The notes under the pieces were generated by a model. The model saw only the letters and a program-made list of their open reading frames with translations, was not told where the DNA came from and searched no databases. A program made the translations under genes and the position numbers. Below are positions 1 to 64,000 of a stretch of DNA of 64,000 nucleotides, piece by piece; the first letter of the stretch is position 1; every line of letters starts with the position of its first letter. Source of the DNA: Candidatus Avelusimicrobium pullarium (GTDB lineage Bacteria > Elusimicrobiota > Elusimicrobia > Elusimicrobiales > Elusimicrobiaceae). Location of the stretch: contig CALUTQ010000002.1 in NCBI GenBank assembly GCA_944323745.1, positions 62,001 to 126,000 of the forward strand. The letters are read 5' to 3'.

Positions 1-841
1 CGCCCATAGCAAGCACCAAACCGAGCACTTTAAAAACGGTAATTTTGTCCAGCCCCAAAAGGACCGACAAGATAAACGTCATAACGGGGTAAGACAGAAT
101 AATGGCCGTTGCCTTGCCCAAGTCCATATGCCGTATGGCAAAATACCAAAACGTGTTACCCGCGAAATAATTGATGACCGCGGTAAAAGCCAGCGTCCAC
201 CACAGGGCAGGCGCAGGCTTAAATATGATTCCCTGCGTATATGCTACGTATATTATAAGCAAAAACAGGGCCGGCAACGCAAACAAAGCGCGCGCGGCGG
301 CTATTTGGGCAGGATCCATATTGGCGGGCAGTTTTTTGGCAAAAATATGGCTTACCTGAAACATCCACAAACAGCCTACAATCATCAAGTCCCCCTTTAA
401 CTGCACGCTAAAGCCCGTCTGCCATAAAAGCAGCGTAACGCCGGCAACGACCAGTAAAGAGCCGCCTATCTGTTTAAACGTGGGGCGTTCCTTTAAAATC
501 AGCCAGGAAAGCAAGATGGAATAAACGATTTCAAACTGATTTAAAATAGCGCCGTTTGTGGGCGTGGTGTAATTGAGGGCAATCATAAACACCGTCATAG
601 GCAGTGCCGTGCCCAAAGTGCCTAAGCCCATAAACTGCCAGAATAATTTTTTGTCAAACAAAATTTTCCAACCGCCAGTTTTGCTCAGGTAAGGCCAAAA
701 CAAAAGTACGGCCCCGCCGCAGCTTAAAAACAAAAATAAAGCCGTTGTAACGTAGGGTACAGCGTATTTGGCCACCACCAAATTGGCCGCGGTAATAAAC
801 CAAGACAGCCAGATGGCTGCCACGGGGGATAATTTTTTCAT
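1..841 (-). CDS. EamA/DMT-family transporter (partial, cut by window edge)
   Basis: Inner-membrane permease of the drug/metabolite transporter superfamily, substrate unknown. The reading frame starts at ATG 841 (MKKLSPVAAIWLSWFITAAN) and stays open to base 1, so the C-terminus lies outside the window. The translation is a chain of hydrophobic helices with the family's short positively charged loops, and it resembles its upstream neighbour throughout (for example a shared GDLMIVGC-type segment against GDLMVVGC). Its start overlaps the stop of the upstream EamA gene by four bases (ATGA), so the two are translationally coupled. A heterodimeric pair or a simple tandem duplication is possible; the substrate cannot be read from the sequence. 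Confidence 0.85.
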   Translation of the reverse strand, partial: MKKLSPVAAIWLSWFITAANLVVAKYAVPYVTTALFLFLSCGGAVLLFWPYLSKTGGWKILFDKKLFWQFMGLGTLGTALPMTVFMIALNYTTPTNGAILNQFEIVYSILLSWLILKERPTFKQIGGSLLVVAGVTLLLWQTGFSVQLKGDLMIVGCLWMFQVSHIFAKKLPANMDPAQIAAARALFALPALFLLIIYVAYTQGIIFKPAPALWWTLAFTAVINYFAGNTFWYFAIRHMDLGKATAIILSYPVMTFILSVLLGLDKITVFKVLGLVLAMG

Positions 842-1719
842 TTATGCTCCTGTTGTTTTTTGACGATCAGACTAATCCAATAGGCACCCGCCAGCGTCAG
901 TGCCAAACCGGCTAACTGGTAAAAGTGCAGGGTTTCAAATCCAAGCATCAAAGATAAAATATACGCCAAAACGGGATAAGACAAATAAATGGCCGTTACT
1001 TTGCCCAAATCTAACGCGCGGATGGCCTGATACCACAAAATCATCGCCCAGCCGTATTTAAAAATGCCCGTATAAATAAGTACGCCTGCAGCTTGCAGGC
1101 CGGGTTTAAAGGTCAGCCCGCCTTGTACGCCCAGCATAAGCAAAATTATGGCCAAAGCCGGCAGGGCATACAAGTTGCGCGCGGCGGCAATTACGCGGTG
1201 GTCCAACTGTTTGGGCAGTTTTTTGGCCACGCAGGAAGCGGCCTGCAGCATCCACGTGCAGCCCACCACCATCAGGTCCCCCGTCCAACGCGGGGTGTAT
1301 TGTTCTTTGGATAAAATCAAAATAACGCCCGTCAGAATGAGCAGGCTGCCCCATATTTGCTGTTTGGTGGGAATCTCTTTTAAAAACAACGCGGCAATCA
1401 GCAGGGAATAAAAAAGTTCGGACTGTTGCAAAATGGCGGCGTTGCCCGGGGTGGTGTAATGCAAAGCCCACAATAAAATGGAAAACGGAAGCGCGGTGCC
1501 AAAGGTGCCGATGAACAAAAATTTCCAGCGGGTTTCTTTGGCAAAAATTTCCCCCCATTTTTTGTTTTTGCTCAGCCACGGGGCAAAACAGGCCACCGCT
1601 ACAATTGTGCCGGCAAAAACCAGTAAAGACGGGCTGATAACGCCCACGGCATAACGCCCCGCAATGGGTGAAAAACCGATAATGGCCCAGCACAGCCAAA
1701 CAGCTAAAAGAGGGTTCAT
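838..1719 (-). CDS. EamA/DMT-family transporter
   Basis: Inner-membrane permease of about 293 residues with roughly ten hydrophobic helices, consistent with two EamA repeats. The ATG at 1719 is chosen because a GGAG Shine-Dalgarno lies eight bases upstream and the protein then begins directly in the first helix (MNPLLAVWLCWAIIG); a start at 1788 would add a polar leader foreign to the family. It overlaps the following EamA gene by ATGA, so both are one transcript. A TATAAT-like -10 lies upstream on the minus strand near 1750, with no convincing -35. Substrates of this family range from amino acids to nucleosides and cannot be assigned here. Confidence 0.85.
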   Translation of the reverse strand: MNPLLAVWLCWAIIGFSPIAGRYAVGVISPSLLVFAGTIVAVACFAPWLSKNKKWGEIFAKETRWKFLFIGTFGTALPFSILLWALHYTTPGNAAILQQSELFYSLLIAALFLKEIPTKQQIWGSLLILTGVILILSKEQYTPRWTGDLMVVGCTWMLQAASCVAKKLPKQLDHRVIAAARNLYALPALAIILLMLGVQGGLTFKPGLQAAGVLIYTGIFKYGWAMILWYQAIRALDLGKVTAIYLSYPVLAYILSLMLGFETLHFYQLAGLALTLAGAYWISLIVKKQQEHK

Positions 1720-1974
1720 TTTTGCTCCACGGTAAACAGATAAATAAATTATATCAAATAGCGAAGTATCTGTTCGACGAAAAAACAAGTTTTTTGCAGT
1801 CGCTGTTTATCGGAGAATTGTGCGGAAAATACGGCTCTGTTGGCGTAATGTCAGGTAAATTTACGGGCGGCCTGTGTGCTTTTGGCACAAATTTAGAACG
1901 CCGCCGAATGACCTATGCTGGAAATGTGTAGGTATGCGCGGAGGATGTGCCCCACAGTATAAAAACGGAAAGTT

Positions 1975-2003
1975 TTGCTATGCGTCGGAAATTTTGCTAA
2001 AAT
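1975..2003 (+). promoter_or_regulatory. Promoter of tRNA-Leu
   Basis: TTGCTA (1975-1980) and TAAAAT (1998-2003) with a 17-base spacer, a sigma-70-type promoter whose start point falls about 30 bases before the tRNA. It is the only good promoter in the 320 bases between the EamA genes and the tRNA. Confidence 0.55.
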
Positions 2004-2038
2004 ATACAAGCAGTATTTATTCCCTTTTTGTATTTTTA

Positions 2039-2120
2039 GCGCGGGTGGCGGAATTGGTATACGCGTGCGTTTGAGGGGCGCATGCCTTATGGCTTGGGGG
2101 TTCGAGTCCCCCCCCGCGCA
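2039..2120 (+). tRNA. tRNA-Leu (anticodon GAG)
   Basis: A complete class II cloverleaf. The seven-base acceptor stem GCGCGGG pairs with CCCGCGC and the discriminator is A. The D-arm has the GGCGGAATTGGTA form usual for tRNA-Leu. The anticodon stem is TGCGT/GCGCA around the loop TTGAGGG, giving anticodon GAG, which reads CUC and CUU. A variable arm is present, and the T-arm is GGGGG-TTCGAGT-CCCCC. CCA is not encoded: the bases after the discriminator are CGA. Confidence 0.95.
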
Positions 2121-2128
2121 CGATTTAG

Positions 2129-2154
2129 ATCCGGATAATATCCGGATTTTTTTT
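2129..2154 (+). terminator. Intrinsic terminator of tRNA-Leu
   Basis: ATCCGGAT and its perfect inverted copy are separated by AAT and followed by a run of T. It sits nine bases after the tRNA 3' end. Confidence 0.85.
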
Positions 2155-2159
2155 ATATA

Positions 2160-2310
2160 CGCGGGGAGCGCACAAACTGCTTTGTGCGCGAGGGGACGAG
2201 AAAGGCGGAGCGATGTTTTTGTTTGAGCGAAGCAAAAGGCAAAAACCGCGAGCCCGGCCTGCAGGCATTTGTCGTCAGGCAAATGACCGGAAGGCGAGGA
2301 TATCCCCGCG
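2160..2310 (+). ncRNA. Candidate structured RNA, multi-branched
   Basis: About 150 bases that fold on the plus strand into a closed multi-helix structure. The outer stem is CGCGGGG (2160-2166) with CCCCGCG (2304-2310). Inside are a perfect nine-pair hairpin (2168-2176 with 2181-2189), a hairpin GTTTTTG/CAAAAAC (2215-2221 with 2240-2246) carrying an inner TTTG/CAAA, and a hairpin CATTTG/CAAATG (2266-2271 with 2280-2285) flanked by a CCGG/CCGG pair (2254-2257 with 2287-2290). The links between helices are purine-rich. A strong intrinsic terminator follows at 2324. No own promoter is obvious, so it may come from read-through of tRNA-Leu. I do not recognise the family; tmRNA, SRP and RNase P signature sequences are absent. 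Confidence 0.5.
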
Positions 2311-2323
2311 CATTTCCCTATAC

Positions 2324-2354
2324 AGCCTTTTCTAGCAATAGAAAGGGCTTTTTT
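2324..2354 (+). terminator. Intrinsic terminator after the structured element
   Basis: AGCCTTTTCT (2324-2333) pairs with AGAAAGGGCT (2340-2349) with one G-U wobble, followed by six T. It marks the 3' end of a plus-strand transcript covering the structured element. Confidence 0.7.
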
Positions 2355-2389
2355 ATTCCCATTTTCCCTATACAGAAGGGGAATAAAAA
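2350..2389. other. AT-rich hairpin
   Basis: TTTTTATTCCC (2350-2360) is the exact inverse of GGGAATAAAAA (2379-2389). The motif TTTCCCTATACAG in its loop region also occurs just before the preceding terminator. The region from here to 2521 holds no credible gene and has the repeated motif ACGCTACC near 2435-2455. Confidence 0.4.
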
Positions 2390-2521
2390 GGAAATAATGC
2401 GAAACGCGTGGAATGCATTTTTTGCTAAAAAAACGCTACCAAAAACGCTACCGATTTTTTACAGATATATCCATATTTTTACACAAAAATATTTGCTTCT
2501 CTTTTTTATTTTCTATACCTC

Positions 2522-2616
2522 TCAGCCAACGCGTCCTGTTCTTTGGTGTAGCAAGAACGCACCCCGGCGTTTGGGATTAGCGGCTTGCCTAAAATAAAAT
2601 CTGTTTTCTTTTTCAT
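2522..2616 (-). pseudogene. Truncated duplicate of the phage head-morphogenesis gene start
   Basis: Beginning at ATG 2616 this encodes about 31 residues nearly identical to the N-terminus of the intact head-morphogenesis protein whose ATG is at 5060; both begin MKKKTDFILGKPLIPNAGV. Differences include Trp to Cys in the SWYTKEL segment. The match runs from about 2526 to 2643 against about 4969 to 5087, so it also includes sequence upstream of the start codon. Beyond it the similarity ends and no further head-protein sequence follows. It is the remnant of a partial duplication inside the phage segment. Confidence 0.8.
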
Positions 2617-2662
2617 AAGCCCTTGAAAAATCTTTATTTTTGAGATGTAGTATATAATAGCA

Positions 2663-2747
2663 AGTACGAACTGCAGAAAGTCTCTGCCGACTGCCGCAGG
2701 TTTCCTGCGATGAGGATTTCAGCGCCCCCCCCGTACTGGTTTTTGTT
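2663..2747 (+). ncRNA. Candidate small structured RNA (phage-remnant copy)
   Basis: An outer stem AGTACG (2663-2668) with CGTACT (2732-2737) encloses two hairpins: GCAGA/TCTGC (2673-2677 with 2683-2687) and CGCAGG/CCTGCG with a TTT loop (2695-2700 with 2704-2709). A short T-rich stretch follows. A TATAAT lies just upstream (2653-2658), and TTGAAA at 2623 corresponds to the -35 of the similar element at 5102, but the spacing here is 24 bases, so the promoter may be damaged. The layout (outer stem plus two hairpins) matches the 5102 element although the sequence differs. The remaining bases to 2973 show no gene. Confidence 0.4.
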
Positions 2748-2973
2748 GGCATTCTTTTCTACTTGTTTTTTATCTTTGTTATCAATCCCAAAATAGTGCA
2801 CCACATTAACATAGCCTTTAGGGCTTTCCTGCAAATCTAATAAAACAAAGGATACTTATTCTCGGATAACTGTTTAATAAAATGCATATAGCTGTTTTTT
2901 CGCCTGATATCTTTATAACAGTGGCATACAAAGCGGAAGCTAGCATAGGGTTGACCATCTAGTTTGGAATCTT

Positions 2974-4233
2974 TCACTGTGTTGCGGCGTCTTTACCGCC
3001 AACCCCGTTGGTTTTACTGCTTAAATCTTCTTCAAGAAAAAGGTTTAGTTCATCCGTTGCACTATTCAATATTTCTGTAAGCTTTTTCATAAAATACCCC
3101 TTGTATATTTCTTTTTTATTCGCTATACTATTAATATCTTCAGTAGCGGCTCCTAATTGGTGTAGGACCCCCGCTACTGAAGTTCTGTTTTTGGGGATTT
3201 TTAAATCATAAAACTTGTTTCCGTTGTCATCTTCCCAAACAATAACCTTAACTTTCTGTTCTTTCCCGGCTCCTATTTGTACCGTATTTTCTAGGCAATG
3301 AAAGCGAATTGCCCCGTCTTTTCTAACTTTATGCAGAGGCTCCGCTCCTAAATAATGGCCCGTTTCAATAATAGGCCGCAACGCAACTACCATTTTCAAT
3401 TTATCGGGATTAGCTGAAAACGCTTCGTATTCGTCTCTTCCTTGTCGGCTGAATAATATCTCTCCAAGTTCCGGGTGTTTTACCTTACTGCCCTGTAAGT
3501 TGTTTTTGTAAAAATCTATAGCTTTTTGACGTAATTCTTTAATATCTTTGTACGAACCGAGTTCATCCCCTGTCAGTTGTACAAGCTTAGTTTTGTTTTT
3601 TTCTTTTACTTCTTTTTTCTCTTGGCTTGTGCCGCTCCCATTAGAAGAAAATTGCCCTGTTTTAGGGTCGTGATTGGGGTTTTCGTCTGCCATAACAGCT
3701 TTCTGCGTATCTAAATCCATAGCGTCAAATGCCATAGAGTCCATAACGCGTACATCGTGCCCCATACGCCCGTTATTTACTAGGGCAATATGGTTGCCTT
3801 TTAAATCCCTTTGCACCGCGTCATAATGCACGCCGTGGTATTCCCCGGGGGTCAAATCGTAAGAGCAAAAATACCCCAAAGAAAGTTCTTTCTTACCGTT
3901 TTGAATAAGATTTTTAAGGCTTTCGGAAAAGATTTTTACGTCCGCGTACAGTACGCCGTCTTTTTCCTTTATTTCTTCACCCAAAACGCCGTGCACGCCC
4001 TTTTCTTCCGCGGGGGTAAAGTCTTTGCCCAGCATAGTGTGGTTATCCACCAAAGGCACCAGTTTAAAAGTATCTGCTGCTTTGCGTATTTCCTCAGCCG
4101 GTCTGTACACCTGATAAATCTTGTCCGGCTCCAGCTCAGGGCTGATTTGCTTACCCAAATACGGGAATACACCCGCTTTGGTAATCGGGTTGTCTTTGAT
4201 AAGCCAAAATTGGTTGTAATCTACTTTTTTCAT
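2974..4233 (-). CDS. Phage DUF2213-type protein with C-terminal nuclease-like polyvalent domain
   Basis: A 419-residue phage structural or processing protein. Residues 1 to about 170 match the DUF2213 family found next to phage head genes and thought to act like a prohead protease; segments such as VPLVDNHTMLGKDFTP and KELSLGYFCSYDLTPG are typical. A linker with the phage motif DPKTGQFSSNGSG (about 190-205) leads to a C-terminal domain (about 220-350). It has a helical start, a LGEILFSRQGRDEYEAFSAN segment and terminal strands ending NKFYDLKI. It resembles the Barnase-EndoU-ColicinE5/D-RelE-like nuclease or associated polyvalent domains described in phage head proteins; this is recognition of style, not a search result. 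It starts two bases after the stop of the head-morphogenesis gene. Confidence 0.7.
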   Translation of the reverse strand: MKKVDYNQFWLIKDNPITKAGVFPYLGKQISPELEPDKIYQVYRPAEEIRKAADTFKLVPLVDNHTMLGKDFTPAEEKGVHGVLGEEIKEKDGVLYADVKIFSESLKNLIQNGKKELSLGYFCSYDLTPGEYHGVHYDAVQRDLKGNHIALVNNGRMGHDVRVMDSMAFDAMDLDTQKAVMADENPNHDPKTGQFSSNGSGTSQEKKEVKEKNKTKLVQLTGDELGSYKDIKELRQKAIDFYKNNLQGSKVKHPELGEILFSRQGRDEYEAFSANPDKLKMVVALRPIIETGHYLGAEPLHKVRKDGAIRFHCLENTVQIGAGKEQKVKVIVWEDDNGNKFYDLKIPKNRTSVAGVLHQLGAATEDINSIANKKEIYKGYFMKKLTEILNSATDELNLFLEEDLSSKTNGVGGKDAATQ

Positions 4234-4235
4234 AA

Positions 4236-5060
4236 TCAGTCAAATTTAAGCACCGGCCGCATACGACAAGAGCAAAAAGGCAATTCTCCGGGTAATATTT
4301 CCCGCTTTATTCCTTTGGTAGGGTCGTATGCTTTTTCGCCCATTTTATGCACCCCGTGATTTAATCCCCCTTTCTCTACATCCAAAATGTGATAATGGCG
4401 CACTGTTTTAGTGCCGCCCCCGTGTTCCCATTGCCAGTATTTAAAGCCGGCTTCTTCTAACCTAGAACGGGAAATAGCCTCATAGGCTTTATGGCTTTGG
4501 TCTTTTGCAATATTACGGGCACGGCGTTTGCTTTCCGCCCCGTACTTTAAAAGTTCCTTCTGCAAAAACGAAATACCGTTCCCGTCAATAATGGACCGAT
4601 ATACCGCACCTTCAAGACGCGTAAAATACTGGCTATGAATAGAGCGGATAAGGTTAACGTTTTGATTAATCGCGGCTTTTAAATCCTGCCTCAGTTTCTT
4701 GGGCATAACGGTCGTTTTAATCGTCTTTAAACCTGCACCGGCTCCGAAGCCTTCCACGCTGGCCCGAACGGCGGAAGATACATTCCTGTTCTGCTTACTG
4801 ACCATAGAGGTGGCCAGCTCTTTGGCTTTGCGCTTGAATAATTCCGCGTAATACTTGTTAAGCTCGTTTAACGCCATACGCTCTTGCGCTTCCACATTAC
4901 CGCCCGATTTGGCCGCTTTTTCAAAGATTTCAAGTACTCTCTTTCTCGTCCGCTCGTCCATTTTTTTAACCAGTGCGTCCAGTTCTTTGGTGTACCAAGA
5001 ACGCACCCCGGCGTTTGGTATTAGCGGCTTGCCTAAAATAAAATCTGTTTTCTTTTTCAT
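4236..5060 (-). CDS. Phage head-morphogenesis protein (Mu gpF / SPP1 gp7-like)
   Basis: A minor head protein of about 274 residues that acts in phage capsid assembly. The N-terminal half is helical and highly charged. The C-terminal half has the family's signature order: RARNIAKDQSHKAYEAISRSR, then a KYWQWEHGGGTKTVRHYH segment, then GELPFCSCRMRPVL with the paired cysteines. The ATG at 5060 is preferred over a GTG two codons upstream because the duplicated copy at 2616 begins at the same residue. It lies between the truncated portal gene and the DUF2213 gene, the usual phage order portal, gpF, protease, all on the minus strand. The gene looks intact, although the phage as a whole is not. Confidence 0.85.
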   Translation of the reverse strand: MKKKTDFILGKPLIPNAGVRSWYTKELDALVKKMDERTRKRVLEIFEKAAKSGGNVEAQERMALNELNKYYAELFKRKAKELATSMVSKQNRNVSSAVRASVEGFGAGAGLKTIKTTVMPKKLRQDLKAAINQNVNLIRSIHSQYFTRLEGAVYRSIIDGNGISFLQKELLKYGAESKRRARNIAKDQSHKAYEAISRSRLEEAGFKYWQWEHGGGTKTVRHYHILDVEKGGLNHGVHKMGEKAYDPTKGIKREILPGELPFCSCRMRPVLKFD

Positions 5061-5066
5061 AACCAC

Positions 5067-5095
5067 TTGAAAAATCTCTGTTTTTGCGCTATACT
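5067..5095 (+). promoter_or_regulatory. Sigma-70 promoter for candidate small RNA 1
   Basis: TTGAAA (5067-5072), a 17-base spacer and TATACT (5090-5095), directed away from the head genes. The predicted start is about 5102, the first base of a long stem. Confidence 0.6.
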
Positions 5096-5101
5096 ATTTA
5101 T

Positions 5102-5199
5102 GAACCTATAAGCAGCTGGAGGAAGGGTATAGTGTCCAGCTTTTACGGAATACACCGCATCGTACTATTCCGGCTTATTAGGTTCTTTTTTTGTTTTTT
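5102..5199 (+). ncRNA. Candidate small RNA 1, three-way junction with terminator
   Basis: The outer stem GAACCTATAAGC (5102-5113) pairs with GCTTATTAGGTTC (5173-5185) with one bulged base. Inside are two perfect hairpins: AGCTGGA/TCCAGCT (5114-5120 with 5135-5141) and GGAATA/TATTCC (5147-5152 with 5166-5171). A long T-run follows immediately, so the outer stem can itself terminate transcription. With the promoter at 5067 this forms a complete small transcription unit, antisense to the direction of the phage genes and located between portal and head gene. No open reading frame explains the conservation of pairing. I do not know the family. Confidence 0.55.
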
Positions 5200-5215
5200 A
5201 TTGCCATTTTGGGCC

Positions 5216-5244
5216 TTGTTTTTTAAACATTTATGGGCTATAAT
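5216..5244 (+). promoter_or_regulatory. Sigma-70 promoter for candidate small RNA 2
   Basis: TTGTTT (5216-5221), a 17-base spacer and TATAAT (5239-5244). The bases after the -10 (ATTTAT then A/T and G) resemble those after the promoter at 5067. Confidence 0.55.
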
Positions 5245-5251
5245 ATTTATA

Positions 5252-5309
5252 GAAGGCCCCTAGCAAGACGCATAAGCGACACTGCTAAGTTTCGGGGTCT
5301 TCTTTTTTT
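5252..5309 (+). ncRNA. Candidate small RNA 2, imperfect hairpin with terminator
   Basis: GAAGGCCCC (5252-5260) pairs with GGGGTCTTC (5294-5302) through one G-U wobble, and TAGCA (5261-5265) with TGCTA (5283-5287). A T-run follows. The transcript would be about 58 bases and would overlap, in antisense, the last codons of the truncated portal gene (stop at 5285). Its promoter and terminator repeat the design of the unit at 5102, but the sequences are not copies of one another. Confidence 0.5.
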
Positions 5310-6300
5310 GTCTTCAAAGCATATAAACCCAAATCCCGGCCTTTGTTAATTTCCAACAGTTCAGGGGCCAATACCTTGCGACCATCTTCAAATTCCCGGA
5401 CTGTAAATTTGGTATTAAAAGCATAGTTTTTCCCTTCTATTATCAAGGGAAAAGGAATATTGTAACGTATAACGCTTTTGACATTTTTTCGCTGGTGTAC
5501 ATCCGGCTCTGGCGTTTCTGCCACAGCCGCGGAAAACAGTTCCGACAAATGCCGAATAGCCCATACGGCCCCTATTTTTTCTTCTCGGGTTTTGTTATTA
5601 TTTAAAATTTCTTTTTTAACCTCTCCGGCCAATCTCTCCGGCACGTCTACTACCGTTTCTCCGTTTTGAAGATAGGGCCTTCCGTTAGAAGATTTGGGTA
5701 ATTGAGCTATGGCGGTTCGGACGGCCTTAATCCAGTCGGATTTATACAGTTCTTCCGCTTCTTGTGCATTTAAATTTTGTGCATCTTTTTTAGGGACAGC
5801 GGCATTTTTCCCGCCGCTCCCCGTGCCAAATTGTCCGTTGTCTTTGCGGGGGTGCTTGCTTTCTTCCCATTTGTCAAGGGTCGGCTCATCTTCCGGCAGA
5901 TCCAAGTCATCGGGGATTTCATCGGCCGGAAGTTCTTCATCTATATCGGCAAATCTGCCGCCGCGTTCGGCACGCAAGGCTTTGCGCACCTCTTCCGCGC
6001 TTAAAATACCCGCAGCTACATATTGCGCCGCCGTTTGCGCCTGCATACTTTCCACCTCGGCTTTTTCCTTTTCGGTGGGCATATCAATAGGGTTAAATTC
6101 GGTAAGTATTTGCTCTACGCCTTTTAAATCTTCGTACAAGTCAGACCGTAAGGTAACCGCATTTACGCGTTCAATAAGCGGGCGTGCGGCCTTTTCCTGC
6201 AAGGACTGCAATTCCTGCGTGTAGTCCTTAATCATATACAGGCCGTAAGCCCTTTGCTCTTGTAAGTTGGGAACAAGATAGTCTGTCGGGGACGTTTTTT
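5285..6300 (-). pseudogene. 5'-truncated phage portal protein with C-terminal polyvalent domain
   Basis: The first ATG (6235) gives 316 residues, but the frame stays open and protein-like upstream to a TAA at about 6301-6303, and the upstream residues (ending LQEQRAYGLY) run smoothly into the ORF. This shows the 5' end of a larger gene was lost. Residues up to about 95 resemble the C-terminal part of DUF1073/DUF935-type portal proteins (YTQELQSLQEKAARPLIERV, then AAQYVAAGILSAEEVRKALR). An acidic linker, the phage motif HPRKDNGQFGTGSGG and a C-terminal domain follow, with strands like VIRYNIPFPLIIEGKNYAF reminiscent of polyvalent-protein domains. The rest of the portal, terminase and tail genes are absent, so the phage is defective. 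Confidence 0.7.
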
Positions 6301-6320
6301 ATAAAATTGGGCAATAAAAA

Positions 6321-6342
6321 ACCCGCGCTGTCAAGCGCGGGT
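6321..6342 (-). terminator. Intrinsic terminator of secG
   Basis: ACCCGCGCT and its exact inverse around a four-base loop, flanked by A-runs and T-runs so that it works on both strands. It also marks the junction between chromosome and phage remnant. Confidence 0.85.
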
Positions 6343-6359
6343 TTTTGTGCTTTTAAATT

Positions 6360-6656
6360 TTATTTACCCGGTTCAGCCAGAGCCGTCGGCGCGGGCAAAT
6401 TGACTTTATCCAACACGGAAGAAGAAGCCTTGCTGTTATAGGATACCGTGAGCAAAATAGAAGTAATAAACAGCACCACAGCCAAAGCGGCGGTCAATTT
6501 GTTTACGGCGTTGAAAGCAGTGGGGCTGGCAAAAATATTATCCGCGCCGGAAGCACCAAAAATACCGGCGGCAGAGCCTTTGCCGCTTTGCAGCAAAATG
6601 AGCAAAATCAACAAAATGCACGCGAAATAGTGAATAATAAGAAGAAGCGTTTGCAT
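6360..6656 (-). CDS. secG: Preprotein translocase subunit SecG
   Basis: Small inner-membrane subunit of the SecYEG protein-export channel. The 98 residues show the SecG layout: a first helix (LLLIIHYFACILLILLILLQ), the conserved cytosolic loop QSGKGSAAGIFGAS, and a second helix (LAVVLFITSILLTV). The length is usual for the family. It stands alone, with its own terminator just downstream and a divergent pilin gene upstream. Confidence 0.93.
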   Translation of the reverse strand: MQTLLLIIHYFACILLILLILLQSGKGSAAGIFGASGADNIFASPTAFNAVNKLTAALAVVLFITSILLTVSYNSKASSSVLDKVNLPAPTALAEPGK

Positions 6657-6782
6657 AAATTAAATATCTCCTGTAAAAGTAACATATTTATTATACCAAT
6701 TTTCCTGTTTTTATGTTCATTTATTAGTTATAGAAAATAGGGTTTGTTGACCGAGAAAATACCAATTTGATAAATTTAACAT

Positions 6783-7313
6783 ATGAATATGAATCTTCTT
6801 AATGTAAAAAATACTAAAAAATGTTTTCTAAAGGGCTTTACCCTTATAGAGCTTTTGGTTGTCGTGCTGATTATTGGCATATTGGCGGCCATTGCTTTGC
6901 CGCAGTATCAAAAAACCGTGGAACGTGCCCGTGCTTCAGAGGCGTTAACTAATTTGCGTGCTTTGGTTTCGGCAGAGAAAGTATATCAGATGACTAATGG
7001 TACGGCTACAACGGATTTGAGTTTATTGGATATTCAGTTAAGCGGAGAAATAGACGCCGATGGAAAAATGGTACTGCCGCATTTTACATATTTTATAGGT
7101 AATATAAACAATGCCACCAAAGAAGGGTTTGAAGCGGTGGCGAACCGTAATAATAGTGGTGAGGAACTAACTGATTATTATATTTACTATACCTATACCG
7201 GGAACTATGCCTGTGTGTCCAAAAAAGAGGCAGCAAAACCTATTTGTGCCGGAATTTGTGGTAGAATGCCTGCAGTGGCAGAAAATGGATATTTTTATTG
7301 CAGGATACAATAA
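6783..7313 (+). CDS. Type IV pilin-like / pseudopilin protein
   Basis: A 176-residue protein with a class III signal peptide: a basic leader ending KG, cleavage before FTLIELLVVVLIIGILAAIA, Glu at position +5, then LPQYQKTVERARASEAL, the typical N-terminal helix of PilA/GspG proteins. The C-terminal head carries a pair of nearby cysteines (CAGICGRM) likely to be oxidised. It would be processed by PilD and assembled into a pilus or secretion pseudopilus. It stands alone, away from assembly genes; many such solitary pilin genes are characteristic of Elusimicrobium-type genomes. The start is uncertain: ATG 6783 has no clear Shine-Dalgarno. Confidence 0.88.
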   Translation: MNMNLLNVKNTKKCFLKGFTLIELLVVVLIIGILAAIALPQYQKTVERARASEALTNLRALVSAEKVYQMTNGTATTDLSLLDIQLSGEIDADGKMVLPHFTYFIGNINNATKEGFEAVANRNNSGEELTDYYIYYTYTGNYACVSKKEAAKPICAGICGRMPAVAENGYFYCRIQ

Positions 7314-7333
7314 ATTTTATGATAAACAAATAA

Positions 7334-7360
7334 AAAACCCCCGCTTGCGCGGAGGGTTTT
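7334..7360 (+). terminator. Terminator after the pilin gene
   Basis: A-run, CCCCCGC, short loop, GCGCGGAGGG, T-run; imperfect GC-rich hairpin 20 bases after the pilin stop. Confidence 0.75.
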
Positions 7361-7373
7361 GTTTGTGTCGGGT

Positions 7374-7412
7374 TTATTTCGTCAAAGCAACGAGTCCGGG
7401 CAATTCTTTGGA
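7374..7412 (-). pseudogene. Remnant of a second pgk 3' end
   Basis: On the minus strand this reads SKELPGLVALTK and a TAA stop. The same KELPGLVALTK and stop end the intact pgk about 110 bases away, but several codons differ synonymously. Outside these 39 bases the similarity is lost. It is either the relic of a duplicated, diverged pgk or the product of a local duplication followed by drift. Confidence 0.7.
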
Positions 7413-7420
7413 CAAAATAG

Positions 7421-7447
7421 ACCGAGCCCCAAACAACAGGGCTCGGT
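7421..7447 (-). terminator. Hairpin downstream of pgk
   Basis: ACCGAGCCC (7421-7429) and its exact inverse (7439-7447). On the minus strand it is followed by a moderately T-rich stretch. It lies between pgk and the pgk relic, so the relic is outside the present transcript. Confidence 0.6.
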
Positions 7448-7482
7448 TTGTGTTATATTCGGGGTAAGTCCAAAGACTTGCC

Positions 7483-8676
7483 TTATTTGGTCAAAGCGAC
7501 CAAACCCGGCAATTCTTTGCCTTCCACAAATTCCATACTGGCGCCGCCGCCCGTGGAAACGTGCGAAAACGCTTTCTGGTCAATTTTGCCTTTCTTGAGT
7601 ACGTTGACGCTGTCGCCGCCGCCAATGATGGAAATGGCGCCGTTTTTGGTGGCTTCAATCATCGCATTGGCAATGGCGTAGCTGCCGTGGGCGAAGTTCG
7701 GGAATTCAAACACGCCCATCGGGCCGTTCCAGAAAATCGTTTTGCATTTGAGCAGCTCATCGGCAAACAGCTTTTCGGTTTTGGGACCGATGTCCATACC
7801 TTCCATATCGGCAGGAATGGTGTCGGACACTACGGCTTCAGCCGTTTCCGAAAATTCTTTGGCCAGGCGGAAGTCCACCGGCATCAGCATTTTGACGCCT
7901 TTCGCTTCGGCTTTGGCCATAACCTGTTTGGCTTCTTCAATCTTGGTTTCATCCAAGAGGGACTTGCCCACTTCCATTCCTTTGGCTTTCAGGAAGGTGT
8001 AGGCCATACCGCCGCCGATGATGAGCACATTGACTTTGTCCAAGAGGTTATTAAGCAGCATAATTTTGTCGGATACTTTGGCACCGCCGATGACGGCCGC
8101 AAACGGGCGGGCAGGGTTGTTGAGGGCTTTGCCCAAGAATTCAACTTCTTTCTGCACCAAGAAACCCATAGAGCCCGGCAAAAATTGCGTAATGGCGCTG
8201 GTGGAAGCGTGGGCGCGGTGCACCGTGCCGAAGGCTTCCTGCACGAAGATTTCGCCGTGTTTGGCCAATTGTTTGGCAAATTCGGGGTCGTTCTTTTCTT
8301 CTTCGGGGTGGAAGCGGAGGTTTTCCAAAAGCACGATTTCGCCGTTTTTGGCGCTTTCCACTACTTTATCGGCTTCCGGGCCGACGCAGTCTTTGGCAAA
8401 GTGCACGGGCACGCCGAACACTCTTTGCACTTCTTCGGCCACGGGGGCCAGGCTGAACTCCGGCACTACTTTGCCTTTGGGGCGGCCCAAGTGAGCCATC
8501 AAAACGATGCGGCAGTTATTATCCAGCAGATACTTGATGGTTTTTTCGGTGGCAACGATGCGTTTGTTGTTGTCCACTTTGCCGTCTTTAAGGGGCACGT
8601 TATAGTCCACGCGCACCAATACTTTTTTGTTCTTTACGTCTACGTCCTGCACTTTTTTAATGCTGTCAAAATTCAT
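7483..8676 (-). CDS. pgk: Phosphoglycerate kinase
   Basis: Glycolytic enzyme that transfers the acyl phosphate of 1,3-bisphosphoglycerate to ADP. The 397-residue length is normal. The N-terminal domain carries RVDYNVPLKDG and LMAHLGRPKG, and the C-terminal nucleotide-binding domain carries GGAKVSDK, NGPMGVFE and the final GGGDS and STGGGASME loops. ATG 8676 is chosen because AAGGGG lies upstream; the longer frame to 8724 would add 16 residues without family support. It follows gapA in the same direction with a hairpin between them. Confidence 0.97.
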   Translation of the reverse strand: MNFDSIKKVQDVDVKNKKVLVRVDYNVPLKDGKVDNNKRIVATEKTIKYLLDNNCRIVLMAHLGRPKGKVVPEFSLAPVAEEVQRVFGVPVHFAKDCVGPEADKVVESAKNGEIVLLENLRFHPEEEKNDPEFAKQLAKHGEIFVQEAFGTVHRAHASTSAITQFLPGSMGFLVQKEVEFLGKALNNPARPFAAVIGGAKVSDKIMLLNNLLDKVNVLIIGGGMAYTFLKAKGMEVGKSLLDETKIEEAKQVMAKAEAKGVKMLMPVDFRLAKEFSETAEAVVSDTIPADMEGMDIGPKTEKLFADELLKCKTIFWNGPMGVFEFPNFAHGSYAIANAMIEATKNGAISIIGGGDSVNVLKKGKIDQKAFSHVSTGGGASMEFVEGKELPGLVALTK

Positions 8677-8707
8677 TTCTTTCACCCCTTCTTGCGTTAG
8701 AGAAAAC

Positions 8708-8733
8708 AAAGGCGGCTTTTGCAAGCCGCCTTT
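8708..8733 (-). terminator. Hairpin between gapA and pgk
   Basis: AAAGGCGGCTT (8708-8718) and its exact inverse (8723-8733) around four bases. It probably attenuates or stabilises the gapA transcript before pgk. Confidence 0.7.
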
Positions 8734-8747
8734 GCTTGTAAGACAGA

Positions 8748-9818
<1,071 letters not shown>

Positions 9819-9830
9819 TTACGTGCTTGA

Positions 9831-10556
9831 TTAGTTGCGGCTGTTGACGCGGCCCAAAAGCCTTAAAATTTCCAGATACAGCCACACCAGCGTGACGATG
9901 AGCGAAAAGCCCGCATACCATTCCATATATTTCGGGGCGACTACGCGGCTGGTCAATTGGTCAATAAAATGGAAATCAAGCAAAAAGTTAAACGCAGCTA
10001 CGCCGCAAATAATCACGTTGATACCGATGCTTAAAGCACTGTTGCTGCCGAAATAAGGCACATTGACGCCGAAAAGCATTAACACCAAAGAAACGATGTA
10101 GAACAGCGCTATGGCGCCCGTGGCAGCGGTAACGCCGATAATCAAGCCGTTGGTTACCGGAATAATGCGGCTTTTGTACAAAAACAGCATAATAAAAAAT
10201 ACCAAAAGCGTGATGGCAATGGCCTGCCCCACAATGCCTTGATATTGCGCGGCATACGCAGCCGAGATTACCCCCAGCACCAGTCCTTCCCCAAAGGCGT
10301 ATACCGGGGCCAGCACCGGCGCCATTTTTTTGCTGAAGATGACAATAAAAGCAATGATGGCCGTTACAATAGTAACGGGCCACATATAGGCAGCCATAGT
10401 CTGCGCATTGGCCCAACTGACCATTCCCCCCACCACACACAGAAGCAGCAGGAAAAAGGTTTTGTTGATGGTACCTTGCAGCGTCATAGCAGTTTCGGTA
10501 CGGTTCATCGCCTGTTGATAGGCTTTTTCATTAAAAAGCGGATTTCCGCTGGACAT
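9831..10556 (-). CDS. Bax inhibitor-1 / YccA-like membrane protein
   Basis: A 241-residue inner-membrane protein with about seven hydrophobic helices after a polar N-terminus (MSSGNPLFNEKAYQQAM). It matches the bacterial Bax-inhibitor-1-like family: NKTFFLLLLCVVGGMVSW, then a loop with EGLVLGVISAAY, and a late FHFIDQLTS segment with acidic residues near the last helix. The family forms pH-sensitive ion leak channels; the role in bacteria is unsettled. Stands alone, with an A/G-rich ribosome binding site (GGGAGGAGAAA) before ATG 10556. Confidence 0.88.
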   Translation of the reverse strand: MSSGNPLFNEKAYQQAMNRTETAMTLQGTINKTFFLLLLCVVGGMVSWANAQTMAAYMWPVTIVTAIIAFIVIFSKKMAPVLAPVYAFGEGLVLGVISAAYAAQYQGIVGQAIAITLLVFFIMLFLYKSRIIPVTNGLIIGVTAATGAIALFYIVSLVLMLFGVNVPYFGSNSALSIGINVIICGVAAFNFLLDFHFIDQLTSRVVAPKYMEWYAGFSLIVTLVWLYLEILRLLGRVNSRN

Positions 10557-10616
10557 ATTTTCTCCTCCCTGTTTTAAGATATCTTTATTCTATAAAATTT
10601 CCTTCGGTTATACATA

Positions 10617-10648
10617 AAAAAACGCGCTGCTTTGCACAGCGCGTTTTT
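10617..10648 (-). terminator. Terminator of the first pseudo-trypsin gene
   Basis: AACGCGCTG (10621-10629) and its exact inverse (10637-10645), flanked by A- and T-runs. Confidence 0.85.
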
Positions 10649-10671
10649 GGCAAAGGGGTGAGGGCATTTTT

Positions 10672-11583
10672 TCAGCGGTTTAAAAAATAGTCTTCATTGA
10701 CCATTTTTCTTTTGATTTGCGCCCAGTCTTCGGCGGAGTCTTTTTCAATGTTCTCCTGCAAAAACTGCGCCATTTCCGACGGGAAGAAGTAATAATTCCG
10801 GCCGGCTTTGCGCTGGTCTATAACCACATCGGCGGCGTTGAACCCCAGCAGAAATTCTTCGGTAGACAGTTGCGGAATTAAGCCAAACACGGGGTCGCCG
10901 CTGTCGCCTCTAATTAATTTCCAGCCCAGTCTGAAGCAGCCGCTTTCCGTGCAAACATCGGTTATTTCCACCTCGGCACATACGCGGCTGGGCAGGCAGA
11001 GTCTTTCGCGGTTTACCTGCACGCTGGAAAAAATCGTTTTCATCGTCTGCGGGTCTTTGGCGATAAACAAATTGACGGCGGGTTTGTTTTGAATGGTTTT
11101 TCTCAAATTTTCATTGTTCGGGTCAATGCGAATCAAAAATACTTTGTTTTCTTTGCTGGCGATAATGTGGTCGGCGTCAACCACTTCGCCGTTTATGCGC
11201 ACTTGTTCAATGGTGCGGGTTACTTTCGGGGTTGTTTTTTGAGGAGCGCTGCCAGCGCCGGCATAGTGATAAATTATCCCCCGCTCAGACAGACCGACAC
11301 AAGCCATAGAAGCCAGCAAATAGTGCGAGCTGATACGCACCGCCTGGCAGTCTTTTACCAAAGGGGAATTGTCGGCATAGGCGCTGTTTACGTAGGCGTC
11401 CACCGTTACTTTTATGGGAATAACGCCTTTATTGTGCGCATTGGCGGAATGCTGCATTTGCAGCGGTTTTTGGCTGACGGCGGCCTGCTCCAGCGCTTTG
11501 GTTAGCGCTTCTTGCGACGAGGCAAAAACGGCCGGACAGAGCAAGCTTACTAAAAAAAGAAAAACAGACAATTTGCGGTACAT
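10672..11583 (-). CDS. Secreted trypsin-fold protein with degenerate active site
   Basis: A 303-residue exported protein with a signal peptide of about 21 residues ending AVFA-S. It looks like the S1 (trypsin) fold: a strand and loop HYLLASMACVGL (88-98) sit where LTAAHC is expected, NKVFLIRID (146-154) where DIALLKL is expected, and RGDSGDPVFG (225-234) where GDSGGP is expected. The catalytic serine position is kept, but the histidine is Ala and the aspartate is Asn or lost, so it should not be a normal protease. A tandem paralogue lies immediately upstream. AAGGAG precedes ATG 11583. The function is unknown; a binding or scaffolding role is inference. Confidence 0.65.
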   Translation of the reverse strand: MYRKLSVFLFLVSLLCPAVFASSQEALTKALEQAAVSQKPLQMQHSANAHNKGVIPIKVTVDAYVNSAYADNSPLVKDCQAVRISSHYLLASMACVGLSERGIIYHYAGAGSAPQKTTPKVTRTIEQVRINGEVVDADHIIASKENKVFLIRIDPNNENLRKTIQNKPAVNLFIAKDPQTMKTIFSSVQVNRERLCLPSRVCAEVEITDVCTESGCFRLGWKLIRGDSGDPVFGLIPQLSTEEFLLGFNAADVVIDQRKAGRNYYFFPSEMAQFLQENIEKDSAEDWAQIKRKMVNEDYFLNR

Positions 11584-11650
11584 ATATACTCCTTATGGAA
11601 AGGTTATATAAATAATATATGGATTTAGAAGGATAAAGAAAAGGGACAAA

Positions 11651-11689
11651 AGGCCCACCGTCTTTTGGAAAAAAGACCTAGGCGGGCCT
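11651..11689 (-). terminator. Terminator of the second pseudo-trypsin gene
   Basis: AGGCCC (11651-11656) pairs with GGGCCT (11684-11689), with further inner pairing of GTCTTTT and AAAAGAC. A short T-rich tail follows on the minus strand. Confidence 0.65.
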
Positions 11690-11706
11690 GTCCGTAAAGG
11701 GTGTGC

Positions 11707-12579
11707 TTAGTGGTTGGCTAAAAATTTTTCGTCCACTATTTTGCGTTTCATTTCCTTCCAGGCGGAAGGCGTGAGGGACTGAACACTGTCCTGCAAAAAG
11801 GTTAATTCTTTGCCGGTCAGCAGCGTGTAGCGTTTGCCGGAACGGCCGCTGATGCCTTCGGAGCTGTTGTTAAAACCCAGCAGAAATTCCTGCCCGTTTT
11901 CCGTCACGCTGAAAAGCGGGTCCCCAAAGTCGCCGTTAATAAATTTGCTTTCCAGCGTTAAGGTGCAGCCGTCCTGACTGCAGGCCAAGTCCGGTTGCAC
12001 TTCCGCCGTGGTGCGCCCAATACCGCTGAGGCGTTGGCGGTTGATGTAAAAAGAGTTTTGCAGTTTGGCTACATCTTCGGCCGAGGCATTTGCCGACAAA
12101 ACCATCATATTGGCCTGCGGCATAGCGTGCAGGGTTTTGGCCAATTTGGAGTCTTCGTCATAAGGCACAAATACCAGCATCAGTGCGGTGGAATAATTGC
12201 CCAAGCCTATAATTTGGTCTTTTGAAATGCGGATGCCGTCTAATTTAAAATCAACGTAAGCACCCTTGACCGCCCGTACGCAAGCGCCGGAAACCGCCAG
12301 CCAGTTGTTGTATATTTTAACGGCCGGGCAGCGGTAGGAATATTCATTGGTAAAATGGGCTGTCTTGCCGGACATATCAATATCTTTTATTTCCTTGATA
12401 TATTCCGTTTTGATAGTCAGGGGCAAAACGCCTTCTTCCTTGGAATAATTGGAAGGAAAAGACGTTTTGATTTTTTGCTGTTCCTGCTGCAGGGCTTTAT
12501 CGAGCTTGTCTATGCCGGCGGCCGACAAAGAAGCGGCAGCCAGCAGCAAAAAGCCCATACTGTATAAAAATTTTTTCAT
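11707..12579 (-). CDS. Secreted trypsin-fold protein, catalytic residues lost (paralogue)
   Basis: A 290-residue exported protein with a signal peptide ending near SLSAAG. It is clearly a paralogue of the downstream gene: both have INR/VNRxRL, a two-cysteine loop (ACSQDGC against VCTESGC), EFLLGFN and the ending KRKxVxExFLxN. Here NWLAVSGACVRA replaces the LTAAHC segment (His to Ala) and GDFGDP replaces GDSGGP, so the serine is also lost. A disulfide pattern typical of S1 proteases is kept. ATG 12579 is favoured by GAGAGGAAACC. Each gene has its own terminator. Confidence 0.65.
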   Translation of the reverse strand: MKKFLYSMGFLLLAAASLSAAGIDKLDKALQQEQQKIKTSFPSNYSKEEGVLPLTIKTEYIKEIKDIDMSGKTAHFTNEYSYRCPAVKIYNNWLAVSGACVRAVKGAYVDFKLDGIRISKDQIIGLGNYSTALMLVFVPYDEDSKLAKTLHAMPQANMMVLSANASAEDVAKLQNSFYINRQRLSGIGRTTAEVQPDLACSQDGCTLTLESKFINGDFGDPLFSVTENGQEFLLGFNNSSEGISGRSGKRYTLLTGKELTFLQDSVQSLTPSAWKEMKRKIVDEKFLANH

Positions 12580-12645
12580 ATGGTTTCCTCTCAATGTCTT
12601 TTTACAGTATAGTATCTTTGGGGCTTTTCTTCAAGAGGAAGACAT

Positions 12646-12677
12646 AAAAAAAGCCCTGCTTTGCAGCAGGGCTTTTT
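12646..12677 (-). terminator. Terminator of groESL
   Basis: AGCCCTGCT (12652-12660) and its exact inverse (12665-12673), flanked by A- and T-runs. Confidence 0.9.
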
Positions 12678-12691
12678 GACTGCGGTTTAAA

Positions 12692-14329
12692 TTACATCAT
12701 ACCGCCCATTCCCCCCATACCGGGCATACCGGCAGCACCGTGGGAATGTTCTTTTTCGGGGGCGTCGGCCACCAAGGCTTCGGTGAGCAGCACCGTAGCG
12801 GCGATGGACGCGGCGTTCTCCAGGGCGGTGCGGACCACTTTGGCAGGGTCCACGACGCCGGCTTTGAGCAGGTCGCCATAGGTGCCGGTTTCGGCATCAA
12901 AGCCGTCGGCCTGGCCTTTCATAGACAAAACTTTGTCCACCACGACCGCGCCGTCCAAGCCTGCGTTGACCGCAATTTGGCGCAGCGGCGCCGTTAAGGC
13001 TTTGCGTACGATAGCGATACCGGTTTTGACGTCTTCGTTATCGGCTTTGAGGTTGTCCAAGGCTTTTTGGCTGCGGGCCAAGGCCACACCGCCGCCCGGG
13101 ACGAGGCCTTCTTCCACACCGGCTTTCGTGGCGTTTTTGGCGTCTTCCACTTTGGCTTTTTTGGCTTTCATTTCCGTTTCGGTGGCTGCACCTACGCTGA
13201 TGACGGCTACGCCGCCGGAAAGTTTAGCCAGGCGTTCCTGCAATTTTTCTTTGTCGTAATCGCTGGTGGAGTTTTCAATCTGTTTGCGGATCTGGTCGGC
13301 GCGCTGGGCAATGGCCGTTTTGTCGCCTTTGCCGCTGACGATGGTGGTGTTTTCTTTGTCCACCACAATGCGGTCTGCCTGACCCAGCATCGTAATTTCG
13401 GCTTTATCCAGCTTCATACCGCGTTCTTCGCTGATAACTTCGCCGCCGGTCAGCGTGGCGATATCCTGCAGCATTTCTTTGCGTCTGTCGCCAAAACCGG
13501 GGGCTTTGACCGCGCAGCCTTTAAGCGTGCCGCGCAATTTGTTGACCACCAACGTAGCCAAAGCTTCGCCGTCCACATCTTCGGCCACAATCAGGAACGG
13601 GCGGCCGCTTTGCACGATTTTTTCCAAAATCGGCAGCAGGTCGTTCATAGAAGAAATTTTCTTGTCGGTAATGATGATGTAGGCGTTTTCCAGCACGCAT
13701 TCCATTCTTTCCGGATCGGTTACAAAGTACGGGGAAATGTAGCCGCGGTCAAACTGCATACCTTCCACCACGTCCAGTTTGGTTTCGGCGCTTTTGCCTT
13801 CTTCAACGGTGATGACGCCTTCGTGGCCCACTCTTTCCATAGCTTCGGCAATCAATTCGCCGATGACGCGGTCATTGGAAGAAATGGTGGCGATTTGCGC
13901 CTTTTCTTCTTTAGTTTTGACCGGTTTCTGCATTTTGGAAAGTTCGCCTTTTACGGTTTCTACGGCCATTTCAATGCCTTTTTTGACTAAAGTCGGGTTG
14001 GCACCGGCCGTGATGTTTTTGATGCCTTCGCGCAACAGGGCGTCTGCCAGCACCGTGGCCGTGGTCGTACCGTCGCCGGCTACATCGTTGGTTTTGGCGG
14101 CCACTTCGCGGATGAGCTGTGCGCCCATATTTTCAAACTTGTCTTCCAGTTCAATGTCTTTGGCAATCGTCACGCCGTCGTCAATAATAAGCGGAGAGCC
14201 AAACTTTTTTTCCAGCACTACGCTGCGGCCCTTGGGGCCCAAGGTTACTTTGACGGCATTGGCTACTTTTTCAATGCCTGCTTTCATTTTGGCGCGGGAT
14301 TCGTCGCCGAAAATAATTTGTTTAGCCAT
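12692..14329 (-). CDS. groL: Chaperonin GroEL
   Basis: ATP-driven folding chamber subunit, 545 residues, full length. The N-terminus has [15 protein letters not shown], the ATP-binding [10 protein letters not shown], and the C-terminus ends with the usual Gly-Met-rich tail (MGGMGGMM). Located 20 bases after groES in the same transcript, with a groESL terminator after it. Regulation is through the CIRCE-like operator before groES. Confidence 0.98.
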
Positions 14330-14349
14330 AAAAATTCATCTCCTCTTTG

Positions 14350-14643
14350 TTACCCTAAAATACCCAGAATTTCATCTTGGTGAATAATCAAATAGGTTTC
14401 GTCGTCCAATTTGATTTCAGTGCCGGAATATTTGCCGTAGAGCACTCTGTCGCCTTTCTTAACGTCCATCGGCATACGGTTGCCTTTGTCGTCAAGTTTA
14501 CCGGGGCCGGCAGCCAGCACTTCCCCCTCCATCGGTTTTTCTTTGGCGGTATCGGGAATGATAATTCCGCCTTTCATCGTTTCACGTTCAATCGGCTTGA
14601 CGATTAATCTGTCGCCAAGGGGCTTAATTTTTACATCGCTCAT
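14350..14643 (-). CDS. groES: Co-chaperonin GroES
   Basis: Ten-kilodalton lid of the GroEL chamber, 97 residues. It contains [11 protein letters not shown], the mobile loop [17 protein letters not shown] and the ending [11 protein letters not shown] 14643 is chosen because GGAG lies nine bases upstream and the family begins here; an upstream extension to 14703 would run into the operator. First gene of the groESL operon. Confidence 0.97.
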
Positions 14644-14692
14644 ATTCACCCACTCCTTATGTTGTTTGAAATGTTTCCGTCGGAGTATTAAA

Positions 14693-14746
14693 CTAGCACT
14701 CAAACGGGCTTAATGCTAATTTAGCATAAAAAAAGATAATTGTCAA
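14693..14746 (-). promoter_or_regulatory. groESL promoter with CIRCE-like operator
   Basis: Read on the minus strand, TTGACA (14746-14741), 17 bases, then TAAATT (14723-14718). Directly after it is TTAGCATTA, nine bases, GAGTGCTAG (14719-14693). This is the HrcA operator CIRCE (TTAGCACTC-N9-GAGTGCTAA) with one good and one weaker half. Heat-shock repression by HrcA is the likely control; hrcA itself is not in the window. Confidence 0.75.
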
Positions 14747-14970
14747 TAGTTTATCAAGATTGCTAAAAAAGAATTTTGCATTAGATGAAAATAATAGCAA
14801 TAACAGGCAAAAAAATTGTATATGTGCGCGTATTGGCCTTTATAAAAAATCGCCTGCGGTGCAAAATTGCCAGAGAACAAAAGATAACGTCTGACGCGGC
14901 CGCGTATTATGGCACAGTGCAGGCGGCCGGTGCCGCAAAAGGCAAATTCCTTTTTTCTTAGGAAGAAAAT
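14747..14970. other. Intergenic region, no gene seen
   Basis: About 220 bases between the groESL promoter and the phosphatase terminator. An 80-codon open frame on the minus strand has no ribosome binding site and no protein-like composition; I see nothing supportable. Confidence 0.4.
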
Positions 14971-15003
14971 AAAAAACCGAAGCATTTACGGCTTCGGTTT
15001 TTT
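14971..15003 (-). terminator. Terminator of the kinase-phosphatase operon
   Basis: ACCGAAGC (14976-14983) and its exact inverse (14991-14998), with A- and T-runs on both sides. Confidence 0.85.
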
Positions 15004-15017
15004 GACAGTGTTTTTTA

Positions 15018-15845
15018 TTAAGAAGCTCGGGAGAACAATTTTTTTACCCGCTGCCCGAAGGAAAGCTTTTTAGGGGCAAGTATTTTAATTACGACGGCGG
15101 AAATATTATCCTGCCCGTCCCGTTCATTAGACGTGCGTACTAAATGCTTGCAAAGTTTAACGATGGGCATATCTTTGTCTTTGCTTAAAATTTCGGCAAT
15201 GGCCTGTTCGGTAAGCCCTTTATAGAGCCCGTCGGAACAAAGGACCAAAATGTCGCCTGCTTTAATGGGAAATTTCAACAAGTCAAATTCAATGTTTTTC
15301 TTAATGCCCATAGCGCGGGTCAGCACGTTTTGAATTTTGCTTTTATCTGCGTCCGCCTTGGACAAAAGCCCGCGGCGCACGTGTTCCATCGCCAACGAAT
15401 GATCGGTGGTGATTTGGATGATTTTATTATCGCGGTAAAGGTATATGCGCGAGTCGCCCACGTGCACGGCAATGGCGCAGTCTTTGTCAAACAGCACACC
15501 GGTGAGCGTGGTGCCCATCATTTTATAAACGTCGGAAGACTGAGCCGTGGAATAAATGGCCGCATTGGCCAAATTGGCCGCCATCAACAGTTTGCGTTCC
15601 GTCGGGGCCAGTTTGGGCAAAAACGTTTCGGGTATTTGCAGTGCGCCGCTGTTGATTTTGCGGATAGTTTCCGCCAGCACCGATACGGCAATACTGCTGG
15701 CAATTTCGCCTGCGCTGTGCCCCCCCATCCCGTCTGCCACTACGCCTAAACCCAAGTCCGAAGAAATGAGCACATTGTCCTCATTCTTCTCGCGGATCTT
15801 TCCGATATCGGTAACGGCGGCAAATTCAATATCAAAGATGCTCAT
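15018..15845 (-). CDS. PP2C-family Ser/Thr protein phosphatase (Stp/PrpC type)
   Basis: A 275-residue cytosolic metal-dependent phosphatase. The PPM motifs are in order: TDIGKIREKNEDN near the N-terminus (metal-binding Asp and Glu), VVADGMGGHSAGE, VGDSRIYLYR, ITTDHSLAMEHVRRGLLS, LCSDGLYKGL, and ERDGQDNISAVVI near the end. It overlaps the upstream kinase by ATGA, so kinase and phosphatase are made together and probably set the phosphorylation state of shared targets. This is the normal bacterial pairing of Hanks-type kinase and PP2C. Confidence 0.93.
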   Translation of the reverse strand: MSIFDIEFAAVTDIGKIREKNEDNVLISSDLGLGVVADGMGGHSAGEIASSIAVSVLAETIRKINSGALQIPETFLPKLAPTERKLLMAANLANAAIYSTAQSSDVYKMMGTTLTGVLFDKDCAIAVHVGDSRIYLYRDNKIIQITTDHSLAMEHVRRGLLSKADADKSKIQNVLTRAMGIKKNIEFDLLKFPIKAGDILVLCSDGLYKGLTEQAIAEILSKDKDMPIVKLCKHLVRTSNERDGQDNISAVVIKILAPKKLSFGQRVKKLFSRAS

Positions 15846-18154
15846 AAGTCCTCTTTAAATAAGATGCCGCCCACGCAATTAAAACCGGCCAAGATGAAAA
15901 GCAATACCACCAAAAACGAATAGGCGTTATTGGTTTGCGCGTTGCGGTTGAAATTGTCTATCGGATAACTGACGGCGTAATCCCAGATGGTAAAAGAGGC
16001 TTTGCTGGGACCGCTTAAATAATAGATGCTAAGCAAATGGATAAACAGCGGCCGTTGCTGCGGCGCAATAAAAATGCCCGCATATTGCGTAATGGCATTG
16101 TCCAAAAATTTATATTTGTCCTCGTCAGACAAATAATTAACCGCTTTTGTTTTGGCAAAAGCGCTGAACAGCTGCACCGACGGAATGCCCAGCAGCTCAT
16201 TTTGATTTTCCTGCTGTTGTCTTTGCTCTGCATCCGGTTCTTCCATAGGGATAACTTCCGCTAAGGTAGAAAAGGTGGTTTGCATATGCTGTGCCAAGCC
16301 TGATACGTTATAGCACCAGAAACAGGCTATACAAACCAGCAGACAAAGGGAAGGCAAAATCATAGAATGGGCCGCTTTAAACACCAAATAATAAATGGTC
16401 AAAAGCGCAAACAAGATCGCGCCGCCAAATAAAATTTTGGTGGCAATGCCGGCAAAATCGGGCGTGATGGAAAGGACGGTGGCTTTATAAGACAAGACGG
16501 CCGCCATAAAGACCAATGCCGTGCCCAAAATGCGCTCCGGCCAGGTGCGGTCCAAGCGCCAGCACAAAGAAAGCGTCCAGGCAGCCGCCAACACCAAATA
16601 GCAGAAATAATATTCCGGAGAGAATAAATATTGGCTTACGGCTGACATATCCAAAAACGTAACATCCGGCGTAAACAGGCCCGAAAGATAAGACGCCGCC
16701 GCCAACGCCAGCAGCAGGGCGGTTGTTTTGGAATAGGCTTTTACGGCAGAAATGGCAAAAATACCGGCCACAGCCACTACGGCAAGTGCAATGTAGAGCA
16801 ATTGGCCTTCCGCCATTTTACCTGATAAAACGGGCGAGAGTATATTAGTGATAAACCCGTTGGTATCTGCCACGTAAGCCGAGCATATTTTGCCCAGCCC
16901 GAAGAAAATGTAGGCGCAGCAGGCCGCAAAACACAAGAAAAGCGGCAAAAGCACAAGCAGCTGCAAAAACATTTTTGCGTACTGTTTGGTTTTAATCGTG
17001 GCCATTGCCGACACGGTGGACGGAATGGTAGTCTGGGTTACTTTTTTATTGGTAACCAGTTCCTGCGTGGGGGCCAGCGGCGGTTTAGATTTAGGCGCAT
17101 TGTTTTCCGCCCCCAGGCTGTCCAATTGCGGCATTTGGGTGGTAGACTTGCCCGTAGCGGGTTTTGTCTGGCGGGATGTCACGTTGCGGTAGACGTCTTC
17201 GGCACGCATTTTGCGCAGCGTGTCGGTGCTGTGCTTTTCTTCATTGACGATTTTTAAAGAGCTTTCAATGCCCAAGTCAATGGCGGCACGGCCGTGCATT
17301 GTGCGCACTTTAAGCTGTTCTTCGGCGCGCATTTTGTTGAAATAGGTATAAACCTCTTTGGCGGTTTGAAAACGGTCGTCGGGGTTTTTGCTCATCAACT
17401 TTTGTATGGCTAAAGACAGCCAGCCCGGCAATTCCGGCCGGAGTTTGGACGGATCGGGCACCGGATCGTTGATGTGCTTTTGAATAATGTCAATGGTGTT
17501 TTTGCCGTTGTAGGGAAAGTGCCCCGTCAGCACATAATACATACTGGCACCGATGGAATATAAATCGGCACGGGTATCAATGTCTTTGCCTAAGGCTTGT
17601 TCCGGCGCGATAAAATAAGCAGTGCCGGCCAGCTCGGTCGTTTTGGTGGAGCCTTTTTCTTTGTCTACTTTTTTGGCGATACCAAAGTCCACAATTTTAG
17701 GGCGGCCTTCCGGCGTAATAAGAATATTGGACGGTTTGATGTCTCTGTGGATGATGCCTTTTTCGTGAGCGACGGAAAGACCTTTCAGCACGCCGTCAAA
17801 CAGGTCCAGCACGCGGCCGATGGGCAGCACGCGTTCTTTTTTGAGCATAGCCGAAAGAGTTTGCCCTTCAATAAAGGACATCACGATAAAATAATAGCCT
17901 TGTTCTTTGCCGACGTTGTAAACGTTTACGATGTTGGGGTGATCCAATTCCGCAATAGCGCGGGCTTCCGTCAGAAAAAGGGTGACGGCCTTTTTGTCAT
18001 TGGCAAGGGATGGACTTAAAATCTTAACGCAGACAATGCGGTTAAGCGCTTTGTGGCGCGCTTTAAAAACGGCGCCCATTCCTCCTTCGGCTACTTTTGT
18101 TAAAATCTCACAACCAGAAATTTCTTTGCCTACCAACGATTGGCCGTCCAACAT
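15842..18154 (-). CDS. Hanks-type Ser/Thr protein kinase with polytopic membrane C-terminus
   Basis: A 770-residue membrane kinase. The catalytic domain occupies roughly residues 10-280: glycine loop AEGGMGAVFKA, the Lys in CVKIL, catalytic loop IHRDIKPSNIL, DFG (VDFGIAKK), and APE-like IAPEQALG. A linker with Thr/Ser-rich segments follows, then from about residue 400 a run of eight or more hydrophobic helices (first LQLLVLLPLFLCFAACCAY), and a short polar C-terminus with one last helix. No PASTA repeats are present, so signal input differs from PknB. ATG 18154 is set by AGAGGGG. Overlaps the phosphatase gene by ATGA. Confidence 0.93.
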   Translation of the reverse strand: MLDGQSLVGKEISGCEILTKVAEGGMGAVFKARHKALNRIVCVKILSPSLANDKKAVTLFLTEARAIAELDHPNIVNVYNVGKEQGYYFIVMSFIEGQTLSAMLKKERVLPIGRVLDLFDGVLKGLSVAHEKGIIHRDIKPSNILITPEGRPKIVDFGIAKKVDKEKGSTKTTELAGTAYFIAPEQALGKDIDTRADLYSIGASMYYVLTGHFPYNGKNTIDIIQKHINDPVPDPSKLRPELPGWLSLAIQKLMSKNPDDRFQTAKEVYTYFNKMRAEEQLKVRTMHGRAAIDLGIESSLKIVNEEKHSTDTLRKMRAEDVYRNVTSRQTKPATGKSTTQMPQLDSLGAENNAPKSKPPLAPTQELVTNKKVTQTTIPSTVSAMATIKTKQYAKMFLQLLVLLPLFLCFAACCAYIFFGLGKICSAYVADTNGFITNILSPVLSGKMAEGQLLYIALAVVAVAGIFAISAVKAYSKTTALLLALAAASYLSGLFTPDVTFLDMSAVSQYLFSPEYYFCYLVLAAAWTLSLCWRLDRTWPERILGTALVFMAAVLSYKATVLSITPDFAGIATKILFGGAILFALLTIYYLVFKAAHSMILPSLCLLVCIACFWCYNVSGLAQHMQTTFSTLAEVIPMEEPDAEQRQQQENQNELLGIPSVQLFSAFAKTKAVNYLSDEDKYKFLDNAITQYAGIFIAPQQRPLFIHLLSIYYLSGPSKASFTIWDYAVSYPIDNFNRNAQTNNAYSFLVVLLFILAGFNCVGGILFKEDL

Positions 18155-18312
18155 AGATAACCCCTCTATGATTAGGATAATTGCAGACTGCAATATTTAT
18201 TATACAAAAACTGCTTGCTTTTGCCGTCCACAAACCGTTAGAATATAAACGGGCTAACTTATCATAGCATATTTTTTCCTTTTTATATATGGCCTTTATT
18301 ACAGGAGGGCGT

Positions 18313-18777
18313 ATGGCTGAAAGCAGTTTTGCCGTATTAAACCATATCGGGACGATTGTGCTCGACGAAAGCAGTGAGATCCGTTTTTCCATAGACGCAT
18401 ACCGCGGCTACCGCTATGCTTCTATTCGCAAGTATTTAACTTCCGGCGCGTATACCGGGGCTACCCGGGCCGGCATTACGATGACGGCCGAAATTGTAAA
18501 GGCGGTGGCGCCGCTGCTGGCCAAATTGCCCGACGATCCGGCCCAGCTGACTGATGTGGAACTGGGCAAATTTGCCAAACGGCCCGGAATGTCGGTCATT
18601 GTGCGCATCAGCAGTTTTAAAGGCACGCGCGGGCTGGATTTCCGCCAATGGCAGGAAGACGAAGCCTATAAAGGCTGGACCAAAAAAGGCATTCGTCTGC
18701 CGGTGGAAAAGATAAAAGAAATTAAGGAATTGTTTGCCAAAATGGCGGCGGCTTTGGCCGAAACTCCCATTCAGTGA
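18313..18777 (+). CDS. Double PC4-domain protein (transcriptional coactivator p15-like)
   Basis: A 154-residue protein made of two PC4-like modules. The first (about 10-65) reads IVLDESSEIRFSIDAYRGYRYASIRKYL then a TRAGITMT turn. The second (about 90-150) reads MSVIVRISSFKGTRGLDFRQW then WTKKGIRLPVEKIKEI. PC4 proteins bind single-stranded DNA as dimers; two modules in one chain would give an intramolecular dimer. ATG 18313 is preceded by ACAGGAGGG. It touches the nadE transcript (its stop lies inside the nadE ribosome binding region). Target unknown. Confidence 0.7.
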   Translation: MAESSFAVLNHIGTIVLDESSEIRFSIDAYRGYRYASIRKYLTSGAYTGATRAGITMTAEIVKAVAPLLAKLPDDPAQLTDVELGKFAKRPGMSVIVRISSFKGTRGLDFRQWQEDEAYKGWTKKGIRLPVEKIKEIKELFAKMAAALAETPIQ

Positions 18778-18794
18778 GGAAGAACGTACCGACT

Positions 18795-20708
18795 ATGCAC
18801 CTGGGAATGATAAAAGTAGCGGCGGCCGTACCCGAAGTAAAAGTGGCGGATGTGTCTTTTAATATGCGCCAAACGCTGCAATTAATGCAGCAGGCGGCGG
18901 CACAAAAAGCGGAAATTATTGTATTTCCGGAGCTGGGCCTGACGGGGTATACCTGTGCTGATTTATTCCGCCAAAGCCTGCTTTTGGACCAAGCAGAAGA
19001 AAATTTGCAGATGTTGCTTCGTCAAAGCGCCAAGCTGAACCTTTTGTGCGTGCTGGGTATGCCGCTGCGTGTGGGCAATGCGCTGTATAACTGCGCGGTA
19101 GTATTTCAAAAAGGTGAAATTTTGGGCGTGGTGCCCAAAACCTTTTTGCCCAACTACGGGGAATTTTACGAAAAGAGATGGTTTCATTCAGCTTCCGATG
19201 CGGCCGAGACGGAAATTTGCCTTTCGGGCCGGCGTGTGCCTTTTGGTTCAGATTTGCTTTTTTGCTGCGGAAGCGTCATTTTTGGCGTAGAAATTTGCGA
19301 AGATTTATGGGTGCCGGTTCCCCCTTCCTCTTTGGCTGCTTTGGCCGGTGCAAACTTGATTTTAAACCTTTCGGCCAGTAATGAAGCCGCCGGCAAACAC
19401 ACGTATTTAAAAAGCTTGGTTCTGCAGCAGTCGGCCCGTTGCTGCAGCGGGTATGTGTACGCATCGGCCGGTTATGGGGAGTCCAGCACCGATTTGGTGT
19501 TTGCCGGCAATGCATTTATTGCGGAAAACGGAACCTTGTTGCAAGAGGGGCGGCGTTTTCAAACCTGCCCGCAGCTGGCGATAAGCGAAATTGATATTGA
19601 AAAACTGCAGGCGGAAAGACGCTTCCGCGCCTCTTTTGCCGATGCCCGTACGGCAACGGCTTGGCGCAAAATAGCTTTTTCTTTGACTCAGTCCCCCCGT
19701 TTTAGCTTAACCCGTCCGGTGGCGGCTTATCCGTTTGTTCCCGCCGAGGGCAAACGCAAAGAACGCTGCGAAGAAATTTTGTCCATACAAGCCTTCGGGC
19801 TGGCCCAGCGTCTGCGCCGCAGCGGTGCCCGCACGGCGCTTATCGGCGTATCCGGCGGTTTGGACAGCACCTTGGCTTTGCTGGCTACGGCGCGTGCGTT
19901 TGATTTACTGGGACGCAGCCGTAAGGACATTGTTGGCGTAACGATGCCTTGTTTCGGCACGACGGACCGTACTTATCAAAACGCTTTGGCGCTAATGAAA
20001 GCACTGGGCGTATCGTCCCGCGAGGTGGATATAAAAAAAGCGGTGCTGCAGCATTTGCAAGATTTGCATCATCCGACTCATTTGCATAATGTAACGTATG
20101 AAAATGCCCAGGCGCGCGAACGCACGCAAGTATTAATGGATATGGCCAATCAGTTAAACGGGTTGGTGATAGGCACGGGTGATTTGTCCGAACTGGCTTT
20201 AGGCTGGGCCACCTATAACGGGGATCATATGAGTATGTACGGTATCAATTGCTCCGTACCTAAAACCTTGGTTCGTTATCTGGTGGAATATGCCGCGCAG
20301 GAAACGACGAACAAAAAATTAACGGCTGTTCTGAAAGATATTTTAGCCACGCCCGTCAGTCCGGAGCTGCTCCCCCCGCAGGGCAAAGATATTGCCCAGC
20401 GGACGGAAGATTTGGTCGGACCGTATGCGCTGCACGATTTCTTTTTGTATTACTTTTTGCGCTTTGGGTTTTCCCCCGCCAAAATTTACCGGCTGGCGCG
20501 GCAGGCGTTTGAAGGCCAATATAAACCGGCGGAAATTAAAAAATGGCTGCAGGTGTTTTTAAAACGCTTTTTCGCCCAGCAATTTAAGAGGTCCTGTTTG
20601 CCGGACGGACCTAAAATAGGCTCTGTAAGCCTTTCGCCGCGCGGGGACTGGCGTATGCCTTCCGATGCGGAGGCGGCCCCGTGGAGTGAGGAATGTAAAA
20701 ATTTGTAA
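18795..20708 (+). CDS. nadE: Glutamine-dependent NAD+ synthetase
   Basis: Cytosolic enzyme that makes NAD from deamido-NAD, ATP and glutamine. Residues 1 to about 270 form the nitrilase-type glutaminase domain: FPELGLTGYTCADLF supplies the catalytic Glu, and VEICEDLWVP the nucleophilic Cys. The C-terminal synthetase domain has the SGGLDSTLAL nucleotide loop and GTGDLSELALGWATYNGDH. About 637 residues, normal for the two-domain form. ATG 18795 is chosen because GAGGAAG lies about 13 bases upstream; a GTG at 18774 is possible but overlaps the previous gene. Confidence 0.96.
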   Translation: MHLGMIKVAAAVPEVKVADVSFNMRQTLQLMQQAAAQKAEIIVFPELGLTGYTCADLFRQSLLLDQAEENLQMLLRQSAKLNLLCVLGMPLRVGNALYNCAVVFQKGEILGVVPKTFLPNYGEFYEKRWFHSASDAAETEICLSGRRVPFGSDLLFCCGSVIFGVEICEDLWVPVPPSSLAALAGANLILNLSASNEAAGKHTYLKSLVLQQSARCCSGYVYASAGYGESSTDLVFAGNAFIAENGTLLQEGRRFQTCPQLAISEIDIEKLQAERRFRASFADARTATAWRKIAFSLTQSPRFSLTRPVAAYPFVPAEGKRKERCEEILSIQAFGLAQRLRRSGARTALIGVSGGLDSTLALLATARAFDLLGRSRKDIVGVTMPCFGTTDRTYQNALALMKALGVSSREVDIKKAVLQHLQDLHHPTHLHNVTYENAQARERTQVLMDMANQLNGLVIGTGDLSELALGWATYNGDHMSMYGINCSVPKTLVRYLVEYAAQETTNKKLTAVLKDILATPVSPELLPPQGKDIAQRTEDLVGPYALHDFFLYYFLRFGFSPAKIYRLARQAFEGQYKPAEIKKWLQVFLKRFFAQQFKRSCLPDGPKIGSVSLSPRGDWRMPSDAEAAPWSEECKNL

Positions 20709-20727
20709 AAAAAGGGCTTGTAAAAAG

Positions 20728-20757
20728 TTGACTTAGCAGTTATGCTTAATGTATAGT
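20728..20757 (+). promoter_or_regulatory. Promoter of the secreted Cys-rich protein
   Basis: TTGACT (20728-20733), 18 bases, TATAGT (20752-20757); the start codon follows 33 bases later after GTGAGGTGA. Confidence 0.55.
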
Positions 20758-20790
20758 GAGGTAAATGGGGTTTCCCCTGTGAGGTGACTT

Positions 20791-21708
20791 ATGAAAAAAT
20801 TCCTAATTTGCTGTGCTGTCATATTGTCGGCCACCTGTGTCGGTGCCGAAAATATGAAATTTGTGACGCTGCTTTCGCAGCCGGTCGGCAGTTTTTCCCG
20901 TGTGGAATTGCTGGACCAGACCACTCCGGCGGATATTTTCCACCTGAACTTTTGCAATACGGATGCGGCAGGAGGTACGATTACCCTTTCCAGTTCAGAA
21001 GCCACCCCGGTTGATGTAGATTCTTTGGTGGTTAACCCCAATGCTACGTTAGGCGGGGATGTGGATTATTTCCGTGCAGACAAAGTTTACGTCTATTCAA
21101 ACTTGGGGTTTGAAGGAGGTACACTGTCGGTAGATTTGACGGCGCCTGCCAAAATTTTGGTTGACGATGAATCTAGCCGGGTGGCGGAATTTATCCATAA
21201 TAAGTCCGTGACGATTAAAGCGGCTGATTTTAATACGCTTAACATTTATAACAAAGCCGTTTTGGACACGCCTGCTTCCGGTTCTACGCTCAGCAGCAAT
21301 TTAACTTGGAGAAAAGTACTTGATCTTTCTAAAACACATACTACGGACGATGCCTATTTGCTGACAGATTGGAGCGGTTCTATGACAGTAGATGAACCGG
21401 AGGAAGAAGATGATAGTTGCGTTCCGCTTGACTGCGGCCGTTTTGGTACGTGGGATCCGGTTTCTTGCAAATGCAAACTTAACACGCCCTCTATCGAGTT
21501 GCCAGGTGGTGATGGCGGCAGATATTGCCCTGCGGTGCAATGTAATGAAGGCTATACAAAAGATGAAAATTGCAATTGCATATGTTCGCGGCTGTGCCCG
21601 ATTAACACTACCTTAAATCGCTCAACTTGTACGTGTGTTCCTAACGGTGGTACAATTATTACCCCAGGAATTGGCCGGCTTCCGGTAACAAATATCACAT
21701 TGAATTAA
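20791..21708 (+). CDS. Secreted protein with Cys-rich C-terminal repeats
   Basis: A 305-residue exported protein of unknown function. The signal peptide is about 19 residues (MKKFLICCAVILSATCVGA). The middle (about 25-200) is rich in Thr, Ser, Val and Asp and alternates like beta-strands of an adhesin or beta-helix. After an acidic stretch (EPEEEDD) come three Cys-rich units: CVPLDCGRFGTWDPVSCKCK, CPAVQCNEGYTKDENCNCIC and CPINTTLNRSTCTC, resembling EGF- or trypsin-inhibitor-like loops. No anchor is visible. Own promoter and terminator, so a single-gene unit. Probably a surface or extracellular binding protein; this is inference from composition. Confidence 0.75.
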   Translation: MKKFLICCAVILSATCVGAENMKFVTLLSQPVGSFSRVELLDQTTPADIFHLNFCNTDAAGGTITLSSSEATPVDVDSLVVNPNATLGGDVDYFRADKVYVYSNLGFEGGTLSVDLTAPAKILVDDESSRVAEFIHNKSVTIKAADFNTLNIYNKAVLDTPASGSTLSSNLTWRKVLDLSKTHTTDDAYLLTDWSGSMTVDEPEEEDDSCVPLDCGRFGTWDPVSCKCKLNTPSIELPGGDGGRYCPAVQCNEGYTKDENCNCICSRLCPINTTLNRSTCTCVPNGGTIITPGIGRLPVTNITLN

Positions 21709-21710
21709 AA

Positions 21711-21738
21711 AAACCCCCGCCGAAAGGCGGGGCTTTTT
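21711..21738 (+). terminator. Terminator of the Cys-rich protein gene
   Basis: CCCCGCC, GAAA loop, GGCGGGG (21715-21732), then T-run; two bases after the stop codon. Confidence 0.9.
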
Positions 21739-22079
21739 TATGGCTTTTTACGTGGTTTTACGTACGGAAATATAATGCGGCAAGAACTGAAATACAATTT
21801 CTGTGGGGGCTTAACGGGCGTTTTATACCGTCCCTCGGGTCTGTGGGTGCAGTGGGCAATAAAACCGACCAAGGGGTGTTTGTTGCTGAAAGACGGCCAC
21901 CCTTAAAAACCTGTATTTAGTACGTGCGATTTGTTACCGTATTGGTGCGGGCGGGTGGCGGCAGATTTAAACCAAAATTAAAAAGACATTCTTTCCCGTA
22001 TACGGGCTTGCTCTTTTCTGGGGGTGCTTACGCCAAAAACGGCGTATGTTGTGCCCTGTAGGCTTTTAGCGGTAAAAAT
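21739..22079 (+). other. Long intergenic region with pairing segments, possible RNA
   Basis: About 340 bases without a convincing gene. TATAAT occurs at about 21771. GCCACCC near 21892 can pair with GGGTGGC near 21954, and TACGCC near 22029 with GGCGTA near 22040; a bidirectional terminator closes the region. A 43-codon open frame from an ATG at about 21776 (MRQELKYNFCGGLTGVLYRP...) is too short to trust. I looked for 6S, SRP, RNase P and tmRNA signatures and found none. Confidence 0.3.
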
Positions 22080-22112
22080 AAAAAGGTCTCCCTCTTTCGG
22101 GGAGACCTTTTT
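22080..22112 (-). terminator. Bidirectional terminator after the AsmA gene
   Basis: GGTCTCC (22085-22091) and GGAGACC (22101-22107), flanked by five A and five T. Confidence 0.85.
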
Positions 22113-22127
22113 GCTCAGAAACAACGA

Positions 22128-24320
22128 TTATTTTTCTTCATTACTGCGGCTTTTAAACAAAGAGCCGATGCCTTTTACGACGTTGGCGGCCGTTCCTACG
22201 GTGTCTTTGACGGCGTTAGTGCCTACATCCACGGCATTTTTGCCGACATCCGCTGTTTTGGTTACAGCCGCTTTGGCGGCGCTGCCGGTACCGCTAACGG
22301 CATCTGCAGCCAATTTGCCGTTCAGCAGGTTTTTAACCAAAGAGGTTGTCGTCTTGGCCACGTCCAATTTGCCGGAAGGCTCCGTCATAGTGCCGCCAAT
22401 TTTAAAGACAATCGGCGTTTTAGAATTTAGTACCGTGGCGGATACGCTCATATTCAGCGCTTCCGTGCGGAAATTGATGCTTCCGTCGGCCAGCACATTG
22501 CTGACGGCCGAATCAAAATGCGTTTCTTTTACGCTCATTATGCCGGTGGTAAATACGTACGTACCGGAGGCGGAAGAAATTTTGATTTTGCCTTTATCTT
22601 CCTGATTTTGCGCCGGAAAAATATCTACACCCAACACCGTAGATACTTTTTTGACCAAAGACAGCGGCAACAGCAAAATTTTGACAATACGATTGCCGCG
22701 GACAAATTGGTCCAAGTCCGTAATAGCGCCTTCTTTAAGGGTAAAGGAGGCAGTTCCGTTGGCATTTTTCATCGTGGCGCTGGCCTTTTGCAGGTCGGTG
22801 CTCAGCGTAAAGCCCTGGGTGGTAAAATACGGCACCGTAACGGGGCCCACCGTGATATTAGCCTTTACGTTAAACAAGGTTTCCGGGCCGGAAGGTGCCG
22901 TCAGTGCGGTGCTGCTTTGCTGCTCGGCGGGGGCTGTTTCGGCCCCGAAAGACGGGAAGTTGTCCAGCGTCAGTTTGGCCAAGTCAAAGTTAAACACCAA
23001 GTCCAATACGCCGCTTAAATCTTTATAGGCAAAAGAAGTGGTAAAGTCTTCGTTATTGAGTTTGCCTTTGATGGCGTTGGAGGAAATATCCGCCAACGAT
23101 TTAATAACAATGTTGCCCGTCAGATTAGAGAGCGTGAAGATATCATATTGTACGGTCAAGTTGTTCAGGGCAATGTTTCCTTTTACGTCCTGAGCGTTAT
23201 TTTTGTCCGTTGCGGTCAAGCTGCCGGTGATGCTTCCGCCTATAGAATAGCCGGCCAGCATTTCGGCCATTTGGGCCACTTGCTGCAGGTTTACATTAAT
23301 GTCGGCATTCATATTATAGGTGGGCGCCGTTCCCCCCCAGCCGGCATTGCCGCTGACGGTAATGGCCGAGTCGGAAAGGGACAGTTTGGCCAGCTTAATT
23401 AAAGCGGTAGAATTGGCCAGATTGGCTTCGGCCGAGGCGCTAAAATTAATATCCGGCAGCACAAAAGCCGGCAGGCCCGGCAAAATATCGGCCAGTGCCG
23501 TGTTGGACACGCCGGATACTTTGCCCGTCAAGTCAATTACCGGCGCGTTTAAGTTTTTGGCGCCGCCCTGCGCAGTGAATTTAATGTTTTTGTAGGTCAT
23601 TGACAAGTCATTGACGCTCACTTGCGCTTTATTCATATCCATACCGGCCAAATCGGCCTTTAAAGCCATTTGAAAGGGAATGGTGACGGACAAACCGGTA
23701 GCGTCCTTATAGTCGGTGGTAAAAGACAAAGACACGTCAAAGGGCGTATCCAAATTAAAACCGGTAATTTCCAAATTTAAATTGGTGACGGATGCGTCCA
23801 TCCCGCTCTGCAAATCTTTATAAAAAAGGTTGCAGTTAGTGGCATAAATGCGCTGGGCCATAAGCACAAAGTCAGAAGACGTACTTGTGGCGTTTTCCGT
23901 TTGGGCGGAAGCTTCTTGCGTAGAGGCAGGAATTAAATCGTCAAAATTAAATTTGCCGTCCTGTCCTTTAGTTACATTAAGGTCCAACCCCTCCAAGCCG
24001 ACGGAGCCGATTTCTATGCGTTTTTTAAACAAAGGTTTTAACGCAATTTTGACTACGGCCTTATCCGCCTTGGCAAAGGTGCCGTTAGCGGCAAAGGTGC
24101 CTTGTTCGGAAATGGCAAAATCGTCTAATGTTACGCCGATTAAGTTTAAGGAAACGTCGCTAAACGTTACCTCGCGGTGCAGCGTTTGCTGGGCGTAGTT
24201 TTGCGCCATAGCTTTTAGTTTCTCTGGCGGGAACATGATTTTGAGCGTAATGAGCGCCGCAATCACAAGTACGACGGCTATTGCCGCCAAAACAAGCAGT
24301 ATTTTTAGCAGTTTTTTCAT
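22128..24320 (-). CDS. AsmA-family envelope protein
   Basis: A 730-residue protein with one N-terminal membrane anchor (LLKILLVLAAIAVVLVIAAL) followed by a long periplasmic beta-rich body. The N-terminal part matches AsmA: MFPPEKLKAMAQNYAQQTLHREVTFSDVSLNLIGVTLDDF. The rest repeats strand-turn units with many Asn, Thr and Val, and the C-terminus is a small-residue-rich helix. AsmA/TamB/YhdP proteins are bridge-like lipid transport proteins between inner and outer membrane, which supports a Gram-negative envelope here. Stands alone. Confidence 0.85.
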   Translation of the reverse strand: MKKLLKILLVLAAIAVVLVIAALITLKIMFPPEKLKAMAQNYAQQTLHREVTFSDVSLNLIGVTLDDFAISEQGTFAANGTFAKADKAVVKIALKPLFKKRIEIGSVGLEGLDLNVTKGQDGKFNFDDLIPASTQEASAQTENATSTSSDFVLMAQRIYATNCNLFYKDLQSGMDASVTNLNLEITGFNLDTPFDVSLSFTTDYKDATGLSVTIPFQMALKADLAGMDMNKAQVSVNDLSMTYKNIKFTAQGGAKNLNAPVIDLTGKVSGVSNTALADILPGLPAFVLPDINFSASAEANLANSTALIKLAKLSLSDSAITVSGNAGWGGTAPTYNMNADINVNLQQVAQMAEMLAGYSIGGSITGSLTATDKNNAQDVKGNIALNNLTVQYDIFTLSNLTGNIVIKSLADISSNAIKGKLNNEDFTTSFAYKDLSGVLDLVFNFDLAKLTLDNFPSFGAETAPAEQQSSTALTAPSGPETLFNVKANITVGPVTVPYFTTQGFTLSTDLQKASATMKNANGTASFTLKEGAITDLDQFVRGNRIVKILLLPLSLVKKVSTVLGVDIFPAQNQEDKGKIKISSASGTYVFTTGIMSVKETHFDSAVSNVLADGSINFRTEALNMSVSATVLNSKTPIVFKIGGTMTEPSGKLDVAKTTTSLVKNLLNGKLAADAVSGTGSAAKAAVTKTADVGKNAVDVGTNAVKDTVGTAANVVKGIGSLFKSRSNEEK

Positions 24321-24412
24321 ACTCTAAATTATAGCACTTTGGCGTTTAAAACTGGCAGAAAAGGCGGCGGCATTTTGGGCGGGTTTGGCAGTACGGAGAA
24401 CAGCGCAAATAC

Positions 24413-24435
24413 AAAAACCCCGGCCTACGCCGGGG
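24413..24435 (-). terminator. Terminator of the NptA-YkvA operon
   Basis: CCCCGGC, CTAC loop, GCCGGGG (24418-24435); on the minus strand followed by TTTTTG. Confidence 0.85.
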
Positions 24436-24442
24436 CAAATAA

Positions 24443-24733
24443 TTATTTTTTGTGTTCGTTAATGTCGCCTATGTCTATGACGTTATCTTTGGGCGGGGCC
24501 ACGCTGGCGCGGTATTTGTTTAAATCTTGCTTCAGCATTGCCAGCACCAGGGCCATAAAAGTAATGTCGTCTGTAATGCCCAAAAGCGGCATCACATCGG
24601 GCAAAATATCCACCGGAGAGAGCACATACACCGCACACAAAAGGGCCACCAGTACCGTTTTCCACGGGACGGGGTAGCGGCCTTTTAAGACCGCTACCGT
24701 CATTGAAAAGAAGGTTCTGATGTCTTGCCACAT
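24443..24733 (-). CDS. YkvA-like DUF1232 membrane protein
   Basis: A 96-residue protein with two hydrophobic helices and the DUF1232 signature YVLSPVDILPDVMPLLGITDD, followed by a second helix FMALVLAMLK and a polar tail. Function unknown in the family. It starts seven bases after the stop of the Na/Pi cotransporter gene and shares its terminator, so the two are co-transcribed. Confidence 0.85.
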   Translation of the reverse strand: MWQDIRTFFSMTVAVLKGRYPVPWKTVLVALLCAVYVLSPVDILPDVMPLLGITDDITFMALVLAMLKQDLNKYRASVAPPKDNVIDIGDINEHKK

Positions 24734-24740
24734 AAACGGC

Positions 24741-26543
24741 TTACTCCATCGGTTCTTCCTGCGTAGGCGAAGGCATACCCGCTTCGGGGTTGGCTATTTC
24801 GTCTTCTTCCGTCGTTTTGACGCGCAGGACGATTTCCGTTATGCGCATCGCATAGTCGCCCATACGCTCAAAGTTATTGAGGATGTCGCCATATGCGGTA
24901 ATAGATTCGGGCGTTGCTTCCTGGCCTTGGGAAATGCGCAAATTGCGTTCGGCGCGCAGGTTTTTGCGCAGGGCGTTGAGTTCCACCTCATTTTTGACGG
25001 CGTTTTTAAACACCGTGTTGGCCGCCGCCTTATTTTGCGTGTTGGGAAAGTGTACGATAGCCGCCCGCGTATTGCGGATGATTTCTTTGGTCTTTTTGGC
25101 AATCGTTTCCATATTTTCCATATCTTTTTGGTTGAAAGAAGGCGGGTTAGTGTTATGGAACTTTTCCAGAATTTTGGCAATTTTTTCGCCGCAGTCGCCC
25201 ATTCCTTCAATGCAGTTGGTCAGGTCAAACAAGTCCACCGTTTGGCGCACGGCGTGGCGGGAAAGGTTGCCGTGGCTCATTTGCGTAAGGTAGCTGTTAA
25301 TTTTGTGTTCCAGCACGTCGGTGGTTTTTTCGGCTTCTTTGGCGTCTGAAATCAGGCGGTCAAAAAGTTTTTCGTCGTCTGTTTTCATAGCATAAATCAG
25401 CTTGTCGGCCAATTTGGCCACAAAGCTCATCATACGTTCCACTTCACGCCGCGCGGCCAAAATAGCCAGTTCGGGCGTTTGGTTGAAACGGGTGTTGAGG
25501 TATACCAGCTCATTGTCCTGATGTTTGTCTTCGCGTTTGCTTTTGGGAATAATCAGCAACGTTAAGGCAGCCAGTTGTTTAAGCAAGGGCAGCATAATCA
25601 GCGTATTAAGCACGTTAAACGTGGTGTGAAACGCGGAAATGTGATACGGAAGAACGGAATTAAGCGTTTCAGGGTCCGTCACATAGGGCGAGCCGGGCAC
25701 AATCCAGTCTACCAAGTTAATGAAGTGTTTAAAGATTAAGCTTACCCACACTACGCCTATAAAGTTGAACAGAAAATGCCCCACGGCCGCGCGGCGCGCC
25801 GTTTTGCTGGCGCCGATAGCTGCCAGGTTAGCGGTAATGGTGGTGCCGATATTTTCCCCCAGTACCAAAGCGCAGGCGGTAGGGAAGTTAATAATGCCGG
25901 CCGCAGCGCAGGTGAGCGTCATAGCCATAACCGCGCTGGAAGATTGCAAAATCATCGTCAGTACAGTACCGGTAAAAATCAGCAAAATAAGCGTCCAAGC
26001 CGTATCGGGCGAGAATTTAGACAGCCATTCCACCACAAACGGGCTTTGGGCAAAATCGGCCGGGATGGCGTTTTTCATAATGTCTAAGCCCAAGAACAGC
26101 AGCCCAAAACCGAACAAACCTTCGGCCGTGCGTCTGGCGGCCACCCATTTGGCCGGCAGAAACTGGCTGAAAAATCCGATGGCAATAACCGGCAGGGCAA
26201 AAAGCGAGATCTGAATTTTAAAGCCGAATAAGCTGACGATCCAGGCCGTCATCGTGGTGCCGATGTTCGCCCCAAAAATAACCCCTAAAGACTGATAGAG
26301 GTTTAACAGTCCCGCGCTGGCAAAGCCGACGACCATCACGGTGGTGGCGCTGGAAGACTGAATAATGGACGTCACCAGCATACCCGAGAACGTGGCCGCA
26401 AACCGGTTGGTTGTGGCGATGGACAGCATTTGACGCATCTTGACGCCGGCCATTTTTTGCAGGCCGTCGCTCATAATTTTCATACCGAACAGGAAGACCG
26501 CCAGGCCCCCCAATACGTTCAGTGTGATTAGTACTGTGTTCAT
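24741..26543 (-). CDS. Na+/phosphate cotransporter with PhoU-like C-terminal domain
   Basis: A 600-residue inner-membrane protein of the NptA/YjbB (PF02690) family. Two inverted transport repeats are visible, each with the QSSSA motif (IIQSSSATTVMVVG near residue 60 and ILQSSSAVMAMTLT near 200) and a GxNxGTT motif (FGANIGTTMTAW and LGENIGTTITAN). From about residue 350 a helical cytosolic PhoU-like domain follows (EVERMMSFVAKLADKLI, then ERMGDYAMRITEIV). Likely handles phosphate or another anion with Na+. GGAGAAA precedes ATG 26543. Confidence 0.94.
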   Translation of the reverse strand: MNTVLITLNVLGGLAVFLFGMKIMSDGLQKMAGVKMRQMLSIATTNRFAATFSGMLVTSIIQSSSATTVMVVGFASAGLLNLYQSLGVIFGANIGTTMTAWIVSLFGFKIQISLFALPVIAIGFFSQFLPAKWVAARRTAEGLFGFGLLFLGLDIMKNAIPADFAQSPFVVEWLSKFSPDTAWTLILLIFTGTVLTMILQSSSAVMAMTLTCAAAGIINFPTACALVLGENIGTTITANLAAIGASKTARRAAVGHFLFNFIGVVWVSLIFKHFINLVDWIVPGSPYVTDPETLNSVLPYHISAFHTTFNVLNTLIMLPLLKQLAALTLLIIPKSKREDKHQDNELVYLNTRFNQTPELAILAARREVERMMSFVAKLADKLIYAMKTDDEKLFDRLISDAKEAEKTTDVLEHKINSYLTQMSHGNLSRHAVRQTVDLFDLTNCIEGMGDCGEKIAKILEKFHNTNPPSFNQKDMENMETIAKKTKEIIRNTRAAIVHFPNTQNKAAANTVFKNAVKNEVELNALRKNLRAERNLRISQGQEATPESITAYGDILNNFERMGDYAMRITEIVLRVKTTEEDEIANPEAGMPSPTQEEPME

Positions 26544-26582
26544 TTTTTCTCCTTTTATTTTTATCCTTAGTAGAAATCTGTA

Positions 26583-26612
26583 AAAAAGGGAGGGCCCCTA
26601 CGGGCTCTCCCT
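26583..26612 (-). terminator. Terminator of the two-gene membrane-protein operon
   Basis: AGGGAGGGCCC pairs with GGGCTCTCCCT (26587-26612) and is followed on the minus strand by six T. It separates the membrane pair from the Na/Pi gene. Confidence 0.8.
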
Positions 26613-26617
26613 GAAAA

Positions 26618-27484
26618 TTATTGTTGCATACCCTGCTCAAGCGAAGGGTTGTTGTCCTCGGTTTCGGTTGTCTGTGTTCCGCCGGAGTTACGGTCCAAAT
26701 AGAAAGCAACCGTTGACACTTGAAATACCAAAGCGCCCAACGCGCCTACAGGCACCCACAAGAAGGAAATGAGCCCTGTAGCGGCGGGCAGTATCAGGGT
26801 AAACAAGAGCATCAGCACTCCCAAAACGGCTCCGCCAATCATACTGATTAATAAAAGAATCAACGTAAGGACGATGAAAAACCCGAAGGTTTGCCAGAAA
26901 TTGCCTTTTACAAGGGAAAACGAAGCGGCAAAACAGCCAAAAACAGAATCTTCGGTTAAAATTAATTTATAAGGCAGAAAGAGACAGAAAACAATCGCCC
27001 CCAACGCTACGGCAACGGCCAGCAGTCCAAACACCATAATTGCCAAAACAAAGATAACCGTGTTTCCTTCCGCCCACCCCATAGAAAGAATCATTACGAG
27101 CAGCAGTACAGCCACGGGAACGGTCAAACCCACCAGAAAAATGGCGGAAGCAATAAATAAACGCCAAATTTTGCCAACCCCCATCAAAAACGCTTCTTTT
27201 ACGCTTGCCGCGCGTTTGCAAATATACAATACCAATGCGGCAGCGCTCCACAGGCCCACAAGGGCTGACAGCAAGGACGCAAACAGCGAAAGGATGGGGT
27301 GCGCTTGCTGGGCTTGCGTCTGTGTAATCGGGTTAAACCCAAAACACAGGCCCATCAGCAGCCAATTAAAAAAAATGCCGGCAGCCGCCAGCAGAAAAAA
27401 CGGCGCAAACCGTTCTTTAATCTCCCGAAATGAAAGGGAAAAAATATCGTGAATGGTTAAATAAGCATTAGAATTTTCGTTCAT
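26618..27484 (-). CDS. Polytopic membrane protein of unknown function
   Basis: A 288-residue protein with about six hydrophobic segments, starting after a short polar N-terminus (IHDIFSLSFREIKERFAPFF). The organisation (amphipathic FSLSFREIKERF entry, then long Ala/Val/Leu-rich helices and a polar tail) recalls the YciC/DUF975 and glycerophosphodiester-phosphodiesterase membrane-domain families, but I cannot assign it firmly. It overlaps the upstream gene by ATGA and looks like its diverged paralogue. Both may form one complex. Confidence 0.6.
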   Translation of the reverse strand: MNENSNAYLTIHDIFSLSFREIKERFAPFFLLAAAGIFFNWLLMGLCFGFNPITQTQAQQAHPILSLFASLLSALVGLWSAAALVLYICKRAASVKEAFLMGVGKIWRLFIASAIFLVGLTVPVAVLLLVMILSMGWAEGNTVIFVLAIMVFGLLAVAVALGAIVFCLFLPYKLILTEDSVFGCFAASFSLVKGNFWQTFGFFIVLTLILLLISMIGGAVLGVLMLLFTLILPAATGLISFLWVPVGALGALVFQVSTVAFYLDRNSGGTQTTETEDNNPSLEQGMQQ

Positions 27485-28614
27485 AAAGGTTTATCGGACA
27501 TTTTTACGCTTTTGGGCTCATTGTCATCTTTATCTTTAGCCGTTTGCTCCTGCTGGCGGCGCATTTGTTCTTCCGTAGCGGCCAGTTGGCGGGCCATATC
27601 TTCGTCAAACAAAATGGTGGGCATACGGTCTTCTTCCTGTTCTATGGCGTGGGCCAAATGTTCCTGCGCTTTGTATACTTGGTCCAAATGTTTGTCCGTA
27701 TTTTCCATAGAGTCTGTTTTTATGGACTCCTTCGTAACGGCAACCTCGGCCATTACGTTGCTGCCGGGGGTGGGTTTTGTGTTTAGCTCTATCTGCACGT
27801 CTGACTGGCGGCTGTCGTTAGCGCGGGAAGAATAGTCCAAATTCAAAAATAAACCGGTTATGACAGATTGCACAAACAAGTAGGCATACAGCGCTAAAGC
27901 AAATGCAACAATTATAACCAAGACAGCTTTCCAGCCCATAAGCAAAAGCATTGACGGATGAAAGTAGGGAAGAAAAAGCAAAAGCTGCGGGGCAAACGCC
28001 TTTACGGCACATCCGGCGGCCAAGACGCAGACTACAAAAAGCAACCCCGTCGTAAGCAAGACAAACAAAATGCGGAAATAATATTTAGTGCCCAAGTCCC
28101 AGCTGTATTTTAAGGCGGAAATCGGGCCTTCGTCGCGCAAAGCCAAAATGGACTGGGTAAAAACAAGCGGTAAAGAGGCAAATGCCAAAATAACCAAAAT
28201 TACCGCGATAACAAGCAGTGAGCCGGAAAGAATGGCCGCGTAGAAAATACCGCTAAAAACGATGTTTATAAGCAATATACAGAAAATAAAATAGATGGCG
28301 GGCAGCATAGAGCCCGTAAAACTTTCCCAGGCGGAATAACCGTGTTTTTCTATTTTGGCGGCTACTATTTGTACGACGGCCATTAAAAAGACTACATTTA
28401 AAAAGCTCATCAATACAGAAACGGGAATGTATAAAATGAATACGGCGCGCGGGCCAAACAGAAAATGGGCCCCGACCATAACACCTAGGGTTAAGCCGAA
28501 AATCAACAAAATTATCAAAAACAAAGCCAAGGCCGAGCCGAAAGCCTGGTTTGCCACTTTGAGGGCATTAAAGATGAGACTGAAAACAGATATGGGACCG
28601 TTTTTTAATTCCAT
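27481..28614 (-). CDS. Polytopic membrane protein with charged cytosolic tail
   Basis: A 377-residue protein: an N-terminal entry segment (GPISVFSLIFNALKVANQAF), about six hydrophobic helices to residue 270, then about 100 polar residues rich in Glu and Gln with coiled-coil character (MARQLAATEEQMRRQQEQTA). The membrane part resembles that of the downstream gene, which starts within its stop codon. A loop LRDEGPISALKYSWDLGTK recalls YciC/DUF975-like proteins where that sequence type recurs. Function unknown. Confidence 0.6.
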   Translation of the reverse strand: MELKNGPISVFSLIFNALKVANQAFGSALALFLIILLIFGLTLGVMVGAHFLFGPRAVFILYIPVSVLMSFLNVVFLMAVVQIVAAKIEKHGYSAWESFTGSMLPAIYFIFCILLINIVFSGIFYAAILSGSLLVIAVILVILAFASLPLVFTQSILALRDEGPISALKYSWDLGTKYYFRILFVLLTTGLLFVVCVLAAGCAVKAFAPQLLLFLPYFHPSMLLLMGWKAVLVIIVAFALALYAYLFVQSVITGLFLNLDYSSRANDSRQSDVQIELNTKPTPGSNVMAEVAVTKESIKTDSMENTDKHLDQVYKAQEHLAHAIEQEEDRMPTILFDEDMARQLAATEEQMRRQQEQTAKDKDDNEPKSVKMSDKPL

Positions 28615-28680
28615 ATAATTCTCTTTAGCATTATTATATCAAAAATATGCACTTAGTAAACAAATGATTTTTTCTTTTTG

Positions 28681-29859
28681 TCAGCGTTTTTTTAGTGCGT
28701 TGGCCGCGGCGGCTGCGGACGCCCAAGCCCAATGCAAATTATATCCGCCCAAACGGCCGGTTACATCCAAGGCTTCCCCGATGACAAATAAACCCCCGAT
28801 GCGTTTGCATTCCATTGTGTGCGGGTTAAAAGCGGCGCAGTCTATGCCTCCGGCGGTTGCTTCGGCGTGGGTATAGCCTGCCGTGCCTGCAGGCACAAAC
28901 GTAAATTGATTTAAGCGCTGTGCCGCGGCGCGCAGCGTTTCTTTTTTGGCGTCGGCGGCGCGGACGTCCAAGGGCCCAAGCCACGTTTTACACAGACGGG
29001 CATTTATATACGGGGCCAAAATTTTGGAAAAAGAAGCAGGCAGGTTTTTATTTTTTTGCAATAGAGTGGCCGCGTCTGCCGACGGCAGAAAATTGATTTG
29101 TATTTCTTCCCCCTCTTTCCAATAGAGCGAACTTTGCAGTATAACCGGCCCGCTGAAGCCTTCGTGCGTAAAAAGCAGGGCACCGGCTTCTTTATGTTTG
29201 CCGACGAGTACTTCGGCTTGCAAGCTGTTGCCCGCCAGCCGGCGGCACGTTTCGCGCCATTGTTTGGGCACACGCAAAGCTACCAGCACCGGCCTTTGTT
29301 CGCTTACCGCCAGCCCCAGTTGCGCCGCTGTTTTGGCGGCAAAACCGCCGGCTCCCAAGGCCGGATAGGATAGGCCCCCCGTGGCTATGACTACATTTAA
29401 AGAATAAAAAATACCGGCGGAAGTTTCCGTGCGGAAGGCGTCTTGTTCCCGACAGATTTTTAATACTTCCACGCCGGTTTTTAAATGGGTGTTCTGTTCT
29501 TTGGCGCGGCGGATGAGCAGGCGGGTAATGTCGGCGGCGCGGCGGGCAAAGAGCTGTCCGTTTTCTTTTTCTTCAAAAACGACATTGTTTTCCCGCAGCA
29601 GATGCATAAAATCAGGCGGACGGAAAGCCGCCAGGGCATCGTGGCAAAAGTGCGGGCAGCGGCTGACATATTGACGGGGAGAAACGAGCAGATTGCTAAA
29701 ATTGCATTTACCCCCACCGCTGATGCTGAGTTTGGCTCCCGCCTGCGCATTGTGTTCCAAAAGCAATTTCTCCGCGCCAAAAGAGCCGGCGCAAAATAAA
29801 CCGGCCGCTCCGCCGCCGACAATAACCGTGTGCCACATCGTTTGCTGGGGTTTATTCAT
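28681..29859 (-). CDS. HI0933/YhiN-family flavoprotein
   Basis: A 392-residue FAD-binding oxidoreductase of unknown substrate. The N-terminal dinucleotide fold has HTVIVGGGAAGLFCAGS, followed by the family motif SGGGKCNFSN. Later come VVIATGGLSYPALGA and the C-terminal FVIGEALDVTGRLGGYNLHWAWASA, which closes the FAD site. Normal length for the family. Stands alone, convergent with nothing and divergent from the PerR gene. Confidence 0.92.
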   Translation of the reverse strand: MNKPQQTMWHTVIVGGGAAGLFCAGSFGAEKLLLEHNAQAGAKLSISGGGKCNFSNLLVSPRQYVSRCPHFCHDALAAFRPPDFMHLLRENNVVFEEKENGQLFARRAADITRLLIRRAKEQNTHLKTGVEVLKICREQDAFRTETSAGIFYSLNVVIATGGLSYPALGAGGFAAKTAAQLGLAVSEQRPVLVALRVPKQWRETCRRLAGNSLQAEVLVGKHKEAGALLFTHEGFSGPVILQSSLYWKEGEEIQINFLPSADAATLLQKNKNLPASFSKILAPYINARLCKTWLGPLDVRAADAKKETLRAAAQRLNQFTFVPAGTAGYTHAEATAGGIDCAAFNPHTMECKRIGGLFVIGEALDVTGRLGGYNLHWAWASAAAAANALKKR

Positions 29860-29951
29860 AATGAAATATTATTTTACATAAAATGAAAGAAAATGAAGTA
29901 AAATACTCATCGGCGCCCCATTGTTTGTTTTGCGGCTGCGGCATAAAAGAC

Positions 29952-29999
29952 TTGTTGCAAAAAAAAATAAATGCTATACTTTTATAAGAATAATTCTTA
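29952..29999 (+). promoter_or_regulatory. Promoter and Fur/PerR box of the perR-rbr operon
   Basis: TTGTTG (29952-29957), 17 bases, TATACT (29975-29980). Immediately downstream is a perfect 7-1-7 inverted repeat TAAGAAT-A-ATTCTTA (29985-29999), the architecture of Fur-family boxes. Overlap with the start region indicates repression by the encoded regulator. Confidence 0.75.
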
Positions 30000-30013
30000 A
30001 AAAGGCAGGGACT

Positions 30014-30493
30014 ATGTACCTTACCCCCATAACAGCAGGCGGAAAAGAATTGAAAAACAGAGTGGAAGAGTTTAAAAAACTCTGCCGCAGCCGTTCTTTG
30101 CGCATTACGTCGCAGCGGCTGGAGATTTTCCGTACGTTGGCCCAGTCCAAGGCGCATCCCAGCGCCGAAGCGGTGTTTGCCGCCGTACGCAAAAAACTGC
30201 CCAATATTTCTTTAGATACCGTTTACCGTACTTTGGCTTCTATGGAAGAAGCCGGCGTGGTATTTCGCGTCGGCCTTTCCAGCAAGGCGCGTTTTGATGC
30301 CGATTTAACCCCTCACTATCATTTTGTTTGTATGAACTGCGGCGAAGTGTACGACATTTTCCCGGGGGAAAACGAACGGCAGGTGCTGGTGCCGCAAAAC
30401 ATTAATGAATTTGGTGAAGTAAAGAACGTAAATCTCCAATTTCGGGGGATTTGCAACCGCTGCCGCAAGACGGCGGAAGATATGCAGAAATAA
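30014..30493 (+). CDS. Fur-family regulator, PerR-like
   Basis: A 159-residue metal-dependent DNA-binding protein. The winged helix has [28 protein letters not shown] and [18 protein letters not shown]. The dimerisation half has the metal ligands [14 protein letters not shown] and a second CxxC pair (GICNRCRK) for structural zinc. PerR rather than Fur is suggested by the rubrerythrin gene downstream and by a [10 protein letters not shown] metal site. ATG 30014 follows AGGCAGGG; an upstream start would fall in the promoter. Confidence 0.88.
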
Positions 30494-30539
30494 AAGCAGT
30501 ACATTTCGTCCTTGCGGACGGAAAACAACAGGAGAAAAT

Positions 30540-31079
30540 ATGGAATTGAAAGGATCCCAGACCGAAAAAAACCTGTGGACCGCTTTTGCCGGCGAATCCC
30601 AGGCGCGCAATAAATACACGTATTATGCTTCCAAAGCCAAAAAGGAAGGGTTTGTTCAAATTGCCAAGATTTTTGAAGAAACCGCCAACAACGAAAAAGA
30701 ACACGCCAAACTGTGGTTCAAATACCTGCACGGCGGTGAAGTGCCGGGCACGGCTGCCAACCTGTTAGACGCCGCCCAGGGCGAAAATTACGAATGGACC
30801 GATATGTATGCCGGTTTTGCCAAAACCGCCAAAGAAGAAGGTTTTGAAAAATTGGCCTATCTGTTTGATGCCGTAGCCAAAATTGAAAAAATGCACGAAG
30901 AACGCTACCGCAAGCTGCTGCACAATGTGGAAGCGCAGGAAGTGTTCAAAAAGGCCGGCATTGTGATGTGGGAATGCTCCAACTGCGGACACATTCATAT
31001 CGGCGAAAAAGCCCCCGAAGTGTGCCCCGTTTGCGCGCACCCGCAGGCTTACTTTATGATTCATCCGGAAAACTTCTAA
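30540..31079 (+). CDS. rbr: Rubrerythrin
   Basis: A 179-residue peroxide-reducing enzyme typical of anaerobes. The N-terminal ferritin-like domain carries diiron ligands in [19 protein letters not shown] and [10 protein letters not shown]. The C-terminal rubredoxin-like domain has CSNCGH and CPVCAH for a Fe(Cys)4 site. Lies 46 bases after the PerR-like gene, so peroxide probably relieves repression of both. Followed by a strong terminator. Confidence 0.96.
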
Positions 31080-31098
31080 TTTTTCCGCTTGGAATATA

Positions 31099-31128
31099 CC
31101 CCGCCGACTTGCACCGGCGGGGTTTTTT
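31099..31128 (+). terminator. Terminator of perR-rbr
   Basis: CCCCGCCG (31099-31106) and CGGCGGGG (31115-31122), then six T. Confidence 0.9.
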
Positions 31129-31138
31129 ATTGGTGCAC

Positions 31139-31162
31139 AAAAAACCCCGCATTGCGCGGGGG
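31139..31162 (-). terminator. Terminator of the MFS gene
   Basis: CCCCGC (31145-31150) and GCGGGG (31156-31161); on the minus strand followed by TTTTTT. Confidence 0.8.
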
Positions 31163-31181
31163 TAAGCAAACAGCTGAAAGG

Positions 31182-32567
31182 TTAGTCCCTTTGGGAAGAA
31201 ATGATTCCCCCCGCCAATGCCAAAAAGGCGGCAAAAAACATAGCCGCGGCATAACCGTGCAAAAAGGCATCCTGTGCCGGCAGGCCGGCAGCTAAAAAGT
31301 GGTCTTTGACAGGCGAAAATACGGCCACGCTCAACGCCACCCCAAGCACGGTGCCGATATTGCGGCACAGGGCGTTGGTGCTTGTTACGATGCCCAGTTT
31401 GTTTTTGGGGGCCGCACTGATGACGGTGTTATTGTTGGGCACCTGAAATACGCCCGAGCCCGTGCCCATAATCAGCTGGCAGGCGATAATGTACCAAACG
31501 GACGGCGCAGGCCCGATGAAGGCAAACAGCAGCGCGCCTATTAAAATAAGCCCAAGTCCTGCCGTGGTAATAATGCGTGCACTGTAACGTTCGGACAAAA
31601 AACCGCTGACAGGCGAGCTGACCGCCAACGCCACGGGAAAGGGCAAAATAAGCAGGCCTACTTTAACCGGATCCATATGCATAATGTCGGTTAAATAAAA
31701 GGGCAGTAAAATAGAATTGCAGAACAAAGCACAAAACCCCAAAATGGCCACCGCCAAACCGAAAGCGATGGTGCGGTTTTTAAAGGTAGCCAGCCCCAAA
31801 AAAGGCGTTTTGGATACTTTTTCCCGATGAAAAAACAGAAAACCGAAAATAAGGGCAATTGCAAAGGTCAGCAAAATTTGTGCCGAAAGCCACGATTTGT
31901 CGGTACCGGCGTCCAGCCCGTACAAAAAGGTAAAACAGGCAATAATAAAATAAACGGCACCGGCTACATCCATTTTCAGTTTGTGTTTGGCTTCAAAACG
32001 CGGAATAATGCGCAGCCCGCGCCATACGCCAATTAAACACACCGGAATATTGACCAAAAAAACCGAGGGCCAGCCGAAATGCTGAATTAAAAACCCTCCC
32101 ACCGCAGGCCCCGAAAGCGAACCCAAAGCCACCACCGCCCCCACAGAGCCCAAAGCGCGCCCGCGGTCCTTGCCCGGGAAAGCCTTGGCAATAATGGCCT
32201 GCGAATTGGCCACCATCGCAGAGCCGCCCAACCCTTGCATTGCGCGGGCAAAAATCATCATCGGCAGGCTGGTGGCAAAAGAACACAACACCGAGCCGAT
32301 GCCAAACGTTAAAAACCCCCCCAAATACAGTTTTTTGCGGCTGTACATATCGGAAAGTTTGCCGAAAACGGGCAAAAAGCAGGTCAGCGTCAGCAGATAA
32401 ATGGTAACCACCCATTGGATGTTTTCCAAACTGGCGCCAAACTGGTCCGACATCGCCGGCAGAGCAATATTGACAATGCCTCCGTCCAGCGTGGACATAA
32501 ACGTCCCCGTTGCCGTTACGGAAAAAATGCGCCATTTGCGCGGGAATTTAAATTTCTTTTTCTTCAT
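31182..32567 (-). CDS. MFS multidrug exporter (EmrB/QacA, DHA2 type)
   Basis: A 461-residue inner-membrane drug:proton antiporter-like protein with about 14 hydrophobic helices. Early motif D1-like TFMSTLDGGIVNIALPAM and motif A-like GKLSDMYSRKKLYLGG are clear, as is motif C-like GPAVGGFLIQHFGWPSVFLVNIP. These place it in the DHA2 group. Substrates unknown. Stands alone with its own terminator. A TATAAT is found just upstream of its start. Confidence 0.93.
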   Translation of the reverse strand: MKKKKFKFPRKWRIFSVTATGTFMSTLDGGIVNIALPAMSDQFGASLENIQWVVTIYLLTLTCFLPVFGKLSDMYSRKKLYLGGFLTFGIGSVLCSFATSLPMMIFARAMQGLGGSAMVANSQAIIAKAFPGKDRGRALGSVGAVVALGSLSGPAVGGFLIQHFGWPSVFLVNIPVCLIGVWRGLRIIPRFEAKHKLKMDVAGAVYFIIACFTFLYGLDAGTDKSWLSAQILLTFAIALIFGFLFFHREKVSKTPFLGLATFKNRTIAFGLAVAILGFCALFCNSILLPFYLTDIMHMDPVKVGLLILPFPVALAVSSPVSGFLSERYSARIITTAGLGLILIGALLFAFIGPAPSVWYIIACQLIMGTGSGVFQVPNNNTVISAAPKNKLGIVTSTNALCRNIGTVLGVALSVAVFSPVKDHFLAAGLPAQDAFLHGYAAAMFFAAFLALAGGIISSQRD

Positions 32568-32894
32568 AACTCTTTAAATATATTATACTTTTTAGCTGCC
32601 GCTTTTCGGTACAAAAAACGCTTTTGCCCCCCTTTACAAAAGGGCATTTTTAACTTAAACTATAATTATTCCTAAGTAAAGTTATATGCAGGCATACTCT
32701 TAAAGAAGGGCTTTGGCCGGTTCGTTGCAAGAGCGGTTTTTGTTGCATCATTTTAAAAGGGGCCCAAATAAAAATAGGCCCAAAATAAAGTTTTTGCAAG
32801 GCCCTTGGACCTATGGAAAACCGCTTAGACAAAGGTATACTGTATATAAAGATATTATATATAGATTTGTCTTTATATTTAGACGAGGTTTTTT
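32568..32894. promoter_or_regulatory. Intergenic region before the giant gene
   Basis: About 330 bases without a gene. It holds AT-rich promoter-like sequence on both sides, a direct repeat GGCCCAAATAAAA/GGCCCAAAATAAA around 32761-32790, and a segment (32743-32769) whose inverted relative lies downstream of the giant gene (39464-39490). A promoter for the giant gene is expected near 32850-32880 (TATACT, TATAAA, TATTAT are present), but I cannot pick one -35/-10 pair. Confidence 0.4.
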
Positions 32895-35800
32895 ATGATA
32901 AAATTTCTATCGTTGTTTTTAAGTTTTGCTTTGCTGTTTACCACGGTGGCGCCTTCTTATGCGCAGGCGGCAGACGCCCTGCGCACGCAGCGCAATCGGG
33001 TGCGTATGCCCGACAATGAAGACATAATGCGCCAGCAGTTTGTTATACCGCAGGACAATACCCGCGTCGTTCGTCCGCAAATTTTTTCTTCTCCGCTTCA
33101 GGAGGGGCAGCAAAACGATGGCAAAGATGTTTCCGTATTAGCCAAAGAGGTGGAAAAACAGGCTGCTTCGGCCGCCGTTAAAGGCAACAGCGTAGAAGCG
33201 GCCGTAGCCTACATTGAACAAGTTCTGCAGGAAGAACGCCAAAAGGCGGAAGAATATCGCCGCCGCGGCGGTGCCAGCATCGGGCCGGCGCAAAGCACCG
33301 ATTCGCACTATGTAACCGTTTTGCCGCGCTTGGATTTTATTTATGAAGGCAACCCGCTTTCTTCGGCTTCTTATCTGACCAAAAGCCTTCCCAAACAAAC
33401 CTGGGCCTGGGCCGGTATTCGTGTGGATTTGCAAGGCCTTTCCTCTTACAAAATGACCGACGATTGGGATGTGGAAACCTCTTGGAACCGTATGCTGGGG
33501 CGTGCCGAATATATGCCCAACGGAAATATCATCGGCGGCGGCACGCAGGTAGTTAAGGCCATTTCCGCTTACGGCGTTTCGGCCCAAGACGAAGAATTGG
33601 CCCGCATCTTTTTAACCCAAATGCTTCAAAGAGACGGCTTGTGCAAACAAACGGGCAGCCGTTTAAGAGCCGGCAATGCCGAAAATGAATATGAATTTAA
33701 ACTTCATTCCGTCCCCCTCTGCCAATACAGCACCCAAATTATGGAAGCGCTGGCGGTTTTGGCTGTCCAGCACGACGACAAAAAAGCCGTTGACGCCATT
33801 TATAATTATATGACGGCTAAACACCGTGAAGCGCTGGCCCCGATGGTGGTGATGCAAGGGGTAGCTTTGCTGCAGGGCATCAATACCGATTATTCTTACG
33901 CCAGACTGAAAAATTTTCTGCGCAATATAGCCCGTCAAAACGGCGGCGATAAATTTTTGCACGGTCTGAGCTATGTGTCTTTTGAAGGCTTGGCCAACTT
34001 GGCGCAGGAGCAAACCTCCTCCGGCAGGCATTTGGACAATTACACGGTGCGTTATTCTTATTTGGACACCGATACCGCCAAAAAGTTTTATCCTACGTTA
34101 GACTTGGACATTGTTACCCAGCAGCCTTTAACCAGCGACGGCAAATACCAGCTGCCTATGGGCAACGTCTATGAGGACATTGGCGCAATGTTGGCCAATG
34201 ACAAAAACCCCAAAAGTGCCGCCCTGGCCAAAGACATTTTGACCAGCGGGGCTTATTCTTGGCCGCTGACGGTTGGCGTGCTGATGGCCAATGAAGGCCG
34301 TTTTGCCGCGTCGGTGGCGGGCGACAAAGCCGCCGCAATGTGGCAAAGCCTGCTGAAAGCCGATTATACGGATATGAACGAAGGCACCCAGCGCCGTATG
34401 AAAGCGGCCGCGGCCGACGCTTTGCTGCGCCAAGGACTGCTCAGCCAGCAGCAAAGCCGGGAGTATGCGGCCAAAGACGCCGCCAAATTTGCCCGTTATC
34501 AACGGCAGGAAAAAGTAAATTTCGGTTTAAGCGCGTTGGATATACTGACGATTGTGGTTACGTTGCCGCTGCTGGTCAAATCGGTGGCGCAAGGCTCTGT
34601 TAAAGTAGTGGCCAAATTACGCAATTTCAGCAAGGCAACGGCTTCCGCCGCCAGAAGAAGCGGCGCAACGGCCCGCGTGGCTGCGTCCGCCCCCAAATCT
34701 GCGGCCCCCGCCGCCGAAGCAACAGCCGGCCGCCAAGCTGCGTCTATGAGTGCGCAGGAAGCGTCCAGAGTGGGGCAGGAATGGCTCAATGCCGCTAAAG
34801 AGGCGGAAGCGGCCAAACAAGCCCAAGCAGCCGCTTGGCAGGCCGCCCAGGCGGAAAAAGAAGCCGCCCGTGTGGCAGCCGCCGCCGAAAAAACCGTTTC
34901 AGCCGCTCCTGCCGCTCCCGCCCCGGCCCGTGCGCCCGCTTGGGTAAAAACGGACGGGGTAAATGCCTTGGGCCAAACCGTTCAAACTTGGAAACCGGTT
35001 GAACCGGTAGCGCTCGGTTCCAAACCCTCGCTTTTCAAAAATTGGTGGCAAAATACGCTGGAATGGGGCGGCAACGCCTGGTATGACGGCAAACAACTTT
35101 TCAGCGATTTAGCCGCTGCCGCCAGACGTAAAACCGCCGCGGCGGCTTTGGCCGTATCTTTAAACTTTACGCCTATTCCTTCCACGGGGGTGCAGGCTGT
35201 GCTGCGTGCCGAAGCCGGACTTGGCAATATGGTGCGCACGGAACAGGTTTTTGCCGGTACGCGCTCTTTGGTGCAGCAAGGGGCGGCCCTTGGCCGCACT
35301 TTACAGGCGCCGGCTTTTACGGCGGCAGGCATAGCGCCGGCCACGTCGTCTTTGCAAGCAGCCAATGCCGCTGCCTCTGCGGCGGCGGGCTTGCAGCAAA
35401 CGTCGGCGGCGATGTCCCTTGCGCGCCCTATGCTGGCAGGGATGGCGCTGCCGTTCTCGTCTTTTCAGCTTACTATGCCGTTTGTGCCCGTGGCCGTGAC
35501 GCCCGATTTGGAACGTCAGCTGGGGTTGGGTAATTTCTTTAAATTTAAAGCAGGCAAATTCCAGTTCCGTGCCGATTATGACAAAGAAATGAAGAAATAT
35601 AAACAGCTGCTGACTTTGCAAGGGCTGCCGACGGACCCTGCCTATATTTCTTTCAGCGCGTTACAGGCACGCAAACTGCAGCATACGCTTAATGTAAACG
35701 CCACGAATTTGTATTGGCAGCAGCAAGGCTACCCCCTTACCGGCAAAATGCAAAGCTTTTTGCAGCACGGGCTGGAAGGCGCGTATTTGTATGGCATTGC

Positions 35801-38800
35801 GCCGCTGGCGTACCGCAATAACCCGTATTATCAACAAAATCAGGCTTCTTTAAAGGCAGCGCCGGTACAGCCGGCCGCCACGGCGGCGCAGCAGCAAACC
35901 CCCGCATCTGCCAAAGCCGAAACTACCTCATCTGCCGGCGGCTATTTATACAGCGGTATTCCGGTATTTGCTTTGGCGTCCGTTTTCCAAAAAATCGGGA
36001 AGTCTTTTTGGGATACCTATTTGCGCAGTATGGCCAATGCCAATGCCCGCACGACCTTAAAACGCCAAAAACCGCTGGCAACGGAACTGCGTGACATTTT
36101 GACCGGCCGCGCCGCCGTGCAATATAAAGAAAAAGCTTTGGTCAAACTCTACAGCGAATATAGTGTTTTTGACCAAGTGATTGATGCCTTGCCGGTGGAT
36201 ACGCAAAACCGTTTGAACGCCAATGAAAAATTGAAAGACAAAACGGCCTTGGCCAAAGATTTATATTCTTTGTACACGATGGACGTATTTGCCCAGCCGC
36301 TGGCGCATTTAAGCAACCATATCCCGATAGCCGAATATGCCCGCGAACTGGAAGAAATTATTTCCTCGCCGGATTTTAAGGCTGAAAGCCACATTGTGTA
36401 TGATAATACACCGGTTCTGTCGGCAGAGTCCAACCTGTTTACCGGTGTAGTGCGCAGCTTGCAGGAAGTGAATAAAGAAGCGGTGCTGGCTTCCTCCCGC
36501 CCGAAAGGCTGGGCCACGCAAAACGCCGATGACGGTCGTTCCGTAACGGGCGGCTGGATCTATTTTGAAAACGACGTGCCCGTTTACTACCGCTATTCCA
36601 ACGGGGAATTGTCCGCCTCGCCGGTGGCGGTGCTGCATCAGGAGCCGTCTTCCTGGTATGCTACACTGCTTTCATATATAGGCGCTTCCACCAAGAGAGG
36701 GTTTAAAGTTCCCAAAGGGATGGTATTGGCGTTGGACGAAAACGGCAAATTTAAATATGTACGCCAGCCCGGGCATTTGGCGGAATTGGTATCCAGCAAA
36801 GCCGCCCGCAATGTGCTGGACAACTTGTATACCCAAGGGTCCGTGGCGGTAGAGTTTGACACCCCTTACAGCACCACCGACTTGTTGGCTATGGCAAAAA
36901 TGTTGGAAAGCACCCCCAACGTCAATTTCCAAATTTCGCTTAACAGATCCAACTCTTTTAAGCAATTTGTCAATATGCTGGGTATGTTCTTTGGTTTAAA
37001 CGTGGACAGCGTGATGGTCGCCCCGTTTAAAAAAGCAGCCAGTGCAGATGCTTCCCCCACCACGGAAGCCGTGGCCCCCAACCTGTTCGGCGGCGTGGGT
37101 TATGTTACCCCCCGTGCCGCGGGCGAATTGGTGCCGCATATGCAAAAATGGGGTATGGATAAGTCCACCTTTACGATTTTGGCCTTCTCGCTGGCGACGC
37201 TGTTGATTTCTTCTCTTTATGGCGTAAACGGTATTACCTCTACCAGCGATTTGAGCCTGTGGGGCCTGGCGCTGCCGATGGTGGTGCTGGTGTTGGCTTC
37301 CAGCTTGCTGCGTTCGTCTGCACCGTTGCTGCTTAACCACTATAAAGACCCGCAAATGCGTACGGCGGCCAACTTGCAGATGTCTACCTATCAGCAGTTG
37401 GCGCGTGTATTGCTGGCAGGGGTCACGTTCCTGTGGCCCAAACTGGTGCCGGGCGGCAACGACTTTGTGGCCGTTCCTGCGGCAGCTATTCTGGCTATGG
37501 TCACATTAGGGCTGTTTGTAAACACTTCTATGTGGGATAACGTGCGGATGGACATTGTCAACGCCTGGAAACATCCCTTCAAATCTATGGCTAAAGCCTG
37601 GAAAGGCTTAAAAACCGTTGGCCCGGCTCTGGGTAGAGGGATAATAACGGGTGTGTTTGCACCGTTTATAAATTTATTTTCCGCCGTCAAAAACAAATTG
37701 TCTTCCGCTCCCAAAACCTATGCAAACACCGATGAAGGGCGCTATAAGGAAGAATATGATAAAGAGTTTTTAACCCAGCAGGACACGAAAGATTCCTTGC
37801 TGCGTGTAACCTTGGCGTATGCTTCGTATGCGGCTTCCGTAATGCTGCTTAACCAAGTAGCCGGCACTTCGCTGGGTACGTGGGGGCAGGCGGCCGTAAC
37901 GGCGTTTGCCGTAGCGTCCCTGCTGGTGCGCCGTCAGGCCAGCAAATGGGTGGAAAGAGGTAAATTTACCGACGACCAACTGACCGGTATTTCGTTTGCC
38001 GGTTTGGCGTTGGCACCGTTGGCTTTGGCCCTGCTGCCGTATGAAGGCGGTGTGCTTGCTATGCTGGGGCTTGTGATAGCCGGTATCGGGCTGAATATGA
38101 GTACGGCCGTGCCCGGCCAGCTGGACAATACCCGCCTGCAAAACAACGTAACGGCCACAATGCAGGAACGCAAGAATAAAGTATTGCAGGACAATACGCT
38201 TTCTCCTGCGGAAAAAGAAGCAAAAATAGCCGATTTGGAACAGATGGAAAAATATTGGGCCGGCTGGGCCAGCAAAAACTACAGTCAAGCCAATGCCAAC
38301 GGTATTTACGGTATTTATGCGGCGGTATTGGCCAGCGGGTTGCTCTCCGCCTTTGCGCCGGATGCTTCCGGCTGGGCCGCGCGCCTGATTTTCCTCTATT
38401 CCGCTGCCGTGGCCGCGGTGGGCGCCTGGAAGACCAAAGCGATGGCCGGCAGTTTCCTGCGGGCTTTTGCCAATGTGCTGTTTGGCAAGCAAACGCTGGT
38501 TAAAATTTCCGAAAAAGATTTGGCCTCTCATTCCGTCTCTTACAAGACCTTCGGGATAAGTGAGGACCAAAAGAAAGCCACTGCGATGATGGTGTCTTTG
38601 TGGAAAGGCAAAAAAGACAGCATCAAAACGCTTAAAAATAAGTTGGCGCCTTACGGGGTGGTTACGATGGCCTCAGAGGTCAAAATGGTGGGCATTTTGA
38701 ACCGTATGATTACCATTCAAAACCGCTTGGTGGCCCTGAGCGAAGTGCTGGGTGTGGAAAACGTTCGCCCCGCCTTTGAAGACTTGCTGGTGTTGGCTAA

Positions 38801-39284
38801 AGACTATCAGGAAGTGTTAAACCAAAGCCACCTTTCCGAAGCGTTAAACCGCCAGTTTGGCAAATTGCTCGCGGTGCTGTGCGTGAACGGTTCGCTGGAG
38901 CAGGGTGTGGCGCCGCAGCCCGGTTATATGACGGAGGGCGATTTTACCGTACTGGATAATTACCGCGATTTTATGAAGGCCAAAGACCTGATTAACGAGC
39001 TGGACGTCTTGGCCAAAAATATCAGACGCGGCGGCAGTGCGGTAACGCCGGAAACCTATGGCCAGTTTGTAACCTACCACACGATGACGAAAAACCTGCT
39101 GCAAGATTACGTGCAGGCTAACCCGTCCGAGTCCGGCCGCGTAAAAGTGGAAGAAGACAGACTGCGCGCCATTTGCAGAGGCTTAAAGATTTCCAACGCC
39201 AGAGCGGGAACCCTGCGCAAAAACGCGGGCAAAACTTCCCCTGAAAACGTCCAGTTGTTGGAAGATATTCTGCAAGCTTACTAA
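32895..39284 (+). CDS. Giant secreted/membrane protein with MFS-like C-terminal half
   Basis: A 2,129-residue protein. A signal peptide (MIKFLSLFLSFALLFTTVAP, cleavage near AQA-A) is followed by a helical, repeat-poor domain to about 540. Then come a hydrophobic segment (LDILTIVVTLPLLVKSV), an Ala/Glu-rich low-complexity coiled stretch (about 580-690), further globular parts with Ala-Gln-rich linkers, and from about 1420 to 1850 at least ten hydrophobic helices arranged like an MFS transporter (first FTILAFSLATLLISSLYGV). The last 270 residues are polar and helical. The frame is continuous with uniform codon use, so it is expressed as one chain. Elusimicrobium-type genomes are known to carry such giant proteins. 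Function unknown. Confidence 0.85.
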   Translation: MIKFLSLFLSFALLFTTVAPSYAQAADALRTQRNRVRMPDNEDIMRQQFVIPQDNTRVVRPQIFSSPLQEGQQNDGKDVSVLAKEVEKQAASAAVKGNSVEAAVAYIEQVLQEERQKAEEYRRRGGASIGPAQSTDSHYVTVLPRLDFIYEGNPLSSASYLTKSLPKQTWAWAGIRVDLQGLSSYKMTDDWDVETSWNRMLGRAEYMPNGNIIGGGTQVVKAISAYGVSAQDEELARIFLTQMLQRDGLCKQTGSRLRAGNAENEYEFKLHSVPLCQYSTQIMEALAVLAVQHDDKKAVDAIYNYMTAKHREALAPMVVMQGVALLQGINTDYSYARLKNFLRNIARQNGGDKFLHGLSYVSFEGLANLAQEQTSSGRHLDNYTVRYSYLDTDTAKKFYPTLDLDIVTQQPLTSDGKYQLPMGNVYEDIGAMLANDKNPKSAALAKDILTSGAYSWPLTVGVLMANEGRFAASVAGDKAAAMWQSLLKADYTDMNEGTQRRMKAAAADALLRQGLLSQQQSREYAAKDAAKFARYQRQEKVNFGLSALDILTIVVTLPLLVKSVAQGSVKVVAKLRNFSKATASAARRSGATARVAASAPKSAAPAAEATAGRQAASMSAQEASRVGQEWLNAAKEAEAAKQAQAAAWQAAQAEKEAARVAAAAEKTVSAAPAAPAPARAPAWVKTDGVNALGQTVQTWKPVEPVALGSKPSLFKNWWQNTLEWGGNAWYDGKQLFSDLAAAARRKTAAAALAVSLNFTPIPSTGVQAVLRAEAGLGNMVRTEQVFAGTRSLVQQGAALGRTLQAPAFTAAGIAPATSSLQAANAAASAAAGLQQTSAAMSLARPMLAGMALPFSSFQLTMPFVPVAVTPDLERQLGLGNFFKFKAGKFQFRADYDKEMKKYKQLLTLQGLPTDPAYISFSALQARKLQHTLNVNATNLYWQQQGYPLTGKMQSFLQHGLEGAYLYGIAPLAYRNNPYYQQNQASLKAAPVQPAATAAQQQTPASAKAETTSSAGGYLYSGIPVFALASVFQKIGKSFWDTYLRSMANANARTTLKRQKPLATELRDILTGRAAVQYKEKALVKLYSEYSVFDQVIDALPVDTQNRLNANEKLKDKTALAKDLYSLYTMDVFAQPLAHLSNHIPIAEYARELEEIISSPDFKAESHIVYDNTPVLSAESNLFTGVVRSLQEVNKEAVLASSRPKGWATQNADDGRSVTGGWIYFENDVPVYYRYSNGELSASPVAVLHQEPSSWYATLLSYIGASTKRGFKVPKGMVLALDENGKFKYVRQPGHLAELVSSKAARNVLDNLYTQGSVAVEFDTPYSTTDLLAMAKMLESTPNVNFQISLNRSNSFKQFVNMLGMFFGLNVDSVMVAPFKKAASADASPTTEAVAPNLFGGVGYVTPRAAGELVPHMQKWGMDKSTFTILAFSLATLLISSLYGVNGITSTSDLSLWGLALPMVVLVLASSLLRSSAPLLLNHYKDPQMRTAANLQMSTYQQLARVLLAGVTFLWPKLVPGGNDFVAVPAAAILAMVTLGLFVNTSMWDNVRMDIVNAWKHPFKSMAKAWKGLKTVGPALGRGIITGVFAPFINLFSAVKNKLSSAPKTYANTDEGRYKEEYDKEFLTQQDTKDSLLRVTLAYASYAASVMLLNQVAGTSLGTWGQAAVTAFAVASLLVRRQASKWVERGKFTDDQLTGISFAGLALAPLALALLPYEGGVLAMLGLVIAGIGLNMSTAVPGQLDNTRLQNNVTATMQERKNKVLQDNTLSPAEKEAKIADLEQMEKYWAGWASKNYSQANANGIYGIYAAVLASGLLSAFAPDASGWAARLIFLYSAAVAAVGAWKTKAMAGSFLRAFANVLFGKQTLVKISEKDLASHSVSYKTFGISEDQKKATAMMVSLWKGKKDSIKTLKNKLAPYGVVTMASEVKMVGILNRMITIQNRLVALSEVLGVENVRPAFEDLLVLAKDYQEVLNQSHLSEALNRQFGKLLAVLCVNGSLEQGVAPQPGYMTEGDFTVLDNYRDFMKAKDLINELDVLAKNIRRGGSAVTPETYGQFVTYHTMTKNLLQDYVQANPSESGRVKVEEDRLRAICRGLKISNARAGTLRKNAGKTSPENVQLLEDILQAY

Positions 39285-39300
39285 TACGCGTCTTTTTAAA

Positions 39301-39329
39301 AACCCCGGTCTTTATGGCCGGGGTTTTTT
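39301..39329 (+). terminator. Terminator of the giant gene
   Basis: CCCCGG (39303-39308) and CCGGGG (39318-39323), then six T. Confidence 0.85.
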
Positions 39330-39497
39330 ACTGGATAATTTTTTTAGCCGATATTGTTATTTGCCTTTGCGGACCGGCCCGCTTATAGCCTCCCCCCTTT
39401 ATAAAGAGATTTCTGAGGGTGCCTTACGGCCCGCAAAACGGGTTGTTTGTGTGCCAAACGGACATTAGGGGCTCTTTTGAAATGATGCAAACACCAT

Positions 39498-39530
39498 AAA
39501 AAAACCCGACCCAGAAGGTCGGGTTTTTTA
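39498..39530 (-). terminator. Terminator of pyk
   Basis: ACCCGACC (39504-39511) and GGTCGGGT (39517-39524) with A- and T-runs. Confidence 0.88.
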
Positions 39531-39542
39531 ACAATCACTTTA

Positions 39543-40961
39543 TTACGCTTTAATGATGTAAAGCAGGTTGGTTTTGCCCGATTGTCCCACCGGAATGCCG
39601 GCGGTAACCACAATTTCCTGCCCTTTATGCACCAGGCCGCTTTCCAGCGCGGCGCGGCGGGCTTCGGCTTCAATATCATCAAAGGTTTGCAAATCTTTTA
39701 CCACCACGGAAGTAACACCCCAAATCAGCGCCATATGACGCGCTGTGGTGATTTTGGGCGTCAGGGAAAGGATATGCACCCCCGGGCGGAATTTAGCCGT
39801 TTTAAGGGTGGTTTTGCCCGAATCGGTAAAATTGACGATTACATTAGCCGTCTGTACGGCGCGTGCGGCAATACCGGCGGCAATGGTAATAGCCGTTTCG
39901 GCGTTTTCATCAATAATTTTGTCGCGGCGAAGCAGGTTTTGGCGATAGCGTTCGTCCTGTTCCACCGTATGGATGATATTGTGCATCGTTTGCACCGCTT
40001 CCACGGGGTGTTTGCCGGCTGCCGTCTCGCCGGAAAGCATCACCGCATCCACGCCGTCATAAACGGCGGTGGCCACGTCAGAAGCTTCGGCGCGGGTCGG
40101 GGTGACGTTATTAATCATACTTTCCAGCATTTGGGTGGCAATGATGACGGGCTTTCTTTCGCGGCGGCACATATCTACAATGCGCCGCTGCAAAACGGGT
40201 ACCATCTCCGTGCTTACTTCTACGCCCAAATCGCCGCGGGCGACCATTACCGCGTCGGAAAGAGCAATAATTTCCTGCAAGTGTTCCACGGCGGAGGGCT
40301 TTTCAATTTTGGAAATGATATTGGCCTGGCTGGTCATCAGGCTGCGCAGTTCCAGCAAATCTTCCGGCTGCTGTACAAAAGACAAACCGATAAAATCGGC
40401 GCCCAGTTTTTCGGCCAGTTTTAAGTCTTCACGGTCTTTGGCGGTCAAAGCGCTGATAGGCAGCTTTACGCCGGGGACGTTAACCCCTTTGTGGTTGGAA
40501 AGCATCCCCCCCACCGTAACGGTGGTGTGGGCCACGCTGTCGGTATGGTCATCTATGCGCAGGCGGATGAGCCCGTCGTTTAAAAGCAGTTCCAAGCCGG
40601 GGTGCATCGCTTTAAAAATTTCCGGATGGGGCAGGGTAACGCGGGTTTCGTCGCCGTCTTCGCCGGTCATATCCAGCGTAAATTTCTGCCCTTCTTTTAA
40701 TAACACTTCCCCGTTTTTAAAATTACCCACGCGCAGTTTGGGGCCCTGCAAATCGCACAAGATGCCCAAGCAAATGCCGTATTTCTTTTCCAAGGCGCGT
40801 ATGGTATTGACGCGGGCCGTCATTTCTTCTTCGGTGCCGTGGCTGAAATTTAAGCGGAACACCGATACCCCCGCCTGCACCAGTTTATCCAGCATTTGCG
40901 GCGACTGGCTGGCCGGCCCCACCGTAGCGATAATTTTGCAAAAAGTATCTTGTATCAACAT
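39543..40961 (-). CDS. pyk: Pyruvate kinase
   Basis: Last step of glycolysis: phosphoenolpyruvate plus ADP to pyruvate plus ATP. The 472 residues are full length. Visible motifs are TVGPASQSPQML, FRLNFSHG, the active-site segment ISKIEKPSAVEH, MVARGDLGVEV and the ATQMLESM segment ending in ETAAGKHP. The C-terminal allosteric domain is present (ALESGLVHKGQEIVVTAG). Stands alone. Confidence 0.97.
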   Translation of the reverse strand: MLIQDTFCKIIATVGPASQSPQMLDKLVQAGVSVFRLNFSHGTEEEMTARVNTIRALEKKYGICLGILCDLQGPKLRVGNFKNGEVLLKEGQKFTLDMTGEDGDETRVTLPHPEIFKAMHPGLELLLNDGLIRLRIDDHTDSVAHTTVTVGGMLSNHKGVNVPGVKLPISALTAKDREDLKLAEKLGADFIGLSFVQQPEDLLELRSLMTSQANIISKIEKPSAVEHLQEIIALSDAVMVARGDLGVEVSTEMVPVLQRRIVDMCRRERKPVIIATQMLESMINNVTPTRAEASDVATAVYDGVDAVMLSGETAAGKHPVEAVQTMHNIIHTVEQDERYRQNLLRRDKIIDENAETAITIAAGIAARAVQTANVIVNFTDSGKTTLKTAKFRPGVHILSLTPKITTARHMALIWGVTSVVVKDLQTFDDIEAEARRAALESGLVHKGQEIVVTAGIPVGQSGKTNLLYIIKA

Positions 40962-41078
40962 ATGTTTATTACCTGTCCTTATTTAAATATCTATATATAT
41001 TTTATTATTTTCCAAACCGGCCTGTCATCTGCGGGGATGAGTCTTTTTAATAAACGCAAAATTAGATAAAATAACTGT

Positions 41079-41546
41079 ATGAACGCCGAATTTACCCCCA
41101 AGAAAGATTATTTTGCCCCTATGCACACGGCCGAACACGTGCTTAATCAAACGATGATGCGTCTGTTTGGCTGTCCGCGCAGCAAAAGCTCGCACATAGA
41201 AAAAACAAAATCTAAATGTGATTATGCTTTGCCTGCCGCCCCTACGCAGGCCCAAATGGACGAAGTGGCACGCCAAGTGAACGAGGTGCTGTCTTCCGCC
41301 CTGCCCGTGACGGCCAAAACACTTTCCCGCGCCGAAGCGGAAAAAATACCGGGGCTGGATACGTCCAAACTGCCTAAGGACGCCGGCGACCAGCTGCGCA
41401 TTGTGTTTGTGGGCGATTATGACGCCTGCCCTTGCATCGGGGCTCACGTTGCCAATACCGCGGAAGTGGGGCGGTTTGTTGTGTCTTCTTGGGACTATAA
41501 TGACGGACGGCTGCGCTTGCGCTTTAAACTGGAAAACGTACAATGA
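41079..41546 (+). CDS. AlaX/ThrRS-SAD-like editing domain protein
   Basis: A 155-residue stand-alone second-additional-domain protein like those that deacylate mischarged tRNA. The two zinc-binding halves are visible: MHTAEHVLNQTMMRLFG (HxxxH) and YDACPCIGAHVANTAEVG (CxxxH), together with a RIVFVGDYD strand. It is shorter than typical AlaX and lacks the N-terminal barrel, resembling short SAD-only proteins. Overlaps the next gene by ATGA. Specific tRNA unknown. Confidence 0.75.
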   Translation: MNAEFTPKKDYFAPMHTAEHVLNQTMMRLFGCPRSKSSHIEKTKSKCDYALPAAPTQAQMDEVARQVNEVLSSALPVTAKTLSRAEAEKIPGLDTSKLPKDAGDQLRIVFVGDYDACPCIGAHVANTAEVGRFVVSSWDYNDGRLRLRFKLENVQ

Positions 41547-42436
41547 AAAGAATGCATCTGTTGAAAATAAGCAGTTTAGTGCTGCTGTTGTTGCTGATAT
41601 GCGGCGGCGCTTCCGCCCAAAACTTGAAACGGGGCTGGGAGCTGGAGCTAAAAAAAGCGGCGTTGGATTTGTCTTCCACCAGCGTCAAAAATGCCGCCGA
41701 ATATCAAGATTTCCCCAACTCAAAACTGTCGGCGGACTCTCAAAATGTGGTAAAGGGCACGCTGGATTTGGTGGGTAATTACTTTGCCAAAAATTACGTA
41801 TGGGGCAATGAGCTGCTGTTGGACTACGGCAAAACTACCCTGAAACCGTACGACGAAGAAACCACCACCAACGAAACGGCTGACAATATTTTGTTCACTT
41901 CTTCGTATACCCAGCGTTTGTGGAACGTGCAAAATTTTTTGGGCGGGTTTGAAGCGGGCCCCTTTGGTTCGCTGACGTATCAGACCGAGTTTAACTCTCA
42001 GGGCGACAGCCCGCTTAAAAAAGTGCTGCGCGCCGCTTTGGGCGTAAAAATTTATGAAGGCAAATATATTAAAAATTTTCACGTGGCGGCCTTTGCCGAA
42101 GACGATTTAACCTATGACCCGTCTTCTGAAAAATACGGTTGGGAAACAGCCATAGAAATTCAGCAGCCGATTCGGGAAGGCGTCAAAGCCGTCTATAGCG
42201 GGATGTTCCGCAACTATCTGCACGAAACCCATCCGGAAGCTACCGATATTGATTACGAAGCCGGTCTGGACGCCCGCTTGGACGTGGCCGTGCTGAAAGA
42301 ACTTTCCGTAGCGCCGTTTATTTCTTTCTACACCGCACAGGCCAGAGCCTTTGGCAAACGCGGCCAAAACCTTTATGTAGGCGTTTCATTAAGTTTCAGC
42401 CATACGTTTATTAAAGCCAAAACCGAGGAAGAATGA
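41543..42436 (+). CDS. Exported protein, probable outer-membrane beta-barrel
   Basis: A 297-residue protein with a signal peptide (LLKISSLVLLLLLICGGASA). The mature part alternates hydrophobic and polar residues with aromatic girdle residues (YFAKNYVWGNELLLDYGKTT, NFHVAAFAEDDLTYD) and ends LYVGVSLSFSHTFIKAKTEEE. This strand pattern and the extended acidic turns fit a DUF481- or DUF3078-like barrel in the outer membrane. Located in a two-gene unit with the editing-domain gene, a link I cannot explain. Confidence 0.65.
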   Translation: MKRMHLLKISSLVLLLLLICGGASAQNLKRGWELELKKAALDLSSTSVKNAAEYQDFPNSKLSADSQNVVKGTLDLVGNYFAKNYVWGNELLLDYGKTTLKPYDEETTTNETADNILFTSSYTQRLWNVQNFLGGFEAGPFGSLTYQTEFNSQGDSPLKKVLRAALGVKIYEGKYIKNFHVAAFAEDDLTYDPSSEKYGWETAIEIQQPIREGVKAVYSGMFRNYLHETHPEATDIDYEAGLDARLDVAVLKELSVAPFISFYTAQARAFGKRGQNLYVGVSLSFSHTFIKAKTEEE

Positions 42437-42440
42437 TTTA

Positions 42441-42468
42441 AAAACCGGAGCCGAAACTCCGGTTTTTA
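42441..42468 (+). terminator. Terminator of the barrel gene
   Basis: ACCGGAG, CCGAAA, CTCCGGT (42444-42463) then five T; bidirectional and shared with ogt. Confidence 0.85.
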
Positions 42469-42494
42469 TTTTTTTATACTGACGGATAAAACCT

Positions 42495-42962
42495 TTATTT
42501 TCCGGCTTGTTCCAAATTCAATAATTTTTGTTTGATGTCTACGCCGCCGGCATAGCCGACCAAACGGCCGTTTTTGCCCACAATGCGGTGACAGGGCACC
42601 ATAATCACCAACGGATTGCGGTTGCAAGCCATCCCCACGGCGCGGCCGGCTTTTGGACGGCCGATACGACGGGCAATCTCTCCGTAAGAAACCGTTTGCC
42701 CGTAAGGCACCGCCAACAGCGCCTGCCACACTTGTTGCTGAAACGGCGTGCCGTGCGGGGCAAGCGGCAAGGTAAAAACTTTTCTTTCCCCCGCAAAATA
42801 TTGAGTTAATTGTTTTTTTGTTTGCAGCAGCAGCGGCGTTTGTTTTTCCGGCGCGCCGGACGGTACGCTTCGCACGCCAGGAAGGCACAGCTGTATGAGG
42901 CGGCCGTTTTCTTCCACCGCCGTCAGGGGCCCTATAGGGGTATCAAAAACAATCTTATACAT
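42495..42962 (-). CDS. ogt: Methylated-DNA-protein-cysteine methyltransferase
   Basis: Suicide repair protein that removes O6-alkyl groups from guanine. The 155 residues contain the helix-turn-helix segment FQQQVWQALLAVPYGQTVSYGE, the acceptor motif VPCHRIV and the closing GRLVGYAGGVDIK. The N-terminal start is set at ATG 42962 (MYKIVFDTPIGPL); a TTG two codons upstream is less likely. Single gene. Confidence 0.95.
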   Translation of the reverse strand: MYKIVFDTPIGPLTAVEENGRLIQLCLPGVRSVPSGAPEKQTPLLLQTKKQLTQYFAGERKVFTLPLAPHGTPFQQQVWQALLAVPYGQTVSYGEIARRIGRPKAGRAVGMACNRNPLVIMVPCHRIVGKNGRLVGYAGGVDIKQKLLNLEQAGK

Positions 42963-43010
42963 ACACAAAGTATAGCAAAAGCCACATTTGGATAATTTTT
43001 CCCGTACAAT

Positions 43011-43043
43011 AAAAAACCGCGCCCCGTAAAAAGGGCGCGGTTT
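43011..43043 (-). terminator. Terminator of the Fe-ADH gene
   Basis: AAACCGCGCCC (43014-43024) and its exact inverse (43033-43043) flanked by A and T. Confidence 0.85.
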
Positions 43044-43056
43044 GGTTAAAAACAGC

Positions 43057-44271
43057 TTATTTGTGGCAAGGCTTCAAAGACGCGGCGTAAATTTCGCGCA
43101 CGGCGGCTTTGTCTGCCTTGGTCGGAGCGATGCCCAACAAACCGCTCAAAGACGGGGTGTTGAAGCAGAGTTCCGTCATTTTGTCCACGTCTTCGGCTTT
43201 AAAGCCTTCGTCTTCCAGCTTGTGCGTGGCGCCCACGCTAAAGAGCCATTTTTCCACTTCTTCAGCGGCTTTTTCGGCTTCGGCGGGGTCACCGGTCAAG
43301 CCCGGGGCTACCGGTTTAAGCACGGCGGCCAAGGTGCTGCCTTTGGCAGGATAAATGTTTTTAATCACTGCCGGCAACAGCATAGCCAAGCCCAAGCCGT
43401 GGGTCAAGTTCGGGTTCACGCCGGAAAGCGGGTGTTCCAAAGCGTGCGTATAGTGCAGCATACCGTTATCAAATGCGATACCGGCAATCAACGCCGCATA
43501 CGCCAGGAAATAGCGCGCTTTTACGTCGCCGAGGTCTTTAAGCGCTTCGGGCAGATATTTGGCCACCAGTTCCACCGTGGAAATAGCCAAGTCAATGGCA
43601 TAGGGGCTGGTAACCGTGGTGGTGGAGGCTTCTACCACGTGGTTGACCGCGTCAATAGACACATAGCGGGTTTGTTTTTCGCTCAAGCCGGCCATCAATT
43701 TGGGGTCATCAATAGAATAGAGCGGATAGATGCAGTCATAAGCGATAGCCGGTTTGAAGTTCTTTTCTTCAATGGTGACTACCGCAAAGCGGTTGGCTTC
43801 GGAGCCGGTGCCGTGCGTCAGGTTGACGGCCACAATCGGCGCAGCCTGCGTCGGGGTAAATTTAAACTCATAGAGTTCTTCGGCCGTTTTGCCGGGGTTT
43901 TTAAGCAAGATGGCCGCGCTTTTGCCGGCGTCAATGGCAGAACCGCCGCCAATGGCGATAACCGCCTGCGCGCCAAATTCGCCGCCCTGTTTGGCGGCCG
44001 CGTTGACCTGATGGGTGTTCGGGTTCGGGGTTACGCCGTCATATAGCGTATAGGCAATGCCGTGTTTTTCAAAAGCGGCGGTTACATAGTCCCAGGCGCC
44101 CGTTTTTTTATAAGAACCGTGTCCCGTAACGGCCAGTACTTTGTCAATGCCGCGGGCTTTTAAATCTTTGGCAATATCGTCCATTTTTGCAATGGCGCCC
44201 ACACCAAAATAAACCAGCGTTCTGGCGCGGATTTCACGTACGGTATTAATATCAATGTCTTTCTCCCACAT
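43057..44271 (-). CDS. Iron-containing alcohol dehydrogenase
   Basis: A 404-residue NAD(P)-dependent group III alcohol dehydrogenase that would reduce aldehydes such as butanal or acetaldehyde. Motifs are the nucleotide loop AIGGGSAIDAGKSAA, NLTHGTGSEANRFAV, and the metal ligands in the MLHYTHALEHPLSG segment. Length and order match the butanol-dehydrogenase-like group. GGAGGG precedes ATG 44271. A fermentative role, disposing of reducing power, is likely given the anaerobic gene set. Confidence 0.93.
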   Translation of the reverse strand: MWEKDIDINTVREIRARTLVYFGVGAIAKMDDIAKDLKARGIDKVLAVTGHGSYKKTGAWDYVTAAFEKHGIAYTLYDGVTPNPNTHQVNAAAKQGGEFGAQAVIAIGGGSAIDAGKSAAILLKNPGKTAEELYEFKFTPTQAAPIVAVNLTHGTGSEANRFAVVTIEEKNFKPAIAYDCIYPLYSIDDPKLMAGLSEKQTRYVSIDAVNHVVEASTTTVTSPYAIDLAISTVELVAKYLPEALKDLGDVKARYFLAYAALIAGIAFDNGMLHYTHALEHPLSGVNPNLTHGLGLAMLLPAVIKNIYPAKGSTLAAVLKPVAPGLTGDPAEAEKAAEEVEKWLFSVGATHKLEDEGFKAEDVDKMTELCFNTPSLSGLLGIAPTKADKAAVREIYAASLKPCHK

Positions 44272-44744
44272 AAAACCCTCCTATAATTGCGGCGGGGCTT
44301 AAACCCTGCCTTCCCCATTACTTTAGTACTTTTAAAGCACGCTTGCAATAGGTTTTTTAAGAAGGAAAATTTTGCTTAAAAAATAAACACAAAAACGGAT
44401 TTTTTGTCTGGGGCTTGCCAAAGGCTTGTGCTGTAGGCGTATAAAAGCTGCCTCCCTTGCCAAAGCCGTCAACGGCAGCGTGTTTTTTAGGGAGGCTAAC
44501 ATCCCGGGTTGGCCTAAGAGAGGAGCTTTGCGTCTTGTCTTGGTTTTGTGCTTGCAAACAATCGGGCAAGGGAGAACATATTCCCGATTTAAAAAACACC
44601 GGCGTATTAACACTTGCAGCACGGCATTTGCGTGGAAGCGGCGGCAGACTTGTTTCGCATCTTGGGTACGGCCGCCAAATGTCTTTACAACGCAGGCATC
44701 CGTGCACACCGGCAGGCTCAAATTTGAAAAAATATTTTACAGGG
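44272..44744. other. Long intergenic region with structured segments
   Basis: About 470 bases. GCCTCCCT (44449-44456) is the exact inverse of AGGGAGGC (44489-44496); between them CCGT and ACGG can pair. ATCGGG and CCCGAT pair near 44560-44588. Open frames of up to 156 codons cross the region but none has a ribosome binding site or protein-like composition. A structured RNA or leader of the neighbouring genes is possible; I cannot classify it. Confidence 0.3.
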
Positions 44745-45845
44745 TTATTTTTCCTGTGTGCTGTATTGTTTCCAAAGTACACACGTTTTGATTCTTTCCT
44801 GCAATGCAAATGCTTTTTGGGCTGCATTTCCGCGTCCGTTTTGCAGACGGTTTAGCATACGGTAAGCCCATTGCAAAAGCCAGTATAACCCGCGCCGGCG
44901 GTAATGCCGGCGCATAGTGCAGGCATAGGTTTTGGCCAAACGCAAAATGTCTGTTGCAAAAGGGGTGTTTTGGGCCATTTGCAGCCAAAGGGCACCATAA
45001 GGCATACGCGGGTAAAACCAAGGCTTTTGCACGCCGGCATAGTGAACGATGCAGGGGGCTTTCATCGCTTGGGCACGGCGGTTAAGGTAAGCCGTCCATT
45101 CGGCGGGCAAATGTAAACCGGGCAGGGACGGCGGTTGGGCAAAAAAATTAAAACTCATCGGCAAAAAAGTAATTTTTTGATAAAAAGCCGCGTTTAAAAT
45201 GTCCTGGTCCATATGGGGCGAACGGGCAAATTGTTGCATACATTGCTGCAGTTTATCCTGCAAATTTTGCCGGCGGAAAGCTTGCAGATCCCACACCAAA
45301 ACGCCGGAATTAACATATTCAGACGGGTTTTTCAGCCCCAAATGCCGGCAATGTTTTTTAGCAAATTCCTGCTGCGCGGCAGAGGAACTGAACGCCAGTG
45401 CGTCCTGCACGGCGCCCAAAACGGTGCCCGGTTTGAGTGCTTGCTGATACAAAAGTGCCACATCCCTGCAGACCAGCACGTCGCTGTCCAAATAAACAAT
45501 TTTGTTAAAGCAGGTAAAAATTTGCGGAATTAACAGCCGGTAATAATTGGCCAAAGCCATATTTTCCCGCACCAGCATTTTCCCCCGCCAGGCGGCCGCC
45601 TGCTTAGATACGTCTATAAAACGGACGCTGGCGTTAGCATAAGGCGCGGCCAATGCGGCAAACTGTTTTTGAATTTCCGCCGTAACTGGCTGCCCGTGCA
45701 AAATAAAAATATCGTAAGAACTGTCGGCTTGGGCGTGTTGTAACACACTGGCGGCGGCTACGCCGGCATAAGGCAAAAAATCTGTTCCGCACGCAAAAAC
45801 AACGGGGACGGAAGGATGTTTAAAAGCGGGTTTTGGCGGTATCAT
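44745..45845 (-). CDS. Glycosyltransferase family 8 (LPS-type)
   Basis: A 366-residue GT-A-fold glycosyltransferase that probably adds glucose or galactose to lipopolysaccharide or another glycan. The N-terminal half has VPVVFACGTDFLPYAGVAAASV, the metal-binding YLDSDVLVCRD (DxD) and later YVNSGVLVWDL and HMDQDILNAAF; the closing IVHYAGVQKPW carries the usual His. A basic C-terminal helix (RRHYRRRGLYWLLQWAYRML) is suited to membrane association. Single gene, no good ribosome binding site. Confidence 0.9.
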   Translation of the reverse strand: MIPPKPAFKHPSVPVVFACGTDFLPYAGVAAASVLQHAQADSSYDIFILHGQPVTAEIQKQFAALAAPYANASVRFIDVSKQAAAWRGKMLVRENMALANYYRLLIPQIFTCFNKIVYLDSDVLVCRDVALLYQQALKPGTVLGAVQDALAFSSSAAQQEFAKKHCRHLGLKNPSEYVNSGVLVWDLQAFRRQNLQDKLQQCMQQFARSPHMDQDILNAAFYQKITFLPMSFNFFAQPPSLPGLHLPAEWTAYLNRRAQAMKAPCIVHYAGVQKPWFYPRMPYGALWLQMAQNTPFATDILRLAKTYACTMRRHYRRRGLYWLLQWAYRMLNRLQNGRGNAAQKAFALQERIKTCVLWKQYSTQEK

Positions 45846-45904
45846 TTTAACAATATATCACTTTGCGCCGCAGCAGAGCAACGCAAAAGCCGATAAAGTT
45901 GGAG

Positions 45905-45920
45905 CTAGAGTATACTCTAA
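45905..45920. promoter_or_regulatory. Upstream MerR-type operator
   Basis: TAGAGTATACTCTA (45906-45919) is a perfect 14-base palindrome. With its flanks it reads CTAGAGT-AT-ACTCTAA, the same half-site as in the operon promoter downstream (CTAGAGC-CA-GCTCAAG). It lies between the GT8 gene and the operon and could serve either. Confidence 0.55.
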
Positions 45921-45978
45921 TGTGTTTTACCGGAGGCCCTGCTCATTAGAATAGAAAAGAAAATAAATAAAAAAATAC

Positions 45979-46009
45979 TTGACCTAGAGCCAGCTCAAGA
46001 GTTTACAAT
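45979..46009 (+). promoter_or_regulatory. MerR-type promoter, 19-base spacer
   Basis: TTGACC (45979-45984), a 19-base spacer and TACAAT (46004-46009). The long spacer contains the near-palindrome CTAGAGC-CA-GCTCAAG (45984-45999). Over-long spacers with a dyad between -35 and -10 are the hallmark of MerR-activated promoters. GGAGGCGG follows before the MerR start codon. Confidence 0.8.
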
Positions 46010-46028
46010 TTATATAAGGAGGCGGAAT

Positions 46029-46421
46029 ATGAACATTTCCGATGTGAGCAAGAAATTTAATATTCCCATAGACACCCTGCGCTATTACGAAAAAGAAGGG
46101 CTTATTCCCCCCGTGCACCGCACCGAAAGCGGCATACGAGACTATACCGAACAGGACTGCGGGTGGGTAGAGTTTATAAAGTGTATGCGCTCGGCGGGGC
46201 TTTCCATAGAAACCCTGCGGGAATATATCACGCTCTACGGCAAAGGCAACCGCACGCTGCAAAAGCGCAAAAACCTGCTGATTGCCGAAAGAGACAAATT
46301 AAAAACGCGCCTAGACGAAATGCAAAAAACGCTGGAGCGTTTAAACTACAAAATCAACGTTTACGAAGAACGCATTGTAACTTACGAAAAAGAATTATTG
46401 GGTAAGAGGAAAAACAAATGA
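46029..46421 (+). CDS. MerR-family transcriptional regulator
   Basis: A 130-residue regulator: winged helix at the N-terminus (ISDVSKKFNIPIDTLRYYEKEG, then LIPPVHRTESGIRDYTE), followed by a long coiled-coil dimerisation helix (KAQ-type charged repeats to the C-terminus). No effector-binding cysteines follow, so it belongs to the short group typified by AdhR/NmlR-like proteins, which sense electrophiles or redox state. It is the first gene of the operon, likely activates its own promoter, and overlaps the next gene by ATGA. Confidence 0.92.
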   Translation: MNISDVSKKFNIPIDTLRYYEKEGLIPPVHRTESGIRDYTEQDCGWVEFIKCMRSAGLSIETLREYITLYGKGNRTLQKRKNLLIAERDKLKTRLDEMQKTLERLNYKINVYEERIVTYEKELLGKRKNK

Positions 46422-46957
46422 GCAAAAAAGTATTAATTATTTCTGCCAGTCCGCGCCGCGGCGGCAATTCCGATTTATTGTGCGACCGCTTTTTGGCCGG
46501 TGCCAAAGAAGCCGGCCATCAGGCCGAAAAAATCTTTCTGCGCGACTACAAAATCAACTATTGTATGGGCTGCGGCATTTGCAACGACACGCACAAATGC
46601 GTCCAACAGGACGATATGCAGCCGCTTCTTAACAAGATGGTGGAAGCCGATGTGCTGGTGTTTGCCACACCGGTTTATTTCTATTCCTGCGACGGACAGT
46701 TAAAAACCTTTATTGACCGCTGCGTTCCCCGATACACCGAAATGACCAATAAAGAAATTTATTTTATTCTCTCCGCGGCTGACACCAACAAAAAGAATAT
46801 GCGCCGCGCCTTGGAAACCCTGCGCGGTTTTACCGAAGATTGTCTGGAAGGTTCCCAAGAAAAAGGCGTTATTTACGGCACCGGTGCCTGGCTGACGGGC
46901 GAAGTAAAAAAACTGCCCGCCTATGAAGAAGCCTATCAGGCCGGCAAAAACTGCTAA
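46418..46957 (+). CDS. NADPH-dependent FMN reductase-like flavoprotein (Fe-S flavoprotein type)
   Basis: A 179-residue cytosolic flavodoxin-fold protein. SASPRRGGNSDLLCDRFL is the FMN phosphate loop, ATPVYFYSCDGQLKTFIDRC a second FMN-binding region. A cysteine cluster CMGCGICNDTHKC (about residues 47-59) resembles the compact cluster motif of iron-sulfur flavoproteins, although a purely flavin enzyme of the NAD(P)H:quinone-reductase type is also possible. Translationally coupled to the MerR gene. Confidence 0.85.
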   Translation: MSKKVLIISASPRRGGNSDLLCDRFLAGAKEAGHQAEKIFLRDYKINYCMGCGICNDTHKCVQQDDMQPLLNKMVEADVLVFATPVYFYSCDGQLKTFIDRCVPRYTEMTNKEIYFILSAADTNKKNMRRALETLRGFTEDCLEGSQEKGVIYGTGAWLTGEVKKLPAYEEAYQAGKNC

Positions 46958-46973
46958 ATATACGGAGAAGCCT

Positions 46974-47471
46974 ATGAATATGCGTTTGTGGACATTGGCC
47001 GCGGTGGCTGTGGTAGCCGTTGCCGGCTGGGCGTATTGCAAAACAAATCAAAAAGAGGACAAAACAGCTATGAACAAATCTCCCATTGACACTGTCTTTG
47101 CTCAAGGGGAAGTAAACCCTTACAGCAACTATTTTACGGGCACGACCTATTTAACGATGCTTAGCCGGGGCGGCGATGAATTTAATGCCCCCATCGGCAA
47201 CGTAACCTTTGAACCGGGTGCACGCACCCATTGGCACAAACACGCGGGCGGACAGATTTTGCTGGTGTTAAACGGCGAGGGCCGCTATCAGGAAAAGGGC
47301 AAAGAAATTCAAATCTTGCACAAAGGCGACGTGGTGCGCATCGCCCCCGATGTGGTGCATTGGCACGGGGCCGCGCCGGACTCTTGGTTTGTGCACATTT
47401 CCGTGGAAACAAACCCGCAAAAAGGCCCTGCCGTTTGGATGGACCCCGTAACGGACGAAGAATATAAATAG
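46974..47471 (+). CDS. Membrane-anchored or exported cupin protein
   Basis: A 165-residue protein with an N-terminal hydrophobic segment (LWTLAAVAVVAVAGWAY) and a single cupin barrel. The metal ligands are visible: RTHWHKHAGGQILLVLNGEG (two or three His, Glu-type position) and VHWHGAAPDSWFVH. In related operons such cupins sit beside carboxymuconolactone-decarboxylase-like proteins. ATG 46974 follows a GGAG. It is the third gene of the operon, 16 bases after the flavoprotein. Confidence 0.88.
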   Translation: MNMRLWTLAAVAVVAVAGWAYCKTNQKEDKTAMNKSPIDTVFAQGEVNPYSNYFTGTTYLTMLSRGGDEFNAPIGNVTFEPGARTHWHKHAGGQILLVLNGEGRYQEKGKEIQILHKGDVVRIAPDVVHWHGAAPDSWFVHISVETNPQKGPAVWMDPVTDEEYK

Positions 47472-47479
47472 AGGAACAA

Positions 47480-48094
47480 ATGAAAAAAACGATGACAATA
47501 GTTTTGTGTCTTGTGGGCGTGCTGGCCTGCGCGGCTTGCGCCAAAGCCCCTTCGGCCGAGGCAGAGCTGCCTTCGGCACCGGCACAAACGCAAGCGCCTG
47601 AGCAGGAGAAAACAATGACTAAAAAAGTATTGGTGGCTTATTTTTCGCAATCGGGCAATACGGCCGCCGTGGCGCGCCAAATTGCCCAACAAACGGGCGG
47701 AGACCTTTACCGCATAGAAACGCAAACGCCTTATCCGTCCGATTACAGCACACTGTTGGATCAGGCCAAGCAGGAGATTCGCTCCGGCGCCAAACCGGCT
47801 TTAAAAGGGGCGTTGCCTGCCGTGCAGGAATATGATGTTATTTTTATCGGCTCGCCCAACTGGTGGGGCACGTATGCGCCGGCCTTAACGTCTTTTGTGG
47901 CACAAAGCAATTTGCAGGGTAAAACCGTGGTGCCGTTCTTTACGCACGGCGGCGGCGGTATGCAAAATTGCGAACGGGACTTAAAAAAGCAGCTTTCCGG
48001 CGCAACGGTGGTACAAGGGGCGGCCTTCCCGGGGCGTGCAGGGGGTGCTTCGGAAAGTGCCCTTAACGATTGGCTCTCTAAATTAGGGTTCTGA
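47480..48094 (+). CDS. Flavodoxin lipoprotein
   Basis: A 204-residue exported flavodoxin. The signal peptide ends in a lipobox (VLACAACAK with a Cys near residue 19-21), then a Pro/Ala-rich linker and the flavodoxin fold with VLVAYFSQSGNTAAVARQIA (FMN phosphate loop) and FIGSPNWWGTYAPALTSF. It belongs to the short flavodoxin_4 group. A flavodoxin on the outer face of the inner membrane is unusual and suggests electron transfer in the envelope. Confidence 0.9.
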   Translation: MKKTMTIVLCLVGVLACAACAKAPSAEAELPSAPAQTQAPEQEKTMTKKVLVAYFSQSGNTAAVARQIAQQTGGDLYRIETQTPYPSDYSTLLDQAKQEIRSGAKPALKGALPAVQEYDVIFIGSPNWWGTYAPALTSFVAQSNLQGKTVVPFFTHGGGGMQNCERDLKKQLSGATVVQGAAFPGRAGGASESALNDWLSKLGF

Positions 48095-48095
48095 T

Positions 48096-48737
48096 ATGAC
48101 TAATACGCGGCGTATATTTAAAATCGCTGTAGATGTGCTGCTTATTGTGCTGCTTTTTGCTTCGCTGGCTTGCCGCTGGACGGGGCACAGAATGCACTTG
48201 TGGGCCGGATACGGTTGGTTTTTGATCGTGTTTCTGCACGCCGTGCTGAACTGGCAATGGTACCGCTCCTGCCTGCGCGGCCCGTGGCCGTGGCGGCGCT
48301 GGGTGCCCGCGGTAACGGCCGCGGCCTTGTGGGCGGGCACGCTGGGACTGCTGGTTTCGGGTGTGCTGTTGGCGCATTTCCGGCGGGAGATTGCCTCAGC
48401 TATGCTGTGGCGGAAAATTCACGTAGGGTGTGCCTATTGGCTGTTACTGCTGTGCGGGCTGCACGCAGGCTTACACGCTCAGGCCTTTTTGGCGGCGCTG
48501 CGCCAAAAAAAGTGGTTTGTAAAAATGCAAAAACTGCTTACGCCGCTGGCCTGGTTGGCTGCGGCAGGCGGTTTGTGGGCTTTGTGGAGTTTGGGCTTGG
48601 GCCAAAAATTGTTGTTTGCCACCCCGTTTGCCGGCGGTGCAAACTCTTGGCTTAGTTTAACGGCGCAGGCGGCAGCGGTGTTTTGGCTGTGCGCTTTTGC
48701 GGCCTATTTTGTAACAAAGAGAGGAAAGGTAAAATGA
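48096..48737 (+). CDS. DUF4405-like membrane protein, possible b-type cytochrome
   Basis: A 213-residue protein with about five hydrophobic helices. Conserved His residues sit at helix ends (TGHRMHLWAGYGWFLIVFLH, then LLAHFRREIASA, then HVGCAYWLLLLCGLHAGLHA). This matches DUF4405, a family related to cytochrome b561-like or flavinylated electron-transfer membrane proteins, so quinol-to-periplasm electron transfer is a reasonable guess. It starts one base after the flavodoxin stop and overlaps the next gene by ATGA. Confidence 0.8.
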   Translation: MTNTRRIFKIAVDVLLIVLLFASLACRWTGHRMHLWAGYGWFLIVFLHAVLNWQWYRSCLRGPWPWRRWVPAVTAAALWAGTLGLLVSGVLLAHFRREIASAMLWRKIHVGCAYWLLLLCGLHAGLHAQAFLAALRQKKWFVKMQKLLTPLAWLAAAGGLWALWSLGLGQKLLFATPFAGGANSWLSLTAQAAAVFWLCAFAAYFVTKRGKVK

Positions 48738-49711
48738 AAAAATACGCAATGATGGGTTTGGCGGGCGCTTGCGCTTGTCTGTGCGCCTGTTCGGCGGCCG
48801 AAAATACGGCCTCTGCCCCCAAGCAGGAACCCGTGCAAGGCAAAAAAGCCGTGGTGTATTTCACGCGGGATTTGTCTGCCGAAGGGTTGAAAAAAATCTA
48901 TGGCAAAATCAATCAGAATCTGACCGGCAAAGTGGCCATTAAGCTGCACACCGGCGAACCGCACGGCCCCAATATTCTGCCGCGCGAATGGGTGAAAGAT
49001 TTGCAGGCGCAAATTCCCAACAGCACTATTGTGGAAACTAACGTGCTTTACGAAAGCCCCCGCAAAACCACCGAAGGCCACCGCGAAACGTTAAAAATAA
49101 ACGGCTGGACTTTTTCCCCCGTTGACATTATGGACGAAGACGGCGCGGTAATGCTGCCCGTTAAAGGCGGCAAGCACTTTAAAGAAATGTCTATGGGCAA
49201 GCATATTTTAAATTACGATTCTATGCTTGTACTGACACACTTTAAAGGCCACGCGATGGGCGGCTACGGCGGCTCTTTAAAAAACATTGCTATCGGCTGT
49301 GCCGACGGTAAAGTAGGCAAAGCGATGATTCACGGCAGCGCGCCGGAAAATACCTGGGGCGCCAGCGGGGAACGCTTTCAGGAAAATATGGTAGAGTCGG
49401 CCAAAGCTACGGTGGACCATTTTGCCCCGCATATTGCCTATATTAACGTACTGCGCAATATGTCGGTGGACTGTGATTGCGCCGGCACCTCTGCCGCGCC
49501 GGTCAAAGCGCGCGACATCGGCATTTTGGCCTCTACGGACTTGGCCGCTGTGGACAAAGCCTCTTTGGATATGGTGTGGGCCTTGCCGGAAGAAGAAAAC
49601 CACGACTTGAAAGAACGCATCCAGTCGCGCAAAGGGCTCAGACAGCTTTCTTATATGAAAGAACTGGGAATGGGCGACGGCGAATATGAATTAGTGGACT
49701 TGGATAAATAA
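48734..49711 (+). CDS. DUF362-domain lipoprotein
   Basis: A 325-residue exported protein. The signal peptide has a lipobox (ACACLCACSAAE). The mature part matches DUF362: VAIKLHTGEPHGPNILPREW, then LTHFKGHAMGGYGGSLKNIAIGCADG, and a C-terminal DCDCAGTSAAPVKARDIGILAS. The Cys pair DCDC and surrounding residues could bind a metal or cofactor. DUF362 proteins occur in anaerobes next to Fe-S proteins, with function unsettled. ATG 48734 follows GAGGAAAGG and overlaps the previous stop. Confidence 0.87.
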   Translation: MKKYAMMGLAGACACLCACSAAENTASAPKQEPVQGKKAVVYFTRDLSAEGLKKIYGKINQNLTGKVAIKLHTGEPHGPNILPREWVKDLQAQIPNSTIVETNVLYESPRKTTEGHRETLKINGWTFSPVDIMDEDGAVMLPVKGGKHFKEMSMGKHILNYDSMLVLTHFKGHAMGGYGGSLKNIAIGCADGKVGKAMIHGSAPENTWGASGERFQENMVESAKATVDHFAPHIAYINVLRNMSVDCDCAGTSAAPVKARDIGILASTDLAAVDKASLDMVWALPEEENHDLKERIQSRKGLRQLSYMKELGMGDGEYELVDLDK

Positions 49712-49722
49712 CGGAGGATACC

Positions 49723-50469
49723 GTGCGCCGTTTTGCCTGGCGGCGCACGTATTTGTGTATGAGTAAAAAAACATTTTTGGCGGCTTTGGCCGCGTGTGTG
49801 GGGCTCTGTGGTGCCGCGGACGGACAGGCGCTTTCGGCCAAACAGCAGCAAATGGCGCTGATTGCCGCTTTTACCGCCAACGGCGACCAAGACAAACTTA
49901 AAAAAGCGTTGGAAAACGGGTTAAATCAAGGCGTTACGGTCAATGAAGCCAAAGAAATCATCATTCAGCTTTACGCCTATACGGGCTTTCCGCGCAGTTT
50001 AAACGCGGTGGACACGTTTATGCGCCTGATGCAACAACGTCAGGAAGCCGGCCTGCAGGACACCTTGGGTAAAGAAGCTTCCCCCCGCCCGCAAAATTTT
50101 AACAGAGACGAATACGGCAAAGCCGTGCGCAACAAACTTTTTGGCCGTACGCAGGAGCCGCCCGCCGCGGGATACCAATTGTTTACTCCCGTGCTGGACA
50201 CCTATTTAAAAGAACATTTGTTTGCCGATATTTTCGTGCGCGATAATTTGGACTATTTCAGCCGCGAACTGGCCACCATTTCCGCTTTGGCGGCTATGTC
50301 CGGCACGCAAGCACAGCTGGCTGCACATTTGGGTGCGGCGATGAATATGGGCCTTACCCCGCAACAGGCGAAAGAATGGGCGCTGCTGATTAAAAAGAAG
50401 ATCGGGCGCAAGGAAGGCAAAATAGCCCAAAAACTGGTACGTCAAACCATTCAATTGCGTAATGTATGA
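49723..50469 (+). CDS. Exported carboxymuconolactone-decarboxylase-like protein
   Basis: A 248-residue protein with a GTG start set by the strong GGAGG seven bases upstream. A signal peptide follows (KKTFLAALAACVGLCGAADG). Two CMD-like helical modules: AKEIIIQLYAYTGFPRSLNAV and later ELATISALAAMSGTQAQLAAHLGAA. The CxxC/H active site of AhpD-type peroxidases is absent, so a hydrolase/decarboxylase-like or binding role is more likely. Overlaps the next gene by ATGA. Confidence 0.85.
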   Translation: MRRFAWRRTYLCMSKKTFLAALAACVGLCGAADGQALSAKQQQMALIAAFTANGDQDKLKKALENGLNQGVTVNEAKEIIIQLYAYTGFPRSLNAVDTFMRLMQQRQEAGLQDTLGKEASPRPQNFNRDEYGKAVRNKLFGRTQEPPAAGYQLFTPVLDTYLKEHLFADIFVRDNLDYFSRELATISALAAMSGTQAQLAAHLGAAMNMGLTPQQAKEWALLIKKKIGRKEGKIAQKLVRQTIQLRNV

Positions 50470-51566
50470 ACGTGCTGAAAGCTATGTGCATAGGAATGGG
50501 GCTTTTTATTTTGCTGGCGGCAGGCGTGCTGGGCGGGTATGTTTGGCGTCAACTGGGCGCCGCCCCCACACAGCAGGAGCTGGCTTCTTACGCCACATTG
50601 CCCTATTTTAAAAACGGGCAGTTTGTGGCCCGCACGGATACGTCTGTGTATATGGAGCGCGTGCCCGGCGGAAAAAAGGCAATGCTGAAGCAGCTGTTCT
50701 GCAAAGAGCCTGTGCCTGCCTTACCTGTGCAAAAACTAAGCGGCAAAGATTTTACTTCTCCCGCGCAAGAGTTGGCGGTGTATTGGCTGGGGCATTCTTC
50801 TTTGCTTATAGAACTGGGCGGAAAGCGCGTTTTAATAGACCCTGTGTTGGGCAATGCCGCGCCAGTGCCGGGGCTGTTTGAGCGCTACGCGCCTTCCCCC
50901 TTAACGCGGGAGGACTTGCCGCCTGTGGATTATGTGCTTATTACGCACAATCACTATGACCATTTGGAAGCGGCCACCCTGCGCGCCTTAAAAAACACCA
51001 ATGCCCGCTTTATTGTGCCTTTGGGTGTGGGCGCAGCGCTTAAAAGCTGGGGTATAAAAGAAAGCCAAATCACCCAGCTGGGCTGGGACCAAAGCGTGCA
51101 GGAGGGCGACCTGCAAATTACCGCTTTTGAAACAGGGCACTATTCCAACCGCCGCCCCGGGGACAAAAATAAAACGCTGTGGGCAGGCTATGTATTACAG
51201 GCAAACGGACGCAAAATCTACATCAGCGGGGACAGCGGCTATAGCGCCGAGCTCAACCGCCACACCGCCCAAAAATACGGCCCGTTTGATTTGGCGTTTA
51301 TAGAAATAGACGCCTGGAATGAAGGATGGCCCGGTATGCATTTGTTCCCGCACCAGGCGGTGCAGACGGCACGCGATATTGGCGCCAAGGAAATGATTGC
51401 CGTGCATTGGGGCGTGTTTAATTTGGGCCAGCACCCGTGGAATGAGTCCATAGAAAAAGTAAGCCGTTTGGCGCAAGAGCAAAACGTCCGCCTGACGGTG
51501 CCGCGTATGGGGCAGCGTTATGAGCCGGGAAAGACGAAGACGGATGATTGGTGGAAAAATCTGTAA
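50466..51566 (+). CDS. Metallo-beta-lactamase-fold hydrolase (NAPE-PLD/UlaG-like)
   Basis: A 366-residue protein with an N-terminal membrane anchor (MCIGMGLFILLAAGVLGGYV). Metal-binding motifs are complete: ITHNHYDHLEAATLR (HxHxDH), an ETGHYSNRRPG His, ISGDSGYSAEL (Asp) and MIAVHWGVFNLG (His). The order matches the NAPE-PLD-like L-ascorbate-lactonase/phospholipase group of MBL-fold enzymes. It is the last gene of the operon and is followed by a terminator. Confidence 0.9.
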   Translation: MNVLKAMCIGMGLFILLAAGVLGGYVWRQLGAAPTQQELASYATLPYFKNGQFVARTDTSVYMERVPGGKKAMLKQLFCKEPVPALPVQKLSGKDFTSPAQELAVYWLGHSSLLIELGGKRVLIDPVLGNAAPVPGLFERYAPSPLTREDLPPVDYVLITHNHYDHLEAATLRALKNTNARFIVPLGVGAALKSWGIKESQITQLGWDQSVQEGDLQITAFETGHYSNRRPGDKNKTLWAGYVLQANGRKIYISGDSGYSAELNRHTAQKYGPFDLAFIEIDAWNEGWPGMHLFPHQAVQTARDIGAKEMIAVHWGVFNLGQHPWNESIEKVSRLAQEQNVRLTVPRMGQRYEPGKTKTDDWWKNL

Positions 51567-51568
51567 CA

Positions 51569-51597
51569 AAAAACCCGCTTTTAAAAGCGGGTTTTTT
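51569..51597 (+). terminator. Terminator of the MerR operon
   Basis: AACCCGCTTT, two bases, AAAGCGGGTT, then six T; bidirectional with the small minus-strand gene. Confidence 0.88.
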
Positions 51598-51602
51598 ATC
51601 GG

Positions 51603-51839
51603 TTAATTAAACTGCATTGTTTGAACGTCAAACTTTTCGGAAAGTTCTTTTATCATTTCGGCCTGTTTGCTGATGACTTCCAGCAAAATAATGCCCCCCG
51701 CGGCGCATTGTCCTTCGGCCACGTCGTGCAGGCCGATGCGGGTTTTAATGCTGCAGCCGTAGCGGGTTAAAATTTCCTGCAGGCCGGCGGCTTCTTGGGT
51801 GCGGTTTTTAAGACAAATGCCGATAATGGTGTGTGCCAT
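51603..51839 (-). CDS. TM1266-type iron-only hydrogenase system regulator-like protein
   Basis: A 78-residue ferredoxin-like-fold protein: TIIGICLKNRTQEAAGLQEILTRYGCSIKTRIGLHD, then GGIILLEVISKQAEMIKELSEKFDVQTM. This is the pattern of the TM1266 family, related to the NikR C-terminal domain and found beside [FeFe]-hydrogenase maturation genes; its actual role is unknown. GGAGGTTATT precedes ATG 51839. No hydrogenase gene is in the window. Confidence 0.75.
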   Translation of the reverse strand: MAHTIIGICLKNRTQEAAGLQEILTRYGCSIKTRIGLHDVAEGQCAAGGIILLEVISKQAEMIKELSEKFDVQTMQFN

Positions 51840-51919
51840 AATAACCTCCGTTGGTGTTTTTTTTACTGTAGCATAAATTGCCGCGCCTGTGCGTGGTATA
51901 ATAAAAAAACGGAGGGTCT

Positions 51920-52468
51920 ATGCCATACAGAGAAATAAAACTGCCCAAAGCCCTGCTTTTTTTGGAGCCGGGGCCTGTAACGCTTATCAGTACGTTTGAC
52001 GGGCATAAAAACAACGTGATGACTATTTCTTGGACGATGCCCATTGATTTTGACGGCCGCTTGGTGCTGTGCACGGGGCCGTGGAATCTGTCTTTTAAAA
52101 CAATGCTTAAAACCAAAGAATGCGTTATTTGCATACCGGCCGAGGATATGCTGGAAAAAGCCGTGCGTATCGGCGACATTAGCGGCACCGTATGCGATAA
52201 ATTTGCCCATTTTGGCCTCAAGGCCCTGCCGGCCAAAACGGTCAAAGCCCCGCTGATTGCCGGCTGCCAGGCGTGTTTGGAATGCAGGGTGGAAGGCACG
52301 GTGCCGCGTTATAATCTGGTCGTTTTAAAAGTGCAGCGCGTGGTGGCAGACAAAAGCAAAGCCAGCGGCCGCCTGTGGCACGCCCGCGGGGACGGCACTT
52401 TTACCTTAGACGGCAAAGAAATCAATTTAAGCCGCCTGATGAAAGACAAACTGCCCCCCGGCCTTTGA
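51920..52468 (+). CDS. Flavin reductase-like FMN-binding protein
   Basis: A 182-residue protein of the flavin reductase / FMN-binding split-barrel family. Visible features are ALLFLEPGPVTLISTFDGHKNNVMTISW, FKTMLKTKECVICIPAEDM and a C-terminal LECRVEGTVPRYNLVVLKV strand. Cysteines in ICIPAEDM and GCQACLEC are many for this family. GGAGGGTC precedes ATG 51920. Single gene, head to head with the TM1266-like gene. Confidence 0.88.
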   Translation: MPYREIKLPKALLFLEPGPVTLISTFDGHKNNVMTISWTMPIDFDGRLVLCTGPWNLSFKTMLKTKECVICIPAEDMLEKAVRIGDISGTVCDKFAHFGLKALPAKTVKAPLIAGCQACLECRVEGTVPRYNLVVLKVQRVVADKSKASGRLWHARGDGTFTLDGKEINLSRLMKDKLPPGL

Positions 52469-52480
52469 TTTGCCCAAACA

Positions 52481-52507
52481 AAAACCCCGCTTAACGCGGG
52501 GTTTTTG
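52481..52507 (+). terminator. Terminator shared by flavin reductase and DUF1893 genes
   Basis: CCCCGC (52485-52490) and GCGGGG (52496-52501) with A- and T-runs; bidirectional. Confidence 0.85.
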
Positions 52508-53011
52508 TTATTTGGGGCTGACCAAATTTTCAAAGCCTTGTTTTATTTTGGGGTAAGCGTCCTGCGCGTCATTTAAACTGCGGGCTACCGTTTCCATCGG
52601 GCAGCTGCCCGTTTTGCTGCGGTTTAAAATATAGGGCACCGTTTTTTCAGCCGTATATTTAATGTGGTATTTTTCAAGTATGGGGACGGCTTCTTGCGAA
52701 AGCATACCCGTATGCAGTTCTTTGGCGCCGCCGTAGGCAAGCAGTAAAGAAGACGCGCGGCCCGTTACTTTATCGTACACATAGGCGCCTTTCAGGCCGC
52801 CGGCGTTTAGTGCGTCAAACATAGGCTGCAGGCCTCTGCCGTCATAGGTGGAAATTTGCCCGTCGGGCAAAGCCACCACCAACGCGTGCGCGGCCGAAAG
52901 GGATTGCACTTTCTGGCGCATTTGCTCGGGCGTTATATCAGCCGTGGTCGGTGCTGCGGCGCAGCCGGCCAAAAAAAGAAAAGACAAAAGCGTTATTTTG
53001 AGTTTGTTCAT
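52508..53011 (-). CDS. DUF1893-domain lipoprotein
   Basis: A 167-residue exported lipoprotein: the signal peptide ends FLFLAGCAAAP with the lipobox Cys. The mature domain matches DUF1893 (TM1506-like, cytidine-deaminase-like fold): AHALVVALPDGQISTYDGRG, YVYDKVTGRASSLLLAYGGA and SKTGSCPMETVARSLND with the conserved CPME. Cytosolic DUF1893 proteins are common; a secreted one is unusual. Function unknown. Confidence 0.85.
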   Translation of the reverse strand: MNKLKITLLSFLFLAGCAAAPTTADITPEQMRQKVQSLSAAHALVVALPDGQISTYDGRGLQPMFDALNAGGLKGAYVYDKVTGRASSLLLAYGGAKELHTGMLSQEAVPILEKYHIKYTAEKTVPYILNRSKTGSCPMETVARSLNDAQDAYPKIKQGFENLVSPK

Positions 53012-53055
53012 TTTTACTCCTTTTTAAAAGTATACCAGCTGGAGCGGACTTTAGG

Positions 53056-54228
53056 TCAAGCCGCATTTTTTAATTTTTCCCACGCTTGAGCCAAACGCTC
53101 CAGCGCCGTTTGAAGCAATGCCCGCGGGCAGGCAATGTTAATGCGGATAAATCCCTCCCCTTCCGGGCCGTATTGTGCCCCGGGGTTTACGCGCACCCCT
53201 TCTTTGCGCAGTTGTGCGCACAGCCAGGAAGACGGCTTGCCCAGGCGGCGGCAGTCCGCCCACACCAAATAGGTGCCTTCCAATTCACTGACGGGAACGT
53301 CGGGCAGGCGGCGGGCAAAAAAATCTTGCAGAAACAAGAAGTTTTGATGCAGATAAACATTTAATTCGTCCAGCCATTCGGCCCCTTCATTATATGCGGC
53401 GATAAGTCCTTCCGTGCCAAAGCAGCCTATCCCGCCCGTTTCCGTTTTTTCCAGGCCGTGTTTAATCTGCTCGCGTACGGTTTCATCGGCGGCAAAAATA
53501 TTGGCTGCCTGCAGCCCCGCCAAATTAAACGCTTTGCTGGGCGAAGTGCAGGTGATGCTGTATTTTAAAAACGCAGGCGACAGCGAGGCAAAAGGCGTAT
53601 AACGCACGCCGGGAGCGGTCAGCTCGCAATGTATTTCGTCCGCCACGACAAAAACGTGGTGGCGCAGGCAAATTTCTCCCACGCGGCGCAGTTCCTGCTC
53701 GCTCCAAACGCGGCCGACAGGGTTGTGCGGATTGCACAAAAAAAGAATTTTGGCTTGCGGGTCGGCGGCTTTTTTCTCCAAATCGGCAAAGTCCATTTCC
53801 CAGCGGCCGTTTTGCTGGCGCAGCGGGTTGGAAAGTACCTCACAGCGGTAATTTTTAATGACGGAAAAAAAGCAATTATATACCGGCGTCTGCAGAATAA
53901 TTTTATCCCCTTTTTGGCTGACGGCCGCCAGCACGGCCGCCAAAGCGGGCACGACGCCAGTGACGGGCAAAATCCAATCGCTTTGCAGCTGCCAGCCGTG
54001 GCGGCGGGCAAACCAGCCGATGACCGCTTGGCGGTAGTCTTCATCGGGCAGCGTATAGCCGTAAATGGCGTGCCGGGCCCGATTAATAAGGGCCTGGGTT
54101 ACGGCGGGTGCGGTTTTAAAGTCCATATCCGCCACCCACATTGGTATTTCATCTTCCCGAGCGGGGTTGGCCCATTTTAAGCTGTGCGTACCCTGGCGGG
54201 GCACTATTTCGTCAAAATTGTATTTCAC
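53056..54228 (-). CDS. MalY/PatB-type C-S lyase (PLP)
   Basis: A cytosolic PLP enzyme of about 390 residues, class I/II aminotransferase fold, that splits cystathionine and related C-S bonds. Visible: IPMWVADMDFKTAPAVTQAL at the start, FLCNPHNPVGRVWSEQEL, VADEIHCEL, and the PLP lysine in ITCTSPSKAFNLAGLQ. The start is a GTG at 54228 (VKYNFDEIVPRQG) with GAGGG seven bases upstream; the family begins exactly here, so the ATG at 54267 is rejected. Confidence 0.92.
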   Translation of the reverse strand: MKYNFDEIVPRQGTHSLKWANPAREDEIPMWVADMDFKTAPAVTQALINRARHAIYGYTLPDEDYRQAVIGWFARRHGWQLQSDWILPVTGVVPALAAVLAAVSQKGDKIILQTPVYNCFFSVIKNYRCEVLSNPLRQQNGRWEMDFADLEKKAADPQAKILFLCNPHNPVGRVWSEQELRRVGEICLRHHVFVVADEIHCELTAPGVRYTPFASLSPAFLKYSITCTSPSKAFNLAGLQAANIFAADETVREQIKHGLEKTETGGIGCFGTEGLIAAYNEGAEWLDELNVYLHQNFLFLQDFFARRLPDVPVSELEGTYLVWADCRRLGKPSSWLCAQLRKEGVRVNPGAQYGPEGEGFIRINIACPRALLQTALERLAQAWEKLKNAA

Positions 54229-54270
54229 GGTTTTCCCTCTTATAAAGTCTTTTTGGTATTGTAGCAAACC

Positions 54271-54298
54271 TTGACATTTGCCGTATGTCCTCTATACT
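54271..54298 (+). promoter_or_regulatory. Promoter of the pseudo-metzincin gene
   Basis: TTGACA (54271-54276), 16 bases, TATACT (54293-54298); ATG 54354 follows with AAGGGGG upstream. Confidence 0.65.
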
Positions 54299-54353
54299 AT
54301 TTGGGCTTGAAATGGAGCGCCGAGCGATTAAACTATAGAAAAGGGGGCAGATT

Positions 54354-55373
54354 ATGAAAAAGATACTCCTGACTGTTTTTTTGTTAGGCAACGCGCTAGC
54401 ATTAAACGCCTGGGTATTTTTGGATAGTGCAGACCCCGCAGGCGCAGGCTGGCTGCTGCCTAAAATGCTTTCCGGCAAACAAGTGCGTGTTTGCGTGGAC
54501 GTAATGCAACGCATAGACGGAAAGACCGAACTTTACCGCGGCGACCAACAAGCCGCCTATTATGCCATAAGCGCGCAGCTCGTTTACAACGCCTATCAAA
54601 ACTGGTTTGATAATTTGCGCACCCACATTCGGCATTCCGGACGCAAAAAAGAATTTAAAGATCTTTTGGCCCTTTTGCCCAAACGCGCGCCCATCCAATT
54701 TATTAACATCAGCCCGTCAGCAAAAGTATACAAATCCTGCCGCGATTACGCGGAAGGTGAGGTAGATTTGCGCGTGCGGGCCACGCTTTATCCCACACCG
54801 GCGGACCAGCCCGAAAAAGGCCTGGTCACTTTCCGCCTAATGCCGGACAATACCGGCCTTATGGATAAAGCGGCTCCGGACGCACCGGAAACCTCTTTTA
54901 CGGCGGCTTTACGGCAAACAGGCTATACGCTGGGGTTGGCCTCTGCCGGCGCCGTAAAAGCCGGTTTAGGCAGCCCCGTATTTGCGGTAAACGACACTCA
55001 GCCTTCCGTTATGGATAAGGCCCACGGGTTAACGTGCGACGATGCGGAAGGGCTGGCTAACTTGGCCGATTTCTTTATGTCAAAGGCCAATTCCCCGCGT
55101 GCGCAGGGGTGGCTGGGCTTTTGCCCACAGCGGAACGTGGCCTACAGCGGCGGTGTACCGGTGAAAATTACGCCGCAGGAAAAACAAGCCCTGCAAGCTT
55201 ATGCCTCGCAAGAGCACGCAGGCCCCGCCCCGCTGGCAGATAAAACGGCTGCCGCGCGCGAAAAAGCCGCCCAATATCTGCGCATTAAACAAGCCCAACG
55301 CGCCAAACTGCAGCAGCAGTTGCAGCGGCAAACGGCGCAAGTATTTAAAGAAACGAAAGAAAATCAACGTTAA
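54354..55373 (+). CDS. Secreted protein resembling an inactive metzincin
   Basis: A 339-residue exported protein with a signal peptide ([15 protein letters not shown]). Most of it is unfamiliar, but residues 186-197 ([12 protein letters not shown]) align with the zinc motif HExxHxxGxxH of matrixin-like proteases, with all three His and the Glu replaced, and PSVMD (217-221) followed by [16 protein letters not shown] looks like the Met-turn and final helix. The C-terminus is a Gln/Arg/Ala-rich helix ([20 protein letters not shown]). If this reading is right it is a dead protease kept as a binding or inhibitory protein. Function unknown. Confidence 0.6.
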
Positions 55374-55379
55374 ACATTT

Positions 55380-55408
55380 CCCCCGAAGCTTTTGTTTCGG
55401 GGGTTTTT
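55380..55408 (+). terminator. Terminator of the pseudo-metzincin gene
   Basis: CCCCCGAA (55380-55387) and TTCGGGGG (55396-55403), then five T. Confidence 0.88.
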
Positions 55409-55477
55409 GTGCAAAAAAGAAAGGGCTTCATAAGAATTGCTATAATCATAAATAGATTATTTACAAAAGAGGAAAAA

Positions 55478-56056
55478 ATGTTTGCTAATTTTAACCCGTG
55501 GCATCACGTTTCGCCGGGAGACAAAGACACCTTGCCGTATGTGGTAAACGGCATTATAGAGATCCCCAAAGGCACCCGCGCCAAATACGAGCTGGACAAA
55601 GCCAGCGGCCTGTTGCGTTTGGACCGCGTGCTGTATTCTTCGGTTTATTATCCGGCCAACTACGGCTTTATTCCCCGTACGCTGGGCGAGGACAAAGACC
55701 CGCTGGACATTTTGATTTTATCCCAGGCCGAAGTGGTGCCTATGTGCATTGTGCCGGCACGCATTATAGGCGTTATGCGGATGTTGGATAATGGGGAAGC
55801 TGACGATAAAATTATCGGTGTGGCACAGGGCGACCCCAATGTAAGCCATTATACGGAAGTGGAGCAACTGCCCGAGCATTTGATTTCGGAAACGATGAGT
55901 TTCTTTGAAGATTACAAAAAACTGGAAAACAAAACCGTCGTGGTGGAAAAAATTTTTGACAAGAAAACGGCTATCAAAATTTTGCAGGAGGCGTTTATCG
56001 CTTACGAAGAAAAATTCGTTACCTACAGCAATTTTTCCCGTTTGAAAGACAAATAA
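55478..56056 (+). CDS. ppa: Inorganic pyrophosphatase, family I
   Basis: Cytosolic soluble pyrophosphatase, 192 residues. Family I signature DKDPLDILI with the metal-binding Asp residues, preceded by [17 protein letters not shown] and [22 protein letters not shown] 55478 has AGAGGAAAAA directly upstream; the longer frame adds an unlikely basic leader. Single gene with terminator. Confidence 0.96.
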
Positions 56057-56070
56057 GCCTTTTCCCCCGT

Positions 56071-56099
56071 AAAAAAGCGCCTTTAAAAGGCGCTTTTTT
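56071..56099 (+). terminator. Terminator of ppa
   Basis: AAGCGCCTTT and AAAGGCGCTT around one or two bases, then six T. Confidence 0.88.
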
Positions 56100-56258
56100 C
56101 TTGTTTAAAAGGCGGTTTTGTACAGCGTGCCGCAGACGGTTAACACAAAATTGGCGGGCCGTGATGTTTGCTTTCCCTTACTAAGCGGCTAAAAACGGCT
56201 TAGGTGCATTTTAAAGTATTTGGCCGCTCAAGTATCCCGCCGGCTCTATTTAGCGCTT

Positions 56259-56672
56259 TTAGCACGCGCCGATGGCCTTCATAATGGCAATCAGGCCTTC
56301 GGCAGCCACGTCATTAACAATTTTGCCTTTTTCATCAAAATAATAAAAGTTCATAAATCGTGCGGAAAAAGTTTTATGGGTGGGTTTTATCCCCAAGAAT
56401 TCGCCGTTATGCGTGCCGCTGCAAATCCAGCTGACGGCAACGATATTGTTTTCCGCCACCATAGTTTCCGCTTTCCATTGTACATCAGGAAACCCGGAAC
56501 GTAAAAAATGAACGACCGACAGATATCCCTCCCCTCCAAGCAGCGGCGTGGGAGACACGGGGGTAATAAATTGTGCGGTAGGACTAATCAATTCATTGGC
56601 CAAATTTAAGTCGGCCGTATTGATCATCGTTTCAAATTTTTTCATTGTGTTTTTATTGTCTTCTATATTCAT
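56259..56672 (-). CDS. SnoaL-like (NTF2-fold) protein
   Basis: A 137-residue single-domain protein with the cone-shaped NTF2-like fold: an N-terminal helix NTADLNLANELISPTAQFI, then GGEGYLSVVHFLRSGFPDVQWKAETM, AENNIVAVSWICSGTHNGEFLGI, KTFSARFMNFYYFDEKGKIV. This matches SnoaL/ester-cyclase proteins, which act on small hydrophobic molecules. It lies 47 bases downstream of the MarR gene, same strand, so MarR probably controls both. Confidence 0.85.
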   Translation of the reverse strand: MNIEDNKNTMKKFETMINTADLNLANELISPTAQFITPVSPTPLLGGEGYLSVVHFLRSGFPDVQWKAETMVAENNIVAVSWICSGTHNGEFLGIKPTHKTFSARFMNFYYFDEKGKIVNDVAAEGLIAIMKAIGAC

Positions 56673-56719
56673 AAACGCTCCTGTTTGTTATGGTTGCCGC
56701 CATAAACGGCGTAAAATGT

Positions 56720-57136
56720 TTATACGTTTTTTAATATTTTTTCCAGCAGACATTCCAAGTGTGTCAGTTCTTCTTTCGTAAAATGCTTATAAAGCATTTG
56801 ATTTAACTCTTTGGATATGGCATCAAAAACAGGCTTAAATTTTATGCCTTTTTTCGCTAGACTGACATAAGTAACCCGACTATCGGCGGTCGATTTTTCC
56901 CTTTTTACAAAACCTATGTTTTCCAGCTTATCAATCAGTACGGTAACCGTTGCTTTTGTTTTACCTATTTTTTCCGCCAGGTCCTGCATCGTCACTTTTT
57001 TATGTTGATACAAAACAACCAAAATATCGCCGTGGGAAGGAGCCAAATTGGCATAATTATACTCTTTCAATTTGCCAATAATAAAAGCATTCCCTGCACT
57101 TGAAATCTTGGATATAAGCGATAGAATTTGGTACAT
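56720..57136 (-). CDS. MarR-family transcriptional regulator
   Basis: A 138-residue winged-helix repressor: LAPSHGDILVVLYQHKKVTMQDLAEKIGKTKATVTVLIDKLENIGFVKREKST with the conserved wing (DSRVTYVSLAKKG), flanked by helical dimerisation segments. ATG 57136 is set by the family start, and the transcript start predicted from the promoter falls at or next to it, so it is nearly leaderless. Autoregulated through the operator just upstream. Confidence 0.93.
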   Translation of the reverse strand: MYQILSLISKISSAGNAFIIGKLKEYNYANLAPSHGDILVVLYQHKKVTMQDLAEKIGKTKATVTVLIDKLENIGFVKREKSTADSRVTYVSLAKKGIKFKPVFDAISKELNQMLYKHFTKEELTHLECLLEKILKNV

Positions 57137-57143
57137 ATGTTTT

Positions 57144-57172
57144 ATTATAGTTAGATGTCTAACTATTGTCAA
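57144..57172 (-). promoter_or_regulatory. MarR promoter and operator
   Basis: On the minus strand TTGACA (57172-57167), 17 bases, TATAAT (57149-57144), both hexamers perfect. A perfect 8-2-8 inverted repeat TAGTTAGA-TG-TCTAACTA (57148-57165) covers the spacer and the edge of the -10, so bound MarR would block RNA polymerase. Confidence 0.85.
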
Positions 57173-57286
57173 TTATACGCCGCTTTCCGCAAAAGGGCCG
57201 TTTTTTTAACATTTATTCTTGGTTTGGCGGGTTTATAAGAAAAAATAAAAGAGCCCCAAATAGAGCAACGAAAGTTCAGAAACAGC

Positions 57287-57323
57287 AAAATCCCCGTCGG
57301 GCACAAAGCCTAACGGGGATTTT
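57287..57323 (+). terminator. Intrinsic terminator-like hairpin before the island
   Basis: AAAATCCCCGT (57287-57297) and ACGGGGATTTT (57313-57323), exact inverses. It precedes the left attachment-site copy. Confidence 0.7.
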
Positions 57324-57343
57324 GATAAGAAACTTAAAACTAC

Positions 57344-57356
57344 AATACGGAGAGGG
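57344..57356. repeat. Left attachment-site copy of the tRNA-Ser island
   Basis: AATACGGAGAGGG, identical to 59727-59739, where it covers the 3' end of tRNA-Ser(GCT). The bases on either side differ, so the identical core is 13 bases. Confidence 0.7.
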
Positions 57357-57362
57357 TAGTTT

Positions 57363-57536
57363 AGACAGCAATATGCTGGAATCTTTAAAAATCTTGATCT
57401 TCAGGTGGATGCTAAAAACTATAAAGAGCTATTAGCTTTTTTTGAAGAAGATCTAGTGGCTTATAGCCATATACCCAAATCTATCAACGCTCGCGGCGTG
57501 GCAGTGTATGGCAAAGGGCCCCGAGTCCTTTTGTGA
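57363..57536 (+). pseudogene. C-terminal fragment of an unknown protein
   Basis: Open for 57 codons, ending at TGA 57536, with protein-like composition (FKNLDLQVDAKNYKELLAFF, then EEDLVAYSHIPKSINARG) but no start codon; it begins just after the attachment core and a stop in the same frame. I do not recognise it. It looks like the end of a gene cut by formation of the island edge. Confidence 0.4.
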
Positions 57537-57674
57537 TATTTCTTTTTTGGCTTTGTGGCATACATTCGCTCATATTCTTTTTTGTAATACTTTTTGAGTA
57601 TAATTCGCGCCATAGACCAAATTCCCCATACAAAAGTAATAGAGCCATTATAAGATTAGAAAAGGAAACTTAAT

Positions 57675-57854
57675 TTAGAACTTTTTCTTCTGAGGGTGAG
57701 AGTTTGTAATGAGACGGGGTGTCTTTTTCAAAGCATATCCTGGTATTGTGAAAACTGCCCTATCCCCCATTAATTCCCCAAAATCCACGTTGATTTGCTT
57801 GCACTCTTTGCCCTTGTCTCATACCGATTTTTCATCTATGAACACCACTGTCAT
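57675..57854 (-). pseudogene. Broken copy of a small island gene
   Basis: From ATG 57854 the frame reads MTVVFIDEKSV, an in-frame TGA, then DKGKECKQINVDFGELMGD and RAVFTIPGYALKKTPRLI to TAA 57675. The middle (DEKSV, KGKECKQI-V-FG-LM) is the same as the start of the small gene at 59369. The TGA stands where the other copy has Cys (TGC), so one base change inactivated this copy. The family is unknown. Confidence 0.6.
57767..57840. repeat. Direct repeat, left copy
   Basis: 74 bases aligned without gaps to 59261-59334, with eight differences. The two copies flank the hydrolase gene in the same orientation. Confidence 0.85.
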
Positions 57855-57949
57855 ACCATACTTTTTAAATATGCTAAATATGTAAAAACATAAAATTTGT
57901 TATAATGAAAATGCATTGGTGAAAATTAGTTAGAAGGGCTAGGGTAAGT

Positions 57950-59287
57950 ATGAAAAAAATTATTATAAGCTGTTTGTTTATCTTATCTTGTTGCGTAGGT
58001 TTGAATGCTCAATCTACAGGAGAGATTTTAACCTTTCCCCCTAGTCCGGAAAAGGGGTTTTCCTGGGGCTATGCACTTTACCTGCCCAAAACTATGAATA
58101 CCTCCCACAAATTACCCATTCTGCTGATTATGACCGATTGCGGAGTAACAGACTCTATTCAAGAAACTGAAGAAAAAACGCTGTTTCGTTTGCGCAATGA
58201 ACTCAGCGAATATCCTATTGCCGATGAACTGGGTGTGCCTTTAGTCATACCTATCGTGCAACGACCGGAAGATTTCTATACGCATGCGTTAAGCCGTGCC
58301 GTATTTATATCCCAAGAAGAACCATTTAAGCGGCTGGATTTACAAGTATTAAATATACTCCGGGATGCGCGTCAACAATTAAGTAAACGCCATATTCATA
58401 CAAAAAATAAATTTTTAGTAACGGGATTTTCAGCAGCGGGCGTATTTGCCTGGCGTTGGACTATGCTTCATCCCGAGTCCGTCCTCGCATTAGCCACCGG
58501 CGGAGCATTATACCATATGCTACCGATTGAAGAATTAAACGGAGAGCGTTTAATCTATCCCGTTGGGGTGGCTGATATGCAAGAATATACCGGGAAAAAA
58601 TTTAATAAAAAAGCGTGGGCAAAAATTCCGATTTTATCTACCAATGGAGAAATGGACGATAACGACACTTTCCTATATGAAGAGTGTTTTGCAGAAAAAG
58701 TAGAACGCCCCGTTCTTCAAAAAGTGTTGCCCGGAAAAGATATTTTTGAACGCCGGGCGCAATCCTTGCAATTATTAGCTAATCTGGCCCCCAATGTACA
58801 AACACATTTATATCCTTGGCTGGGGCATGAACCTGTTACCCAAGATGTCATCGCATTTTTTAGACAATACGTCCCTACTCCGGCATTTCAACTGACAGAT
58901 ACGTCTGATCGGAAACCGGATTTTCCCGTCAATATCGTTAAAGCTATGTGGGGAAACGATCCACAGATTCCCGAAATATACAAACAATGGATAGCAGGGA
59001 ATGATTTAGTATTACTAACCTCCGCTTCGCATCCATATTGGGTATACAATCAATATGCCGAAATAACTATCTCCTGCAACGAAGAAAAAAAGACTCAGCC
59101 CCAAAAGCTTGGAAGTTTTTCCGATGGTGAAAAAACCTTTATATCATTTAAATTTACCCCAAGTGACTGGGAAAATTTAATAAAGAAAAAAGGATGTAAA
59201 TTTAGCATTCATTCTTTACATCCGCAATTTTTACATATCCCAGATACACTAACTGTTCCTCCATTAAATTCCCAAAATTTACGCTGA
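57950..59287 (+). CDS. Secreted alpha/beta-hydrolase
   Basis: A 445-residue exported protein with signal peptide (IIISCLFILSCCVGLNAQ). The hydrolase fold is visible: LPILLIMTDCG, nucleophile elbow VTGFSAAGVFAWRWTML (Ser161), and YPWLGHEPVTQDVIAFF with the catalytic His near residue 295. The C-terminal 130 residues form a separate beta-rich domain ending LTVPPLNSQNLR. It resembles secreted PHB-depolymerase/feruloyl-esterase-like enzymes. The promoter is an extended -10 (TGT-TATAAT at 57901-57906). Lower GC than neighbours, inside the tRNA-Ser island, so probably acquired. Its end overlaps the minus-strand repeat. Confidence 0.8.
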   Translation: MKKIIISCLFILSCCVGLNAQSTGEILTFPPSPEKGFSWGYALYLPKTMNTSHKLPILLIMTDCGVTDSIQETEEKTLFRLRNELSEYPIADELGVPLVIPIVQRPEDFYTHALSRAVFISQEEPFKRLDLQVLNILRDARQQLSKRHIHTKNKFLVTGFSAAGVFAWRWTMLHPESVLALATGGALYHMLPIEELNGERLIYPVGVADMQEYTGKKFNKKAWAKIPILSTNGEMDDNDTFLYEECFAEKVERPVLQKVLPGKDIFERRAQSLQLLANLAPNVQTHLYPWLGHEPVTQDVIAFFRQYVPTPAFQLTDTSDRKPDFPVNIVKAMWGNDPQIPEIYKQWIAGNDLVLLTSASHPYWVYNQYAEITISCNEEKKTQPQKLGSFSDGEKTFISFKFTPSDWENLIKKKGCKFSIHSLHPQFLHIPDTLTVPPLNSQNLR

Positions 59288-59369
59288 TTTGCTTGCACTC
59301 TTTGCCCTCGTCGCATACCGATTTTTCGTCTATGCCCGCCAGTTGTATAGTATGATTGGGTAGTTTCAT
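59202..59369 (-). CDS. Small ORF of an island gene family
   Basis: ATG 59369 begins MKLPNHTIQLAGIDEKSVCD and EGKECKQISVNFGNLME follows, the same family as the broken copy at 57675-57854; the C-terminus here diverges (QLVYLGYVKIADVKNEC). It overlaps the last 86 bases of the hydrolase gene antisense, where the repeat copy begins at 59261. The intact ancestor would have been about 70 residues. No known domain. A fusion of the gene start to foreign sequence is likely, so it may be non-functional. Confidence 0.45.
   Translation of the reverse strand: MKLPNHTIQLAGIDEKSVCDEGKECKQISVNFGNLMEEQLVYLGYVKIADVKNEC
59261..59334. repeat. Direct repeat, right copy
   Basis: The partner of 57767-57840: 74 aligned bases with eight differences; overlaps the end of the hydrolase gene and the small ORF. 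Confidence 0.85.
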
Positions 59370-59382
59370 AACGGTGCGGTAT

Positions 59383-59562
59383 AATGTCGGCGCTAAAGAA
59401 AAAGACGCTTCTCTTTATGCCGGACACGCAGATACACAGGTCACGGAAGAACATTATTTAGCCCCTTCCATCTTGCGCAAGAAAGCCCAAAGTGAAAAAA
59501 TTACCAATATGGAAAAGGTAAAAAAATATGTTTCCAAACTGCCTGGGACACTAAAAAAATAG
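59383..59562 (+). pseudogene. C-terminal remnant of a tyrosine recombinase (integrase)
   Basis: The fragment reads NVGAKEKDASLYAGHADTQV, then TEEHYLAPSI, which is the end of a phage-type integrase with the conserved GH-x-T-x-Y box; it includes the catalytic Tyr in HYL. No upstream catalytic domain is present. It is followed by a terminator and lies about 165 bases from tRNA-Ser, pointing to it, as expected for an integrase next to its attachment site. Confidence 0.8.
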
Positions 59563-59576
59563 TGTCCCCTGTTTTT
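59545..59576 (+). terminator. Terminator of the integrase remnant
   Basis: GGGACACT (59545-59552) and AGTGTCCC (59561-59568), exact inverses spanning the stop codon, then CTGTTTTT. Confidence 0.75.
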
Positions 59577-59653
59577 AAATCAAACTCTGTCCCCTGTTTT
59601 TGTCCCCAGTTTTGACCTTATTTTTTCTTAATTTACCTTAACATACCTTAACA
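59563..59653. repeat. Short direct repeats near the attachment site
   Basis: TGTCCCCTGTTTTT occurs at 59563-59576 and 59588-59601. TACCTTAACA occurs as an exact tandem at 59634-59643 and 59644-59653. Repeats of this kind beside an integrase often are arm-type binding sites. Confidence 0.5.
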
Positions 59654-59683
59654 CATCTTACTATGTTTCCCGACGTAAAAAAG

Positions 59684-59718
59684 GCAAAAAAGAGCCCGCT
59701 TCGTCTAAGAAACGGGCT
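59684..59718 (-). terminator. Terminator of tRNA-Ser
   Basis: AGCCCG (59693-59698) and CGGGCT (59713-59718); on the minus strand followed by TCTTTTTT. Confidence 0.75.
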
Positions 59719-59726
59719 ATCGTCTA

Positions 59727-59739
59727 AATACGGAGAGGG
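59727..59739. repeat. Right attachment-site copy in tRNA-Ser
   Basis: AATACGGAGAGGG, identical to 57344-57356. The last nine bases form the 3' acceptor end of the tRNA, the usual target of integrases. Confidence 0.7.
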
Positions 59740-59821
59740 AGGGATTCGAACCCTCGATACGGGAATTAACCCGTATAACGGTTTAGCAAACCGCCGCTTT
59801 CGGCCTCTCAGCCACCTCTCC
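59731..59821 (-). tRNA. tRNA-Ser (anticodon GCT)
   Basis: A complete class II cloverleaf on the minus strand: acceptor GGAGAGG/CCTCTCC with discriminator G, D-arm GCTGAGAGGCCGAAAGC, anticodon loop TTGCTAA (GCT, reading AGC/AGU), long variable arm TATACGGGTTAATTCCCGTA and T-arm GAGGG-TTCGAAT-CCCTC. CCA is not encoded. The neighbouring island has kept the 3' end intact. Confidence 0.95.
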
Positions 59822-59975
59822 CAAATAGTTACAGTCAGCGGAACAATATTATTATAACAAATAATGACGAAGATTTCTTTATTTTTAGTCGGCAAATAAG
59901 CCTTATGCACATCGTACTGCAGACGGGAAAAGACTTACGCAGACGCCCGCAAGCTTTCAAGCCGGACCTGCCGCG

Positions 59976-60932
59976 TTAGAAGCTTTGTTTCAGCCCTTCG
60001 TCCAGTGACGTAAAACGCTGTCCGCTGAGTTTATGCCACTTTTTGCCGCTGCAAATCCAATGGCCGTTTATGGAGGCTTCTTTTACCTTATCGTAGTTTA
60101 AAGCCGGTTGCGCCCCCGTCATACGCGCGGCCAAAGAATAAAGCCACGCGGCCGTTTTGAGCACCCACAGCGGCGCATTGGGCATAAACGGTTTTTTTAC
60201 GCCCATTGCCCGGGCCATTTTTTCAATAAACTCTGGCCAGGGATATGTTTTTTCTTCACAGATAAAAAAGGTCTCTCCCGCTGTGCCTTCCGTTTTGGGA
60301 ATAAGTACTAGGGCGCGCACCAAATCGTCCACATACACAAAGCTGAACAAGCCTTTGCCGGACGTATTGACCATCAGCCCGCGTTTAACCCAAGCGGCAA
60401 TTTTGGACACGCCCGAATCGTTTTTGCCATACACAATAGGCGGGCGGACAATCGTCCACTTAACGGACGGTTTTAACGTATGTACGGCTTTTTCCCCCGC
60501 CAGTTTGGTAATGCCGTAGTCCGAAATCGGCTGCGGAGTCATATCTTCGGTGCGGGGATGCGCGGCGTCTTGGGCAAAGCCGCTGGCCGCCAAACTGGAA
60601 ACATAAATAAAATGTTCCAAATCCGGCGTTAAATTGGCTGCGCAAACCATATTTTGCGTAGCACGGGTGTTGGCTTTAGCAAAATCTTCCTGATTATAAC
60701 CGAAAATGGCCGCCGCCAAATGGTACACCATACAGCAGCCCTCCATCGCTTTTTGCAGAGAGGCGCAATCTTGGTAGTCTGCCTTTACGACAGACACATC
60801 TGGATTAACGGGCTTATGTTTGCTTGCGTGGCGCGACACAATGCGCACTTTATAGCCTTCTTTAAGCAACGCATCCGTCAGACGCTTGCCGATAAAACCG
60901 TTTCCTCCGGTCACCAATACTGTTTTTTTCAT
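59976..60932 (-). CDS. NAD-dependent epimerase/dehydratase (extended SDR)
   Basis: A 318-residue cytosolic SDR protein. Rossmann motif VTGGNGFIGKRLTDALLKEG, then YHLAAAIFGYNQEDF, the catalytic pair in PISDYGITKLAGEKAV (YxxxK), and RPPIVYGKNDSG. It fits the sterol/sugar-epimerase-like group; substrate not determinable. It lies nine bases after the preceding minus-strand gene and is the last of the ExbBD-TonB unit, probably co-transcribed. Confidence 0.9.
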   Translation of the reverse strand: MKKTVLVTGGNGFIGKRLTDALLKEGYKVRIVSRHASKHKPVNPDVSVVKADYQDCASLQKAMEGCCMVYHLAAAIFGYNQEDFAKANTRATQNMVCAANLTPDLEHFIYVSSLAASGFAQDAAHPRTEDMTPQPISDYGITKLAGEKAVHTLKPSVKWTIVRPPIVYGKNDSGVSKIAAWVKRGLMVNTSGKGLFSFVYVDDLVRALVLIPKTEGTAGETFFICEEKTYPWPEFIEKMARAMGVKKPFMPNAPLWVLKTAAWLYSLAARMTGAQPALNYDKVKEASINGHWICSGKKWHKLSGQRFTSLDEGLKQSF

Positions 60933-60940
60933 ATCCGTCC

Positions 60941-61420
60941 CTATTCCACCAAAATATCCAGCGCTTCCTTTGTTTTTTGGGCGCTTTTTTTAATTTCACC
61001 CACCGCGTCGGAAGCGTTGTCTATTTTTTGGTTTACAAAGTTGGCGTCTCTATGCACATTGCGGCGGACAAAATCAAAATTAAACGTCAGGCGTTTCATT
61101 CCCTTCTGCACATCCTGCAAAGAAGGCCACTGCCCTTTTTGCATACGGGAAGCAGGCGTTTCCCCCCCGCGAAGCGGAAAGTAAAACAGTAAAGACGCCA
61201 GCAAAGCGCCCAAATACAAAATGCTGACAAAACGGTTTAAAAACTCAAATTTATAAATGCCGAAAATGCCGCTTAACACCGAAAGCATAATAATCACGCA
61301 CGTCCACAAAAGCCCTGCCATCAGCATAAACGTCAAGCCGGCGCCGTCATACTGTGGCCACAGAATCATCACAATCACGCCGCACGCAATCAACATAAAA
61401 AAACGCTGCCAGCCTGTCAT
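60941..61420 (-). CDS. Small membrane protein of unknown function
   Basis: About 159 residues: three or four hydrophobic helices (FFMLIACGVIVMILW, LLWTCVIIMLSVLSGIFGIY, FVSILYLGALLASLLFYF), then a polar helical C-terminus (NFVNQKIDNASDAVGEIKK). ATG 61420 is chosen because GGAG lies nine bases upstream, two bases after the TonB stop. Context suggests a link to the TonB system, but nothing in the sequence shows a function. Confidence 0.7.
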   Translation of the reverse strand: MTGWQRFFMLIACGVIVMILWPQYDGAGLTFMLMAGLLWTCVIIMLSVLSGIFGIYKFEFLNRFVSILYLGALLASLLFYFPLRGGETPASRMQKGQWPSLQDVQKGMKRLTFNFDFVRRNVHRDANFVNQKIDNASDAVGEIKKSAQKTKEALDILVE

Positions 61421-61422
61421 AA

Positions 61423-62163
61423 TCAACTCTCCTGTTTAAACTCTACCGTCACCGTCAACGTGTCTTTTTCATACATCATCGGAAGCGGCGGGAAAGGGCC
61501 CGCATTGATAACGGCGGAAGTGGCGGCAAAATCAAAGCTGTCATCGCCGGATGATTTTTGCACTTTTAAATCTTTAATTTTTCCGTCGCGCGCAATGGCA
61601 AAAGACACCATTGTCCCGCGCACTACGCCGGCGGGGCGGCGTTTTTCCCACTGGCTCCAAAGGCTGTTGCGCACTTGGGTAATGTACCACGGATAAGGGA
61701 AGGTGGCAAAATCGGTTTGTATATTTCCCCCTTCAAATTCGCCTTCTCCGTTGGGGCCGGAAGAAGCGGACGAAGCGTCTTTTCCCCCTTCCTGTTCGGC
61801 CTCGTCTAATATGCTGGGGGCCGCCAGCGGGGCCGGTTTGGCGGGAGACTTTTTCTTTTTAGGTTGCTTTTTGGTGGAAATTTCTTCTTTGGCCTGATAG
61901 GCTTTTTTGTCTGCCTTTTTGGGTTCTTCGGCCGGTTTGGGGGCCGGAGTCTGCGCCACTTCTTTTTTAATTTCTTTGCTTTGTTCGGCAGCTGCACCGG
62001 CGGCCGGTTTGGCGGCGGCCTGCTGCATAGAAACCACCTTGCCGCTGCCGATAAAGTCAATGGTATAGGTAGCTTTGGCGTCGTCGGACGGGCTTACCAG
62101 CGCGACAATAAACAAAGCTAGCAGCAAATGCAACAGGCAGGATAAAGCAAAATAGCGGTTCAT
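61423..62163 (-). CDS. TonB-like energy transducer
   Basis: A 246-residue protein: N-terminal membrane anchor (RYFALSCLLHLLLALFIVALV), a long Lys/Pro/Ala/Glu-rich periplasm-spanning linker (about 60-145), and a C-terminal TonB-type domain (about 155-245) with YPWYITQVRNSLWSQWEKRR, VSFAIARDGKIKDLKVQKSSG and a FDFAATSAVINAGPFPPLP region. It would couple the proton motive force from ExbBD to outer-membrane receptors. TolA is the alternative. TAATG overlap with the ExbD gene. Confidence 0.9.
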   Translation of the reverse strand: MNRYFALSCLLHLLLALFIVALVSPSDDAKATYTIDFIGSGKVVSMQQAAAKPAAGAAAEQSKEIKKEVAQTPAPKPAEEPKKADKKAYQAKEEISTKKQPKKKKSPAKPAPLAAPSILDEAEQEGGKDASSASSGPNGEGEFEGGNIQTDFATFPYPWYITQVRNSLWSQWEKRRPAGVVRGTMVSFAIARDGKIKDLKVQKSSGDDSFDFAATSAVINAGPFPPLPMMYEKDTLTVTVEFKQES

Positions 62164-62564
62164 TAGTTTTTAGAGAGCACTCCTATGCCCAGTTTGGCCG
62201 CGCCCAGTTTTTTGGCCACGTCAAACACGTCCACCACCGTTTGGATAGGCACGTTTTTGTCGGCCTCTACCAAGATGGTTTTTTTATTGGCTTTGCCCAT
62301 ACGCAGCACCAGTTCGCGCTCTAAATTGGCAAGCGTATAGGTGCGGTTTTCTATGCGGATAGCGCCGTTTTTTTGCACTTCAATGCGAATGACGTCATCT
62401 TCCGCCGTGGTGTTTATGGCGTTAGATTTGGGCAAATCCACATTCATTTGCATTTGCACCAGCATAGGGCTCATTACCATAAAAATAATCAGCAAAATCA
62501 AAGTGATGTCTATAAAAGGCACCATATTGATTTCCGCCATAACGGTTCTTTTTTTATGAGACAT
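62163..62564 (-). CDS. ExbD/TolR-type biopolymer transport protein
   Basis: A 133-residue inner-membrane protein: cytosolic N-terminus, one helix with the functional Asp (INMVPFIDITLILLIIFMVM), and a periplasmic domain (VDLPKSNAINTTAEDDVIRI, then LVEADKNVPIQTVVDVFDVA). Motor partner of the ExbB-like protein encoded four bases upstream. TolR-like alternative cannot be excluded. Confidence 0.93.
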   Translation of the reverse strand: MSHKKRTVMAEINMVPFIDITLILLIIFMVMSPMLVQMQMNVDLPKSNAINTTAEDDVIRIEVQKNGAIRIENRTYTLANLERELVLRMGKANKKTILVEADKNVPIQTVVDVFDVAKKLGAAKLGIGVLSKN

Positions 62565-62567
62565 AAA

Positions 62568-63209
62568 TTACCCGCGGTTTTGCTGAAAGATGATTTCGTC
62601 GGCAATATTTTCCAACTCTTTGCCAAAATAGTTGGTTTTGGAGAGGAAATAGTTATACGCTATAACTGCCGGAATAGCCACAAACAGCCCCGCGGCCGTG
62701 TTGACCAAGGCTTCGGCAATACCGGCCGCCACGACGGATGCCCCGCCTGCGGTGGCTGCCGCGCCGGCCAAATCTTTAAACGCGTGCATCACCCCGATTA
62801 CCGTGCCGAACAGCCCGATAAACGGCGTAATGCTGCCCAACGTGCCCAAAATGGTCAGCTTGCGCTGCAGCTTGGTCACTTCCCAGTCAATGGTGGAGTT
62901 GGCAATTTCTTTCAGTTCTGCTTTAGAGCGGTCCCGTTTTTCCACCAGTGTCATAATCACGTGCGAAGCCGGGGTGTCTTTGGTCATTTCGCGGGTGCAG
63001 GCGTCGGTTACTTTTTCATAATTGTCGGAGCGAATGGGATGGCGGCAATAGGCCATCAGTTTGCGCGACATACCGATACTGCGTTTAAAGCGGAAGAAAC
63101 GTTCCAAAATAACGGACAGGGAATAGACGGACAGCAAAATAAGCAATATCAATACCGGTCCGCCGGCGCTAAGCAATTCGCGCAAGTTGGTCATATTGGA
63201 AAAATCCAT
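62568..63209 (-). CDS. ExbB/TolQ-type proton channel
   Basis: A 213-residue inner-membrane protein with three helices: PVLILLILLSVYSLSVILERF near the N-terminus, and two near the C-terminus (TILGTLGSITPFIGLFGTVIG and ALVNTAAGLFVAIPAVIAYN), which carry the family's Thr/Pro channel residues. Forms the motor with ExbD. First gene of the operon. TolQ is the alternative name. Confidence 0.93.
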   Translation of the reverse strand: MDFSNMTNLRELLSAGGPVLILLILLSVYSLSVILERFFRFKRSIGMSRKLMAYCRHPIRSDNYEKVTDACTREMTKDTPASHVIMTLVEKRDRSKAELKEIANSTIDWEVTKLQRKLTILGTLGSITPFIGLFGTVIGVMHAFKDLAGAAATAGGASVVAAGIAEALVNTAAGLFVAIPAVIAYNYFLSKTNYFGKELENIADEIIFQQNRG

Positions 63210-63287
63210 AATTCTTATCTTCTCCTTTTATACGGCTTTATATAATTTATATCAAATCTGTAAGACGGACGCTTGTGCGTTTTAGGG

Positions 63288-63779
63288 CTAAAAGCCCCCC
63301 GCCCGGGCGCAGATGATAAAAAGCTGCACCAAAATATTGGCCAAAAGTCCGGCGGCTACATCGTCAAACACGACGCCAAAGGCGTTTTCCATCCGGTCAA
63401 AGTTTTTTACCGGCCAGGGTTTTAACGTGTCAAAGGTGCGAAAAAGCACAAAAGCCGCCAGCAAATAAGGCCACGTGCGCGGCAGGAACAGCACCGCCGT
63501 AAAATAGCCGGCTATTTCGTCTATGACGATGCGCGGATTGTCGTGCCCTTGGTACGTGCCACCCAAACGGGCTTTTTTGCACACCCATACGGCAAACACC
63601 CAAAAAGCCAGCAGAAACACCATATACAAAATAAAATCTTGCGGCAAAACAAACACAAAAGGCACCGCCAACAGCGTGCCCAAAAAACCGGCGCCCGTAT
63701 TTTTTTTAAAGTGAATAATTTTAGCAGGCAGATAACTGATATAAAAACCCGTGGCCAACGCGTTTATTACTTTTTGCAT
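63288..63779 (-). CDS. pgpA: Phosphatidylglycerophosphatase A
   Basis: A 163-residue membrane phosphatase that makes phosphatidylglycerol from its phosphate. Signature residues: ATGFYISYLPAKI, the loop HDNPRIVIDEIAGYFTAVLF and FRTFDTLKPWPVKNFDRMENAFGVVFDD. ATG 63779 (MQKVINALATG) is used because the family starts here. It overlaps the upstream synthase gene by 13 bases, so the two successive steps of phosphatidylglycerol synthesis are coupled. Confidence 0.92.
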   Translation of the reverse strand: MQKVINALATGFYISYLPAKIIHFKKNTGAGFLGTLLAVPFVFVLPQDFILYMVFLLAFWVFAVWVCKKARLGGTYQGHDNPRIVIDEIAGYFTAVLFLPRTWPYLLAAFVLFRTFDTLKPWPVKNFDRMENAFGVVFDDVAAGLLANILVQLFIICARAGGF

Positions 63780-64000
63780 ACGGGCAAACTCCACGATTTT
63801 TGCAGTAATTCCCAGTTGTTTTTCAGGTAAGAAATAGCGCTGATCCACGTGATAACCGCGGCAATGGCCGTAATGGCGTAGGGAATTTGGTGCAAGGTCC
63901 AAAACATTACCATACATACGGTTTTGGCTTGTCCGGTTAAGATATGGGAAAGGTGGTAAATGTCCAGCACAAAGAAAATAGTGCCCACGGCCACCATTTG
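63767..64000 (-). CDS. pgsA: CDP-alcohol phosphatidyltransferase (PgsA-type), partial
   Basis: Only the C-terminal 77 residues are in the window; the frame is open at base 64000. The segment HILTGQAKTVCMVMFWTL matches the GKxKT motif of phosphatidylglycerophosphate synthase, followed by AITAIAAVITWISAISYLKN and a polar tail. The next gene encodes the phosphatase of the same pathway, which supports PgsA over other CDP-alcohol transferases. Confidence 0.8.
   Translation of the reverse strand, partial: QMVAVGTIFFVLDIYHLSHILTGQAKTVCMVMFWTLHQIPYAITAIAAVITWISAISYLKNNWELLQKSWSLPVCKK

What the first reader, a model, noticed from the sequence alone, without database searches (positions are those of the whole stretch)
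10672..12579. Tandem secreted pseudo-trypsins
Two paralogous exported proteins keep the S1-protease scaffold (GDSGDP/GDFGDP loop, cysteine pairs, LLASMAC/LAVSGAC in place of LTAAHC) but have lost the catalytic His in both, Asp in both and Ser in one. Loss of the triad in both copies with full-length frames and individual terminators suggests a new non-enzymatic role, such as surface binding or inhibition.
Basis: partly seen in the sequence, partly recalled or inferred. Interest (0 to 1): 0.65.

Follow-up and report, generated by a model that had tools for sequence, protein, structure and literature searches.

The report
Exported dead-protease family beside groEL
Two neighbouring genes of a gut bacterium encode exported proteins that fold like trypsin but have lost the residues needed to cut; they belong to a large, fast-changing, long-kept family of such dead proteases that almost always sits at the same spot next to groEL, so the protein shell was probably reused for binding.

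Summary
Both ORFs are full-length, Sec-exported paralogues (26% identity) with AlphaFold models (pLDDT 85 and 82) that match only S1/chymotrypsin-fold proteases (Z 13.7 and 14.4). Aligned to intact S1 relatives, His57/Asp102/Ser195 read Ala94/Lys147/Ser228 in the 303-aa protein and Ala99/Ala132/Phe218 in the 290-aa protein. The loss is not private to this pair: of 64 distinct relatives none has a complete triad and 63 lack His57, whereas all 28 intact S1 relatives keep H, D and S (the window's genome has two). The inactive proteins form one side of a 100/100 branch, were found only in Elusimicrobiaceae (295 Elusimicrobiota genomes drawn), and nearly always sit between groEL and a BI-1/GAPDH/PGK block, in 1-3 copies. 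They diverge fast (41-70% identity where GAPDH is 93-100%), yet pairwise dN/dS of 0.07-0.35 shows purifying selection. Best reading: a new S1 pseudoprotease family, exported and retained for non-catalytic binding, probably through the remodelled cleft as in UmbA; the partner is unknown. The kind (trypsin-fold pseudoenzyme) is known from MamO, UmbA and SMIPPs; this clade, its fixed locus and its turnover appear undescribed.

The parts
10672..11583 (-). Pseudo-S1 protein 1 (subfamily a), 303 aa, signal peptide; C79/C95 = C42/C58; Ala94 at His57, Lys147 at Asp102, Ser228 at Ser195 (GDSGDP)
11707..12579 (-). Pseudo-S1 protein 2 (subfamily b), 290 aa, signal peptide; C84/C100 = C42/C58; Ala99, Ala132, Phe218 at the triad positions (GDFGDP)
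10618..10648 (-). Intrinsic terminator-like hairpin after the 303-aa gene (13 bp stem, T tract)
11643..11693 (-). Long hairpin after the 290-aa gene, weak T tract
   Evidence: -28.6 kcal/mol, z -4.4
12648..12677 (-). Terminator-like hairpin after groEL, separating it from the pseudo-S1 genes
12606..12634 (-). Possible sigma-70-type promoter of the 290-aa gene (TTGAAG-17-TATACT, 9 of 12; such matches are no more frequent than chance in this region)
12692..14329 (-). groEL, conserved upstream neighbour of the slot
9831..10556 (-). Bax-inhibitor-1-like membrane protein (name from recalled resemblance), conserved downstream neighbour; then GAPDH 8748-9761 and PGK 7483-8724

Best explanation
The two genes encode exported S1-fold pseudoproteases. 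An ancestor shared with the intact S1 proteases of the same bacteria lost His57 and mostly Asp102 and Ser195, then duplicated into subfamilies (a, b, c) at a fixed locus behind groEL. Shown by computation: fold, triad loss across the clade, common descent with intact S1 relatives, vertical persistence at one locus, purifying selection. Inferred: the proteins bind but do not cut. The former substrate cleft, rebuilt around clade-specific residues (Asp at 197, Asn at 213, Pro198), docks a protein or peptide partner, as the dead trypsin domain of UmbA docks UmbB. Copies are partly interchangeable, because genomes keep a+b, a+c, or one alone. The partner, and whether it is a bacterial envelope or secreted protein or a gut-lumen protein, is unknown.
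For: AlphaFold models pLDDT 85.4/82.0, pTM 0.80/0.77; every listed structural match is an S1 protease or a trypsin-like inactive homologue: Foldseek best E 1.4e-6, VIA Z 13.7 over 174 residues and 14.4 over 191 residues. Profiles of two subfamilies independently hit almost only S1 chains in the PDB, at marginal E 0.035-1. Profile a/b against intact relatives: hmmsearch E 1e-5 to 1e-7, hhalign 97.8% over the C42-C58 hairpin. Triad: 0 of 64 complete, 63 of 64 without His57; intact relatives 28 of 28 complete. Tree: pseudo clade separated from intact at 100/100. Synteny groEL-[pseudo]-BI-1/GAPDH/PGK in about 40 genomes of two genera. dN/dS 0.13-0.17 for close subfamily a pairs, 0.07 and 0.2 for b, 0.17-0.35 for c. 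Neighbour GAPDH 93-100% identical where protein 1 is 41-70%. Precedent for bind-not-cut: UmbA (PMC11062931).
Against: No partner, localisation or activity data. Pairwise dN/dS with dS near saturation is a coarse test. Loss of the triad does not exclude an unrelated catalytic activity. Fast divergence and copy turnover also fit weak constraint. The structural models were made without templates from 21 sequences, and Foldseek TM-scores are modest (query-normalised 0.30-0.43, target-normalised up to 0.57).
Confidence: 0.6

Rival explanations
1. Non-catalytic regulators of the intact S1 proteases in the same cell: the dead paralogues bind or activate the two intact enzymes (contig 1, 754786 and 296486), in the way MamO promotes MamE-dependent proteolysis.
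For: The window's genome holds two intact S1 relatives with the same CQAVRI..C hairpin. Regulation in trans by a dead paralogue has precedent in MamO/MamE (PMC4794232).
Against: Intact S1 genes lie elsewhere in the genome and are also present in genomes without a detectable pseudo-S1 (G007, G012, G021, G073, G077), so they do not depend on the dead ones.
Confidence: 0.17
2. Host- or competitor-facing decoys in the gut lumen, mopping up protease inhibitors or other trypsin-binding proteins, in the manner of scabies-mite inactivated protease paralogues (SMIPPs).
For: Gut-associated genomes (chicken, reindeer and similar titles); fast divergence and copy-number change at one locus; SMIPP structures are among the Foldseek hits.
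Against: Secretion past the outer membrane is not shown. The S1 specificity pocket and the 214-216 strand are rebuilt (Asn at 213), so canonical inhibitors might not bind. No sign of dN/dS above 1.
Confidence: 0.12
3. Active enzymes that use a displaced or different catalytic group.
For: Protein 1 keeps Ser at 195 in a GDSGDP loop, and many orthologues have Thr there (13 of 28 in a/b).
Against: Position 195 ranges over S, T, A, F, Y and G, and 57 over A, T, Y, M, S, V, P, N, E; no invariant His, Asp or Ser replaces them among the conserved columns.
Confidence: 0.05
4. Decaying pseudogenes or relaxed leftovers without function.
For: High divergence; several genomes lack detectable copies, and one has an empty slot (G023).
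Against: Full-length frames in nearly all of 64 sequences; dN/dS 0.07-0.35; invariant cysteines, near-invariant P198, N213 and D197; retention at one locus across two genera.
Confidence: 0.04

Closest known systems
Intact S1 proteases of the same genus (for example L003, L088), Pfam PF00089
   Same: Same fold, same CQAVRI-x9-C hairpin, signal peptide, found in the same genomes
   Different: Intact H/D/S in 28 of 28, found elsewhere in the genome, over the Pfam trypsin cut-off; lack the N-terminal helix and the D197/P198/N213 signature
UmbA trypsin-like domain of Streptomyces umbrella particles (8w20; PMC11062931)
   Same: Exported bacterial trypsin-fold domain without a full triad, not catalytic; a high Foldseek hit; used to bind a partner in its cleft
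   Different: Carries lectin domains and works with UmbB/UmbC; no lectin domain or umb genes here
MamO of magnetotactic bacteria (PMC4794232)
   Same: Bacterial trypsin-like pseudoprotease repurposed after duplication, intact paralogue in the same cell
   Different: HtrA-derived, fused to a TauE transporter, binds metal by a surface di-histidine; no transporter domain here, metal site not tested
SMIPP-S, scabies-mite inactivated S1 paralogues (3h7o, 3h7t)
   Same: Multi-copy, fast-diverging, secreted inactive S1 paralogues; among the Foldseek hits
   Different: Animal chymotrypsin lineage acting on host complement (recalled); no such target shown here
V8/Esp glutamyl endopeptidases (S1B) and YdgD
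   Same: Among the best structural matches among bacterial proteases (Z about 13); similar C-terminal helix
   Different: Active enzymes or putative ones, little sequence identity (11-18%)

Membership tests
Peptidase family S1 as active enzymes | Chymotrypsin double-barrel fold | tested here: met
   VIA Z 13.7 and 14.4, all rows S1
Peptidase family S1 as active enzymes | His57-Asp102-Ser195 triad | tested here: not met
   A/K/S and A/A/F; 0 of 64 family members complete
Peptidase family S1 as active enzymes | Match to the trypsin profile over the curated cut-off | tested here: not met
   No Pfam hit for either; intact relatives do hit
S1-derived pseudoproteases | Descent from S1 with catalytic residues lost | tested here: met
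   Fold, hairpin spacing, profile matches to intact relatives, tree
S1-derived pseudoproteases | Retained under selection rather than decaying | tested here: met
   Pairwise dN/dS 0.07-0.35, open frames, fixed locus
S1-derived pseudoproteases | No proteolytic activity | not testable with these tools
   Needs purified protein
UmbA | Trypsin-like domain followed by lectin domain(s), with umbB/umbC genes | tested here: not met
   All 303/290 aa are taken by signal, N-terminal helix, barrel and a short C-terminal helical tail; neighbours are groEL and BI-1/GAPDH/PGK
MamO | HtrA-type protease domain fused to a TauE transporter | tested here: not met
   No membrane domain after the barrel
MamO | Surface di-histidine metal site | not tested
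SMIPP-S | Inhibition of host complement | not testable with these tools
   Needs binding assays

The most novel reading that the evidence does not exclude
The groEL-BI-1 slot is a dedicated diversifying locus: an S1 protease became a family of exported dead proteases that bind gut or competitor proteins, in some lineages decayed further into small half-barrel proteins, and was replaced or lost elsewhere.
Probability: 0.15. Interest if true: 0.7.

Novelty: new variant of a known kind. Interest (0 to 1): 0.48.

Why it matters
Bacterial trypsin-fold pseudoenzymes with a worked-out role are few (MamO and UmbA were the ones found here). This is a clade of at least 64 sequences with intact relatives in the same genomes, intermediate states (Tyr-Asp-Ser in a sister genus) and a fixed locus. 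That makes it a natural series for asking how a protease turns into a binder, and it gives a function to look for in proteins that no Pfam or NCBIfam profile recognises.

Tried and rejected
Single-sequence searches of Pfam, NCBIfam, PADLOC and PDB gave nothing usable. Phage, plasmid and viral-contig searches found no relative, which argues against a mobile or phage origin. An obligate heterodimer of the two window proteins was considered and set aside: many genomes keep only one subfamily, and the order of a and c differs (G011, G019, G079 have a before c). Reading L007:437-1294 (AVSAHC) as an active member was rejected: Ser at 102 and Phe at 195. The slot proteins of genomes without detectable pseudo-S1 were compared with the family by hhalign; the best of them reached 93%, mostly over the signal and N-terminal helix, so kinship is not claimed.

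Full report
Observation. The two ORFs are real, complete and on the minus strand between groEL (12692-14329) and a BI-1-like gene (9831-10556). They are paralogues of 303 and 290 aa (26% identity, E 6e-26) with Sec-type signal sequences (read by eye). Strong hairpins end groEL, the 290-aa gene and the 303-aa gene separately, so they need not form one operon.

Fold. No Pfam, NCBIfam or PADLOC profile reached significance and no PDB sequence matched them alone. Family profiles hit the PDB at marginal E-values, but almost every hit was an S1 protease, for two subfamilies independently. AlphaFold models from an alignment of 21 relatives reached pLDDT 85.4/82.0 and pTM 0.80/0.77. Foldseek and VIA matches were S1 proteases or inactive trypsin-like homologues throughout (Z 13.7, rmsd 2.9, 174 residues for protein 1; Z 14.4, rmsd 3.5, 191 residues for protein 2). 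Foldseek hits included two naturally inactive, repurposed cases: UmbA (8w20) and SMIPP-S (3h7o, 3h7t).

Triad. I found a second set of proteins, 299-342 aa apart from one of 231 aa, in most genomes of the genus examined and in a related genus (L094, probably Elusimicrobium minutum, judged from the chromosome size of 1,643,562 bp), with CQAVRL..NWFLTAAHC, DVALI and GNSGGG motifs and Pfam trypsin matches. Aligning 28 of these with 64 pseudo members gives H, D and S in 28 of 28 intact proteins. Among the pseudo members none has all three; two have D and S (Tyr at 57), eleven have one, 51 have none, and 63 of 64 lack His57. The C42-C58 spacing is 17 in 28 of 28 a/b members, 32 of 33 c members and 28 of 28 intact relatives. 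The pseudo clade has its own signature: Asp at 197, Pro at 198 and Asn at 213, where intact relatives have Gly/Ser, Gly/Ala and Val.

Distribution and descent. In 295 Elusimicrobiota genomes, pseudo members were found only in two genera of one family (the third genus with a match, g13, has the intact type); titles of the fetched records name Elusimicrobiales, including Candidatus Avelusimicrobium. The tree separates pseudo from intact with 100/100 support. Inside it the 303-aa protein falls in subfamily a and the 290-aa protein in a small group b that lies with subfamily c (87/64). The window pair therefore goes back to an old duplication, not a recent tandem copy.

Locus. In about 40 genomes the pseudo genes sit directly behind groEL and before BI-1/GAPDH/PGK, including three genomes of the sister genus. 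Contents are a, b, c, b+a, c+a, a+c, c+c or c+c+a. Exceptions: G091 and G123 (off the slot) and a second copy in G004. Neighbouring GAPDH is 93-100% identical across genomes in which protein 1 is 41-70% identical, so the locus diverges fast. Pairwise NG86 dN/dS is 0.07-0.35 for the closest pairs with measurable dS (intact relatives 0.07-0.14), that is, purifying selection overall, weakest in c.

Mechanism. Exported, long retained, without a triad and with a rebuilt cleft, the proteins most likely bind (inference). UmbA is the nearest worked-out bacterial case: a trypsin domain without a full triad, no detected activity, that holds the N-terminus of UmbB in its cleft (PMC11062931). MamO shows two further uses of a dead trypsin fold, activating a partner protease and binding metal (PMC4794232). 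Which of these applies is not decided: the partner is unknown. The regulator rival is weakened because intact S1 genes occur without the pseudo ones; the decoy rival lacks evidence of secretion beyond the periplasm.

Novelty. Trypsin-fold pseudoenzymes are a known kind. The library search found two papers that mention Avelusimicrobium, and I saw none describing this family, though the library is partial and I did not read those two. I rate it a new variant of a known kind.

Noticed in passing
L157:2300-2989, L158:369-1058, L159:390-1082, L160:2161-2853, L163:384-1085, L165:399-3823, L166:5592-6284, L167:428-1153, L098:2333-4896: Genomes without detectable pseudo-S1 have other exported 200-380 aa proteins in the same groEL-BI-1 slot; they keep a C-x-A-[ILV]-L...C hairpin (for example CSALLLNAKGTLAIKKDC) and may be further-degraded half-S1 proteins. 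hhalign support is weak.
   Followed up: partly
L007:437-1294 (same gene as L048:4937-5794): One subfamily b protein carries AVSAHC with His at 57, but Ser at 102 and Phe at 195: a lone or regained histidine.
   Followed up: yes
L079, L080 (genomes G123, G091, sister genus): Two pseudo members outside the groEL slot keep Asp102 and Ser195 and have Tyr at 57, suggesting that His was lost first.
   Followed up: partly
L154/L156 (G023): groEL is followed directly by BI-1: an empty slot.
   Followed up: no
L003:1372-2382 and L001:1345-2334 (window's own genome): Two intact exported S1 proteases (H/D/S present) of the same lineage, natural candidates for interaction tests.
   Followed up: partly

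Follow-up and report, generated by a model that had tools for sequence, protein, structure and literature searches.

Two truncated integrase tails flank a hydrolase gene in a likely decayed composite island at tRNA-Ser(GCT) in an Elusimicrobiaceae bacterium

Why should a hydrolase gene beside a tRNA gene be flanked by two copies of a short coding fragment? The window, a 64,000-nucleotide (64 kb) stretch of the genome of Candidatus Avelusimicrobium pullarium (G000), contains a direct repeat of 85 nt, its copies at 57763-57847 and 59257-59341 lying 1,494 nt apart and agreeing at 73 positions. The 74-base repeat with eight differences described in a first-pass annotation is present, its blocks beginning inside the longer repeat at 57767 and 59261. 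Within the window, the next best ungapped match to the left copy is 41/85, and the 22-base core of the repeat, at up to 3 mismatches, has 2 matches compared with 0 in 100 shuffles. A protein search of the whole 1.6-Mb genome (E up to 10) matched the repeat-encoded protein only at these two places. As the annotation held, the repeat is a duplicated coding fragment, degraded in its left copy by an in-frame TGA, and the right copy is fused in antisense to the hydrolase, as its open frame (59202-59369, minus strand) overlaps the 3' end of that gene. The features of the locus are as follows.

57272-57343, unstranded: flank B, the DNA beyond the distal att-like copy, matching G021 and partly G010
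57344-57356, unstranded: distal att-like site AATACGGAGAGGG, 13 bp repeating without mismatch the tRNA-Ser 3' end and the 4 bp that follow it
57375-57458, plus strand: lipoprotein-like gene fragment, its 28 residues sharing 75% identity with a stretch of a 138-aa frame in G035
57765-57881, minus strand: left integrase tail, a pseudogene with an in-frame TGA, its frame disrupted in G016 and G065 too
57950-59287, plus strand: predicted secreted alpha/beta hydrolase of 445 aa, residues 1-436 of which align with relatives
59256-59396, minus strand: right integrase tail, by homology the last ~48 residues of a tail-family tyrosine recombinase
59395-59562, plus strand: remaining 3' part (55 residues) of a further tyrosine recombinase, type A, oriented toward the tRNA gene
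59563-59726, unstranded: arm between the type-A fragment and the tRNA gene, with repeats and a terminator-like hairpin seen by eye
59727-59739, unstranded: tRNA-proximal att-like site (tRNA-Ser 3' end plus 4 bp)
59731-59821, minus strand: tRNA-Ser(GCT), the putative integration target

Judged by homology, the repeat is no small gene of its own but codes for the C-terminal ~45 residues of an integrase (tyrosine recombinase). When the right-copy frame was searched against 61 genomes (our own and 60 relatives; E up to 1), six matched: our own, four sister species in which the frames measure 376-429 aa, and, weakly (E 0.94), a genome of another genus. Two of the four sister-species frames give proteins of 385 and 393 aa, in each of which the match takes up the last ~45 residues, and the 385-aa protein (L003) carries the Phage_integrase domain (PF00589) at 8.9e-30. 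The intact integrases in turn align to the window at 59396-59256 for the right copy (E 3e-10) and 57881-57765 for the left (E 2e-5), the next best match after the two tails having an E of 0.024. Across 149 genomes of the order (E up to 0.001), 18 matching places were found in 17 genomes. Twelve lie in frames of 367-578 aa, five of them aligned to an integrase (G003, G015, G018, G030, G073) and seven judged by frame length only. The remaining six comprise three tail copies belonging to the island itself (two in G000, one in G065), two ends of frameshifted integrases (G062, G069), and a short weak piece in G115. The catalytic domain that would hold the Arg, His, and Tyr residues is absent from the window, where the last ~37 and ~48 residues remain of the tail family and 55 of type A. 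In the left copy, reading continues beyond the usual integrase end.

The first-pass annotation had instead proposed an ancestral gene of about 70 residues, perhaps a mobile-element accessory gene. The mobile-element link holds; the gene, however, appears to have been an integrase of ~390 residues with the repeat as its C-terminal tail. A small accessory gene is now scarcely credible: the open frame on the minus strand speaks for it, but two thirds of the matching places (12/18) are in long frames, no intact stand-alone homologue occurs among the 18 places or elsewhere in the 149 genomes, in each of the three carrier species the left copy is broken by a stop or frameshift, and integrase homology continues upstream of the presumed start codon. 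Thus MKLPNHTIQLAG, once read as a good N-terminus of the right copy, is internal, the homology starting upstream at 59396. Neither are MKLPNHTIQLAG and RAVFTIPGYALKK the two ends of a single protein, as RAVFTIPGYALKK lies beyond the usual integrase stop. The integrase identification disposes of a spurious family of small genes. An untranslated element or RNA family was likewise rejected, since in 57000-60000 the tRNA alone reaches an Rfam gathering score and the repeat copies show no unusual fold against shuffles (z 0.2 and 0.2 on the minus strand, -0.8 and -1.0 on the plus). Searches of phage records and viral contigs found no relatives of the tail protein, PHROGs gave nothing significant (best E 0.25-0.34), and the island DNA had no relatives among plasmids. 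Among named records, the closest to carry the integrase are two MAGs of Elusimicrobiaceae, one from yak rumen by its title and one bearing a RUG isolate name.

The two 13-bp att-like copies lie 2,374 nt (~2.4 kb) apart. In the 19.7 kb downstream of the tRNA gene, 13 bp is the longest repeat of its 3' end, compared with 10 bp in a reverse-complement control. The genus yielded 21 loci, of which G004 and G014 were left out of the repeat count and 18 were counted along with G000. Besides G000, the downstream repeat is 10 bp in G007 and 9 bp in G003, while the other 16 loci have none of at least 9 bp, four of the 18 (G002, G008, G010, G015) having fewer than 200 bases downstream of the tRNA gene. 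Most relatives therefore lack a repeat of this kind, and at 13 bp the match is a short one, which counts against the island reading. In G014 another copy of the tRNA 3' end can be seen by eye, followed by MarR and SnoaL genes like those beside the distal copy in the window. Positions 57272-57356 match the tRNA-Ser end and downstream DNA of G021 at 78% over 86 positions, and 57312-57356 match those of G010 at 93% over 45. In G016 the island homology stops at 57347, in the att core, which is degenerate there and is followed by the tRNA-proximal arm; in G065 the distal copy was not found. On the tRNA side, three TGTCCCC(T/A)GTTTT repeats at 59563-59614, noted by eye, are candidate arm-type sites. 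A palindrome, CAGCAATATGCTG, at 57366-57378 just inside the left att copy, is also beside the att core in G016 and G062 and might serve as a site for a recombinase or an accessory protein.

In G010, G062, and G067, short stretches of 34-44 bp that match the att core and left end at 86-88% are followed by other cargo. Defence-like genes lie behind these matches in G062 (L149 9317-16251), G010 (L173 6994-8883), and G067 (L172 10084-15406): a type IIG/PglX-like methyltransferase with a DrmD/HKD-Snf2-like helicase, a type I restriction subunit, and LeoA-like dynamins. In G016 (L093 9169-12340) a 541-aa serine recombinase with Resolvase and Recombinase Pfam domains is directly behind tRNA-Ser, and in G002 (L065) the tRNA is immediately followed by an almost identical sequence.

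An intact relative of the type-A fragment, 392 aa long, is found in G023 and likewise points toward the tRNA gene; the G023 contig begins with tRNA-Ser 3'-end sequence ~190 bp from the integrase stop. A type-A relative (L107) matches PF00589 at 2.5e-7. The intact tail-family integrases of G018 and G030 are in islands at tRNA-Arg(GCG) and not at tRNA-Ser, suggesting that the element from which the tails came may have had another target. The genome of the window has a probable second island of its own at tRNA-Arg(GCG): this tRNA gene and a copy of its 3' end (G000:C1:794242 and 815941; L127, L131) are 21.7 kb apart, with an integrase-like gene at 811082-812032 between them.

The ends of tail-family integrases might themselves be recombination sites for cargo exchange, so that the two tails would flank an excisable hydrolase cassette. 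Long homology between G003 and G015 does end at the integrase end, beyond which there is only a 33-bp match, a Fic-like gene directly behind the G018 integrase is absent in G030 with shared DNA resuming after it, and homology of the hydrolase region in the window also stops at the tail boundary. We nonetheless regard such a site as very improbable, given that G018 and G030 have a copy of the tRNA-Arg 3' end, the usual kind of att site, 1.0-1.3 kb beyond the integrase, that the repeats lack an unusual fold, and that the tails are only 86% alike in G000 with the left one disrupted in all three species. An integron cassette was rejected as well: an intact relative of the integrase scores 77 bits against TIGR02249, where the cut-off is 265, and the repeat copies have no attC-like fold. 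The cargo right behind intact tail-family integrases (L088-L091) varies, being a Fic gene in G003 (the copy for which the Fic domain was shown), a similar gene in G018, and other DNA in G015. In G030 a zeta-toxin-like gene is on the opposite strand, slightly farther behind the integrase.

Between the two att copies, the list of open reading frames shows a single gene of normal length, the hydrolase, and no intact integration or transfer gene. The last nine residues of the hydrolase, PPLNSQNLR, are integrase-tail DNA read in antisense, alignment with relatives extending through residue 436 or 437. Full-length relatives stop four residues past an LT motif (LK in one), while the G065 hydrolase, by eye, has the same ending as the window with one change and the same stop. 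Assignment to the alpha/beta hydrolases draws on distant matches. PF00561 gives 13.5 bits (cut-off 25.8), NCBIfam gives no match, and weak matches to esterases in the PDB are 3doh (E 0.0055; profile 0.0031) and 3wyd (E 0.0018). Ser161 in GFSAAG, Asp236/Asp239, and His293 are invariant in 13 sequences, consistent with a putative Ser-Asp-His catalytic triad, and secretion is predicted from the N-terminus as read by eye. That alignment took 12 full-length sequences from the 22 other places found, leaving out the full-length G012 sequence, the contig-cut G016 and G022 sequences, and seven matching over roughly the first 309 residues alone. The G016 (G016:C8, L092) and G022 (G022:C79, L021) contigs end at most a few bases from the same codon (~147), immediately before GFSAAG. 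The C-terminal half of the gene was not found in either assembly, G016 having only a 36% paralogue; one idea is an insertion at the conserved motif. Tandem pairs of divergent hydrolase paralogues occur in G027 (L094 8108-10776) and G019 (L095 839-3518).

How did the island come to be in these genomes? It was found in three of the 149 genomes of the order, namely G000, G065, and G016. A DNA search across the order, scoring two candidate places in each genome, gave matches in 16 genomes; outside the three carriers it matched only hydrolase sequence, the tRNA-proximal arm, a tail, or another short piece. In G065, 57685-59825 (2.1 kb) aligns at 88.9% with the order of tail, hydrolase, tail, integrase fragment, and tRNA gene kept. 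In G016, 57347-58389 aligns at 89% up to the contig end, the right half missing there. The G065 hydrolase is 94.4% identical to that of the window in amino acids. By the NG86 method, dN is 0.026, dS 0.200, and dN/dS 0.13 against G065 (445 codons), and dN is 0.006, dS 0.133, and dN/dS about 0.045 against G016 (145 codons). For neighbouring genes, dS is 0.82-3.07 against G065 and 0.64-1.86 against G016 (seven genes each), many of these values being near saturation and an eighth gene, an aminotransferase, being unmatched in the compared stretches. Decayed or non-coding segments are also 82-92% identical between species (the tails, 57848-57949, the left end between G000 and G016 at 89%, and the type-A fragment). 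Exceptions between G000 and G065 are the tRNA-proximal arm (73.9%, with 49 gapped positions), 59342-59396 (70.9%), and part of the left end (77.5% over 89 positions).

As the hydrolase and decayed segments are far less diverged than the backbone, the island core would be much younger than the chromosomes, and the low hydrolase dS suggests that the island probably moved horizontally between species. Vertical inheritance of an island that merely evolves slowly is consistent with the tRNA site being shared by G000 and G065, the carriers assembled on the tRNA side. It is nevertheless very unlikely, because hydrolase dS is about 4 to 15 times below that of the neighbours, none of the 14 neighbouring-gene comparisons gives a dS near 0.15, the decayed parts are comparably young, and only 3 of 149 genomes have the island. 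Its borders appear to have been exchanged separately, with mixed histories, as the G000 tRNA-proximal arm is closer to that of G088 (95% over 59554-59826), a genome with no hydrolase match, than to that of G065. The truncated layout is common to G000 and G065, so the simplest order puts truncation first, the integrases apparently having been cut back before the island moved.

Given the above, the locus very probably carries the 3' end of a tyrosine recombinase, truncated twice, in a composite island formed by repeated integration at tRNA-Ser(GCT) and subsequent deletion that spared a selected hydrolase gene. Related elements would have integrated site-specifically at the 3' end of the tRNA gene and stacked, two of them leaving the two tails. 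The hydrolase may have come in as cargo adjoining an integrase 3' end. Deletion of the integrase bodies and of nearly everything else would then have left the hydrolase, presumably retained by purifying selection. Without an integrase of its own, the island may spread via its att sites using the integrase of another element, in the manner of a cis-mobilizable element (CIME), or by homologous recombination. The low dS of the hydrolase relative to the backbone in two species pairs points to possible mobilisation by another element.

The step in which two related elements stacked is the one that could differ. In a possible but less favoured account, which otherwise leaves the composite-island explanation as it is, the tails were duplicated when a hydrolase cassette entered a single integrase gene, by single crossover of a circle or by local tandem duplication. 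The tails share orientation and 3' boundary (57763/59257), and those of G000 are as alike (86%) as the orthologous tails of G000 and G065 (84% left, 87% right). However, the upstream limits of integrase homology differ (59396 and 57881), and the G065 tails are only 76% alike. These divergences suggest that the copies date from roughly the time when the island spread. Excision or amplification of the hydrolase through the repeat, as once proposed, finds no support: the longest identical run between the G000 copies is 24 nt, and the arrangement kept in G065, along with the age of the tails, argues against either event being frequent. A carrier with a single tail was not seen, both sides being visible only in G000 and G065.

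Extending the composite-island explanation to the family is more doubtful. An integrase-less island with one selected hydrolase may keep moving among Elusimicrobiaceae into tRNA-Ser(GCT) with borrowed integrases, integrase 3' ends serving as recurrent docking points for cargo, though we consider this rather unlikely in full. The site itself looks like a hot spot in these uncultured gut bacteria, where cargo may outlive its own integrases and still pass between species. With defence-like genes there in sister species, it is a practical spot to seek variable cargo in a poorly known group.

In literature searches on Elusimicrobiaceae integrases and on Elusimicrobia genomic islands and tRNA genes, no description of this island was found. 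The kind of element is known, while the instance is new: the island fits a CIME-like remnant of tandem accretion. The window tails are C-terminal ends of the tyrosine recombinase/phage integrase family (PF00589), the catalytic domain of which is gone. According to PMC5704250, CIMEs arise by decay of an ICE or IME followed by tandem accretion. Similarly, the window lacks any complete gene for integration or transfer between the sites, att-like copies are present at both ends, the 3' end of a tRNA gene is the apparent target, and relatives have other integrated DNA at the same gene. A difference is that the distal att site was not found in G065. According to PMC3146451, 15 Dehalococcoides islands at ssrA lack an integration module and were suggested to be possibly cis-mobilizable. 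Those islands likewise hold cargo between direct repeats of an RNA gene 3' end and are stacked with other islands. The enzymes differ, a serine recombinase acting at ssrA in Dehalococcoides, whereas the remnants at tRNA-Ser in the window are of tyrosine recombinases.
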